Positions 1 through 44,755 of a stretch of 44,755 bases of DNA are shown piece after piece. Source of the DNA: Candidatus Thalassarchaeaceae archaeon (GTDB taxonomy: Archaea > Thermoplasmatota > Poseidoniia > Poseidoniales > Thalassarchaeaceae); assembly GCA_029250665.1 (NCBI GenBank), contig JAQXEV010000006.1, positions 1-44,755 of the forward strand, read 5' to 3'. The translations under genes were made by a program, and so were the position numbers. The notes below the pieces were generated by a model, which was not told the origin of the DNA, made no database searches, and saw only the letters and a list, made by a program, of their open reading frames with translations. The number at the start of each line of letters is the position of its first letter. Position 1 is the stretch's first letter.

Positions 1-1
1 A

Positions 2-1255
2 TCAGTCAGATCCATTTTGAGAACCCGTAAGGGGAAATCGCTCAGTTCCAATCCGTTCGAAGCGGCGGAATGAGGGCACTACGACACCCACAATAGTCGC
101 AGCGACCATTATCGAGACTGCGATTAGGAAGGTCGCTTGCAAACCGATTGTATCGATCATATATCCACCAAATAGAGGAGCGAATGGAATGAATAGGAAC
201 GAGCCAATCATGTCGATTGAATTGACCCGACCACGCAAACGTTGGTCGACACTATCACCGATTGTAGTATTCCAAATGACTCCTAGGACTCCTCCCATCA
301 GGCCCTGGAATATTGCGATAATCATGATAGCACCGAACCACGGTACGAAGACATAGAGGATGTCCAACCAAGCAGCAATTCCCACAACGACATAGAAAAT
401 CATCCCACGCTTCTCCTTTGAAATCGGATTCGATCCAGCCCAGAGTGCACCTAACGACGCACCGATTGGCATCATCGCACCCCAAACTCCGTAGTGAATC
501 GCATTCCAATCATTCACCTGCACAATGAATGGAATTCCTATGTCGATAACGGCTCCACCTACGTGGAAAACCATGAAGGCGATGATGCCGATGAAAAGCC
601 ACGGTTGGCTGATGACGAAAGCCATCGCCTCCCCCATCTCAGTTCGAAAGTCACCTTCTTCCTCCTCACCTCTCTGAATCGGGACCTCCTTCATACCGAA
701 GAGAACCCAAGCGCTGATGAGGAAGGAGATTAGGTCGAGGAGGAGTGCGACATGCATCGTCGAATATCGAATTACAACTCCACCGATTAGTCCACCCACA
801 GACCAAGCAGCAGTTCGCAAGGCATTGTGTAATCCGGTGGCCGAGGAAAGCATCTCCTCCTCGACAAGATCAGGAACCAAGGCCTGGATTGCCGGCATCG
901 AGAAGGCCGAAGACGCACCCATCATGAATGCAGCAAAAATCATCACATTGACGAGGTCAAATCCTGCCATGAGTAGGAGGATGAATAGTGCAGCCAAGAC
1001 GGCTTGAACGATATCCATCGCTAGCGCTACGGTTCGGCGAGGTATCCTGTCGACTAGCATCCCGCCGATCATTATCAGCGGGAGATGGCCGAGGAAATAC
1101 GCTGTCATGATAGCCCCGAAGGCCTTCGGGCCGCCAAGCTCAGCAACCTTCCAACCGACCGAGGTCATGAAGGCAGCCCGCCCTATCTTCGACGCGGTAT
1201 CTCCCAATAGGAAAGCGCGAAGGTCGGGCACCCCCCAAGCCTCAGCTAAACCCAC
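2..1255 (-). CDS. MFS-family transporter (about 12 TM)
   Basis: 417-aa ORF; repeated hydrophobic helices; 'GGMLVDRIPRRTVALAMD' resembles the MFS loop 2-3 motif. Confidence 0.85.
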   Translation of the reverse strand: MGLAEAWGVPDLRAFLLGDTASKIGRAAFMTSVGWKVAELGGPKAFGAIMTAYFLGHLPLIMIGGMLVDRIPRRTVALAMDIVQAVLAALFILLLMAGFDLVNVMIFAAFMMGASSAFSMPAIQALVPDLVEEEMLSSATGLHNALRTAAWSVGGLIGGVVIRYSTMHVALLLDLISFLISAWVLFGMKEVPIQRGEEEEGDFRTEMGEAMAFVISQPWLFIGIIAFMVFHVGGAVIDIGIPFIVQVNDWNAIHYGVWGAMMPIGASLGALWAGSNPISKEKRGMIFYVVVGIAAWLDILYVFVPWFGAIMIIAIFQGLMGGVLGVIWNTTIGDSVDQRLRGRVNSIDMIGSFLFIPFAPLFGGYMIDTIGLQATFLIAVSIMVAATIVGVVVPSFRRFERIGTERFPLTGSQNGSD

Positions 1256-1474
1256 ATCCTGCGGCCGTTAGAGGGGCTTTTCAATTTACTCGGATTGGAG
1301 TTCTTTCACAGGTGTGAGAAAGAAGTCTGAGCGATTGACGAATCAATCTGCAATTTCAATTAATTAAATAGTTCAAATGAACAATAATTTGAATAATAAC
1401 TGAACGTTTGACGATTAAACATTGAAATTATAGGGATTACACACACTTTTCACGCATTTCAGTGTGCGTTTGCA

Positions 1475-1493
1475 CCAATGATTATATCATTGG
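1475..1493. promoter_or_regulatory. Inverted repeat CCAATGA-TTATA-TCATTGG overlapping a TATA-like element upstream of the glutamate synthase operon
   Basis: Perfect 7-bp arms around a TTATA core, about 34 bp before the start at 1527. Confidence 0.55.
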
Positions 1494-1526
1494 CGTTACG
1501 GTACCGTCGATATTGGAGTAAGCAAC

Positions 1527-3035
1527 ATGCTTGAGTCGACTACAGAGGGCGCGGAATTAGCCGCATCAGGTGCTTTGACGCTGGACAGATTCGGAGCCGA
1601 ATCCGCACGAATTGGAAGAGAACTTGCAGACCAATATCATCGCTATCATATCGAGACAGAAGATGTCGACGATGTAGATCCGCTACCGCATAGATTCCTC
1701 GTCGAAGTCGGCAAATTCGGATTGGCCAAGTTCATCGTCTCAGAGGTATTACATTACGGACTAAATCCTGAGGTCATCCTTTCTCGACCTTGTACATATG
1801 GAGTATTCTCTGGTCCAGTCGGTGGCTTTGTTCCTCGACCAAAACTATGCGTCGGTTGCCTTCGCTGCACCGTTCAACATCCGGATTTCGTCAAGGTGCT
1901 ACCGAATCCCAAGAGGGTTGCTCTCGGAGATTCGTACACCACTCACGGACATATTGCAGCTATTGATGAAGAATCGAAGAAGGGCTTGGTGCCTGTCCGT
2001 GGACAAGGTTACCGCGGCCGATTCGGTGGACCTGGGTTCGATGGTATGCTGACGGATATGTCTGAGATTGTCCGCCCAAGCAGAGATGGAATTCACGGCC
2101 GCGAACTCATCGGCACATCCGTCGATATTGGTACCAAACCGATGCACCTCTCATTTGATGAGGACGGAAATTTGCAAGGTAAGGCTCCGAACATGTTCAC
2201 TATTCAGGTGCCATTCGTATTCGATGTTCCACCTGGAGATTTGGGGACAGCCAAGTTGGCAAAGGTACTCGATTCAACCAGCAAGAGAATCGATACTTTG
2301 GCTTGCATGAAAGCAGCAGACGTAATTGAGATGGGAATGGATTCTCCGAACATCGTCCCAGTGATTCCAAAGGAAACACCGGAGATGGTAGAGATGTTCC
2401 CAGCCGCACGACTCATCGAACTCGATGGCTGGGACAAGGATTCGCTGGACGCGGCGAGGTTGGCAACAGACGCTCTGATTGGAGTTCGAATCTGTTTCAC
2501 AGAAGGTTGGCAAGATCGTATGATGAAGGCAGTCAACAACCGCGTAGACGTCGTTCATCTCAACGCAGACCTACATGGCCGCGGTTTCGACGACGGCCGA
2601 TTCATCTCTGATTTACTCAAGGAAGCCCACATGCTCCTAATCGAGAAGGGCTGCCGAGATATGGTGACTCTAATCGGTGCGGGCGGACTCGTCAGCGCCG
2701 ACCACTTACCAAAGGCAATAATCAGTGGACTCGACGCAGTCGCACTCGACCTTCCAGTCCTATTCGCACTGCAAGGTCGCTCGCATGGGTCTCTAGTCGA
2801 TCGCGAGCAAGTACGAGGAACCCTCCCGAAGAAGATGACGCAGGAATGGGCCGAACAGCGGCTCACCAATCTGTGCGCTTCATGGCGTGACCAGCTGCTC
2901 GAAATCCTCGGAGCGATGGGAATCCGTGAGGCGCGCCGACTCCGCGGAGAATTCGGCCGCTCAATGATAGTGAGCCATCTCGAGGACGAAGCCTTCGAAG
3001 GGATTGAGGGATATGTTAGTGGAGGTGCTATCTGA
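1527..3035 (+). CDS. Glutamate synthase FMN-binding-domain paralog A (CxxCxxC-containing)
   Basis: 502 aa; 'LCVGCLRC' cluster motif; 'GGLVSADHLPKAIISGLDAVALD' resembles the GltS FMN/TIM-barrel C-terminus; in an operon with the next two genes. Confidence 0.75.
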   Translation: MLESTTEGAELAASGALTLDRFGAESARIGRELADQYHRYHIETEDVDDVDPLPHRFLVEVGKFGLAKFIVSEVLHYGLNPEVILSRPCTYGVFSGPVGGFVPRPKLCVGCLRCTVQHPDFVKVLPNPKRVALGDSYTTHGHIAAIDEESKKGLVPVRGQGYRGRFGGPGFDGMLTDMSEIVRPSRDGIHGRELIGTSVDIGTKPMHLSFDEDGNLQGKAPNMFTIQVPFVFDVPPGDLGTAKLAKVLDSTSKRIDTLACMKAADVIEMGMDSPNIVPVIPKETPEMVEMFPAARLIELDGWDKDSLDAARLATDALIGVRICFTEGWQDRMMKAVNNRVDVVHLNADLHGRGFDDGRFISDLLKEAHMLLIEKGCRDMVTLIGAGGLVSADHLPKAIISGLDAVALDLPVLFALQGRSHGSLVDREQVRGTLPKKMTQEWAEQRLTNLCASWRDQLLEILGAMGIREARRLRGEFGRSMIVSHLEDEAFEGIEGYVSGGAI

Positions 3036-4435
3036 TGTCAATTATACAGGAATTCAAGGATGCATACAAGGGCAAGGTGCAATTGCCGAGCGAAGAATTA
3101 CTTACCAAAACGACCGGTCTGATGCAGGACGGAATGCGCGCTCGAGCGATGGGCGATTACATCTCACCAGAGGCTCTTGGTGACGCACGCTGGACTGACG
3201 AGTTGATTCTCTCAACTTGGTATATGGCTGAAACTGGTGAAATTCCTGAGGGGCTCAATTACAAAACCGGAAAATCTGACGGCGGCTTCGACAGATTGGA
3301 TTTCAAGTTCTTACCTGAAAGCGATTGGCTCGAGCACTCGGATTCGATTACAACCAAGCTAGATCTAAATCGTCGTGGCGATGCCAAGAACAAGCTGACA
3401 ACTGACATTCCATGGTATGGTGGCGGTATGTCGTATGGTTCGGTATCGGTCAATGTGATGATGTCGCGCGCCCGCAACGCGGCGCGCTGGAATTCATTCA
3501 TGTCAACCGGTGAAGGTGGTTATCCACCGCAATTGATGGAATGCAAGGAGAACGTCATCACTCAGGTTGCAACCGGTTATTTCGGCGTCGAGGAAGAGAC
3601 GATTCAGGCGGCGCCGATTGTCGAATTCAAGTACGCACAGGGCGCGAAACCTGGACTCGGGGGTCATTTGCTTGCAGCAAAGGCTGGCGAAGAGGTTGCG
3701 AAGTTGCGGGGAAGCGTTCCTTTCGTCAGTCTATTCAGCCCATTCCCATTCCATTCGACTTACTCGGTCGAGGACCATTCGAAGCATCTCGATTGGATCG
3801 AGACCGTCAATCCAACTGCTCTGCTTTCGGTCAAGGTGAGTACCCCTCACGATGTCGACATGGTCGCAGTCGGTTCTTTCTACGCCGGTGCGCACATCAT
3901 CCATCTCGATGGTTCCTATGGCGGCACCGGAGCAGCACCTGAAATCGCCAAGAAGAATATCGCTATGCCAATTGAATTGGCGATTCCGAAGGTGCACAAA
4001 TTCCTCCAAGCCGAGGGTGTGCGTGACCGTGTCACGCTCATCGCCAGTGGCGGAGTCCGCACGGCCGACGATATTGCCAAGGCAATCGCACTCGGCGCCG
4101 ATGGCTGTGTCCTCGGTACCACCGATCTTGTCGGTTTAGGCTGCACCCGCTGCTCAAATTGTGAGGGCGGACCATCCGGTCGTGGCTGTCCATGGGGCTT
4201 GACCACGACCGATATCGAGTTGCAGGAATGGGTGCAGCCGGATTGGGCTGCCGAGCGACTCAACAATCTCTACACTGCAATGCAGTACCGGCTGCGCGAC
4301 ATCCTTCGGCAACTCGGACTATCAGATGTCTCAGAATTACGCGGCCGCACTGATCTCCTTCGATACATGGGTAAGGACGAGGCTGCCAGGGCGGCAGGCA
4401 GAGCCGCGGGCATCGGATTGGAGGAGATCGAATGA
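3035..4435 (+). CDS. gltB: Glutamate synthase large-subunit FMN/Fe-S catalytic domain (paralog B)
   Basis: 466 aa; 'GGMSYGSVSVNVMMSRARNAARWNSFMSTGEGGYPPQL', 'GGVRTADDIAKAIALGADGCVLGT', Cys motif 'GCTRCSNCEGGPSGRGCPWG'. Confidence 0.88.
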   Translation: MSIIQEFKDAYKGKVQLPSEELLTKTTGLMQDGMRARAMGDYISPEALGDARWTDELILSTWYMAETGEIPEGLNYKTGKSDGGFDRLDFKFLPESDWLEHSDSITTKLDLNRRGDAKNKLTTDIPWYGGGMSYGSVSVNVMMSRARNAARWNSFMSTGEGGYPPQLMECKENVITQVATGYFGVEEETIQAAPIVEFKYAQGAKPGLGGHLLAAKAGEEVAKLRGSVPFVSLFSPFPFHSTYSVEDHSKHLDWIETVNPTALLSVKVSTPHDVDMVAVGSFYAGAHIIHLDGSYGGTGAAPEIAKKNIAMPIELAIPKVHKFLQAEGVRDRVTLIASGGVRTADDIAKAIALGADGCVLGTTDLVGLGCTRCSNCEGGPSGRGCPWGLTTTDIELQEWVQPDWAAERLNNLYTAMQYRLRDILRQLGLSDVSELRGRTDLLRYMGKDEAARAAGRAAGIGLEEIE

Positions 4436-7002
4436 TCGACCCGAACACCTTCATCGATGCGCGACGCGCAATGACTGCATCCCATCCCAAGTTTGAGCGG
4501 CGCGATGAAGACGCAGCCGAAGGCGGCTGTGGAGTGGTCGGCCTCGCCTGCGAAATACCAGTTGCTGGACGCCACTTATTCGACTCACTCGAACAGATGC
4601 GTAACCGAGGTAACGGCAAGGGCGGCGGAGTCGCTATGGTCGGCCTCAATCCAGACCAATTCGGCACCGACCGCGAAACCCTTGCTTCGACCTACCTCTA
4701 CGCGGTCGCCTACCTCAACAACGAGGTGCGATCCGGAGTTGAAGCACTCATCACAGAAGCCTACAATCTCCATCACACGCACGAGATGCCTACCCTCCCA
4801 ACTTGGCAACAAGACCTGCCAGCACTCGAGGTCCAACCTCCATCTGTAGTCTGCTACTTTGTCACACCGAGGGCTGACAAAGTCGACGAATTCATCGAAA
4901 ACCAACTCTCGGCAGTTGTCGACGCGGCTGACCGAGCCGCGGTCGAAGAGGAATACACCTTCCACATCACTCATTCACTGAACGTCGAATTCTACGCCAA
5001 AGACGGGCGAACTGACGCATTTGTTTTGAGCCACGGCCGAGACATTTTGATTTTGAAAATCGTTGGATATGCAGAGGATGTCATCCGCTACTACCGTCTC
5101 GACGATATGACTGCACACGTCTGGATAGGCCACCACCGCTACCCTACGCGCGGCAGAGTCACGCACCCTGGTGGGGCACACCCCTTTGGTCAGGGAATCG
5201 ATTGCGCGCTTGTTCACAACGGAGATTTCTCGAATTATGTATCGGTGAAAGATTACCTCGGTCAGAGAGGGATGGAACCACTTTTCTTCACCGATACCGA
5301 GGTCGCTGCGTTGGCTTTCGATCTACATCGCCGGGTCTATGGATACACGCTTGAACATGTGATTGAGAGCTTGGCACCGACCAGCGAACTCGACTTTATC
5401 ATGCTGCCAAAGGAGAAGCAAGTGGTTTACGAGGCGATTCAGAAGACGCATATCCACGGTTCGCCCGATGGTCCATGGTTCTTCATCATCGCACAATCCG
5501 ATGGTCCCACTCATCGATTGCTTGGGATTACTGACACATCGATGCTGCGCCCGCAGGTTTTCGCTTACCAGCGCGGCGATGTTGGAATAGCATTCTGTGG
5601 TTCCGAGAAGCAGGTTATCGATGCAGTTCTCGACTCGCTCGCCTCCGAGGATACTCGATTTTGGCGGCGCGCAGATGAATATTGGAATGCGCGCGGTGGG
5701 TCATATACCGATGGCGGCGCATTCATGTTCGATGTTACGCCGAACGCTGACGGAAGCAAGACGTTGGAGATGCGTGACAAGTTCGGCGCAATTGTCAACA
5801 CTACTCCAGAGGGTGATTACAAACTCATGCCAGCTGGCGAGTATGCATTCACTCTCGATACTCCTAGGGCCACTTTCGATGGGCTGGTTGCAGGACTTCC
5901 ATCGATGGATTGGTCTGAGGCTCGAGCCTGTCTAGAAGCAATCGAGAACGCATCTGGAGACAAGGGTCGAACTTGGGTTTGGGATACTCTGACTCTACTA
6001 CTCGACCGCCGCTACAATTGTGGCAGCCTACGCGAATCGGTCTGGAAGGACCTCGTCGAGGCTGCCTTGATTCGCACGGTGGCATCTTCCGCAGCCTATC
6101 CGTGCGATGCATACAATGGACAGAAAACGCTCGGCCACAGGCCTGAGCCAGCGAGCGTATCACAAGCGATTGTTGTCGACGCTCGCCCATATCCAATCGA
6201 AGGAATCGAATCGCTAGCCCTAGAACTCGTGGCTCTTCACCGAATGGGCTGGAAGCGATTCGTCGTCATCAATTGCCAAGGTCACCGATTCATTGGAAAC
6301 GGTTTCGGCCCAGCTACAAGCGATGTGCGAATCGACGTTTTGGGCGCGGCAGGAGATTATCTCGGAAGCGGCAACGATGGTATGACAATCCACATGCATG
6401 GCAATGGACAGGACCAAATCGCTCAGATTCACAAGTCTGGCGAGTTGGTCATTCACGGTGATGTCGGTCAGTGCTACGGCTACGGGTCGAAGGGCGGAGA
6501 GATGTTTGTTCTCGGTAATGCTGCGGGTCGTCCAATGATCAATTCTGTGGGCGGACCACGTTTGGTAATCAACGGCACTGCGCTGGATTACTTGGCTGAA
6601 TCATTCATGGCTGGAGATCCGCTTGACGGCGGTGGCTTCGTCATCATCAACGGCCTGAAGTTTGGAGTCGATGGAAGCATGAGCGCTCTCGAGACTCCGT
6701 ATCCTGGCAGCAATTTGTTTTCGTTGTCTAGTGGCGGGGCGATTTATGTTCGTGACCCGCACGATAGGTTGTCTGCTTCGCAATTGAACGGTGGCGAATT
6801 CACCGAGCTGACCGAGGCTGATTGGGAGGTTATTGAGCCACTATTGCTGCGCAATGAGGAACACTTCGATATTCCACTAGAGCGGTTGTTGACGGTCGGT
6901 GGCAAGCGCCGCAGTCCATACAATGTCTATCGCAAGATTTCCCCTGTGAAGTCGAAGACCTTGCACGCTGAGGCGGCTTGGGTCGGGCATCATGACGATT
7001 GA
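4432..7002 (+). CDS. Glutamate synthase class-II glutamine amidotransferase domain fused to GXGXG domain
   Basis: 856 aa; N-terminal 'GGCGVVGLA' (candidate Ntn Cys after about 32-aa propeptide), 'HHRYPTRGRVTHPGGAHPF...HNGDFSNY' GATase II motifs; C-terminal 'GNDGMTIHMHGNGQDQIAQ...GDVGQCYGYGSKGGEMFVLGNAAGR' GXGXG-type repeats. Confidence 0.88.
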   Translation: MIDPNTFIDARRAMTASHPKFERRDEDAAEGGCGVVGLACEIPVAGRHLFDSLEQMRNRGNGKGGGVAMVGLNPDQFGTDRETLASTYLYAVAYLNNEVRSGVEALITEAYNLHHTHEMPTLPTWQQDLPALEVQPPSVVCYFVTPRADKVDEFIENQLSAVVDAADRAAVEEEYTFHITHSLNVEFYAKDGRTDAFVLSHGRDILILKIVGYAEDVIRYYRLDDMTAHVWIGHHRYPTRGRVTHPGGAHPFGQGIDCALVHNGDFSNYVSVKDYLGQRGMEPLFFTDTEVAALAFDLHRRVYGYTLEHVIESLAPTSELDFIMLPKEKQVVYEAIQKTHIHGSPDGPWFFIIAQSDGPTHRLLGITDTSMLRPQVFAYQRGDVGIAFCGSEKQVIDAVLDSLASEDTRFWRRADEYWNARGGSYTDGGAFMFDVTPNADGSKTLEMRDKFGAIVNTTPEGDYKLMPAGEYAFTLDTPRATFDGLVAGLPSMDWSEARACLEAIENASGDKGRTWVWDTLTLLLDRRYNCGSLRESVWKDLVEAALIRTVASSAAYPCDAYNGQKTLGHRPEPASVSQAIVVDARPYPIEGIESLALELVALHRMGWKRFVVINCQGHRFIGNGFGPATSDVRIDVLGAAGDYLGSGNDGMTIHMHGNGQDQIAQIHKSGELVIHGDVGQCYGYGSKGGEMFVLGNAAGRPMINSVGGPRLVINGTALDYLAESFMAGDPLDGGGFVIINGLKFGVDGSMSALETPYPGSNLFSLSSGGAIYVRDPHDRLSASQLNGGEFTELTEADWEVIEPLLLRNEEHFDIPLERLLTVGGKRRSPYNVYRKISPVKSKTLHAEAAWVGHHDD

Positions 7003-7013
7003 TTGGTGCTGGC

Positions 7014-7976
7014 TCAAGCAAATTTCTTGGCGATGCTAACAACCTCGTCAGCACAACCCCAAGACAGAGTTACTCCCGCTCCACCATGTCCGTAATTGTG
7101 GATTACAGGGATTCCGTTGTCGAGTATTTCAGATTCTAGGCGCACCTCGCTGCGCGAGGGGCGAAGACCGACGGCTTCTGCGACGATTTTGCTTCGGTCG
7201 AGTTCTGGCCAGACCGCTTCGCACTTGGTGAGAATCTCTTCGCGGTCGGCCTCACGAATTTCCAAATTCCAATCATCGACTTGTGCGGTACCGCCGAGCA
7301 CCGTGCAGTCGCGACGCGCTATGGTGTAGGTCAGTGTCTCAGGCTGTTGGTCGAAGCGACCGTAACCAGGGTCTTGCTCGATGTAAATGACCTGTCCACG
7401 AACAGGGTGTAATTCGGAATCGTCGCACAATTCACGCGCACCGATTCCGCTGCAATTTACTACGAGGTCGGCCTTAATCTCACTAAGGTCGCCGACCTCA
7501 CCGCTCTCAACAATTCCACCAAGTTCGCGTGTACGTGTGATCAGCCATGGCATGTAATACGGCATTTCGATGATTGGCGATTCAAATTCCCAACCGAAGA
7601 CCCAAGGCTTCGGAATCTCATCGGAGTCAAGCACACGGAAATGCGTGATATCTTCTCTCCAACCAGGCAACTCGACCCGCTCGCGCAGATATTCACGCCC
7701 TTTTCTCATGGTAATCCCTGCAGATAATTCTCCCTTGCCCAAACGCAACAATTCTGCATAGGTCTCGGCTCCCCACCGATCTGTCTTTTCCACCGGATGA
7801 GCAAGGAAAGGATACCAAAGTGCGGCAGCACGGTCTGAGACCAAATTAGGAGAGAACTCGCGTGCGATTATGCGGACTGAATGACCGTCCTCAAGCAAGC
7901 GAATCGCGCAAGAAAGTCCCGACACACCCGCGCCAACAACAACACAATCCACTCGCGAGCGTAGTCGAACAACCAC
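7014..7976 (-). CDS. FAD-dependent D-amino-acid oxidase family protein (DAAO/DASPO-like)
   Basis: 320 aa; N-terminal Rossmann 'VDCVVVGAGVSGLSCAIRLLEDGHSVRIIA'; C-terminal 'GLRPSRSEVRLE...VIHNYGHGGAGVTLSWGCA' matches the DAAO signature. Confidence 0.85.
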   Translation of the reverse strand: MVVRLRSRVDCVVVGAGVSGLSCAIRLLEDGHSVRIIAREFSPNLVSDRAAALWYPFLAHPVEKTDRWGAETYAELLRLGKGELSAGITMRKGREYLRERVELPGWREDITHFRVLDSDEIPKPWVFGWEFESPIIEMPYYMPWLITRTRELGGIVESGEVGDLSEIKADLVVNCSGIGARELCDDSELHPVRGQVIYIEQDPGYGRFDQQPETLTYTIARRDCTVLGGTAQVDDWNLEIREADREEILTKCEAVWPELDRSKIVAEAVGLRPSRSEVRLESEILDNGIPVIHNYGHGGAGVTLSWGCADEVVSIAKKFA

Positions 7977-8092
7977 TTCACCTCAACGGTGCTCTGGCTT
8001 CACTCCGCTACCCAGGAGTTTTCCCTTGAACAGTTCACTTCAGAGATGTGGTCTTTGTCTAAGCGTGCAGAAGTATCTTGAGGGAGCCCGCG

Positions 8093-8311
8093 ATGTCGTA
8101 TCGGGTCACGCACATGCCGAAGGTGAGGAAGCCGAAGAGTGGTTGGTTTATTCCACGCAAGAAAAAGCGTCGGGCTGGCCCTCGAGTCAAACCTAGTGAG
8201 AAGGGCCTACCTCCCTGCCCGGCTTGCGGAGAATGGAGTATGCAGAAGGACAAAAATCGCGTCGAACTCTTCTGTGGAGCCTGTGGTGCTATCTTAGGAA
8301 ATACCAGTTAA
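8093..8311 (+). CDS. Small basic zinc-ribbon protein
   Basis: C-terminal CPxC...CGAC pairs; basic middle region; start uncertain (8078 or 8093). Confidence 0.5.
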   Translation: MSYRVTHMPKVRKPKSGWFIPRKKKRRAGPRVKPSEKGLPPCPACGEWSMQKDKNRVELFCGACGAILGNTS

Positions 8312-8432
8312 GACGTGCTGAACCCTATATGGGTCGGCGTTCACGGAGTATCGTCGCTGTGATGAGGAACCGCACCGGATGCCTTGGGCGTCGCGAGTGA
8401 TGGGCGATCTGAGCGGCACTACGGTGATTCTG

Positions 8433-9998
8433 ATGGCGCGGATTATCACAGACGCTTCTGGTCAACGATACCAACTCGATGAACCGGTCCCCTTGAGCCC
8501 TGCTCCTGAGAACATTCGATTGGCAACCGAGAGCAAGCCTTGGAATAATTATTGGAGAATGCTCGGAACGGTGATGTTGGCTTTCCTTATTGTTCAATTT
8601 GGCTTTGCTTCCTTGATTGAGGGGGCACTCTCCGGAATCTCCCTCATCTCAGTAATAGGTGCAATCTGCTCCCTTGCTCCAATCCCCCTCCTATTGCTGC
8701 TTCACAAACCAAAATTGGTTCATGTCAGGTTGGCGGTTCCCGATGTAAAGGGTAAGCGCCACCATCCATTGCCCGAGGGCGGTTCGCTGCGGACTGTAAC
8801 CCCTACTCGTTTCAAGAGATTCTTGACTGCGGATGATTCCGTGTTGGACTTGCCTCCTCCTTGGCAAGTTTGGTTGGTTTTCTCAATCACTGTTGCGACG
8901 AGCGCATTTGTGACTCTATTCGCTCTCAGCGAGTCGACTGAATGGCTGTACATCCTGTTGTTTATTTTGCTTGCAATCCCTCTATGGATAATGGGGTTCT
9001 CGATTCCAGTTTTCGCTTGGTGGGCAACCTCGTCGAAATGGATTGGATTACCTACGAGGCGTCGGGATGCCGAAGCTTGGTTAATCGCAGGTATGGCTTC
9101 GGCATTCCCAGCTATGGTGATTAATACCTGGATTTTCCCCGGTATTCTTCCTTCTTCTTTGCCTAGCGCAGCGGCTGAGTTCCTCTTGTTGGTATTAAGC
9201 GCCCCACTCGGAGAAGAATTGTGGAAATTGGTCGCAGTCCTCTTATTCCTGCCTTCGATTAAGAGCCCACGTCATGGTTTACAAATCGGTTTTACCGTAG
9301 GTTTGGGTTTCGCCCTCATCGAGAATATGACGTATATCCTGATGGGCGCCTTTGAAGGTTCTCTAAGTCTCGGTTTCACGACTTTAATCCGAGGAATTGG
9401 TTCGATTCCCGGACACGCACTGTGGACTGGGGTTAGTGGATTCGCAGTCGGTTGTTTGGTCGAGGACTACGATATGGACAAAAGAATCCGCTGGCTAATG
9501 CGGCGATTAACGAGTGATGCAGTTGATGCTGTGGAGAATCTCGGCATCGATGTTGATGGTGATGGGGATCATTCTGGATACGATCAACCTCGAGAGAGTT
9601 TGGCAGAATTATTGGCTGAAGTCGATTCATCTACCTCCTCGTGGCTGCTAATTGATTCGAAAACTGGTGAGACGCGTGACGCCGACGGCGTCGAGATGCC
9701 TCAAGATATTCTCACAGACCTTGTGACCTCGTCAGAGGCTGCTCGCTATCGATCCGAGGATGGGATTCAGATTCTTCCTCCTCGTAATATCTTGCAGGCT
9801 TACGGGCTCGCAGTGATTGGTCATGCGATATGGAATGGAACCTCATACCTGTCATTTTTGATTCCTGAATGGATTGGATTGGGTGAAATCGGTGTCCTCA
9901 TCTGTATGTTTGGCTGGACTGCGGTTCTTATCGCAGCTGTCCTTTGGTTAACGCGTCGAGTACTGAGTACAGTGCGCCGAATGCCCACTTTGGTTTGA
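8433..9998 (+). CDS. PrsW-family intramembrane metalloprotease-like protein
   Basis: Multi-TM; 'GEELWKLVAVLLFLPS', 'GLGFALIENMTYI', 'GSIPGHALWTG' and 'IGHAIWNGTSYL'; ORF open from 8379 but the second in-frame ATG is likely the start. Confidence 0.78.
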   Translation: MARIITDASGQRYQLDEPVPLSPAPENIRLATESKPWNNYWRMLGTVMLAFLIVQFGFASLIEGALSGISLISVIGAICSLAPIPLLLLLHKPKLVHVRLAVPDVKGKRHHPLPEGGSLRTVTPTRFKRFLTADDSVLDLPPPWQVWLVFSITVATSAFVTLFALSESTEWLYILLFILLAIPLWIMGFSIPVFAWWATSSKWIGLPTRRRDAEAWLIAGMASAFPAMVINTWIFPGILPSSLPSAAAEFLLLVLSAPLGEELWKLVAVLLFLPSIKSPRHGLQIGFTVGLGFALIENMTYILMGAFEGSLSLGFTTLIRGIGSIPGHALWTGVSGFAVGCLVEDYDMDKRIRWLMRRLTSDAVDAVENLGIDVDGDGDHSGYDQPRESLAELLAEVDSSTSSWLLIDSKTGETRDADGVEMPQDILTDLVTSSEAARYRSEDGIQILPPRNILQAYGLAVIGHAIWNGTSYLSFLIPEWIGLGEIGVLICMFGWTAVLIAAVLWLTRRVLSTVRRMPTLV

Positions 9999-10041
9999 TA
10001 GTCACAGGGAATCCTTCATCATCCGAAGGCGACGGAGAAGG

Positions 10042-10791
10042 TTGAGGGTTATCGTGGAACTCAGCTCCGACCAGATGGTTTCAATCGGTTTAGTCACCGG
10101 GATGATACTGATTTCCGGTCTTCGAGGGATGCTTAATCGGAGTGGTTTGGTCGCTGCGTCGACAGTCGGGTTTTCGGTCTCTTTACTCGGCCATTGGACC
10201 TGGCTGACTATTCTCATCCTCTTCCTCGTCATTGGTTCTTTGGCGACGTTGTGGCGCTACGATGAGAAGGCGGCCTTACGCTTAGCCGAGGACAACAAGG
10301 GGGTTAGAGGTTGGAGGAATGTGATGGCCAATGGTGGAGTTGCGTCGATTATCGCCATCGCTAATTATGCTCTTGACCAGCCCGATTGGGCTTACCTAGC
10401 TGCTGCCGCTTCAATATCCGTTGCTGCCGCAGATACGCTTGCTTCTGAGATCGGTAGCCTCGACCCTCGGACTCGCAGCATTATCAATCTCGAAGCCGTC
10501 CCGGCCGGCACCAACGGAGGAATGTCCGTGACGGGCTCTTTCGCAGCCCTTGCAGGAGGGCTACTCATGGCATTCATGGCAGTCTCACTGTCTTCTGTAG
10601 CAGGATCAACGATTCCACTGATGACTCTCTTCATAGTTGTGACAATAATTGGTTGGCTAGGCTGTCAAGTCGATTCGATTCTGGGTGCTGTATTCGAGAA
10701 TAAGGGAATCATCGGTAAGCACACTGTGAACTTCCTCGCCACGCTCTCTGGAGCCTTGATGGCAATTATCGTTCATTCACGCTTCCTCTAA
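10042..10791 (+). CDS. DUF92-family integral membrane protein
   Basis: 249 aa; 'ANGGVASIIAI', 'SVAAADTLASEIGSL', 'VPAGTNGGMSVTGSFAALAGGL' are DUF92-type motifs. Confidence 0.8.
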   Translation: MRVIVELSSDQMVSIGLVTGMILISGLRGMLNRSGLVAASTVGFSVSLLGHWTWLTILILFLVIGSLATLWRYDEKAALRLAEDNKGVRGWRNVMANGGVASIIAIANYALDQPDWAYLAAAASISVAAADTLASEIGSLDPRTRSIINLEAVPAGTNGGMSVTGSFAALAGGLLMAFMAVSLSSVAGSTIPLMTLFIVVTIIGWLGCQVDSILGAVFENKGIIGKHTVNFLATLSGALMAIIVHSRFL

Positions 10792-10801
10792 GGAGGAAGC
10801 G
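10780..10801 (+). terminator. Perfect 9-bp hairpin CGCTTCCTC-TAAG-GAGGAAGCG overlapping a stop codon
   Basis: Arms 10780-10788 and 10793-10801; loop contains the TAA stop of the DUF92 gene. Role as terminator is inferred. Confidence 0.4.
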
Positions 10802-10895
10802 AATTCTAATCCCTCTTGGAATCGTTTTCATCGAACACGAGTAAGCGCGGGGTTTGAATGCCGGTCGGCAGGGCGTTGAGTTGAGAGAGATAGCC

Positions 10896-13220
10896 ATGCC
10901 GAGGCCGCGGATTCTGACAGTAGTGGTGATTCTGCTACTCCTAGGGACTTTGGCGTCGAGCAGTACTTCTGCTCAAAGTGGAGAGGAATACGGCCCCGGA
11001 CTTGACCTTGAACTGCCACAATCTCACAATATTTTCCTCCACGGGACCGAAGAGACTCCTGAGTTACGGCGCGATTGGCCAATACTCACTGGAATCCCTG
11101 GTGGTTCAGCGAGTTTCTCGAAAACGGTCGGCGCACCTCAGACGCTGCTCGACGTTGAAGGCGCGCCGATTGAGGAGGCGTTTTCCCTCAACGGAACAGT
11201 CACCGTCGATCTCTATGCTTCCCTCGAAGCGAAATCGCCGGTTTGTAGGCAGACCAATGTAATTCCAGGCTCTCCAGCAGGAGCGACGACGGTTTTCTTT
11301 GTTACCTTGCAGTGGGGGTCATACACCATTTTGAATGGGGTTACAACGAATGATTTGACGATGGAGGAATCATACACTCAGTCTCATCTTTTCCAAGTCG
11401 AGGTTCCTATCGAGGATATCAGCCTTGGTCCGGGGGATGTGCTCTCTCTCCAAGTTTCCGTTCAACACGACTGCGTTCAACCGGGGTCACTCTGGTGGGG
11501 GACGTATGATGCTCGGAGTGGAATCACTTTCACCGGTGACCTAATTGATCCACAAATGAATCAAGTCACCGACTCCAATAGGATCACAAGAATCGAATTC
11601 ACCCCAATTTCACCCTGGGGTTCCGACGACTTCTCAGATCAGGTCATCGAGGTCGTCGGACCGATGGATGATTACGAATCGATGGTACATGGATTCGGTC
11701 AGGAGGATGAGCGTCTCGAGCACTTCGAGGCGCCACATTCATTCAGAGTGGGCGAGGCTAATCGGACAGTTCTAACTTGGTCGACATCGAATCCATTGCA
11801 ACCGGGATTGTACATGATTGATGCTTGCTTTACTCTACAGGACCAGGACCCGGCTGAACCATGCGATGTTGTAGCGGTACTGAAATTCGAGGTCGAGAAA
11901 GATCCCGGGGCTCTGCTAAGTGGTACTTGGGTTGCTGTGATGATTCCACTCGGAGTCATCGCTTGGTTGGGTGCCTCGATGCGTGAGGCAATGCTGCCGA
12001 TGCCGGCCTATGCAGTAATCCTCGTTCTTGCACTTGCCAGTATCGGACCAGCGATTTATTTGCCTGATATCGATGCAAATGCCTCGCGGGACGACGGCGC
12101 TGCGCCTTCCTTCACTTTGCTCGAACACGGTGGCGACGGCTCGATTTCACTCTCGGATTTACTCTCAGATTCTGACGCTGTGGTCGTTGGGATGTATGTG
12201 CCTGGGTCGGCCAATGCAATTCGTCAAGCCAATGACTTCCAGATGGCCGAAGCCTTGATCGACAGCGACGTTACTTTCGTTCAAATTGCGACTGGAAAAG
12301 GGGTCAGAGCTGTCGATTTGGATTCTCACTCGGTCATTATCAATGGTTCTTGGCCGCTATTGATGGACAAGTCCGATTCAAGCATAGGACTGGCCTTCCC
12401 CAGCGGCGCCAGCGACGCTGTAATCATCATCGATGCCGCTGGCTTCGTTACTGATTGGAATCCGGGAACTTACTCCAGTTCCGAGATCGCCGATGCGGTC
12501 GAGGATGCTAGCAAGGGTTCTGGGCACAGTTTCCTCGATCCGCTGACTTTGCTTTGGGGAACCGCGCTACTACCAATATTCATCCTCGCGATGCCCCGCG
12601 AAAGTCGCTATGAGGAGCCGGACGAAGTTCTGTTACCCGGTTCTGGAGTTCTCCTAACTCTGCTGGGTGCTGGATTTGGATTCGCGATTTGGGCTGTGCC
12701 TATTTCTCTCATGGCGGTCGCTGGACTCGGTTCAATTTGGATTTGGATTGAAGTTGGCCTTGCATCGCTACTTACCTATCACGGTGTCAGAACGCTGACT
12801 AATGGAAGAATTCCAGAGGTCGATTGGATTGCTGGAAAGATGCATTCTATGCTGCCGCAGGCCTACCGTGAATGGAGAACAACGTCTTCATTTAGCGATG
12901 ATGTCCATCTCGGAATTTGGCTTGCTTGGTTGATTTGGTTACGCACACCTGACATGGTTGCTCAGGGGGTTGGCTCGGTCGCCCGTACAGGCGGCTTTGG
13001 GGTGATTTTGGCTTTGGCGATGTTGGGGGGACTAACTCTCACCGCGGGCCTTGCGGTCGTTCTCTCGCGTGGCATAATCGGCGTTACAGGCCCGATTCCT
13101 CGTACTCTGGGTAGTCTCAGCGTTGGTATCCGTCCGAGAGCTTGGGGTTTGGCCAGTGCCATGCTTGGGGCTTGGTTACTAGTGAGCCTAATCGTTGGAC
13201 CTTTGATTGGTTCACTATGA
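10896..13220 (+). CDS. Secreted/membrane protein with thioredoxin-like segment lacking catalytic cysteines, multi-TM C-terminus
   Basis: Signal peptide 'ILTVVVILLLLGTLASSSTSAQ'; redoxin-like middle; TM helices; ORF open from 10854. Confidence 0.65.
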   Translation: MPRPRILTVVVILLLLGTLASSSTSAQSGEEYGPGLDLELPQSHNIFLHGTEETPELRRDWPILTGIPGGSASFSKTVGAPQTLLDVEGAPIEEAFSLNGTVTVDLYASLEAKSPVCRQTNVIPGSPAGATTVFFVTLQWGSYTILNGVTTNDLTMEESYTQSHLFQVEVPIEDISLGPGDVLSLQVSVQHDCVQPGSLWWGTYDARSGITFTGDLIDPQMNQVTDSNRITRIEFTPISPWGSDDFSDQVIEVVGPMDDYESMVHGFGQEDERLEHFEAPHSFRVGEANRTVLTWSTSNPLQPGLYMIDACFTLQDQDPAEPCDVVAVLKFEVEKDPGALLSGTWVAVMIPLGVIAWLGASMREAMLPMPAYAVILVLALASIGPAIYLPDIDANASRDDGAAPSFTLLEHGGDGSISLSDLLSDSDAVVVGMYVPGSANAIRQANDFQMAEALIDSDVTFVQIATGKGVRAVDLDSHSVIINGSWPLLMDKSDSSIGLAFPSGASDAVIIIDAAGFVTDWNPGTYSSSEIADAVEDASKGSGHSFLDPLTLLWGTALLPIFILAMPRESRYEEPDEVLLPGSGVLLTLLGAGFGFAIWAVPISLMAVAGLGSIWIWIEVGLASLLTYHGVRTLTNGRIPEVDWIAGKMHSMLPQAYREWRTTSSFSDDVHLGIWLAWLIWLRTPDMVAQGVGSVARTGGFGVILALAMLGGLTLTAGLAVVLSRGIIGVTGPIPRTLGSLSVGIRPRAWGLASAMLGAWLLVSLIVGPLIGSL

Positions 13221-13342
13221 GTCCAATCATTGGTAAGTTGCTCAGTTCAATTTGATAGATACCCGACAAGGTCATGTAAGGTTTTGACACTATTCAACCG
13301 TGAGCATCATAAGAGTGGGGCCGCTCGTCGATTCACTCCCTT

Positions 13343-13531
13343 GGGGGTATAGTATAACCTGGTAGTACCGCGGGCTCCAGTTGCACGGGAATGACGACGA
13401 GTGGGTAATCTGATGGTTTTGATGACCAACTGGAGCACCGACCCATCGCAAACCGAGAGCGTGCATCTACTAGGTGCACGCTAGGCGGAAGATACCCGCT
13501 GATCTGGGTTCAAATCCCAGTGCCCCCACCA
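13343..13531 (+). tRNA. trnW: tRNA-Trp (CCA anticodon) with 113-nt intron (13381-13493), CCA 3' end encoded
   Basis: Acceptor GGGGGTA/TGCCCCC, D-arm GTAT/GTAC, anticodon stem GCGGG/CCCGC, loop CTCCAG|A, T-arm CTGGG-TTCAAAT-CCCAG, then ACCA. Exon1 13343-13380, exon2 13494-13531; relaxed bulge-helix-bulge with bulges AG|T and AT|A. Confidence 0.93.
13391..13441 (+). ncRNA. Box C/D 2'-O-methylation guide embedded in tRNA-Trp intron
   Basis: Box C ATGACGA 13391-13397; D' CTGA 13410-13413; C' TGATGA 13420-13425; D CCGA 13438-13441. Guide CAACTGGAGC pairs with GCTCCAGTTG (13374-13383), fifth nt before D opposite C34; D' guide pairs with TACCCGCT, fifth nt opposite position 39. Confidence 0.85.
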
Positions 13532-13627
13532 AATCTAATTGAACGAGAGTAATCTTAGATTTTGTGATTTTGTTTCAATCTCGCGTATAGGTTGGATTGA
13601 AGGAGTACCGCTGTGCGGCGTTGACTG

Positions 13628-15751
13628 ATGAATAGCAGGTCGGTGGCAGTCGCGCTCGTGCTTCTGCTGATGTCGCCATTGGCTGGCAGTATCGCAGCAA
13701 CGAGCGCTGAAGAGAGTCTGGAGCCACTCGATGCTAAGGGCTTGCAGATGATTGAGGTAGGTCATACCATCGATGTTCCTAACCAAGCTCCAATCTGGTG
13801 GGATACCAGCCTCCAGTGGTGGGAATACACAACACTCGACTCCGACCGAAATGGCATCCACGATTCTCTTCAGAGCGCGGCTGGTCCGGTCAATGTTGGA
13901 ATCTCTTACGCGCGTGAGGTGACTCAAGCCGACCGCGATACCCTCGAGCAACTCGGATACGAAATCAATCTTGAACTAACTCTCGTCGACGCAGTTCTTC
14001 TGGGAGATGTTGACGCCTCACAAGTCTGGCAACTTGCCGAAATCGAAGGTGTTGTCATGGTTGAGCGATATGGATCATTGATCTTTTATGGCGATGTTCA
14101 GACTCCTGCAGTCAAGGCGAAAAACTCGACAGAATATCCTCTTGGTGCCTGGGACTTCGGAGTCACTGGTAAAGGTGTCAACATCGCCATGGTCGATACC
14201 GGTGTTGACAATGAACACCCTGGTCTAGACGGAAAATTCGTTGCCGGCTACGATGCTGTCTGCTACATGCACTCGGACCCACAATGCGTTCTCGCCGGCG
14301 GTCGTCAAGACGATGGTTCATTCGACCCAGACGATGGTAACCAACACGGCACTGCCTGCATGGGAATGGCTAGCGCTACTGGAATTGAAGCCGATGGTTC
14401 GCAGTCCGATTTCTATGGCTCCGCTCCCGATGCAGGCCTTGTAGATGTCCGAATCGGCACAGATGTCGGAGCCGGACCATTCGAGAATTACCTCCTCGAA
14501 CAGGAATTCTACGAATCAGCCATGAATGGCCTCCAGTGGATTATTGACCATCGCGACGATGCCTGGGTGGGTGTAGACGAAGCTAGCCACGGCATCGATA
14601 TCATCTCTCTTTCATGGGGCATAACCAGCCACGAGAACGGAGGTTCAGATGGCAACGATATGCACAGTAGAATCCTCGATGAGGCGATGGAATTGGGTGT
14701 GGTGGTTTCGAATGCTGCCGGCAATGACGGTGAAGATAACGATGGTCTTTCGGGAATGAGCGCATCTTCGCTTTCGATTACTGTTGCTGCCACAGATGAC
14801 CAGAACACAGTAAACCGCTCAGACGACACAATCGCTGGTTACTCCTCACGCGGGCCACGCAAGGACAACGGCGACGGTAATCCAGTCAACGAATTGGTTC
14901 CCGAGATCAGCGCACCCGGCTCGAATATCATTCAAGCCGAAGGATGCGTGAGTAGTGGTGGTTGCAATAATTTCCTCGGAGCCGATGCCTCTGACAATAC
15001 CTACACAGGGCGTGGTAGTGGCACTTCCTACGCCACACCCGCGGTGAGTGGAGTGATTGCATTGGTCATCGAAGCCAATGAGAATCTCACTCCGCTGCAA
15101 ATCAAAGAGATCCTCAAGCATACTTCCGAACTTCGTGGTGAGCCGAGTGCTCCCGAAGTCGATCCCTATTGGAATCGAGACTTCGGCTATGGCATGGTAG
15201 ATGCACGCGCAGCAGTTGACCTCGCGTTATTCCTACGCGATTCAGACCAGTCTCCACTCATCGACCCAAGCCTGCAGAGTCACAGCCTCAACCTGACCAT
15301 TGGTGATGTGATCAATATCACCGGCCACGCATGGGGTCAAGCAGGAAGCATTGATCGGGTCGAGTACAGAGTCGATGGAGGTGAGTGGATGGAAACGACC
15401 TACTCCGCTACACCCAGCGAGGTCGGCGCTCTCACTCCATTCCTTTGGCACGTTCTCCTGAACCCAGCAAAACTTGCATCAGGTGAACACACGGTAGAGG
15501 TTCATGCGGTAGCAGGAGCGATGCACTCACTCCCAGTCTTCTTCGAAGTAACGGGAAGTGGCTCGGCGGAATCAGCGATGGGCATCCCGCCTATAGCAAT
15601 CGGCGCGGTAGCTCTCGTCGGTCTCTTTTGGCTCGCTTCTCTTGTTCTTATCCGCTATCGCTCAGACGATGAGATTGAGGCGATAATCGATAATGTTCGT
15701 ACCACCCGCGACGAAATCGACGAAGTCGTCGAGGCAGAGCTGCTCGAATGA
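13628..15751 (+). CDS. Secreted, C-terminally membrane-anchored subtilisin-like serine protease (S8)
   Basis: 707 aa; Asp motif 'VAMVDTGVDNEHPGLDG', His motif 'NQHGTACMGM', Ser motif 'GSGTSYATPAVSGV'; signal peptide and C-terminal TM. Confidence 0.93.
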   Translation: MNSRSVAVALVLLLMSPLAGSIAATSAEESLEPLDAKGLQMIEVGHTIDVPNQAPIWWDTSLQWWEYTTLDSDRNGIHDSLQSAAGPVNVGISYAREVTQADRDTLEQLGYEINLELTLVDAVLLGDVDASQVWQLAEIEGVVMVERYGSLIFYGDVQTPAVKAKNSTEYPLGAWDFGVTGKGVNIAMVDTGVDNEHPGLDGKFVAGYDAVCYMHSDPQCVLAGGRQDDGSFDPDDGNQHGTACMGMASATGIEADGSQSDFYGSAPDAGLVDVRIGTDVGAGPFENYLLEQEFYESAMNGLQWIIDHRDDAWVGVDEASHGIDIISLSWGITSHENGGSDGNDMHSRILDEAMELGVVVSNAAGNDGEDNDGLSGMSASSLSITVAATDDQNTVNRSDDTIAGYSSRGPRKDNGDGNPVNELVPEISAPGSNIIQAEGCVSSGGCNNFLGADASDNTYTGRGSGTSYATPAVSGVIALVIEANENLTPLQIKEILKHTSELRGEPSAPEVDPYWNRDFGYGMVDARAAVDLALFLRDSDQSPLIDPSLQSHSLNLTIGDVINITGHAWGQAGSIDRVEYRVDGGEWMETTYSATPSEVGALTPFLWHVLLNPAKLASGEHTVEVHAVAGAMHSLPVFFEVTGSGSAESAMGIPPIAIGAVALVGLFWLASLVLIRYRSDDEIEAIIDNVRTTRDEIDEVVEAELLE

Positions 15752-15878
15752 GATAATCTCTCGAAGATTTCAGAACCTCGCAACTCTAGTGATTTTGGAC
15801 CAAGAAATGCCTCCTAGGCAGCGAATCCGAAGGATTAGAGGGTGTGCCTTCAAATGCTCATTGAGTCGTCCGTAGGTC

Positions 15879-17027
15879 GTGGTGCGGTTTTCGGAACGAG
15901 CGAACAGCATCCGTCCTACGGGAGTTAGGCGGATGTTCGACATGGCTGGCGATGACGCTGTCCAGTTTGGTTTGGGGGAACCTGATTTCCAACCTCCTGA
16001 CCTCGCTATCGAGGCTTTCACTCAAGCGATGAAGGAAGGTCGCAACAAGTACACTACCACAGCAGGCCTTCCTCCGCTGCGACAAAAGATCGCAGAGACA
16101 TGGCATCATAGAATCCCGACACTAGACGAAAACAATGTCTGCATGACCATGAGCGGTACGAATGCGTTACTCGATATTTTCCTCGCTCTCGTTGACCCTG
16201 GTGACGAGGTTCTTCTGCCAGAACCGTATTTCCCACTCTATCCAACTGACGTGGTAATCTGTGGAGGACAACCCGTTCTCTACCAGTGCCTCTTCGACAA
16301 TGGATTTGTTCCTACAATTGCTGACCTTGAATCGAGGCTGACTGAGAAAACGGTCGCGATTCTGTACAATTTCCCAAGTAATCCAACCGGAGGAAATGTG
16401 ACTCCAGAACAGCGCGATGAGTTGATTGAGTTCGCACGCGCGAATGATTTGTGGGTTATCACTGACGAAGTCTACGATCGCATCGTTTACGATTCCGAAC
16501 ATGTCTCCTTCTTGGGTGCGGGTTATGACAAAGTCATCATGATCAATTCATTTTCCAAGACCTTCGCCATGACCGGCTGGAGGATTGGCTACATTCTCTC
16601 GCCCGACCCCGAAGCGATGAGTCATATCACCAAGATGCAGTATTATGTTACTGCGTGTAGCAATGATGCGATGCAATACGCTGTTCTCGAGGCCTTGGAA
16701 AAGGCCTCGGACTACCCGGCGATGATGCGTGATGAATTCAAGGAGCGCCGGGATTTGATTTGTGCTCGCTTGAATGCTATGCCTGGAGTATCTTGTCACA
16801 TTCCAACAGGCGCGTTCTACGTCTTTCCGAAAATCGATGTGCCGGGGATGAATAGTGAAGAGATTGCAATGGCTTTGCTCGATGGAGGAGTTCTCTGTAG
16901 TCCAGGTTCCGCCTTCGGCGAGGCCGGTGAAGGGCACCTCAGATTCGCTTACACCATCGGTCGTGAGGGCATCTCGCGCGGCATGGACCGCGTCGAGAAG
17001 GTCCTCGCCGAATTGCGCGGCGATTGA
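15879..17027 (+). CDS. PLP-dependent class I/II aminotransferase (aspartate/aromatic type)
   Basis: 382 aa; 'YNFPSNPTGG', 'VITDEVYDRIVYD', 'INSFSKTFAMTGWRIGY'. Confidence 0.92.
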   Translation: MVRFSERANSIRPTGVRRMFDMAGDDAVQFGLGEPDFQPPDLAIEAFTQAMKEGRNKYTTTAGLPPLRQKIAETWHHRIPTLDENNVCMTMSGTNALLDIFLALVDPGDEVLLPEPYFPLYPTDVVICGGQPVLYQCLFDNGFVPTIADLESRLTEKTVAILYNFPSNPTGGNVTPEQRDELIEFARANDLWVITDEVYDRIVYDSEHVSFLGAGYDKVIMINSFSKTFAMTGWRIGYILSPDPEAMSHITKMQYYVTACSNDAMQYAVLEALEKASDYPAMMRDEFKERRDLICARLNAMPGVSCHIPTGAFYVFPKIDVPGMNSEEIAMALLDGGVLCSPGSAFGEAGEGHLRFAYTIGREGISRGMDRVEKVLAELRGD

Positions 17028-17039
17028 GGGGGCGACGGA

Positions 17040-17258
17040 GTGTCTGGTGCAGCCACATTGGGTGCCTTCGTGCTGGGATTAGCATTGTTCACCATCTGTG
17101 CTCGGAGAATTGAACCTAGAATCTCTGGAGTATTCCTCATTCTAGCCGCAGTCGGACTTTTCATGATCGGCCCAAACCCATTCCTCTTCGGAATGTTTCT
17201 TGCGACTGGTTGGGCCGTATTGAATCACGGCGTCGAGAATATATTTCCTGTAAGGTGA
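17040..17258 (+). CDS. Small membrane protein (2 TM)
   Basis: 72 aa, hydrophobic, GTG start, closely follows the aminotransferase. Confidence 0.5.
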   Translation: MSGAATLGAFVLGLALFTICARRIEPRISGVFLILAAVGLFMIGPNPFLFGMFLATGWAVLNHGVENIFPVR

Positions 17259-17264
17259 TACTTC

Positions 17265-18419
17265 TCAGTCATCAAATAGGCCGAACGGCAGATCAATCAT
17301 TCGGTTGGATTCATCTTCCTCTGCCGAAGCAGAGTCACTCTCTTCCTCGGCTTCTGCACCAGTGGTGCGCTCCCAAGCGCCGAATTCGGCGAGAGGATCC
17401 GAGTCATCACCATCATCACCAACCTCTGGAGTAGCATCTTCTTCCAACAAATTCTGATTCAAATTCTCTATCTTTTCCTCAGGGTCGCGCATCCAATCGG
17501 GCATATCGTGCGCCCCTCCAAGGACGGAGATTGTGGTGAAGACAGCTACAGGAAGTACGGATATCGCGACGAGGAAATCGATTATCGCAACATCAGGAAT
17601 TTGGTCAGCGGGCATTATCGATTTCAACAGCACTGCCTCCAGTTGGACATTATGCCACACCGAGTAGTCCACATCGAGCCAATCGAGGGCGAGTTTGAGC
17701 ATTACACGGGCTACGAACCAGAAGATGATAATCGGTAGAATCCATGAGAATTTTGAGATTCGAGATAGAATTTTGCGAAACCAAGCTGCGATTCCTATCA
17801 GATGCCTAGAGTAAATTGGCTGGATTCTGAGGCAGAACCAAAGAGCGATGAAATATCCAACCATCCCCAATTCAAAGGCTTGTTCAGGCTCTACAAATCG
17901 CTCGGGAATACCTTCCATTATCGCCAGAGGGATAGCAATGAGAGCAACTTGGATTGGTACTGCTAGAATTTGTAGCCCTCCGTGAATTGAAAGAAGGTCA
18001 TATCGCTCCGTTTGACTACTGACTAATCGTGCCATTTGGCCGTAAGGGCTGCGTTGTAAATTGAGCCTTGCTCGGTCGATCAATTCTGGTTGGTTCACTC
18101 TCCTTCGCAGTCCAAGAACAGTCAGCCATCCACCTCGGTCTGCAACACTGGCTGGGGAGTAGGCTCCGGCGATGAGAGCGAGGACCAAGGACAGCATACC
18201 GTATGACAGTCCTGCGATAATAATCCAATCTAAGGCACCTAGATCTATATCGAAGGAGAGTTGGTCACCCCCACTATCAATCGATAGCAGATAGGTCAGA
18301 GAGAAGCCCACGATTGGGGCGACCGTGACCTGCCCGAGAACGATTGTAGCTAGTACGAAGCGCGGCAGGAGAGGCGTTCTATGCCGCGACATTGACTCGT
18401 GGCGAGTCCAAGCGAACAT
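17265..18419 (-). CDS. Multi-TM membrane protein with acidic C-terminal tail
   Basis: 384 aa, about 6 hydrophobic helices, Asp/Glu-rich terminal ~75 aa. Confidence 0.65.
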   Translation of the reverse strand: MFAWTRHESMSRHRTPLLPRFVLATIVLGQVTVAPIVGFSLTYLLSIDSGGDQLSFDIDLGALDWIIIAGLSYGMLSLVLALIAGAYSPASVADRGGWLTVLGLRRRVNQPELIDRARLNLQRSPYGQMARLVSSQTERYDLLSIHGGLQILAVPIQVALIAIPLAIMEGIPERFVEPEQAFELGMVGYFIALWFCLRIQPIYSRHLIGIAAWFRKILSRISKFSWILPIIIFWFVARVMLKLALDWLDVDYSVWHNVQLEAVLLKSIMPADQIPDVAIIDFLVAISVLPVAVFTTISVLGGAHDMPDWMRDPEEKIENLNQNLLEEDATPEVGDDGDDSDPLAEFGAWERTTGAEAEEESDSASAEEDESNRMIDLPFGLFDD

Positions 18420-18551
18420 AAGCCCTTCATCGGAGGTGAACTACACAGTGTCAGTTCTCGGGCGGGTATTGTACCAGCCGGAGCCCTTCTTTGAGCCGCC
18501 CGTAGGGCGGCGCACGCATTGACCGAACCTTCATACCCGAATCGATATCGC

Positions 18552-21500
18552 ATGAACTCGTTGCCCATGCGTAGCCTGACACCTCTCACGTTATTCGCCA
18601 TTCTGATGGTGACGAGCCTCTCGCCCCTTGCGTTTGGCCCGGCACTGGACCACAACCCAGCGCGCGAGGTCTCACCTCGTGCCCTAATCGACTTCGAAGT
18701 GACAGCCATCGAGATTGGAAACGGTTCTCTCGACGCGAGGGAATGGACCAATCCAGATGACAGCATCGTTGAATATGTTCTCCGCGATGAATTGATTCAG
18801 ATCAATGTCACATTCACCCAAGCAGGAACCTCTGGCCAGCCGGCGAGTGCAAGTGGAATGTTGCAGATATGGCACCCTGTGGGATTCATGATTACACAGT
18901 GGGAAGTGAATATGACACTCTCCGGATTCCAATCCCACCGAGCAGAATTCTACTGGACTCCTAATTCTGCTCACAGCCAACTCGATGAGAATGGATATCT
19001 CGTTGGCGGTATAATCCTCCGCGGCATCATTGACGGCGGCCTCGCAGACGACAATGAAGAGAATAATCAGCTCGACCGCGAGATGCCAGTCGCTGTATGG
19101 GACGACCCGATGGAGAACGGCATTTGCGGAGATGTAGATCAAGACAATACTGCAGATTGCCCGAACCAACTAAGCTACGGCAACCCAACTTGGGTCGGAG
19201 CTGGCTACGATTCCGACGGTTCTCTCTCCGACAACCCTGATTACTACGGGCACTGGAGGATGGACAACACCTCGAGTGCCATTGGCGAGCGCCACTGGCG
19301 AATCTCCCGACAGGGCGCTGATTACGCAAGCAACCGAATTGATCGCATCTGGTGGGGTTGGTTGACACCTTTCGAATCCTGTGAGGATCCCGGACACGGT
19401 CTAGGTTACGGAACACTCGACCAGAGTGTGTCTGCTGTATACGCCAACAATTTCTGCCGCGCTCGTATCCGTGGGTTCGAATTCCTCTCTTTGCAGATGG
19501 TCTCACACGCCTGGGGTAGCATGGGCGCGGGCGATATGGTCCGAATGGAAGCGGATGCCGGTAACGAGGAATTCTACAATTACACTGCTCAAGAGTTATC
19601 CGAAACTTACGGAGATTGGACTCAACTGGTTTGGAATATGTCCGACGTCCACCCGACTGGTGACTATACACTGGCATTCAGATTCGATTCGGATTCTTCC
19701 CATGCGACGCAAGGAATTCACCTTGACGGATTCATCATGTTCGGTATAGAGCGTGTACCAGAATACACCCTTGGTCTCGAATGTGACGACCCTCTACCAA
19801 ATGCATACATCGTTGTTCCTGCCGATCCACGACCACCATCCCTCTGGTGCACAGTGAAAAATAATGGATACGTCGACATCACTCTCAGACTTTACACCGA
19901 GGTGTCGAACAAGTCATGGATGTGGGAGCACCCACTGCGAATCGATTCTAACCATCCTTCAGATCACGACAATAGCGTTGTAACCAAGACCATCAAAGCA
20001 CTGGAGACCATGGATCTCTGGATCAATCTGACTATTCCCGACGGTGTGACCGTTCAGGAAGTCAATTGGTATGTCCACATCGGCGATGGTTTGACAAATT
20101 TCTCAAAGTGGTCCGTCGACTTGCCCGTCGATGTCACAGCATCATATTCGTCCTATCTGACGCAGAAAACATTGCAGAATCCTGCTCTTACATTGTTACC
20201 TGGTGAAACGGGCGATGTTTTGATGTCTCTGAAGAATACTGGAAATCAGGTTGCTACATGGAACCTCGGTGGAACTTTCGCAGACAATCGTTGGAGCGCA
20301 ACGAACCTTGTTTGGGCAAATGAGACAGGAGTCGAAATGACGAGTGTCGAGATGCAGATAGGCGACGAATTCGAACTCAATGCTCGACTCACCGCCCCTG
20401 AGGAAATCACTCCTGGTTCTTACGCGATTACACTGCTGGCCAATGGGCGTGCTCCGGCTAATTTCCAGACCGAATGGACCGTTCAAGTCGAAGTGCCGAT
20501 TGATCACGATCTGAAGTTGGTACCTGAGGTTCGAGAGATGTTGGCACCAGCCGATGGTGCTCTGAGATGGATCGAAATTCAGATGGTCAACGATGGTAAC
20601 TCCGAGGAGGCCTTTGATCTGTCGATTTCTGCCGATTGGAGACTAGGTCTCGAATTGAACGCCGAACAGACTCTCGGTATCGATCCGTTCGGTGGAGATA
20701 CCAGTATTTTGCTGATGTTCCCGATGCCCTACGGAATAGAGAATGAGACCTACCAAATATGGGTCCGAGCGACCAGTCAAATCGATCCTCAATACCAGCG
20801 CAGTGTCCAATTGTTGCTAACGGTTCCCGAAACTTATCTCATCGAGGTTCCAAATATGGATCTCACCGAGGAGGTTTACCGCGCGGGTGATGATTCCCGG
20901 ACTTTGCGTTGGGAGATATGGAACCATGGGAATATGCCCGATCGGTTCCACATTTCCTTCGAGACTAGCCATTCTGACGTCTCGGTAAATGCGCAGGGAT
21001 TAACCAATGGTAAGACACCTTGGATTGGAGCTGGATCATCTCTCAATCTGACAGTTAGTTACGCCTTCGCACAGGGTGCGGATGGCGACCGCACAGTCAC
21101 CTTGATTGCTGCCAGTCAGGAGTCTGAGACAATCGGCCAGAGTGTATCTTCTCAAGGTGAGGCCGAATTCAAGGTTGGAAAGGTCGGATGGATGCTAGTT
21201 TTGCCTCCAGCCGGTGGACAAACCGTTGTTATTGATGAGAAGGGAGAATATATCCTCGAATTCACTGTTCAGAATTTGCATACTACATCTGAACAGTTGA
21301 TGAGAGCGGATATTGATCGCACTACAGAGCCTGAACTCTTCTTCAACGTCTTCGATGTCCGTGTTGACAGCGAGGACCGAGATTTCGTTCTGCCCGCCGG
21401 TTCGACAAAGGTCGTGACAGTTCGTGTTGATGTCAAGCAGGAGCATCTGGACAATCTTGGCGAGAATACGCTCGTGTTCAACGTGATTCTTGCGGTCGAT

Positions 21501-22115
21501 TCCGACATAGACAAGGTATCTGTCGGAACTCCAATTGAAATGGTGAAGACTGTTCAGGTCACCGAGGGACCCGATGTCGGATTTATCGCCAAGTTGGCAG
21601 CGAACATCGTCTTCGTCATCGCCGGATTGGTTGCGATGGCTGTCGTTGGCATAATCACATTCCGAATTTTCAAGGAAGCGCAAGCGCCACTTGAGGAATA
21701 CTCGAGCATCGAGGATTACTCGCCAAGTTTTGCCAATCTAGGGGGGGACGGAGAAGTCCCAGCCGCACCTGAGTTGCCAGCAGCCGACGAGGTTGCGAAT
21801 TCGATGTATGGTGGCTCAGCTGATATCTTTGAGAATCCTGCGGCTGAAATGCCACCGCCACCTCTACCAGAGGATGAGCAAGCAGCACCACCAGCACCAG
21901 AGATGCCTCCTCCACCAATGCCTGAACCTGAGCCTATGCCAGAGCCAGAGCCTGTTGAGGAGGAGATTCCTGAACCTGAGCCGGCTGTTGAGCCTGAGCC
22001 TGCTCTCCCACCTGGTGTCCCTCCGATTCCAGAAGATGGCCTCCCCGATGGTTGGACCATGGAGCAGTGGGCCTTTTACGGCCAGAAATGGATTGATCAA
22101 CAGAAGGGTGATTGA
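18552..22115 (+). CDS. Large surface-anchored protein with signal peptide, extracellular repeat-like domains, C-terminal TM and Pro/Glu-rich cytoplasmic tail
   Basis: About 1190 aa; signal 'LTPLTLFAILMVTSLSPLAFG'; TM 'IVFVIAGLVAMAVVGIITF'; ORF open from 18519 (TTG). Confidence 0.8.
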   Translation: MNSLPMRSLTPLTLFAILMVTSLSPLAFGPALDHNPAREVSPRALIDFEVTAIEIGNGSLDAREWTNPDDSIVEYVLRDELIQINVTFTQAGTSGQPASASGMLQIWHPVGFMITQWEVNMTLSGFQSHRAEFYWTPNSAHSQLDENGYLVGGIILRGIIDGGLADDNEENNQLDREMPVAVWDDPMENGICGDVDQDNTADCPNQLSYGNPTWVGAGYDSDGSLSDNPDYYGHWRMDNTSSAIGERHWRISRQGADYASNRIDRIWWGWLTPFESCEDPGHGLGYGTLDQSVSAVYANNFCRARIRGFEFLSLQMVSHAWGSMGAGDMVRMEADAGNEEFYNYTAQELSETYGDWTQLVWNMSDVHPTGDYTLAFRFDSDSSHATQGIHLDGFIMFGIERVPEYTLGLECDDPLPNAYIVVPADPRPPSLWCTVKNNGYVDITLRLYTEVSNKSWMWEHPLRIDSNHPSDHDNSVVTKTIKALETMDLWINLTIPDGVTVQEVNWYVHIGDGLTNFSKWSVDLPVDVTASYSSYLTQKTLQNPALTLLPGETGDVLMSLKNTGNQVATWNLGGTFADNRWSATNLVWANETGVEMTSVEMQIGDEFELNARLTAPEEITPGSYAITLLANGRAPANFQTEWTVQVEVPIDHDLKLVPEVREMLAPADGALRWIEIQMVNDGNSEEAFDLSISADWRLGLELNAEQTLGIDPFGGDTSILLMFPMPYGIENETYQIWVRATSQIDPQYQRSVQLLLTVPETYLIEVPNMDLTEEVYRAGDDSRTLRWEIWNHGNMPDRFHISFETSHSDVSVNAQGLTNGKTPWIGAGSSLNLTVSYAFAQGADGDRTVTLIAASQESETIGQSVSSQGEAEFKVGKVGWMLVLPPAGGQTVVIDEKGEYILEFTVQNLHTTSEQLMRADIDRTTEPELFFNVFDVRVDSEDRDFVLPAGSTKVVTVRVDVKQEHLDNLGENTLVFNVILAVDSDIDKVSVGTPIEMVKTVQVTEGPDVGFIAKLAANIVFVIAGLVAMAVVGIITFRIFKEAQAPLEEYSSIEDYSPSFANLGGDGEVPAAPELPAADEVANSMYGGSADIFENPAAEMPPPPLPEDEQAAPPAPEMPPPPMPEPEPMPEPEPVEEEIPEPEPAVEPEPALPPGVPPIPEDGLPDGWTMEQWAFYGQKWIDQQKGD

Positions 22116-22215
22116 GTAGAATTCGCTGATTCGGTGGCACGAGCGCCCTCGCGCCTACGTGTGCGAGGCCTTATGACCCCCTCTCTTGTCGCCGGATTCC
22201 GGAGTGTGATTTCCG

Positions 22216-23826
22216 ATGTACAACGGTCAACAACCAATATTTATCCTCAAGGAAGGGACTACTCGAACCAGCGGTAAGACCGCTCAGAGCAATAATATCG
22301 CGGCAGCTAAGGCCGTTTCTGACGCGGTTCGTAGCACCCTCGGGCCAAAGGGAATGGACAAGATGCTTGTCGATGCAATGGGCGATGTAGTCATCACTAA
22401 CGATGGTGCTACAATACTCAAGGAAATGGACATCGAACACCCTGCTGCCAAGATGATTATCGAGATCGCTAAGACTCAGGAGCAGCATTGCTTCGACGGT
22501 ACCACAAGTGCCGTTGTCATTGCAGGAGAGTTGCTCAAGCGTAGCGAGGACCTCGTCGACCAGAACGTCCACCCAACTGTAATCTGCGAGGGCTTCAGGC
22601 TCGCCTCAGATAAGGCCGCAGAACTCATCGATTCTCATTCTCTCGAGGTCAATGAGGAGCGACTTCACGAGGTCGCTATGACCGCCCTTACTGGCAAGAG
22701 TGCCGGGGCTGTCAAGGAATTCCTCGCAGACATATCAGTCCGTGCTGTCCTTGCAGTTAGCCAAGAAACCGATGACGGCGTCGTCGTCGACCTCGACGAC
22801 ATCAAGATTGAGAAGAAGCAGGGTGGGTCAATCAAGGACAGTTCCCTCGTCGACGGAATTATCCTCGACAAGGAGCGAGTCCACTCAGGAATGCCTCGCT
22901 CGGTCGCTGGCGCAAAGATTGCACTCATCAACTCGGCAATCGAGGTCAAGAAGACAGAAGTCGACGCTAAGATTCAGATCACAGATCCAAATATGCTGGC
23001 GCAATTCCTCGACGAGGAGGAATCATTCCTCAAGGGCCTCGTCGACAGCATCATCGCCAGCGGAGCCAATGTCGTCATCTGCCAGAAGGGCATAGACGAT
23101 TTGGCTCAGCACTACATGGCCAAGGCCGGTATATTCGCTATTCGCCGCGCTAAGAAGAGCGACATGGAAGCGCTCTCAAAGGCGACCGGCGGCAGTATCG
23201 TCACCAATGTCGATGACCTTAGCGGAGACGACCTCGGTCAAGCCGCAAAGGTTGACGAGCGAAAGATCGGCGATGCAGACATGGTCTTCATCACCGGCTG
23301 CCCGGAAGCCAAGAGCGTCAGCGTATTGCTGCGCGGCGGAACCGAGCATGTGGTCGATGAGATTCGCCGCGCATTCGATGACGCCGTTGGCGTCGTTGCA
23401 GTTGCTCACGAAGATGGAGCAGTTCTCACCGGCGGCGGTTCAGTTCTAGCAGCCATCAGCCGCGACTTGCGATCATACGCCGAAGGAATCGGTGGAAGGG
23501 AACAGATGGCAATCGAGGCCTTCGCCGGAGCTCTCGAGGTCATTCCTCGAACCCTCGCCGAAAACGCTGGCCTCGACCCGGTGAACACGATTATCGATCT
23601 CAGAAAGGCACATTCCGAAGGTCTCTCGACCTACGGAGTGAACGTCTACGACGGCGGAGTCGTAGACATGGCAGAGAGCAGAGTGTACGAGCCCAGCCGT
23701 GTTGTGGAACAGGCCGTGCAGAGCGCTTCGGAGACCGCAGTGATGATCCTCAGGATTGACGATGTCATCTCTAGCAAGGGCGGCGGCGGCATGGATGGCG
23801 CCGACTTCGATGGCTTCGATATGTGA
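22216..23826 (+). CDS. thsA: Thermosome subunit (group II chaperonin)
   Basis: '[44 protein letters not shown]', '[14 protein letters not shown]'. Confidence 0.97.
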
Positions 23827-23833
23827 GGTCGAT

Positions 23834-23850
23834 TACGACCGTAGGTCGTA
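23834..23850. repeat. Hairpin TACGACC-GTA-GGTCGTA
   Basis: Perfect 7-bp inverted repeat just after the thermosome stop. Confidence 0.5.
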
Positions 23851-23883
23851 TCACTAGTTTACATCAAGTTCAAGAATCGATTT

Positions 23884-23902
23884 CGGGTGGGGCAACCACC
23901 CG
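23884..23902 (+). promoter_or_regulatory. Hairpin CGGGTGG-GGCAA-CCACCCG in putative 5' UTR
   Basis: Perfect 7-bp stem, ends 19 nt before the start at 23922. Confidence 0.45.
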
Positions 23903-23921
23903 TCGGGGCTGAGTTGGAAAA

Positions 23922-25895
23922 ATGGCCATCGTCAGTGTCTATATTGAGGAGGGTTGCATCACCTGTGATGCCTGTGAAGAGATACTTCCAGAAGTCTTCC
24001 ACGTGACCGATGATACTTGCTTCATCAATGCCGAAGTGAGGCTTGATGGTGGATACGATAGGAACGAAGGGAAGGCGGGATTGAAGCCTGAAACTCTAGC
24101 TTCATTCGAAGATGACCTTCTCGACGCTGCTGATGGTTGTCCAGTCGATGTGATCATCATCGTCGAAGGTGGAGTGGCGGCCGCTGCTGAGCCCGAGGAG
24201 GCTGCTGCACCAGCCGCTGAAGCTACTGTAGAACCTGTGGCGTCCGAGCCCATCGAAGTGTCTGGTGATGATATCGGTGAGTTGCTAAGTGTTGGTGACC
24301 GCAGCCTCGCGATTCTCTTTGGCTCACAATCTGGAAACTCTGAGGACCTCGCTGCGAAGTTTGCAAAGCAGGCTGCGGATTATGGCCTCGAAGGAACCGT
24401 CCATGATATGGATGGCTTCGATTTTGGTTCGCTGTCGGGTATGAAGAGAGTCCTCATCGTCTGTTCTACTTGGGGAGAGGGCGAAATGCCCGACAATGCT
24501 GAGGAGCTTTGGCAGACCTCAACGAAGGCTCCAGCCGGCACTCTGTCCGGAGTCCACTTCTCGGTCTGTGCTCTCGGTGATACGAGTTACGAATTCTTCT
24601 GTGAGTCTGGAAAGGAATGGGATGAGCAATTCGAGAAACTCGGTGCTACACGACTCGTGGAGCGCGTCGATTGTGATGTCGATTACGATGCACCAGCAGC
24701 CGCATGGGCTATCGATGCACTGGCTGCTCTAGCCGCCGTCGATGGCTCCGGCGTCTATCATGAAGATATGATTGAGGCGATCAAGGCTAACGCCGCTGGC
24801 GATGTTGGCGGCGCCGACGGTGAAGACGGATTCTCAGTACCTGATCTAACGGCCGCCACTGTACAGGCCGAAATCAGCATCTTCCGCTATGATCCAGAGC
24901 AGGCATCGACCGGTTCCGACACTTGGGTCTGTGCGATGCCGGGTCACCTGAGTCTGCTGGAAACTCTTCGAACCATCAAGAGCACACACGATGGTAGCCT
25001 GTCCTTCCGTGACGGGGCTGCCGACGACCCATCGACTGCAATCTGCGTCAATGGGAGATTGGTTCTCCCAGGCATGATTCGCCTCGACGCTGTCGCCCCG
25101 ACTCGCGATGGAGTTCTCAGTCTGCGAGTCGACCCACTACCTGGCTTCGAAGTCATTCGTGACCTCGTCGTCGATCATTGGCCGATGGAGCGCAGGCGCG
25201 AATCAACCGAACCATGGATGGTCGCCGCAACTCGAGAAGGGGCCGCTACCATGCAAGGCGCCATCGGAGTAATGGATCCGAATGTCGCTACAGCGTTACA
25301 CTCGATTACTGATTTCAGCAGTGCCGCCCTCCTTCAAGCATCATCCGACGCTGTTCCACATGCGAATGGCTACCTCGGCCCCTCTGTCCTCGCTTCTGCT
25401 TGGGCTCGCCGTAACGATCCACGTTCATCGCATTCATCGGTTGCCAGCCTTGATTCGATCCTTGGAAGTAAGAACGGAATCAAGGCTGAGACAGATTTAG
25501 CCAGTATTCGTCGGCAGAATGGATCCGGTGTAGTCATCTCAGAGGCTTTGCTTGACGCAAGGACGCACGTTCTCGAGCAGGACGCATTCACAGGGCGTCA
25601 CGGCAAGCATGTTTGGTGGTACGCTTGGACGCTGAAATCGAGTGGAAAGGTCAACGATACTGTCCTCTATCGACAAGTTCTCGGCCCGATTGGACTTATT
25701 GGAAATCTGACTTCAGGAGTCACTGCGCGAATGGTGACCGGATTCACGCGCACAGGTGGAGACATGTTCTACGATATGTTGGCGATGGTCGCTCCGCCCG
25801 CAGGATTAGGAAAGATGCCGCGGCAATTCAATTCATCAGTCGAGAACCATCATGAGGTCGTAGCAATTTTCAATGAGCTCGACGGGAGATTCTGA
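23922..25895 (+). CDS. Ferredoxin - flavodoxin - degenerate SdhB/FrdB-like fusion protein
   Basis: 657 aa; N-term 'GCITCDACEEILPEVF...DGCPVD' 4Fe-4S ferredoxin; 'LAILFGSQSGNSEDLAAKFAKQA...CSTWGEGEMPDN' flavodoxin; 'LSLLETLRTIKSTHDGSLSFRDGAADDPSTAICVNGRLVLPG...EVIRDLVVDHWPM...YLGPSVLASAWARRNDPRSS' SdhB-like without cluster cysteines. Confidence 0.75.
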   Translation: MAIVSVYIEEGCITCDACEEILPEVFHVTDDTCFINAEVRLDGGYDRNEGKAGLKPETLASFEDDLLDAADGCPVDVIIIVEGGVAAAAEPEEAAAPAAEATVEPVASEPIEVSGDDIGELLSVGDRSLAILFGSQSGNSEDLAAKFAKQAADYGLEGTVHDMDGFDFGSLSGMKRVLIVCSTWGEGEMPDNAEELWQTSTKAPAGTLSGVHFSVCALGDTSYEFFCESGKEWDEQFEKLGATRLVERVDCDVDYDAPAAAWAIDALAALAAVDGSGVYHEDMIEAIKANAAGDVGGADGEDGFSVPDLTAATVQAEISIFRYDPEQASTGSDTWVCAMPGHLSLLETLRTIKSTHDGSLSFRDGAADDPSTAICVNGRLVLPGMIRLDAVAPTRDGVLSLRVDPLPGFEVIRDLVVDHWPMERRRESTEPWMVAATREGAATMQGAIGVMDPNVATALHSITDFSSAALLQASSDAVPHANGYLGPSVLASAWARRNDPRSSHSSVASLDSILGSKNGIKAETDLASIRRQNGSGVVISEALLDARTHVLEQDAFTGRHGKHVWWYAWTLKSSGKVNDTVLYRQVLGPIGLIGNLTSGVTARMVTGFTRTGGDMFYDMLAMVAPPAGLGKMPRQFNSSVENHHEVVAIFNELDGRF

Positions 25896-25904
25896 GGTGA
25901 GAAA

Positions 25905-26765
25905 ATGGCTGTCAAATACGCTTACCACCCTGGAAATGTCGCCCACAGCAGCGCTCCCGAGGTTGCTGATACGATGGGCCCCTTGGCTCGCGCCTTGGAT
26001 ATCACTCTGGTTCCTTTACCGGGAGCTACCAGTTGCGGCGCCGGAATTGTAAGACAGGCTAACCGTCGCCTGCAGTTGACTCTCAATGCACGTACCTTTG
26101 CTATGGCAGAGGCACAGGGTCTGGATATCATGACTCCGTGTGCTGCGACGGCGGGTAATTTACACGAGGACCTGATGACTTTGAGGTCAGACCAAATTTT
26201 GCTGCAAGAAGTCAATGAGACTCTGCAGCGCACTTGTGGTTTGACGATGACAGGGGATGTTGCAGTTCACCACTTACTACACGCGGTTGTCGATGAGATT
26301 GGACTAGACAAGTTAGCGGATAAGGTCCGCAACCCGATTGATTTCGCGGTTGCTGGATATTACGGACCAAACATGCAGCAAGAAGGCGCTTGTGGCGGAG
26401 ATGATGTGTATGATCCAGATTATCTTGAGCAGTTAATTTCAGCTCTTGGTGGAACTCCAGTTAGCTGGGAGGCTCGGACTCAGAGTGTCGGCGTCCCTGG
26501 GATATTCAGTGAGGAGCCGACTGTGATGAAGCAAGCTGCTGAGGCTCTGTCCGAGGCTAAGGCTGAAGGTGCTGAGTTGATTGTCAGCGCTTGCAATCTT
26601 TCTCATACCGTTCTTGATGTATATCAGGGCAAGGCCGGTCGTGATACCGGACTTGCGACTAACATCCCAGTGATTCATCTGTGCGAGATGCTTGCTTTCG
26701 CTCTTGGTACACACAATAGCCGATTGGCTCTACTCAGGACTCGTATCGCTGTTATCGGTGACTGA
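25905..26765 (+). CDS. HdrB/SdhE-like CCG-domain protein with degenerate cysteine motifs
   Basis: 286 aa; 'KYAYHPGN', 'ATSCGAG', 'MTPCAATAGNL', 'AGYYGP', 'YLEQLISALGGTPVSWEARTQSVG', 'SACNLSHTVLD' align by eye with the HdrB fold but most Cys are replaced. Confidence 0.7.
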   Translation: MAVKYAYHPGNVAHSSAPEVADTMGPLARALDITLVPLPGATSCGAGIVRQANRRLQLTLNARTFAMAEAQGLDIMTPCAATAGNLHEDLMTLRSDQILLQEVNETLQRTCGLTMTGDVAVHHLLHAVVDEIGLDKLADKVRNPIDFAVAGYYGPNMQQEGACGGDDVYDPDYLEQLISALGGTPVSWEARTQSVGVPGIFSEEPTVMKQAAEALSEAKAEGAELIVSACNLSHTVLDVYQGKAGRDTGLATNIPVIHLCEMLAFALGTHNSRLALLRTRIAVIGD

Positions 26766-26770
26766 TTCTC

Positions 26771-29431
26771 TCAGCGATTACGAAGACGCTCACCGGAGCG
26801 AAATGTCCGCCAGATTTCGCGGACTTGGGTTTCTGTAATTCCTTCGACTTGACGTAGTTCATCTTCGTCTGCCCAGACTAGACCTGCGATGGTTCCGAAT
26901 CGGTTGAGTAGACGGGTTGCGAGGTCTTCGTCGACGCTGGGAATAGCGACGAGCAGGGTGATTGCGCCTGTGCGCTCGTCGTCTTCACTGCCGCGGAGTT
27001 GGCGGGCAGCGGCAGCGGCTTGGGTTACGGGATCAGTCCAGAATTCTGGTTTGACCGCCTCTAACCTATCTCGCGCGTGAGGAGTAAGTCCGTCAAGCAT
27101 CGATTCTTCGCGGCGCGATGCGACCGTGAGGAATCTGGCTGTTTCTGCCCCATCTTTCGTAGTGACCACAGGGATTCCGAAGTCGAGTGCGAGAGTAGTG
27201 AGTGCTCCCATCAGTGCGTGGGGGTGGACTCTGGGGGAGCGGAACAGTCCTTCTCCCTCGATTAGTAGCAGACTTCTGGGGGCTGCTCCGACTAGTCTGC
27301 TCGCTTGTTCGAGGAGCCTGCCGTCGACGAGTGAGTCGACGAAGTCTCTGACAGTTTTCCGCTCAACTAGGATTCGCTCGCCGATACGAAAGTCACCCGT
27401 CTCGAGACGGTCGATTCGGACCTCAGTCCCTAATGCCTTCAATCGTGCCACTACGGCGCTGTTGAGTTCTCTATCATCGGCTGTAACCGTTGCTCCGGGG
27501 ACATCGGGTAGGCTATCTTCAAGGTCGATTAAATCTTGTGCGGCTGAGACTGGGTGTTTTGTCTCTTCAGGAGGCTTTGGATAGCTCTTACTTGGTGGGT
27601 TGGAAGGGCTTGATTCTTTTTCGCGTATGTGGGGTGTTTGTCCTCCCGCTGTTTTCTGCTTCTTTAGGACAACATCCTCACGCTGTGCTGGGAAATTTTC
27701 GAGACCGGTTTGCCCCCTCGGTCTGAATGTGGATGGGGGGATTATTCGAGGCTCTGCTGCAGTCTCTGTGGTCTCAGGCTGCTGCTGCTCACTGAGTTCC
27801 GGGCGATGTGCCTCTCGTATGCTTCGGACAAACTCAGCAGCAGGAGTTATTTCGTCTTCGATTATTACTCGGAACTGAGCCAAATTTGAGAGATCAAGAT
27901 GGCCACTACGAGCCAATTTTCTTCGAACTCTGCCGACTGCTCGGTACATGTTTTCTTCACGTCGAAGGGCGGCTGCACGCGCTCCTTCATCACGAGTATC
28001 TTCGGCTATCAAGACGACAACATCTCCATCGCGATGACGGCCGGTTCGACCCCGGCGCTGGATATTACGAATTTCGCTAGGTACCGGCTCGTAGAATATC
28101 ACGAGATCGGCACTAGGAATGTCAAGTCCTTCCTCGCCGACGCTCGTAGCAATCAGTATGTTTCCTTCGCCCGAGCGGAACGATTCGATGCGACTGACCT
28201 GCTGCTTTGGTGTCAGGCCTTTCCCACTTCCTCGCTTGCTTTGGCCGATGAATTGGATTGGCTTGGCACCTTCGAGGTTCTCCAATGCTGTATCTAGGGC
28301 TGTCACTGAATCTCTGAAGGTCGCGAAGACGATGATTCGGGATTCGGGGTCGCGGCGCAGCCTTTCTCTTACTAGTCGCCGGACTGCGCCGACCTTACTG
28401 TGAATCTCGCCGATTTCAGCGAGGCTCGCTCGTAGGTCTCTGACTCGCGGGTCACGGAGAAGATTGCGCGTGTTCTTCTTCTCTGAGTCCGCACCGCTCT
28501 CCTTTCGGTCGAGGAATTCTCGAGCGGCAGCGGTACCTTGGCAGAGAAGGTGGTTGATCAAGTGGTGAAGGGACATCGCCAATCCGATTCTGCTCATCGA
28601 TCCGTAGGCGTCCGACTCCCCTCTGCGAATCGCGACATTCGCTCTCTCCATCGCATTGGCAAGTCCAGAATGAGAGGCAGGCCCTGGCAGGACATATCTG
28701 CCGAGCCGACGCTCTCGGTCGACGATACTCTCCTGCCAACGAACGAAAGGCTCCGCAAGTTCTCGAATTTCGTTCGGAACTTTGACTCGTAATTCCTCAA
28801 TATCGAGATTTGCGAGGTGTTCTGTGAGCATCTCATCGCTTGAACTACGCATGTGGATTCGCTCTACTGCAAGCCTCTGACAAATTTCTTCGACTTTCTC
28901 AGTCTTCGATCCCGGGCTCGCAGTCATCCCAAGAATCAGTGGATCAGCAGCGATCCCGAGATAGAGATCGGCAACTTGTGCTTCGCCACGTTGCCCTGTC
29001 GCGTGATGCGCCTCGTCAATTACCAATACACAACAGTCGTTCAGATCCAACACACCCCTAGTCACATCGTTACGAACCACTTGAGGTGTTGAGACGATGA
29101 GGCGACTCTTCTGCCACATTCCGTCTCGCTTCGATGCAGGTATCGCTCCGCTCATTGCGATAGGTTCGATTGTTTCGTCCTTGAACACAGCTTGCAAATC
29201 ATCGAGATGTTGCTTCACAAGAGCTACTGTCGGCGCGATCATCAGCGCCCAGCCATCAGAGCGCTGTAGCATTTCGGCCATAACCATCCAAGCAACGGCG
29301 GTCTTTCCTGCCGCTGTCGGGAGCACAAGAAGGGTCGAACCAGACAGCGCTACATCGACTGCCTCTAGTTGATACGCTCGGGCTTCAATGACCTCGTCAC
29401 GAAGCCCATCATGCTGTAGCCTCGCGCTCAT
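26771..29431 (-). CDS. hef: Hef-type SF2 helicase / XPF-ERCC4 nuclease
   Basis: 886 aa; Walker A 'LPTAAGKTAVAW', 'DEAHHATG', C-terminal nuclease 'GDFRIGERILVERKTVRDFVDSLVDGRLLEQ', HhH region. Confidence 0.93.
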   Translation of the reverse strand: MSARLQHDGLRDEVIEARAYQLEAVDVALSGSTLLVLPTAAGKTAVAWMVMAEMLQRSDGWALMIAPTVALVKQHLDDLQAVFKDETIEPIAMSGAIPASKRDGMWQKSRLIVSTPQVVRNDVTRGVLDLNDCCVLVIDEAHHATGQRGEAQVADLYLGIAADPLILGMTASPGSKTEKVEEICQRLAVERIHMRSSSDEMLTEHLANLDIEELRVKVPNEIRELAEPFVRWQESIVDRERRLGRYVLPGPASHSGLANAMERANVAIRRGESDAYGSMSRIGLAMSLHHLINHLLCQGTAAAREFLDRKESGADSEKKNTRNLLRDPRVRDLRASLAEIGEIHSKVGAVRRLVRERLRRDPESRIIVFATFRDSVTALDTALENLEGAKPIQFIGQSKRGSGKGLTPKQQVSRIESFRSGEGNILIATSVGEEGLDIPSADLVIFYEPVPSEIRNIQRRGRTGRHRDGDVVVLIAEDTRDEGARAAALRREENMYRAVGRVRRKLARSGHLDLSNLAQFRVIIEDEITPAAEFVRSIREAHRPELSEQQQPETTETAAEPRIIPPSTFRPRGQTGLENFPAQREDVVLKKQKTAGGQTPHIREKESSPSNPPSKSYPKPPEETKHPVSAAQDLIDLEDSLPDVPGATVTADDRELNSAVVARLKALGTEVRIDRLETGDFRIGERILVERKTVRDFVDSLVDGRLLEQASRLVGAAPRSLLLIEGEGLFRSPRVHPHALMGALTTLALDFGIPVVTTKDGAETARFLTVASRREESMLDGLTPHARDRLEAVKPEFWTDPVTQAAAAARQLRGSEDDERTGAITLLVAIPSVDEDLATRLLNRFGTIAGLVWADEDELRQVEGITETQVREIWRTFRSGERLRNR

Positions 29432-29527
29432 GGGCCAATCGATTCGAAGTCAGGGTTCTAAATCGTTGCACTGACCCCATGGTTCACTTACACCCCTTGG
29501 GGGTGCAAACGGGCCCTGCCCGATTCG

Positions 29528-29535
29528 TTCATATA
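29528..29535 (+). promoter_or_regulatory. TATA-box-like element TTCATATA
   Basis: About 25 nt upstream of the structured segment starting at 29554; the same octamer occurs at 44361. Confidence 0.45.
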
Positions 29536-29553
29536 GGGCACGGAAGTCGCAAG

Positions 29554-29692
29554 GCCGCTCACTACGTGAGGTACCAGACACCACAGGGCTCTGCTCAAGT
29601 ATCCCGGACTGCCGATCTCCAATCGGAAATCGGCTTTCGGTGTCACGGTTCCTCCCTAACGTGGTGGCCCGGTTCGAATCCGCTTCGGCGGC
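29554..29692 (+). ncRNA. Candidate structured RNA / leader upstream of rpl3
   Basis: Nested helices: GCCGC/GCGGC; CACTACGT/ACGTGGTG; GAGG/CCTC; ACC/GGT; GACACC/GGTGTC; apical GCCGAT/ATCGGC; T-loop-like CGG-TTCGAAT-CCG. Confidence 0.5.
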
Positions 29693-29724
29693 AAACTTTC
29701 CGGTAAATACTGGAGGACATACAA

Positions 29725-30801
29725 ATGGCTGACCGACATAACCCCAAGAGGGGTAGCATGGGCTTTAGCCCTCGAAAGAGGGCGATTCGACCTTATGGAA
29801 GGATTACTTCCTGGCCCGAGACGGAATCAAGTGAGATTCGTATTCAGGGATTCGCTGGTTGGAAGGCTGGCATGACTCACGTTCTAATGCGGGACACCAA
29901 CCCTACCTCCACCTCCGCCGGTCAAGAGGTACGCAAGGCAGTCACCGTCGTAGAGGTTCCTCCAATGAAGGTCTTAGCCGTCCGCGGCTACCACATGACT
30001 CCCTATGGAATGCAGACTGCTGGTGAGGTTTGGGCTGACTCTACTGCTAGCCCAGATGGTCTTCACCCGCGCTTCGCTAACCAGACTCGTGGCGAGCGAG
30101 ATGCAGAGGAAGGACGCAAGCCAGCGAAGCGCGCTGGACGTCTTCCAAACCGTGATGGCGAGACCAATGATGATTCCTTTGAAGCCCTCTCTAACTCGAA
30201 CCTTTGTGAGGTTCGCCTCATTGTCGCTACCCAACCTTCGATGGTAAAGAGCGTTCCATCCAAGACACCCGAAATCATGGAGGTCGGTCTTGTTGGCGGA
30301 GGTAACGATGCCAAGCTTGAGTGGGCAAAAGAGCGACTCGGTGGCGAGGTTACCGTTGCAGATGTATATGCCTCTGGTCAGGAGATTGACGTAGTCGGTA
30401 TCACCAAGGGTAAAGGATTCCAAGGTGTAATCAAGCGATTCGGCGTCAAGCTTCTGAGCCACAAGAACTCGAAGAGGCGCCGACAGATCGGTAACATGGG
30501 TGACTTCGGAACAGGTTACGTCCGCAAGACAATCCGCCAAGCCGGTCAGATGGGATACCATCAGCGAACCGAGCTCAACAAGCGTGTTCTTCGTATCTCC
30601 AACCCCGATGAGTCTGATGTGACTCCAGCCGGTGGCTTCCTCCATTACGGAGAGGTCACCAATCCATACATGATTATCCAAGGCAGTCTGCCAGGTCCTG
30701 CGAAGCGCCTCTTGCGCTTCCGTGACCCGGTTCGCCCGAAGTCGAAACTGCACGAGGTCGATTTGACCTATGTCAGTACCTCGAGCAAGCAGGGAGTGTG
30801 A
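29725..30801 (+). CDS. rpl3: Ribosomal protein L3 (uL3)
   Basis: 'GFAGWKAGMTHVLM', 'TKGKGFQGVIKRFGVKL', first gene of the archaeal cluster. Confidence 0.97.
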   Translation: MADRHNPKRGSMGFSPRKRAIRPYGRITSWPETESSEIRIQGFAGWKAGMTHVLMRDTNPTSTSAGQEVRKAVTVVEVPPMKVLAVRGYHMTPYGMQTAGEVWADSTASPDGLHPRFANQTRGERDAEEGRKPAKRAGRLPNRDGETNDDSFEALSNSNLCEVRLIVATQPSMVKSVPSKTPEIMEVGLVGGGNDAKLEWAKERLGGEVTVADVYASGQEIDVVGITKGKGFQGVIKRFGVKLLSHKNSKRRRQIGNMGDFGTGYVRKTIRQAGQMGYHQRTELNKRVLRISNPDESDVTPAGGFLHYGEVTNPYMIIQGSLPGPAKRLLRFRDPVRPKSKLHEVDLTYVSTSSKQGV

Positions 30802-30805
30802 TTAG

Positions 30806-31684
30806 ATGAAGACAAAGTCGTACAATCTGGTTAACACCGTCGAGCAAGAAGAGATGGACGCAGGTCTGCTCGCCGAGATCTACGAGGTCGAGGCGAAGGA
30901 TGGCAAGTCTTTCACCCTTCCAGATGTTTTCGAATCCGAAATCCGAGAGGATCTGATTCGTCGAGCCGTGCTCGCGAGTCGAGCTAACCGTCGTCAGGCC
31001 TACGGCCACCGCGAGCACGATGGAAAGCGCAAGCCACAACCTGGAATGAAGCACTCCGTCGAATGGTGGGGCAAGGGTCGAGGTGTCTCGCGTATCATGC
31101 GTAAGGCTGGACAGCGCACAGGTGCTCAGAACCCACACACACGCGGCGGACGCCGCGCTCATGGACCGATGGTCGCTAAGGACTGGTCACAGAAGATCAA
31201 CAGCAAGGAAAACGGCGTCGCTCGTAATTCCGCTATCGCTGCAACCGCTGACGCCGATATGGTCGCGGCCCGCGGCCACCGATTCGGTGATGGCGTCCGC
31301 TTCCCAATCGTCATCGATGGATATGTCGAGAGCCGAGATGGTGGCGACGAGAAGTATGATGTCGAGAATCTACCTCTACAGTATTCGACCCGCAAGTTCG
31401 TCGCTATGATGGACGGGCTCGGACTCGGTGATGACCTCGAGCGCGCTCGTACTGGCCGTGGCATCCGTGCCGGCAAGGGTACTATGCGTGGCCGCAAGTA
31501 TCGCACTCCGAAGAGCATCCTTCTAGTGGTCGCTCAGACCGATGGTCTCGCGAAGGCTGCTCGTAACATACCTGGCGTCGACGTTGTCGCCGCCAAGGAC
31601 CTCTCTGCAGAAGATCTCGCACCCGGCGGAGACGCTGGAAGACTCACCGTCTGGACTAAGGCGGCGATAGGAGCGCTGGAGTGA
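30806..31684 (+). CDS. rpl4: Ribosomal protein L4 (uL4)
   Basis: Position and motif 'RRQAYGHREHDGKRKPQPGMKHSVEWWGKGRGVSRI'. Confidence 0.96.
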   Translation: MKTKSYNLVNTVEQEEMDAGLLAEIYEVEAKDGKSFTLPDVFESEIREDLIRRAVLASRANRRQAYGHREHDGKRKPQPGMKHSVEWWGKGRGVSRIMRKAGQRTGAQNPHTRGGRRAHGPMVAKDWSQKINSKENGVARNSAIAATADADMVAARGHRFGDGVRFPIVIDGYVESRDGGDEKYDVENLPLQYSTRKFVAMMDGLGLGDDLERARTGRGIRAGKGTMRGRKYRTPKSILLVVAQTDGLAKAARNIPGVDVVAAKDLSAEDLAPGGDAGRLTVWTKAAIGALE

Positions 31685-31689
31685 TTCCC

Positions 31690-31980
31690 ATGACTGACCC
31701 ATACAGTATCATTCAGATGCCTTGGATCACTGAGAAGACTCTCGAGGCTCGCCGTGTCTCAAACGAAGACGGTAGTTACCGTGAGAACAACAACAGGATC
31801 GAGTTCATCGTTCGCCGCGAGGCAACAAAGGCTCAGATTAAGGCGGCTGTCGAGGAACTCCTCGACGTTCAGGTCGCCAAAGTCAACACGAAGATCACAA
31901 TCACCGGTAAGCACGCCTCAGTGCGGCTTGCCGACGGCTACGATGCGGAGGATGCAGCGCTCAAGCTCGGAGCGTTCTGA
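31690..31980 (+). CDS. rpl23: Ribosomal protein L23 (uL23)
   Basis: 'PWITEKTLEARR...KAQIKAAVEELLDVQVAKVNT'. Confidence 0.96.
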   Translation: MTDPYSIIQMPWITEKTLEARRVSNEDGSYRENNNRIEFIVRREATKAQIKAAVEELLDVQVAKVNTKITITGKHASVRLADGYDAEDAALKLGAF

Positions 31981-31992
31981 TGAGGTGATATC

Positions 31993-32709
31993 ATGGGTAA
32001 GCGAACACGTTCACAACGCCGCGGATCGAGTCCAAAGAACAGGGTCTCGAGCCACCGGTTCCCAGCAGCTAACCGCCTTCCGCGTGTTAGCGAGAAGATG
32101 GGCGAGGTCACCGACCTCGTGCATAGTGCGGCTCACACCGCTCCTCTCGCGCGCGTGAAATTTGAAGACGGCACAACCGCTCACATTGCCGCACCCGAGG
32201 GAATCTCCGTCGGTCAAGAATTGGCCTTTGGTGACAATGTCAGCCTACGGCCGGGCAATGTTACGAAGCTCTCGGAGATTCCTGAAGGAACTCCAATCTG
32301 TAATGTAGAGTCACGCCCAGGAGATGGCGGAAAGTTTGCTCGCTCCGGCGGCAACTCCGCGACTCTTGAGACCCGCATGGGTGAGAAGGTCCGCGTCCGT
32401 CTACCAAGTGGGTCACTGAAGGATCTACCAGCAACTTGCCGAGCCACCATCGGTGTGCTCGGCGGCCACGGCCGCACCGAGAAGCCTCTGATGAAGGCCG
32501 GTGCAGCACACTACCGCGCTAAGGCGCGAGGAAAGCTCTACCCAACCGTCAGCGGTGTCGCGATGAACCCTGTCGATCACCCCCACGGTGGTGGAAACCA
32601 CCAGGCGGTCCACGGACCGAACTCTGTGAGTCGCAATGCGCCTCCGGGCCAGAAGGTTGGACACATCGCTCCGCGCCGAACTGGGCGCGGAAGGACGAGG
32701 GAGCAGTGA
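31993..32709 (+). CDS. rpl2: Ribosomal protein L2 (uL2)
   Basis: 'GVAMNPVDHPHGGGNHQ'. Confidence 0.97.
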   Translation: MGKRTRSQRRGSSPKNRVSSHRFPAANRLPRVSEKMGEVTDLVHSAAHTAPLARVKFEDGTTAHIAAPEGISVGQELAFGDNVSLRPGNVTKLSEIPEGTPICNVESRPGDGGKFARSGGNSATLETRMGEKVRVRLPSGSLKDLPATCRATIGVLGGHGRTEKPLMKAGAAHYRAKARGKLYPTVSGVAMNPVDHPHGGGNHQAVHGPNSVSRNAPPGQKVGHIAPRRTGRGRTREQ

Positions 32710-32719
32710 GGTGTGAGTT

Positions 32720-33220
32720 ATGGCACGTAAATCAAAGAAAATGTTCCGCTCTCCAAAGCTCGCTCGCCGTCAGGCTCGCAAGCGTCGCTCAACAATCGCT
32801 GAGCGCCGCAAGAAGCAGTTCCTTTGGCGCGGTATGACGATGGAGGAGCTAATTGCTCTTCCACTCTATCCTCCAGAGGACGAACCCGATGCTCCATGCA
32901 TCGCTACTCTCATGCCTTCGCGCGCGAAGAGATCTCTGTCCCGCGGATTGTCTGAGGAATCTGAGAAGTTCCTTGAGAAGGTTCGCGAGCACGGCGGCTC
33001 AAAGATGGTCAAGACCCATTGCCGCAGTATGTACATTCTACCAGAAATGGTTGGCACTACAATTGGAGTCCACAACGGCCGTGACTTCGTCAAGGTCGAA
33101 GTGATTCCAGAGATGATTGGACACGCATTAGGAGAATTTGCTCCAACTCGCCGCTCAGTTACGCACACCGGACCTGGTGTGGGTGCTACCCGGTCGAGTA
33201 AGCACGTGGCATTGAAGTGA
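32720..33220 (+). CDS. rps19: Ribosomal protein S19 (uS19)
   Basis: '[31 protein letters not shown]...LGEFAPTRR'. Confidence 0.96.
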
Positions 33221-33229
33221 GGTGAGAAG

Positions 33230-33754
33230 ATGAGTAGAAATTCAGGAAAACCACAATCCGGATACACCCAGTTACTTGAGGGTTCGAACCTTGCTACAGC
33301 TCGCTCGGTAAATGTGGACATGCACCACAAGCACTGCTACCAAATCGCCAAGTTCATTCGTGGAATGAACGCAATGGACGCAATCGAGTACCTCGAGAAG
33401 GTCATGGAAAAGAAGGAAGCAATTCCTTACACTCGCCGCTCCCGAAAGGGCAGGGGTGGAAACACCATGGCTGGTCACCGAAAGGGCAAGATGGGCCCTG
33501 GTCGCTATCCATACAAGGCCTCTATCGAGTTCATCAAGCTGATCAACAGCGCGATGGAAAATGCTCGCCAGCGCTACGATACCATCGACGCTGAGGACAT
33601 GGTTATCACTCACTGCGCCGCACACCGTGGCCAAGTTCACAGCGGTTGGAGGCCACGTGCGCAGGGTCGCGCAACGCCGAAGAACCACTACCAAGTGAAC
33701 CTCGAGATTTTCCTTGAGCACTTTGGCGATGAAGAGGAAGAGGACGAATTCTGA
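33230..33754 (+). CDS. rpl22: Ribosomal protein L22 (uL22)
   Basis: Position and C-terminal 'THCAAHRGQVHSGWRPRAQGRATPKNHYQVNLEI'. Confidence 0.95.
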   Translation: MSRNSGKPQSGYTQLLEGSNLATARSVNVDMHHKHCYQIAKFIRGMNAMDAIEYLEKVMEKKEAIPYTRRSRKGRGGNTMAGHRKGKMGPGRYPYKASIEFIKLINSAMENARQRYDTIDAEDMVITHCAAHRGQVHSGWRPRAQGRATPKNHYQVNLEIFLEHFGDEEEEDEF

Positions 33755-33761
33755 GGTGATT

Positions 33762-34619
33762 ATGATGAACAAGACAAACACCATTCATAATATCATCAAC
33801 CGCAATATCGAGCGCCAGCTCGTGCGCGAGTACCTATTGAAGGAGACTGAGCGCGCTGGATTCGGCGGCCTTGAGTTCAACCGAACTCCTGAGGGGACCA
33901 AGGTCACATTGTCGGCTGAGCAAGTCGGTCGTGTCATCGGTCGCCGTGGGAAAATCATCCACGAATTGCAGCGCCGTCTGCAGAATGACTTCAATCTCGA
34001 GAAGCCTCGTCTCGAAGTCAACGAAATCGAAGAGCCTCGCCTGAACGCTCAGGTCATGGCCAGCCGTCTGGCATCTTCCCTAGAGCGCGGCTGGTTCTTC
34101 CGCCGTGCTGGTCACAGCACCTCGCAGAACATCATGGATGCTGGTGCTCGCGGCTGTCTAATCATTCTCTCAGGGAAGATTTCTGGCGCTCGCCACCGAG
34201 TCCAGAAGTTCCAGAAGGGTCACATCAAGTTCTGTGGTGAGACTGCACTCGAATTCATGGACGGAGGCTTCGCGACCGCAGTCAAGAAGCTCGGTACAAT
34301 CGGTTGCACAGTCCGAATCATGCGACCTGGTGTGCGTCTCCCACACGAAATCGACATCGTTCCTCGTGAAGAGTCCGGACTCGGACCAATCGAGGAAGTC
34401 TCAATGCTAGAGATTCCAGATGATGTCGAAGAGACTCCTGTAGTCGACGAGACCGCAGCAGCTGACACCGAAGAGGTCGTCGACAGCGTGGTCGAGAAGA
34501 TTGCTGAGATAGAAGCAGAGGCTGCGGAGGAAGTATCCGAAGAAGCAGTTGAGGCACCATCGGATTCTGTAGACGAAGCCACCGACGAATCAAGCGAAGA
34601 ATCTGAGGGGGGTGAGTGA
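33762..34619 (+). CDS. rps3: Ribosomal protein S3 (uS3) with acidic C-terminal tail
   Basis: KH motif 'RVIGRRGKIIHELQRRLQ'; ORF open from 33714 but overlap with rpl22 argues for 33762. Confidence 0.95.
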   Translation: MMNKTNTIHNIINRNIERQLVREYLLKETERAGFGGLEFNRTPEGTKVTLSAEQVGRVIGRRGKIIHELQRRLQNDFNLEKPRLEVNEIEEPRLNAQVMASRLASSLERGWFFRRAGHSTSQNIMDAGARGCLIILSGKISGARHRVQKFQKGHIKFCGETALEFMDGGFATAVKKLGTIGCTVRIMRPGVRLPHEIDIVPREESGLGPIEEVSMLEIPDDVEETPVVDETAAADTEEVVDSVVEKIAEIEAEAAEEVSEEAVEAPSDSVDEATDESSEESEGGE

Positions 34620-34621
34620 TT

Positions 34622-34825
34622 ATGGCTCACATCAAGTCAAGAGATCTAGACCAGATGACTCCTGAGCAGCGCGAGCGTCGTCTCTTAGAACTCAAGGAAG
34701 AACTCCTCCAACTCCGCGCTCAACAAGCGCTCGGAGGTTCCTCTTCCAATGCAGGCGCCTACAAGCAAACGCGAAGGAGTATCGCCCGTCTTCTAACCAA
34801 GATGGCCGAGGAGAATAAGGAGTAG
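34622..34825 (+). CDS. rpl29: Ribosomal protein L29 (uL29)
   Basis: 'RLLELKEELLQLRAQQALGG...YKQTRRSIARLLT'. Confidence 0.94.
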   Translation: MAHIKSRDLDQMTPEQRERRLLELKEELLQLRAQQALGGSSSNAGAYKQTRRSIARLLTKMAEENKE

Positions 34826-34831
34826 ACTTGA

Positions 34832-35131
34832 ATGGCTGGCATCTGTAATCTGTGTGGTCTACCGGACGAATTGTGCATTTGCCAAGAAATAGCTAAAGAA
34901 CAACAGAAAGCAATCATTTCAACAGTTAGAAGGAGATATGGAAAAATGGTAACGATGGTAGAGGGAATCGACGATTCCGCAATCGACATCGGCAAGCTTG
35001 CGAAGCTGCTCAAGGGCGCTTGCGCCAGTGGCGGAACCGTCAAGGGACGCACCATTGAACTCCAAGGCGACCACAAGAAGCGTGTCGCCAAGGTCCTACA
35101 ACAGAACGGATACCAAGTGGAGGTGCGCTGA
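34832..35131 (+). CDS. Translation initiation factor aIF1 (SUI1), N-terminal zinc knuckle
   Basis: 'CNLCGLPDELCIC' and 'LAKLLKGACASGGTVKGRTIELQGDHKKRV'. Confidence 0.95.
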   Translation: MAGICNLCGLPDELCICQEIAKEQQKAIISTVRRRYGKMVTMVEGIDDSAIDIGKLAKLLKGACASGGTVKGRTIELQGDHKKRVAKVLQQNGYQVEVR

Positions 35132-35389
35132 ATGAGTATCTACCACGCACCTTGGCTCGCTCGCGACATCAGTGTCGTAGAGAGCCACGATCCGACTTTG
35201 GTCGGAGTCACTGGAATGGTCGTCGAAGAAACTCGCAGGACGCTACGCGTCCGCACAATCTCGGGCGAGGTAACACTGCCCAAGAACGTCATCACATTCA
35301 CCATCGATTCGGGAGAGGTAGTTATCGACGGCTCAGCCGTCACCCAACGGCCCGAGGATCGCATCAACCGAAGATACAGGAGGAACTGA
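35132..35389 (+). CDS. rnp1: Ribonuclease P protein component 1 (Rpp29/Pop4)
   Basis: Position and 'LVGVTGMVVEETRRTLRVRT'. Confidence 0.9.
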   Translation: MSIYHAPWLARDISVVESHDPTLVGVTGMVVEETRRTLRVRTISGEVTLPKNVITFTIDSGEVVIDGSAVTQRPEDRINRRYRRN

Positions 35390-35390
35390 A

Positions 35391-35723
35391 ATGAAAGATA
35401 TCGGAGTAGACGTCCGCTCGCCAGAGGCGGAATGGGATGGAGACGAGAACTGCCCATTCTATGGTAGCCTGAGGCTAAGAGGACAGATTATCGAGGGCAC
35501 AGTATCCTCGGTTGGAATGAGCAATTCAATCATCGTACAGCGCGAGGTAACTCGCTACATGAAGAAGTACGAGCGCTATGAGAAGCGCACTCGCCGCTAT
35601 GCAGCACACCTGCCTTCGTGCATTGGTGAAGTTGCCAGCGGAGACAATGTCCGCATCATGGAATGCCGACCGCTCTCCAAGACGGTCAAGTTCTGCGTCA
35701 TTGAGAAGGGGGCTGACGAATGA
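35391..35723 (+). CDS. rps17: Ribosomal protein S17 (uS17)
   Basis: Position; 'YMKKYERYEKRTRRYAAHLPSC...GDNVRIMECRPLSKTVKF'. Confidence 0.95.
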   Translation: MKDIGVDVRSPEAEWDGDENCPFYGSLRLRGQIIEGTVSSVGMSNSIIVQREVTRYMKKYERYEKRTRRYAAHLPSCIGEVASGDNVRIMECRPLSKTVKFCVIEKGADE

Positions 35724-36118
35724 GGGGAGTCGCTGGTCGTTCGACTGCTGGCCTACCCAGCATGGCAAAGATGGACTGCGTCGACAATACTGGCGCTAAG
35801 GTTGTGCAGCTGATTACCGTCCTCAAGAAGGGCGGTGTAGCTCGCCGATACCCTGCTGGTGGCGTTGGCGACATGATTCGTGTCACAGTTCGCCGCGGGA
35901 CTCCAGAGACCCGCCGTCAGATCTTCAATGCGGTAATCGTGCGCCAGAGGCGCCCGTTCCGTCGTGTCGATGGAACCTGGGTTCAATTCGAGGACAACGC
36001 CTGCGTCATCACCAACGAGCGTGGTGACGTGAAGGGGTCCGACATCAAGGGGCCGGTTAGCCGCGAGGCGGCTGAGCGTTGGCCTCGTATCGCCGCAACG
36101 GCGAAGCAGATAGTGTGA
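35720..36118 (+). CDS. rpl14: Ribosomal protein L14 (uL14)
   Basis: 'DNTGAKVVQLITVLK', 'GDVKGSDIKGPVSREAAERWPRIA'. Confidence 0.96.
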   Translation: MRGVAGRSTAGLPSMAKMDCVDNTGAKVVQLITVLKKGGVARRYPAGGVGDMIRVTVRRGTPETRRQIFNAVIVRQRRPFRRVDGTWVQFEDNACVITNERGDVKGSDIKGPVSREAAERWPRIAATAKQIV

Positions 36119-36128
36119 GGTGTGAAAG

Positions 36129-36566
36129 ATGGTCAGCAAGAAAGCAGGAAAGCAGCGTCAGGCTCAGACCGACGCACCGATTCATGTCCGTAGGAAGCGC
36201 ATTCGCGCACGCCTGATCACAGATGACCCTGACCTTGCATCGATTCGTTCGGTCACCGTCAGGGTCGGAGACGAGGTCGAAGTCCTTCGCGGTGACTTCG
36301 GATTCCCTAACAGCGTCAAGGCTGACTCACGCGGCAAGCGTTTGGGACAGTCACGCGGACGCTCCGGCATCAAGTCAAAAGTCGTTGGAGTCAACGCAAA
36401 GAGCGGATTTATCCTAGTCGAGGGCGTCACTACGGCGACCGCCGACGGAAAGGAGGAAGCACTTCCAATCCATCCATCTAATCTCATTGTCATCAAGCTA
36501 TACGATGGTGACCCACTGCGCATCAAGCGCATCATGGAACGTTCCAACGGAGGTGCTGAACAATGA
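36129..36566 (+). CDS. rpl24: Ribosomal protein L24 (uL24)
   Basis: 'VGDEVEVLRGDF', 'KEEALPIHPSNLIVIKL'. Confidence 0.95.
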   Translation: MVSKKAGKQRQAQTDAPIHVRRKRIRARLITDDPDLASIRSVTVRVGDEVEVLRGDFGFPNSVKADSRGKRLGQSRGRSGIKSKVVGVNAKSGFILVEGVTTATADGKEEALPIHPSNLIVIKLYDGDPLRIKRIMERSNGGAEQ

Positions 36567-37261
36567 GTAGCAGCCACATGAAGAGACTGACAATGCCACG
36601 AAGCTGGCCACTAACTCGCAAGACCGATATTTGGGTCCAGAAGCCTAACCCCGGAGGCCATCCCGATGAGATGTGCATGCCGCTTGGCCTGATTCTACGC
36701 GATGTTCTCGACCTCGCGCACTCCCAGCGAGAAGCAAGGCGCATGACAGCAACTCGCCAGGTGCTCGTCGATGGGCGCATCGAGACTGATGTCGGCCGCG
36801 GCGTCGGCCTAATGGATGTCCTCACCATTGGCGAGGACAACTTCCGCTGTATCCTCGACCAGAACGGTAAACTCCGCTACCGCAAGATTTCCGCTAAGCA
36901 GGCTACAACCAAGTTGTGCCGCGTCATGGGTAAGACTACCCTGCGCGGCGGTAAGACTCAGATTCACCTGCACGATGGGCGCAATTTCACCATTGAAGAC
37001 GCCAATCTGTACAATTCTGGCGACTCTCTTGTAATCTCACTACCTGATCAAGAGGTCGCTGGCCACCACGCCTTCGGCGAGGGAGTACAGGCTTACCTCA
37101 CCGGAGGAAGCCACATCGGTACCACCGCGAAGGTTGTCTCAAGGGACGTAAAGCGTTCCTCGAAGGCTAACGAGGTCCAGTTCGCGGACTTCGGTACAGT
37201 CGCTGACTACGTCTTCGTCATTGGTTCCGACAAGGATCTGCCACTGGAGGTGAAGGCTTGA
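36563..37261 (+). CDS. rps4e: Ribosomal protein S4e
   Basis: 'HMKRLTMPRSWPLTRKTDIWVQKPNPGGHP'. Confidence 0.96.
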   Translation: MSSSHMKRLTMPRSWPLTRKTDIWVQKPNPGGHPDEMCMPLGLILRDVLDLAHSQREARRMTATRQVLVDGRIETDVGRGVGLMDVLTIGEDNFRCILDQNGKLRYRKISAKQATTKLCRVMGKTTLRGGKTQIHLHDGRNFTIEDANLYNSGDSLVISLPDQEVAGHHAFGEGVQAYLTGGSHIGTTAKVVSRDVKRSSKANEVQFADFGTVADYVFVIGSDKDLPLEVKA

Positions 37262-37785
37262 GCGAATCAGTCAATCCTATGCTTGCTCCTCGCATCGCTA
37301 AGGTCACTGTCAACATCGGTGTCGGCGAGGCAGGTGCTCGTCTCCAGCTCGCCGAGCGTGTGCTCGAGTTACTCACCGGACTGAAGCCGGTTCGCACCAT
37401 TTCCAAGAGTACCAACCGTGATCTAGGCACCCGCGAGGGCGCTCCAATCGGTTGCAAGGTTACAATCCGTGATTCAACTACCATCGGTTCCTTCCTTAAG
37501 GACGCATTTTGGGTTCGTGAGAACACTCTGCCCGCTTGGCATTTCGATCAGTCGGGTAACCTCTCGTTCGGAATTGCGGACTACACAGACTTCCCCGAGC
37601 AGAAGTATGACCCGGACATCGGCATCTTCGGCATGGACATCAACATCGTACTCGAGCGCCCAGGACACAGGGTATCCCGCCGCCGCCGCCGCGCGGCCAA
37701 GGTAGGGGTGCCTCACCGAGTGGGCAGGGACGAGTCCAGAGAGTGGTTCAAGGAACACTTCGGACTGACCATTGTGGAGGAGTGA
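37258..37785 (+). CDS. rpl5: Ribosomal protein L5 (uL5)
   Basis: 'KVTVNIGVGEAGARLQLAERVLELLTG', 'IGIFGMDINIVLERPG'. Confidence 0.96.
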   Translation: MSESVNPMLAPRIAKVTVNIGVGEAGARLQLAERVLELLTGLKPVRTISKSTNRDLGTREGAPIGCKVTIRDSTTIGSFLKDAFWVRENTLPAWHFDQSGNLSFGIADYTDFPEQKYDPDIGIFGMDINIVLERPGHRVSRRRRRAAKVGVPHRVGRDESREWFKEHFGLTIVEE

Positions 37786-37788
37786 AGC

Positions 37789-37941
37789 ATGGCACGAGAT
37801 CATGGAGAAACTATCGGCCGAACAAACGGATGCCGACGCTGCGGACGCAAGCGCGGCATGATTCGCCGACATGGCCTACGATTGTGCCGCCAGTGCTTCC
37901 GAGATGTGGCCCCACAAATCGGTTTCAAGAAATATTCGTGA
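37789..37941 (+). CDS. rps14: Ribosomal protein S14, zinc-binding type (50 aa; absent from supplied ORF track)
   Basis: Translation [50 protein letters not shown]; CxxC...CxxC and position between L5 and S8. Confidence 0.95.
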
Positions 37942-37952
37942 GGTGATGAAGG

Positions 37953-38342
37953 ATGCAATTTGACCCATTGAGTGACGCTTTCGTCCGCATTTTCAACGCG
38001 GAGCAAGCCGGACATTACGAAGTGACATTGAGCCCTGCCAGCAAGTTGCTTGGCAGTATGCTCTCTATCATGCAGAAGTCCGGATATGTAGGAGAATTCC
38101 AACAAATCGAGGACGGTCGAGGAGGTGGATTCCGTATCGAGTTGATCGGAGCGATCAACCGCTGTGGAGTCATCAAGCCACGACACTCGGTCAAGAGGAC
38201 AGATTACGATAAGTGGGAGTCGCGCTACTTGCCGGCTCAGGACTTCGGTCTTCTGATCCTGACAACCAATCAAGGTGTGATGAACCACCACGATGCGAAG
38301 AAGGAGCGTGTCGGCGGGCGATTGCTCGCGTACATCTTCTGA
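37953..38342 (+). CDS. rps8: Ribosomal protein S8 (uS8)
   Basis: Position and C-terminal 'GVMNHHDAKKERVGGRLLAYIF'. Confidence 0.95.
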   Translation: MQFDPLSDAFVRIFNAEQAGHYEVTLSPASKLLGSMLSIMQKSGYVGEFQQIEDGRGGGFRIELIGAINRCGVIKPRHSVKRTDYDKWESRYLPAQDFGLLILTTNQGVMNHHDAKKERVGGRLLAYIF

Positions 38343-38355
38343 GGAGTGATGAAGT

Positions 38356-38910
38356 ATGCCAAAATTGGATAAGATTTCACACACTATCGCTCTCCCTGAG
38401 GGAGTCTCCGCCACTCTCGCTGGTCACGACGTGACTCTGGCAAAGGATGGCAAGTCATTGACACGTGAGTTCCGCCACCCTCGTGTTGAGGTTCGTGATT
38501 CCTCAGAAGGAATCGAAGTATTCTGCAACCTACCACGTCGCAAGGAGAAGGCTCTCGCTGGAACTTGGGCGGCGCATCTAAACAACATGGCCCGAGGACT
38601 CGATTCGGGCTTCGTGTACAAGCTCAAGGCTGTGTATTCTCACTTCCCTATGACAATCAAGGTGCAAGGCAACCAGATGACCATCACCAACCTGTTTGGC
38701 GAGAAGGTCCCTCGAGTCGCTGCTCTACCATGGTCGCCTGCCGACGTCGAGGTCGAGGTCTCAAACAAGACCGACATCACCGTCAGAGGCGCTAACCGCG
38801 AACAGGTCGGCCAGACCGCGGCGAATATCGAGCGCTCCTGTCACATCAAGAAGCGAGACCGACGTGTTTTCCAGGATGGAATCTACATCGTCTCTAAGGG
38901 AGACCAATGA
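38356..38910 (+). CDS. rpl6: Ribosomal protein L6 (uL6)
   Basis: Position; 'GFVYKLKAVYSHFPMTIKV', 'RDRRVFQDGIYIVSKG'. Confidence 0.95.
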   Translation: MPKLDKISHTIALPEGVSATLAGHDVTLAKDGKSLTREFRHPRVEVRDSSEGIEVFCNLPRRKEKALAGTWAAHLNNMARGLDSGFVYKLKAVYSHFPMTIKVQGNQMTITNLFGEKVPRVAALPWSPADVEVEVSNKTDITVRGANREQVGQTAANIERSCHIKKRDRRVFQDGIYIVSKGDQ

Positions 38911-38920
38911 GGGGTGATTG

Positions 38921-39598
38921 ATGATGGATTACGAAGGTAAAACAGTCGCTGAACTGAAGGATCTGCTCCGTGCAGCCGAATTGCCGGTATCCGGTAAGAA
39001 GGCCGATCTCATTGCTCGCCTACAGGAGGCTGGAGATACTCCAGCCGCCGTCGAAGAAGTCGACAACGAAGAAGTCCCGGAAGATATCTCTGATGATGTC
39101 GAGATGGACGAGGTCGATGACGACTTCGAAGGTGAGGAATTTGAGGACGAGTGGGATGACTTCCACACAGCTCGCCAGAAACCGGTCCTCGACGATGCAA
39201 CCAAGGAAGCGCTCGCAACCCGTGCGGCTCAGAAGAAGAAGCAACCTGCTTTCCGCCGCCAAGAGTGGTTCCGCTACAAGCGTCTCTCGCGCACTGGCTG
39301 GAAGAAGCCACGCGGAGACGACTCGAGCCAGCGCAAGAACCGCAAGTATCGCTCTCCTATGGTCCGTATCGGCTTCGGCAAGATTGCTGACGCTCGCGGA
39401 CTCCACCCCTCTGGATTCGAAGAAGTTCTCGTCAGCACTGCTGGCGACCTCGACGGACTCGATCCGGAGCGCCAGGCCGTACGTATCTCAGCCTCGGTCG
39501 GCAATCGCAAGAGATCAAGCATCCACGACCGCGCCGACGATCTCGGTCTACGCGTTCTCAATCGCCGTCGCTTCGCGCGCAAGGGGGACTTGAGATGA
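38921..39598 (+). CDS. rpl32e: Ribosomal protein L32e with N-terminal SAP-like domain and acidic linker
   Basis: N-term 'YEGKTVAELKDLLRAAELPVSGKKADLIARLQEA' (SAP-like); C-term 'GWKKPRGDDSSQRKNRKYRSPMVRIGFG'. Confidence 0.93.
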   Translation: MMDYEGKTVAELKDLLRAAELPVSGKKADLIARLQEAGDTPAAVEEVDNEEVPEDISDDVEMDEVDDDFEGEEFEDEWDDFHTARQKPVLDDATKEALATRAAQKKKQPAFRRQEWFRYKRLSRTGWKKPRGDDSSQRKNRKYRSPMVRIGFGKIADARGLHPSGFEEVLVSTAGDLDGLDPERQAVRISASVGNRKRSSIHDRADDLGLRVLNRRRFARKGDLR

Positions 39599-40071
39599 TG
39601 ATCACGAATCAGAAGAGACTCGCGGCTGCAATCTTTAGCCAGCGAGAGGGACGCGTTGTCGGAATCCACAGAATTTGGGTCGACAAGGACTACCTCGACG
39701 ATGTTGCCAACGCTGTCCAGAAGAACGACGTTCGCCGCCTCATCGAGGAGGGCGTAATCAAGGCACGACCTTTGGTCGGAACCAGCCGTTCACGAGCTCG
39801 CAAGGCAGCTGCTCAGAAGTCGAAGGGACGACGCACAGGTCAAGGTTCGAGGAAAGGTACCTTGAATTCCCGTAACCCACGAAAGCACCGCTGGATGAGA
39901 ACAATCCGAGCACAACGCAGGACTTTGAAGGAAATGAGGGTCGACGAAACCCTCACTCCATCTGAATACCGCTACTACTACAGGAAGGCCAAGGGTGGAT
40001 CATACCGCTCTGTCTCCCACATGAAGTCGAACATGGAAATCGACGGAATCAAGCTCGGAGGTGAGCAGTGA
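39595..40071 (+). CDS. rpl19e: Ribosomal protein L19e
   Basis: 'QKRLAAAIFSQREGRVVGIHRIW', 'GSRKGTLNSRNPRKHRWMRTIRAQRR'. Confidence 0.95.
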   Translation: MMITNQKRLAAAIFSQREGRVVGIHRIWVDKDYLDDVANAVQKNDVRRLIEEGVIKARPLVGTSRSRARKAAAQKSKGRRTGQGSRKGTLNSRNPRKHRWMRTIRAQRRTLKEMRVDETLTPSEYRYYYRKAKGGSYRSVSHMKSNMEIDGIKLGGEQ

Positions 40072-40586
40072 TGGCACACGGTAAGAACCAGAGACTCCGC
40101 TACAAGCGTCGCCGCAATGGCGAAACAGATTATCGCCGCAGAATGCGAATGCTTCGCGGTGGCAGTGCACGAGCAGTCGTCCGTGTGACGAACACTCAGA
40201 CAATCTGTCAATTGGTTGATTACGAGATCAGCGGTGACAATATCACAGTCTCAATTGATGGCAAGATGCTCGTCAACAAGTTCGCTTGGCCTCTCGATGC
40301 TTCTCGCAAATCAGTTCCAGCCAGCTACTTGTCTGGATACGCGATGGGTAAGGCTGCAATCGCTGCCGGACACGACGAGGCCATCCTCGACATCGGTCTA
40401 GCATCCTCTACCCCAGGAAATCGCGTCTTTGCTGCCCTCAAAGGAATGGTCGACGCAGGCCTTGATATTCCACACAGTGACAATGTGCTGCCAGAAGATG
40501 ACCGCATCAGCGGTGCACACATCGACGATTCGATCGCAGCAGCAGTCGAGACGACAAAGAAGGCAATAGAGGAGGCGAATGCATGA
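40071..40586 (+). CDS. rpl18: Ribosomal protein L18 (uL18)
   Basis: 'RLRYKRRRNGETDYRRRMRMLRGGSARAVVRVTN'; ATG overlaps rpl19e stop (TGATG). Confidence 0.95.
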   Translation: MAHGKNQRLRYKRRRNGETDYRRRMRMLRGGSARAVVRVTNTQTICQLVDYEISGDNITVSIDGKMLVNKFAWPLDASRKSVPASYLSGYAMGKAAIAAGHDEAILDIGLASSTPGNRVFAALKGMVDAGLDIPHSDNVLPEDDRISGAHIDDSIAAAVETTKKAIEEANA

Positions 40587-41353
40587 GCGAAGAGACACCC
40601 GATATCGTCGAAGAAGCTCCAGCAATCGCCCCCGGCCTCGCTTTGGCGATGGCCGAGGTAGAGGATACATCTCCTCGCCGTCGCCGAGGTCCAGACCCTC
40701 TTGCGGCTCTGCGAACTTGGCAACCACGCACCCGTCTTGGGCGCATGGTGTACAACGGTCAAATTCTCACCTACGAAGAAGCCCTCAAGACTGGTCTACC
40801 AATTCGCGAAGTCGAAATCGTTGACGCACTCCTTCCAGGTATGACTGACGACGTTCTCGCGGTCAACATGATTCAGCGCATGACTGACTCCGGTCGCCGT
40901 GTGCGATTCAACGTCCTCTGTGTCGTTGGCAATAGTGACGGATACGTTGGGCTGGCAATCTGCAAGGGTAAGGAGGTCGCTCAAACTATCCGTAAGGCGA
41001 TTGACAAGGCCAAGTTGAACTTGATTCCAGTCATGCGTGGTAATGGTTCATGGGAATCTGGAGGCGGCCCCGGCACCTCCGTTCCACTGAAGATTACCGG
41101 CCGTTCAGGTTCCACTCGAGTCACTTTGATGCCAGCACCTGCTGGAAAGGGACTCGTCATTGGTGACTACGGACGCCGCGTTCTGCTTTTGGCTGGCGTC
41201 TCCGATGTCTGGAGCCGCTCCGCGGGTCAGACTCGAACAACCATCAATTACGCACAGGCTACATTCAACGCCCTCGTCGAGTTGAACAAGACTCGAATCA
41301 GCGAAGGAGATCGAAATCGCCTGAACATCACCAGCGGGAGGGGAGAACAATGA
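40583..41353 (+). CDS. rps5: Ribosomal protein S5 (uS5)
   Basis: 'RRVRFNVLCVVGNSDGYVGLAICKGKEVAQTIRKAIDKAK'. Confidence 0.96.
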   Translation: MSEETPDIVEEAPAIAPGLALAMAEVEDTSPRRRRGPDPLAALRTWQPRTRLGRMVYNGQILTYEEALKTGLPIREVEIVDALLPGMTDDVLAVNMIQRMTDSGRRVRFNVLCVVGNSDGYVGLAICKGKEVAQTIRKAIDKAKLNLIPVMRGNGSWESGGGPGTSVPLKITGRSGSTRVTLMPAPAGKGLVIGDYGRRVLLLAGVSDVWSRSAGQTRTTINYAQATFNALVELNKTRISEGDRNRLNITSGRGEQ

Positions 41354-41820
41354 CCTTCCTCGTTGTACGCGTACGAAGTGACCGTGGAGTCGAGCGCAGC
41401 ATCCGTGACACCATGGGTATGCTCAACCTGACCCGCGTCAACCACGCGACAATCGTCCCAGAGAGTTCCACATACGCTGGAATGCTCCAGAAGTCCAAGG
41501 ACTTCGTCACATGGGGTGTCGTCGACGCTGGAACAATCGAGAACCTTCTGACTCAGCGTGGTCGAATGGTCGGCGACAAGCCGGTTGACGACGCTGCTGT
41601 GAAGGCTGGATCAGACTTCAAGACAGTCAAGGCCTTCGCCAAGGCTCTAGCCTCTGGAGAGGCATCGATGAAGTCGGTAGACGGACTCAAGCCAGTCCTG
41701 CGTCTTCACCCGCCACGCGGTGCGAAGGGATGGGGCGGCATCAAGCGAGCTTACTCGGTCGGCGGCGCTCTCGGATTCCGAGGCGACGAGATCAGTTCTC
41801 TCGCAGAGAGAATGATTTGA
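41350..41820 (+). CDS. rpl30: Ribosomal protein L30 (uL30)
   Basis: 'TMGMLNLTRVNHATIVPES', position after S5. Confidence 0.95.
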   Translation: MTFLVVRVRSDRGVERSIRDTMGMLNLTRVNHATIVPESSTYAGMLQKSKDFVTWGVVDAGTIENLLTQRGRMVGDKPVDDAAVKAGSDFKTVKAFAKALASGEASMKSVDGLKPVLRLHPPRGAKGWGGIKRAYSVGGALGFRGDEISSLAERMI

Positions 41821-41830
41821 GGTGAGATGA

Positions 41831-42253
41831 ATGGTATCACGAACTAACAAATTCCGAGGTCGCTCCCGTTATCACGGTCGCGGTAAGAAAGCCGGCCGTG
41901 GTGCTGGTCTACGTGGTGGACGAGGTAATGCTGGAATCAACAAGCACCGCCTCATGACTCGCCTCAAGTACATGCCAGGTCACTGGGGAATGCACGGATT
42001 CAACCGTCATCCAAGTCTTCGCAAGGTCAACGTCAGCATCAATCTCATGCAAGTTTGCCAGATGACAGAGGGCGATTCGGTCGACCTCGGTCAGATGGGA
42101 TATGACAAACTACTCGGCAGCGGTCGAATTGACCGCGCGATTACAATCACCGTTGCTTCAGCCAGCGCGCGTGCCATCGAGAAGGTGGAAGCCGCAGGCG
42201 GGTCAGTCATCCTCGGCGACGGAGACGACTCAGACGAATGGGAAGAGGAATGA
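41831..42253 (+). CDS. rpl15: Ribosomal protein L15 (uL15)
   Basis: 'RGRSRYHGRGKKAGRGAGLRGGRGNAG', position before secY. Confidence 0.95.
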   Translation: MVSRTNKFRGRSRYHGRGKKAGRGAGLRGGRGNAGINKHRLMTRLKYMPGHWGMHGFNRHPSLRKVNVSINLMQVCQMTEGDSVDLGQMGYDKLLGSGRIDRAITITVASASARAIEKVEAAGGSVILGDGDDSDEWEEE

Positions 42254-42314
42254 TTGGGACTCAAAAACTCGATTTGATGAAATAAAGGATAAGCAGCGGC
42301 GCGGGTGATCGATT

Positions 42315-44237
42315 ATGGAAGAACGACGTCCCTCCTACATTGGTATTGTCGCGCTTTCCATCATCTACTGGGGAGCATTAACCTGGTGGCAGAAGGATGC
42401 TCTTTTCGGAACCGATTCCGATCTACAGATGAAAGCGCTAACAATGTTGGGGACATCATTCCCATACATTGGTTTCGTAATTTGGGGTACTTCTTCCGAT
42501 CTTCCAGAGAACATCGCTGAAACTCCTTATCTTGGAAGGATGCTGAAACCGACCATTTGGCTCGCCTTCATCGCTTTCTTCTTCGCTTGGGGTTTGAAGG
42601 ATTCATCCACGGTCGGATATCTGCTAGTAGGAGTTGGACTTCTTGGACTTGCAACAGGTCTTTGTTTAGCCTGTCTAATGTATTCAGGCTCAGGATCAAG
42701 TCGACTCTACGGGCTTCAGCGTTTGGTGGATGTTTATCCATCTATCACCAAGCCCGAGGGTCACGTCCGCTTCAATCAGAAATTGTGGACTACGACCCTC
42801 GTTCTCATCATTTACTTCATGATGACAAATGTGATGATTTGGGGTCTGTCTGAGTCGACCCTCGACGTCTTCTCGTCATTCCGCGCAATCATGGCCGGCG
42901 CCTCGGGTTCGATCATGCACCTCGGTATCGGTCCGATTGTTACAGGTTCGATTATCATGCAATTATTTGCTGGTGCCAAGATTATCCAACTCGATTTGCA
43001 GGACACGGCTGACAAGCAACTGTACCAAGGCGTGCAGAAGATTCTCGTTCTACTGATGATTCCAATCGAGTCCATCCCTCAGGTCTACGGATTCCTCGAC
43101 CCACATGGAGATATCATCACCCAGTACGGTGTAGGATGGGCTAACGCGATTATCGTCGCTCAGTTATTCGTCGGTTCATACCTCGTGTTCCTGCTTGATG
43201 AGTTGGTCAGTAAGTGGGGTATTGGAAGCGGTATCTCGCTATTCATCGCAGCGGGTGTAGCTCAGTCCACCTTCGTTGGTACACTATCTCCACTGGCAAC
43301 AGTCCAGGGAACGCCGTATTCCTTGCAGAATCCTCCTTCAGGAACTCTGCCGATGATATTCTACACTCTGCGCACAGCAACGAATTCCGAATTGGTAAGT
43401 CAGAATGGTTTCGAATTGATATTACTCAATCACGCCAATCCTGTTGCTGCCTTGGTTTCGTCGATTATCGTGTTCCTCGTAGTGGCATATGCTGAATCGA
43501 GTAAACTCGAACTGCCACTGACACACGGTAAGGTGCGTGGCCACAGAGGCCAGTATCCAATCAGACTCGTCTATGCGAGTAACATTCCAGTGATTTTGAT
43601 GGCTGCTCTGCTTGCTAACGTGAATATGTTCACTCTCCTCTTCTGGTCCCATCCTACACTCTCTACGGTGCCGATATTGGGAAGTGAGGGGGCGTACAGT
43701 ATTTCTCCCTGGCTTGGTTCATACGAACCGGGTGCGACAACTCCCACAGGTGGATTCGCTTGGTATTCCTCGATGGTTAATGGAGTGGGTGATTGGCTCA
43801 TCCCGTTGCTGAATCAGTCTCCTGATGCCTATGGGCACGATCTTTGGCAGGTCATGGTTCACGTGATTGTCTATGTTACATTCATGACCGCCGGTTCGAC
43901 AGTCTTCGCGAAGTTCTGGATTGAGACTACCAATATGGGCTCGAAGGATGTTGCTAAGCAGATCGAGCGCACTGGAATGCAGATTCCTGGATTTAGGAAG
44001 AATCCGGTCGTCCTCGAACGAATTCTTGAGCGATATATTCCTCCTGTCACCGTCTTCTCTGGTGCATTCGTTGGTCTTCTCGCCGCCGGTGCAGACTTAC
44101 TCGGTACAGTTGGTAATGCGACCGGAACCGGATTGCTACTAGCGGTCGGAATTATCCTCCGAACATACGAGCAGATTCAGAAGGAACAGGCCATGGAAAT
44201 GCACCCTGTATTACGAGAATTCTTTGGTGCTGAATGA
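42315..44237 (+). CDS. secY: Preprotein translocase subunit SecY with about 150-aa N-terminal hydrophobic extension
   Basis: 'GSIMHLGIGPIVTGSIIMQLFAGAKII', 'ELVSKWGIGSGISLFIAAGVAQ', 'QIPGFRKNPVVLERILERYIPPVTVFSGAFVGLLAAGADLLGT'. Confidence 0.95.
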   Translation: MEERRPSYIGIVALSIIYWGALTWWQKDALFGTDSDLQMKALTMLGTSFPYIGFVIWGTSSDLPENIAETPYLGRMLKPTIWLAFIAFFFAWGLKDSSTVGYLLVGVGLLGLATGLCLACLMYSGSGSSRLYGLQRLVDVYPSITKPEGHVRFNQKLWTTTLVLIIYFMMTNVMIWGLSESTLDVFSSFRAIMAGASGSIMHLGIGPIVTGSIIMQLFAGAKIIQLDLQDTADKQLYQGVQKILVLLMIPIESIPQVYGFLDPHGDIITQYGVGWANAIIVAQLFVGSYLVFLLDELVSKWGIGSGISLFIAAGVAQSTFVGTLSPLATVQGTPYSLQNPPSGTLPMIFYTLRTATNSELVSQNGFELILLNHANPVAALVSSIIVFLVVAYAESSKLELPLTHGKVRGHRGQYPIRLVYASNIPVILMAALLANVNMFTLLFWSHPTLSTVPILGSEGAYSISPWLGSYEPGATTPTGGFAWYSSMVNGVGDWLIPLLNQSPDAYGHDLWQVMVHVIVYVTFMTAGSTVFAKFWIETTNMGSKDVAKQIERTGMQIPGFRKNPVVLERILERYIPPVTVFSGAFVGLLAAGADLLGTVGNATGTGLLLAVGIILRTYEQIQKEQAMEMHPVLREFFGAE

Positions 44238-44360
44238 GCCCAATAAAGCTCTCTAACCCAATGTAAACTATACTGTAAAACGGCGTTTGATTGCACCCCA
44301 CTCTAGACTACACAATCGCGGCGCAGTGCATCGATTATAGGTCGCAGCCCACTCGTCATC

Positions 44361-44368
44361 TTCATATA
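44361..44368 (+). promoter_or_regulatory. TATA-box-like element TTCATATA upstream of 16S leader RNA
   Basis: Same octamer as 29528-29535, located upstream of the 44381-44464 structured element. Confidence 0.45.
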
Positions 44369-44380
44369 CCGAAGGACGGT

Positions 44381-44464
44381 CGGCGGGCTGCTGCGTCAGA
44401 CTGGCGTTGGAGACTGAGGACCTTCGGGTCCGGTGAAGTTCTCCATCATGTCAGACGCACGCCG
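44381..44464 (+). ncRNA. Kink-turn-containing structured RNA in the 16S leader region (possibly H/ACA-like)
   Basis: CGGCG/CGCCG and GCGTC/GACGC lower stems; internal loop AGACTGGCGT/TCATGTCA; TGGAGACT/AG(T)TCTCCA stem; tandem GA/GA; 3-nt loop GGT; GGACC-TTCG-GGTCC cap. Confidence 0.55.
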
Positions 44465-44520
44465 AGGAAATGCAGTCGCGAACTCGATTCGCGATAAAGA
44501 GGTGAACCACGTTCAACTTG

Positions 44521-44538
44521 ACCCCCGACATAGGGGGT
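44521..44538 (+). repeat. Hairpin ACCCCC-GACATA-GGGGGT between structured RNA and 16S
   Basis: Perfect 6-bp inverted repeat. Confidence 0.4.
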
Positions 44539-44668
44539 GCAAGAAGCAGATTATTTCGATTCAAAATCAAAAATAGAATCGGTGTTCTGCGTCAATTTTC
44601 AATAAGAATCAGCAAAAACTTGTGATCCACTCGATACTTCCGTTAGGATTGTGATTCCGCTCACGCGA

Positions 44669-44755
44669 AATCCGGTTGATCCTGCCGGAGGCTACCGCTA
44701 TTGGAGTTCGATTAAGCCATGCGAGTCGAGAGTCTTAGGGACTCGGCGTACCGCT
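44669..44755 (+). rRNA. rrs: 16S rRNA, 5' end only (truncated by window)
   Basis: 'aatccggttgatcctgccggaggctaccgctattggagttcgattaagccatgcgagtcgagag' is the canonical archaeal 16S 5' end. Confidence 0.96.

Follow-up and report, generated by a model that had tools for sequence, protein, structure and literature searches.

What do two adjacent genes encode, if their products resemble two partner subunits of an iron-sulfur respiratory enzyme and lack most of the cysteines that would hold the clusters? The question is raised by positions 23922-26765 of the window, that is, the whole stretch of 44,755 nucleotides that was analysed (JAQXEV010000006.1 of GCA_029250665.1, positions 1-44,755, forward strand). 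The sequence-only reading had described a cassette of two long, intact reading frames, and frames of 657 and 286 aa are indeed found. Subunit-like parts that have lost their cluster ligands are marked with an asterisk below (SdhB*, SdhE*); Fd and Fld stand for ferredoxin and flavodoxin. The locus and its surroundings are organised as follows.

22216..23826, + strand: thermosome gene, constant upstream neighbour by synteny, context only
23922..25895, + strand: gene 1, Fd-Fld-SdhB*, 657 aa (open reading frame; Pfam/NCBIfam domains)
23922..24173, + strand: single [4Fe-4S] ferredoxin domain with its four cysteines C12, C15, C18 and C73 (Fer4_13)
24297..24791, + strand: flavodoxin (FMN) domain, CysJ-like (profile matches; FMN-loop residues invariant)
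24849..25892, + strand: SdhB* region, SdhB fold with E-type C-terminal extension, without cluster ligands (profiles, fold)
25893..25910, + strand: gene 1/gene 2 junction TGAGGTGAGAAAATG..., where the stop codon leads into the ribosome-binding-like AGGTGA
25905..26765, + strand: gene 2, SdhE*/HdrB-like protein of 286 aa with two CCG lobes; type II, neither site intact
26034..26036, + strand: Cys44 codon, the second cysteine of the CCG motif; retained in family f1, replaced by Asp in several genera of f2
26139..26141, + strand: Cys79 codon, first Cys of the N-lobe CxxC, invariant (66/66 and 36/36)
26592..26594, + strand: Cys230 codon, first Cys of the C-lobe CxxC, invariant (66/66 and 36/36)
26771..29431, - strand: Hef-like helicase/nuclease, constant downstream neighbour by synteny, context only

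Only 9 bases separate the stop of gene 1 from the start of gene 2, and in the relatives' loci that were read the two genes overlap or nearly touch. Such a short gap, together with a stop codon that meets AGGTGA, implies translational coupling of the two genes. Further upstream the window encodes, at 18519-22115 on the + strand, a secreted-looking protein of 1198 aa with a C-terminal membrane helix and a proline/glutamate-rich tail; the two families of the order both keep its gene ahead of that for the thermosome.

Profile searches place both proteins in the expected families. The SdhB-like region of gene 1 matches Fer2_3 at residues 318-421 (37.9 bits, cut-off 27), dhsB (5.8e-14) and PRK05950 (1.4e-14); with NCBIfam TIGR00384 it scores 52.1 bits, under the cut-off of 88. 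Gene 2 contains a CCG domain (35.8 bits, cut-off 20.6), and nearly its whole length is matched by TIGR03288 HdrB (1e-36) and by the SdhE model of MFR (1.7e-29). Its bit scores stay under the curated cut-offs of TIGR03288 (126.7 versus 345) and NF042965 (103.3 versus 500), the latter being a weak criterion, as the cluster-bearing SdhE of family f6 likewise falls below 500. Both profile matches are strong, so homology to SdhB and to HdrB/SdhE is far beyond chance. The predicted fold agrees. Solved HdrB can be aligned with gene 2 over its entire length, and in Foldseek comparisons gene 2 shows the two-lobe CCG fold (TMt 0.85-0.89) and the SdhB-like region matches SdhB/FrdB (TMt 0.82). The SdhB-like and HdrB/SdhE-like assignments of the sequence-only reading are thus upheld by profile, fold and tree. 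We also considered a racemase function, given a weak match to the Asp/Glu racemase family (PF01177) and the two symmetric cysteines, and rejected it: gene 2 scores 26.2 bits, below the cut-off of 31, and since a cluster-bearing SdhE (L129) also matches weakly, the match reflects the fold. PF22196, an 'HdrB-like C-terminal domain', weakly matches some gene 2 relatives.

The cluster ligands of the SdhB-like region, which in E-type enzymes serve a [2Fe-2S] and two [4Fe-4S] clusters, are missing altogether. It has 2 cysteines in 348 residues, neither of them in a ligand column, and none of the 12 columns that hold cysteine in the nearest cluster-bearing SdhB has kept it. In the lists of commonest residues for 33 Poseidoniales SdhB* sequences, Cys appears in one of the 12 columns only (2/33). 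The alignments indicate that the SdhB* cluster sites were gone before the order diversified.

Gene 2 has a more graded history. Its ten HdrB ligand positions read N11 S43 C44 C79 T82 in the N-lobe and P155 S194 V195 C230 S233 in the C-lobe, i.e. 3/10 site cysteines are retained, in agreement with the motifs read earlier from the letters (PGN, SCG, SVG, YYGP and broken CxxC). Relatives fall into two types. In type I, found in 12/66 sampled loci (genus g6 of f1 and parts of f2), the N-lobe set is complete (C11, C43, C44, C79, C82) and the C-lobe set is lost except C230, so that at most 6/10 SdhE cysteines are held. In type II, to which the window belongs, the N-lobe set is broken too. The C-lobe noncubane site is lost in all order members sampled. 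Cys79 and Cys230 are invariant in both types, and the cleft motif H234/D238/Q241 is kept alongside them. In HdrB the catalytic irons are held by Cys81 and Cys234 (PMC13083937); these are taken to correspond to gene 2 positions 82 and 233, both lost in type II. Cluster loss, as judged from these alignments, appears to have been stepwise: all sites in SdhB*, the C-lobe site in every SdhE*, the N-lobe site in part of them. The claimed parallel loss therefore stands in so far as ligands are gone in both partners, and fails in so far as the two losses are not in step. Likewise, the expected absence of the cysteines across Poseidoniales holds for SdhB* and not for the SdhE* N-lobe site of the type I loci.

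Poseidoniales (Marine Group II), marine archaea that abound worldwide, have no cultured isolates (PMC6336850), and the data come from metagenome-assembled genomes. A few loci have truncated or fused frames (L041, L055, L161), and one could suspect sequencing error, mis-assembly or pseudogenes. Such an explanation is hardly credible for the pair as a whole: identical losses occur in hundreds of genomes from many assemblies. Gene 2 is present in 255/293 genomes of the order and in all 35 that are at least 90% complete, and the SdhB-like region of gene 1 has a similar spread. In family f3 of the same class that region is missing; its two weak matches there (E about 1e-6) are within the range that canonical SdhB gives, so f3 is counted as lacking it. 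The order thermosome - gene 1 - gene 2 - Hef-like nuclease was found in 20/20 loci checked, and ribosomal L3/L4/L2 follow in nearly all of them, as far as the contigs reach. Among these 20 loci the pair has no conserved functional neighbour, thermosome and Hef being unrelated. In close pairs dN/dS (omega) is mostly 0.02-0.10 for both halves. The pair is kept under strong purifying selection; conservation and omega rule out pseudogenes and sequencing error, and order-wide presence, omega and fixed synteny speak for the earlier suggestion of a repurposed rather than a decayed complex. A canonical sdhCAB with its cysteines lies on a different contig of the same genome, and a third contig encodes an HdrD-like protein whose CCG motifs are normal, so the pair is a separate system; that canonical sdhAB should be found elsewhere in the genome had been anticipated. 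The HdrD-like gene (L106:8201-10258, - strand, at least 428 aa, CCG motifs intact) is the genome's canonical CCG protein and is located near a two-cluster ferredoxin gene, beside methylmalonyl-CoA-type genes.

Where does the pair come from? The nearest relatives that gene 2 has outside the order belong to one family of the phylum, f6, in which the operon reads sdhA, then sdhB (about 325 aa), then sdhE, i.e. E-type SdhABE. The f6 proteins keep all ten SdhE cysteines, and the twelve SdhB cysteine columns are conserved in 15/15. In the trees f6 is the nearest outgroup, with support of 94/86 and 95/91 around it. As the nearest outgroup is an intact sdhA-sdhB-sdhE operon, descent of the pair from an E-type SdhB-SdhE pair, without SdhA, is well supported by the sequence comparisons. 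There is no SdhA at the pair's locus, and the genome's own SdhA is that of the canonical sdhCAB on the other contig. An orphan E-type SdhA was considered as a hidden partner. The full-length FAD_binding_2 matches of the genome are the canonical SdhA, a protein that reads as L-aspartate-oxidase-like and a 476-aa protein; none was established as a partner. The tethered carriers of gene 1 may have taken over the role of SdhA.

The trees of the two genes tell different stories about the loss of the last cluster. In the gene 1 SdhB* tree, family f1 groups together (100/99) and type II as one clade is rejected (AU p = 6e-6). In the gene 2 tree, calculated without ligand columns, type II forms one clade (99/99) and f1 as one clade is rejected (p = 0.014). 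A single origin of the cluster-less SdhE* is thus supported by gene 2 and rejected by gene 1. Two genomes of genus g16 (L167, L168) can explain this conflict, as they are recombinant. Their upstream region and most of gene 1 are like those of their own genus, the other sampled members of which belong to type I; from a few hundred bases before the end of gene 1 through the whole of gene 2, the sequence is like type II genes of genus g14. Their gene 2 protein is 88-90% identical to that of g14 versus 47-49% to that of their own genus. We favour spread of the cluster-less gene 2 by recombination, as these sequence patterns suggest; convergence is not favoured. The same two loci indicate that a cluster-less subunit can be substituted in situ for a cluster-bearing one, the end of gene 1 changing with it. 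Joint exchange of the gene 1 3' end and gene 2 suggests a co-adapted interface, in which the exchanged end probably contacts SdhE*.

Structure prediction points in the same direction. A read-through chain of both whole genes gave pLDDT 77.8 and pTM 0.60; for the SdhB*-SdhE* part alone, also as a read-through chain, the values were 80.6 and 0.82, with one compact body in which residues about 296-353 are poorly modelled. The predicted contact is that of a single read-through chain, not of two separate chains, and suggests that the products of gene 1 and gene 2 pack together. In one genome (G005; L161:1870-4830, + strand) both genes form one reading frame of 987 aa. At the point of fusion the conserved C-terminal residues of gene 1 are absent, through deletion or assembly collapse. 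We set this fusion aside as proof of interaction, since the conserved end of gene 1 is removed and the deletion may stem from assembly.

The front end of gene 1 consists of carrier domains. Fer4_13 (PF13370) matches residues 9-78 (32.2 bits, cut-off 24.5), and Flavodoxin_1 (PF00258) matches residues 131-255 (1.7e-31; 109.8 bits, cut-off 25). The FMN-loop residues G134 S135 Q136 G138 N139, W184-G187 and G219-D220 are invariant among relatives, and the flavodoxin domain proposed earlier is thereby confirmed. Its closest family is the FMN domain of CysJ / cytochrome P450 reductase, where an NADPH/FAD reductase domain is attached; gene 1 has none. It is the sole Flavodoxin_1 match in the genome of the window, and in 27/40 genomes of the order flavodoxin matches are confined to the pair's locus. 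The intact N-terminal ferredoxin, the other half of the earlier description, is found in this genome, and cysteines 12/15/18/73 are all retained wherever the domain is present; as a trait of the system it fails, as a second flavodoxin replaces it in many loci. The 83 sampled loci comprise 43 Fd-Fld, 32 Fld-Fld, 7 with a single flavodoxin and 1 with ferredoxin only, some of the single-domain architectures possibly reflecting frameshifts. On the SdhB*+SdhE* tree Fd-Fld and Fld-Fld alternate about 12 times, and the extra flavodoxins arose by duplication of the adjacent one, independently and on several occasions. The N-terminal ferredoxin can be exchanged and is not a conserved part of the system. 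Since ferredoxin and flavodoxin share only the role of one-electron low-potential carrier, the N-terminal slot of gene 1 is probably a slot for such a carrier. Each of the nine type I loci in the architecture table has Fd-Fld, and type II occurs with both Fd-Fld and Fld-Fld; the type I lineages are so few that this association is no more than suggestive. Counted over both genes, recognisable iron sites per system range from two to none. In Thalassarchaeum betae Cayman_51_deep (L048:4601-5998, + strand) the gene 1 ferredoxin runs straight into SdhB*, without flavodoxin, and its whole-genome counterpart (G017) has zero Flavodoxin_1 matches genome-wide. Free-standing flavodoxins of about 150-200 aa are encoded by a minority of Poseidoniales genomes, and in others the domain is part of frames of about 600-640 aa; the other matches listed are on G003 C38/C40, G005 C4, G012 C33, G022 C2, G026 C8 and G033 C39.

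Compared with known systems, the pair shares with E-type SdhABE, or 8-methylmenaquinol:fumarate reductase (MFR; Acidianus, Wolinella), an SdhB with a C-terminal extension adjacent to SdhE. It differs in that the locus lacks SdhA, the SdhB cluster ligands are gone, the window has 3/10 SdhE cysteines and Fd-Fld is fused before SdhB*. The 10-cysteine motif defines E-type SdhE (PMC2680327). Because the defining clusters and SdhA are absent, we place the pair outside E-type complex II, as a variant derived from it. With HdrB (5odc, 8rwn) it shares the two-lobe CCG fold over the full length at 26-28% identity, the best TMt being 0.89, but one or both noncubane sites are lost and the partner is SdhB-like, not HdrC/HdrA. 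A Foldseek alignment with 3KWL, an H. pylori protein of 514 aa and unknown function, extends over the SdhB* body as well as the SdhE* body (TMt 0.70, 637 columns, 12% identity). A sequence match between 3KWL and the pair was not found, and we know of no ferredoxin or flavodoxin part in it. Altered or lost CCG-lobe sites have a precedent in EtfD / FadF / DgcB, with a weak whole-body fold match to 9ojn: D1 of EtfD is a linear [3Fe-4S] cluster, and FadF/DgcB come up in the discussion of the D1 ligands (PMC13083937). Unlike the pair, EtfD is a membrane protein that keeps the noncubane cluster of the second CCG domain and two cubane clusters.

How could such a pair work? Our preferred reading, held tentatively and with ample room for its rivals, is that of a remodelled E-type SdhB-SdhE, in which a carrier-fed scaffold presents an HdrB-like cleft. 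SdhB* would no longer be a wire; as a scaffold it would hold SdhE* along with the carrier domains, which would swing. Electrons of low potential, e.g. from 2-oxoacid:ferredoxin oxidoreductase, which is encoded in the genome of the window as a possible source, would load the Fd/Fld and FMN domains. As absence of the SdhB clusters leaves the carriers without a wired route to SdhE*, the proposal has to assume direct contact, and the carriers would pass electrons directly into the cleft between the two SdhE* lobes. In HdrB this cleft is the place of disulfide cleavage. In type I the single N-lobe noncubane cluster would receive the electrons. In type II, as in the window, an HdrB-style cluster could not form, and Cys79 and Cys230 may serve as a thiol/disulfide centre or as a docking site for the acceptor.

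The main rivals are quinone reduction and a pure carrier depot. The pair could be a Fd/Fld:quinone oxidoreductase that sits at the membrane via SdhE* and feeds the quinone pool from reduced ferredoxin or flavodoxin. E-type SdhE lacks transmembrane helices and associates with the membrane, probably by means of amphipathic ones (PMC2680327); MGII genomes lack a full Rnf (PMC6336850), so that another outlet for reduced ferredoxin would be useful; and a 2-oxoacid:ferredoxin oxidoreductase is present. However, the E-type cluster chain to quinone is missing, and we regard this route as unlikely. We give about the same small weight to a depot, where the scaffold would lack a catalytic site and would only store tethered Fd/Fld or present it to other enzymes, acting as the cell's flavodoxin. 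Confinement of flavodoxin matches to the locus in most of the genomes surveyed and the free variation of domain content (Fd-Fld, Fld-Fld, Fld, Fd) are in its favour, but a pure scaffold would not need invariant Cys79 and Cys230 and the H234/D238/Q241 motif. That the SdhB*-SdhE* body is not redox active at all, being e.g. structural or regulatory with the carriers as passengers, would fit the complete, order-wide loss of SdhB clusters; it is still less probable, since FMN-loop residues are invariant, the N-lobe cluster site is intact in the type I loci and ferredoxin is replaced by another redox domain, not merely lost.

We know of no earlier case where all SdhB sites and one or both SdhE sites are lost together with fusion of interchangeable carriers. 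A description of the gene pair was not found in the papers searched, and the earlier statement that no system of this architecture had been described is consistent with this; the electron transport chain passage of an MGII metabolic overview deals with canonical complexes I and II and RnfB, not with the pair (PMC6336850).

Taken together, the comparisons indicate that the pair is the remnant of a respiratory enzyme that has lost its flavin subunit and almost all iron-sulfur sites and has gained ferredoxin and flavodoxin. The marine habitat is often iron-scarce. It is conceivable, if on balance doubtful, that a complex II-derived enzyme has been losing iron stepwise, with catalysis moved to flavins and two invariant cysteines and with a new activity common to Poseidoniales; the series would then run from Fd and one noncubane cluster (type I) to Fld-Fld-SdhB* with type II, which has no recognisable iron site. 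The pair, found in nearly all Poseidoniales, often carries the only flavodoxin domain of the cell. It provides a natural series of how a multi-cluster iron-sulfur enzyme may shed its metal centres and yet stay useful, and raises the question of which substrate an HdrB-like cleft fed by ferredoxin and flavodoxin would reduce.
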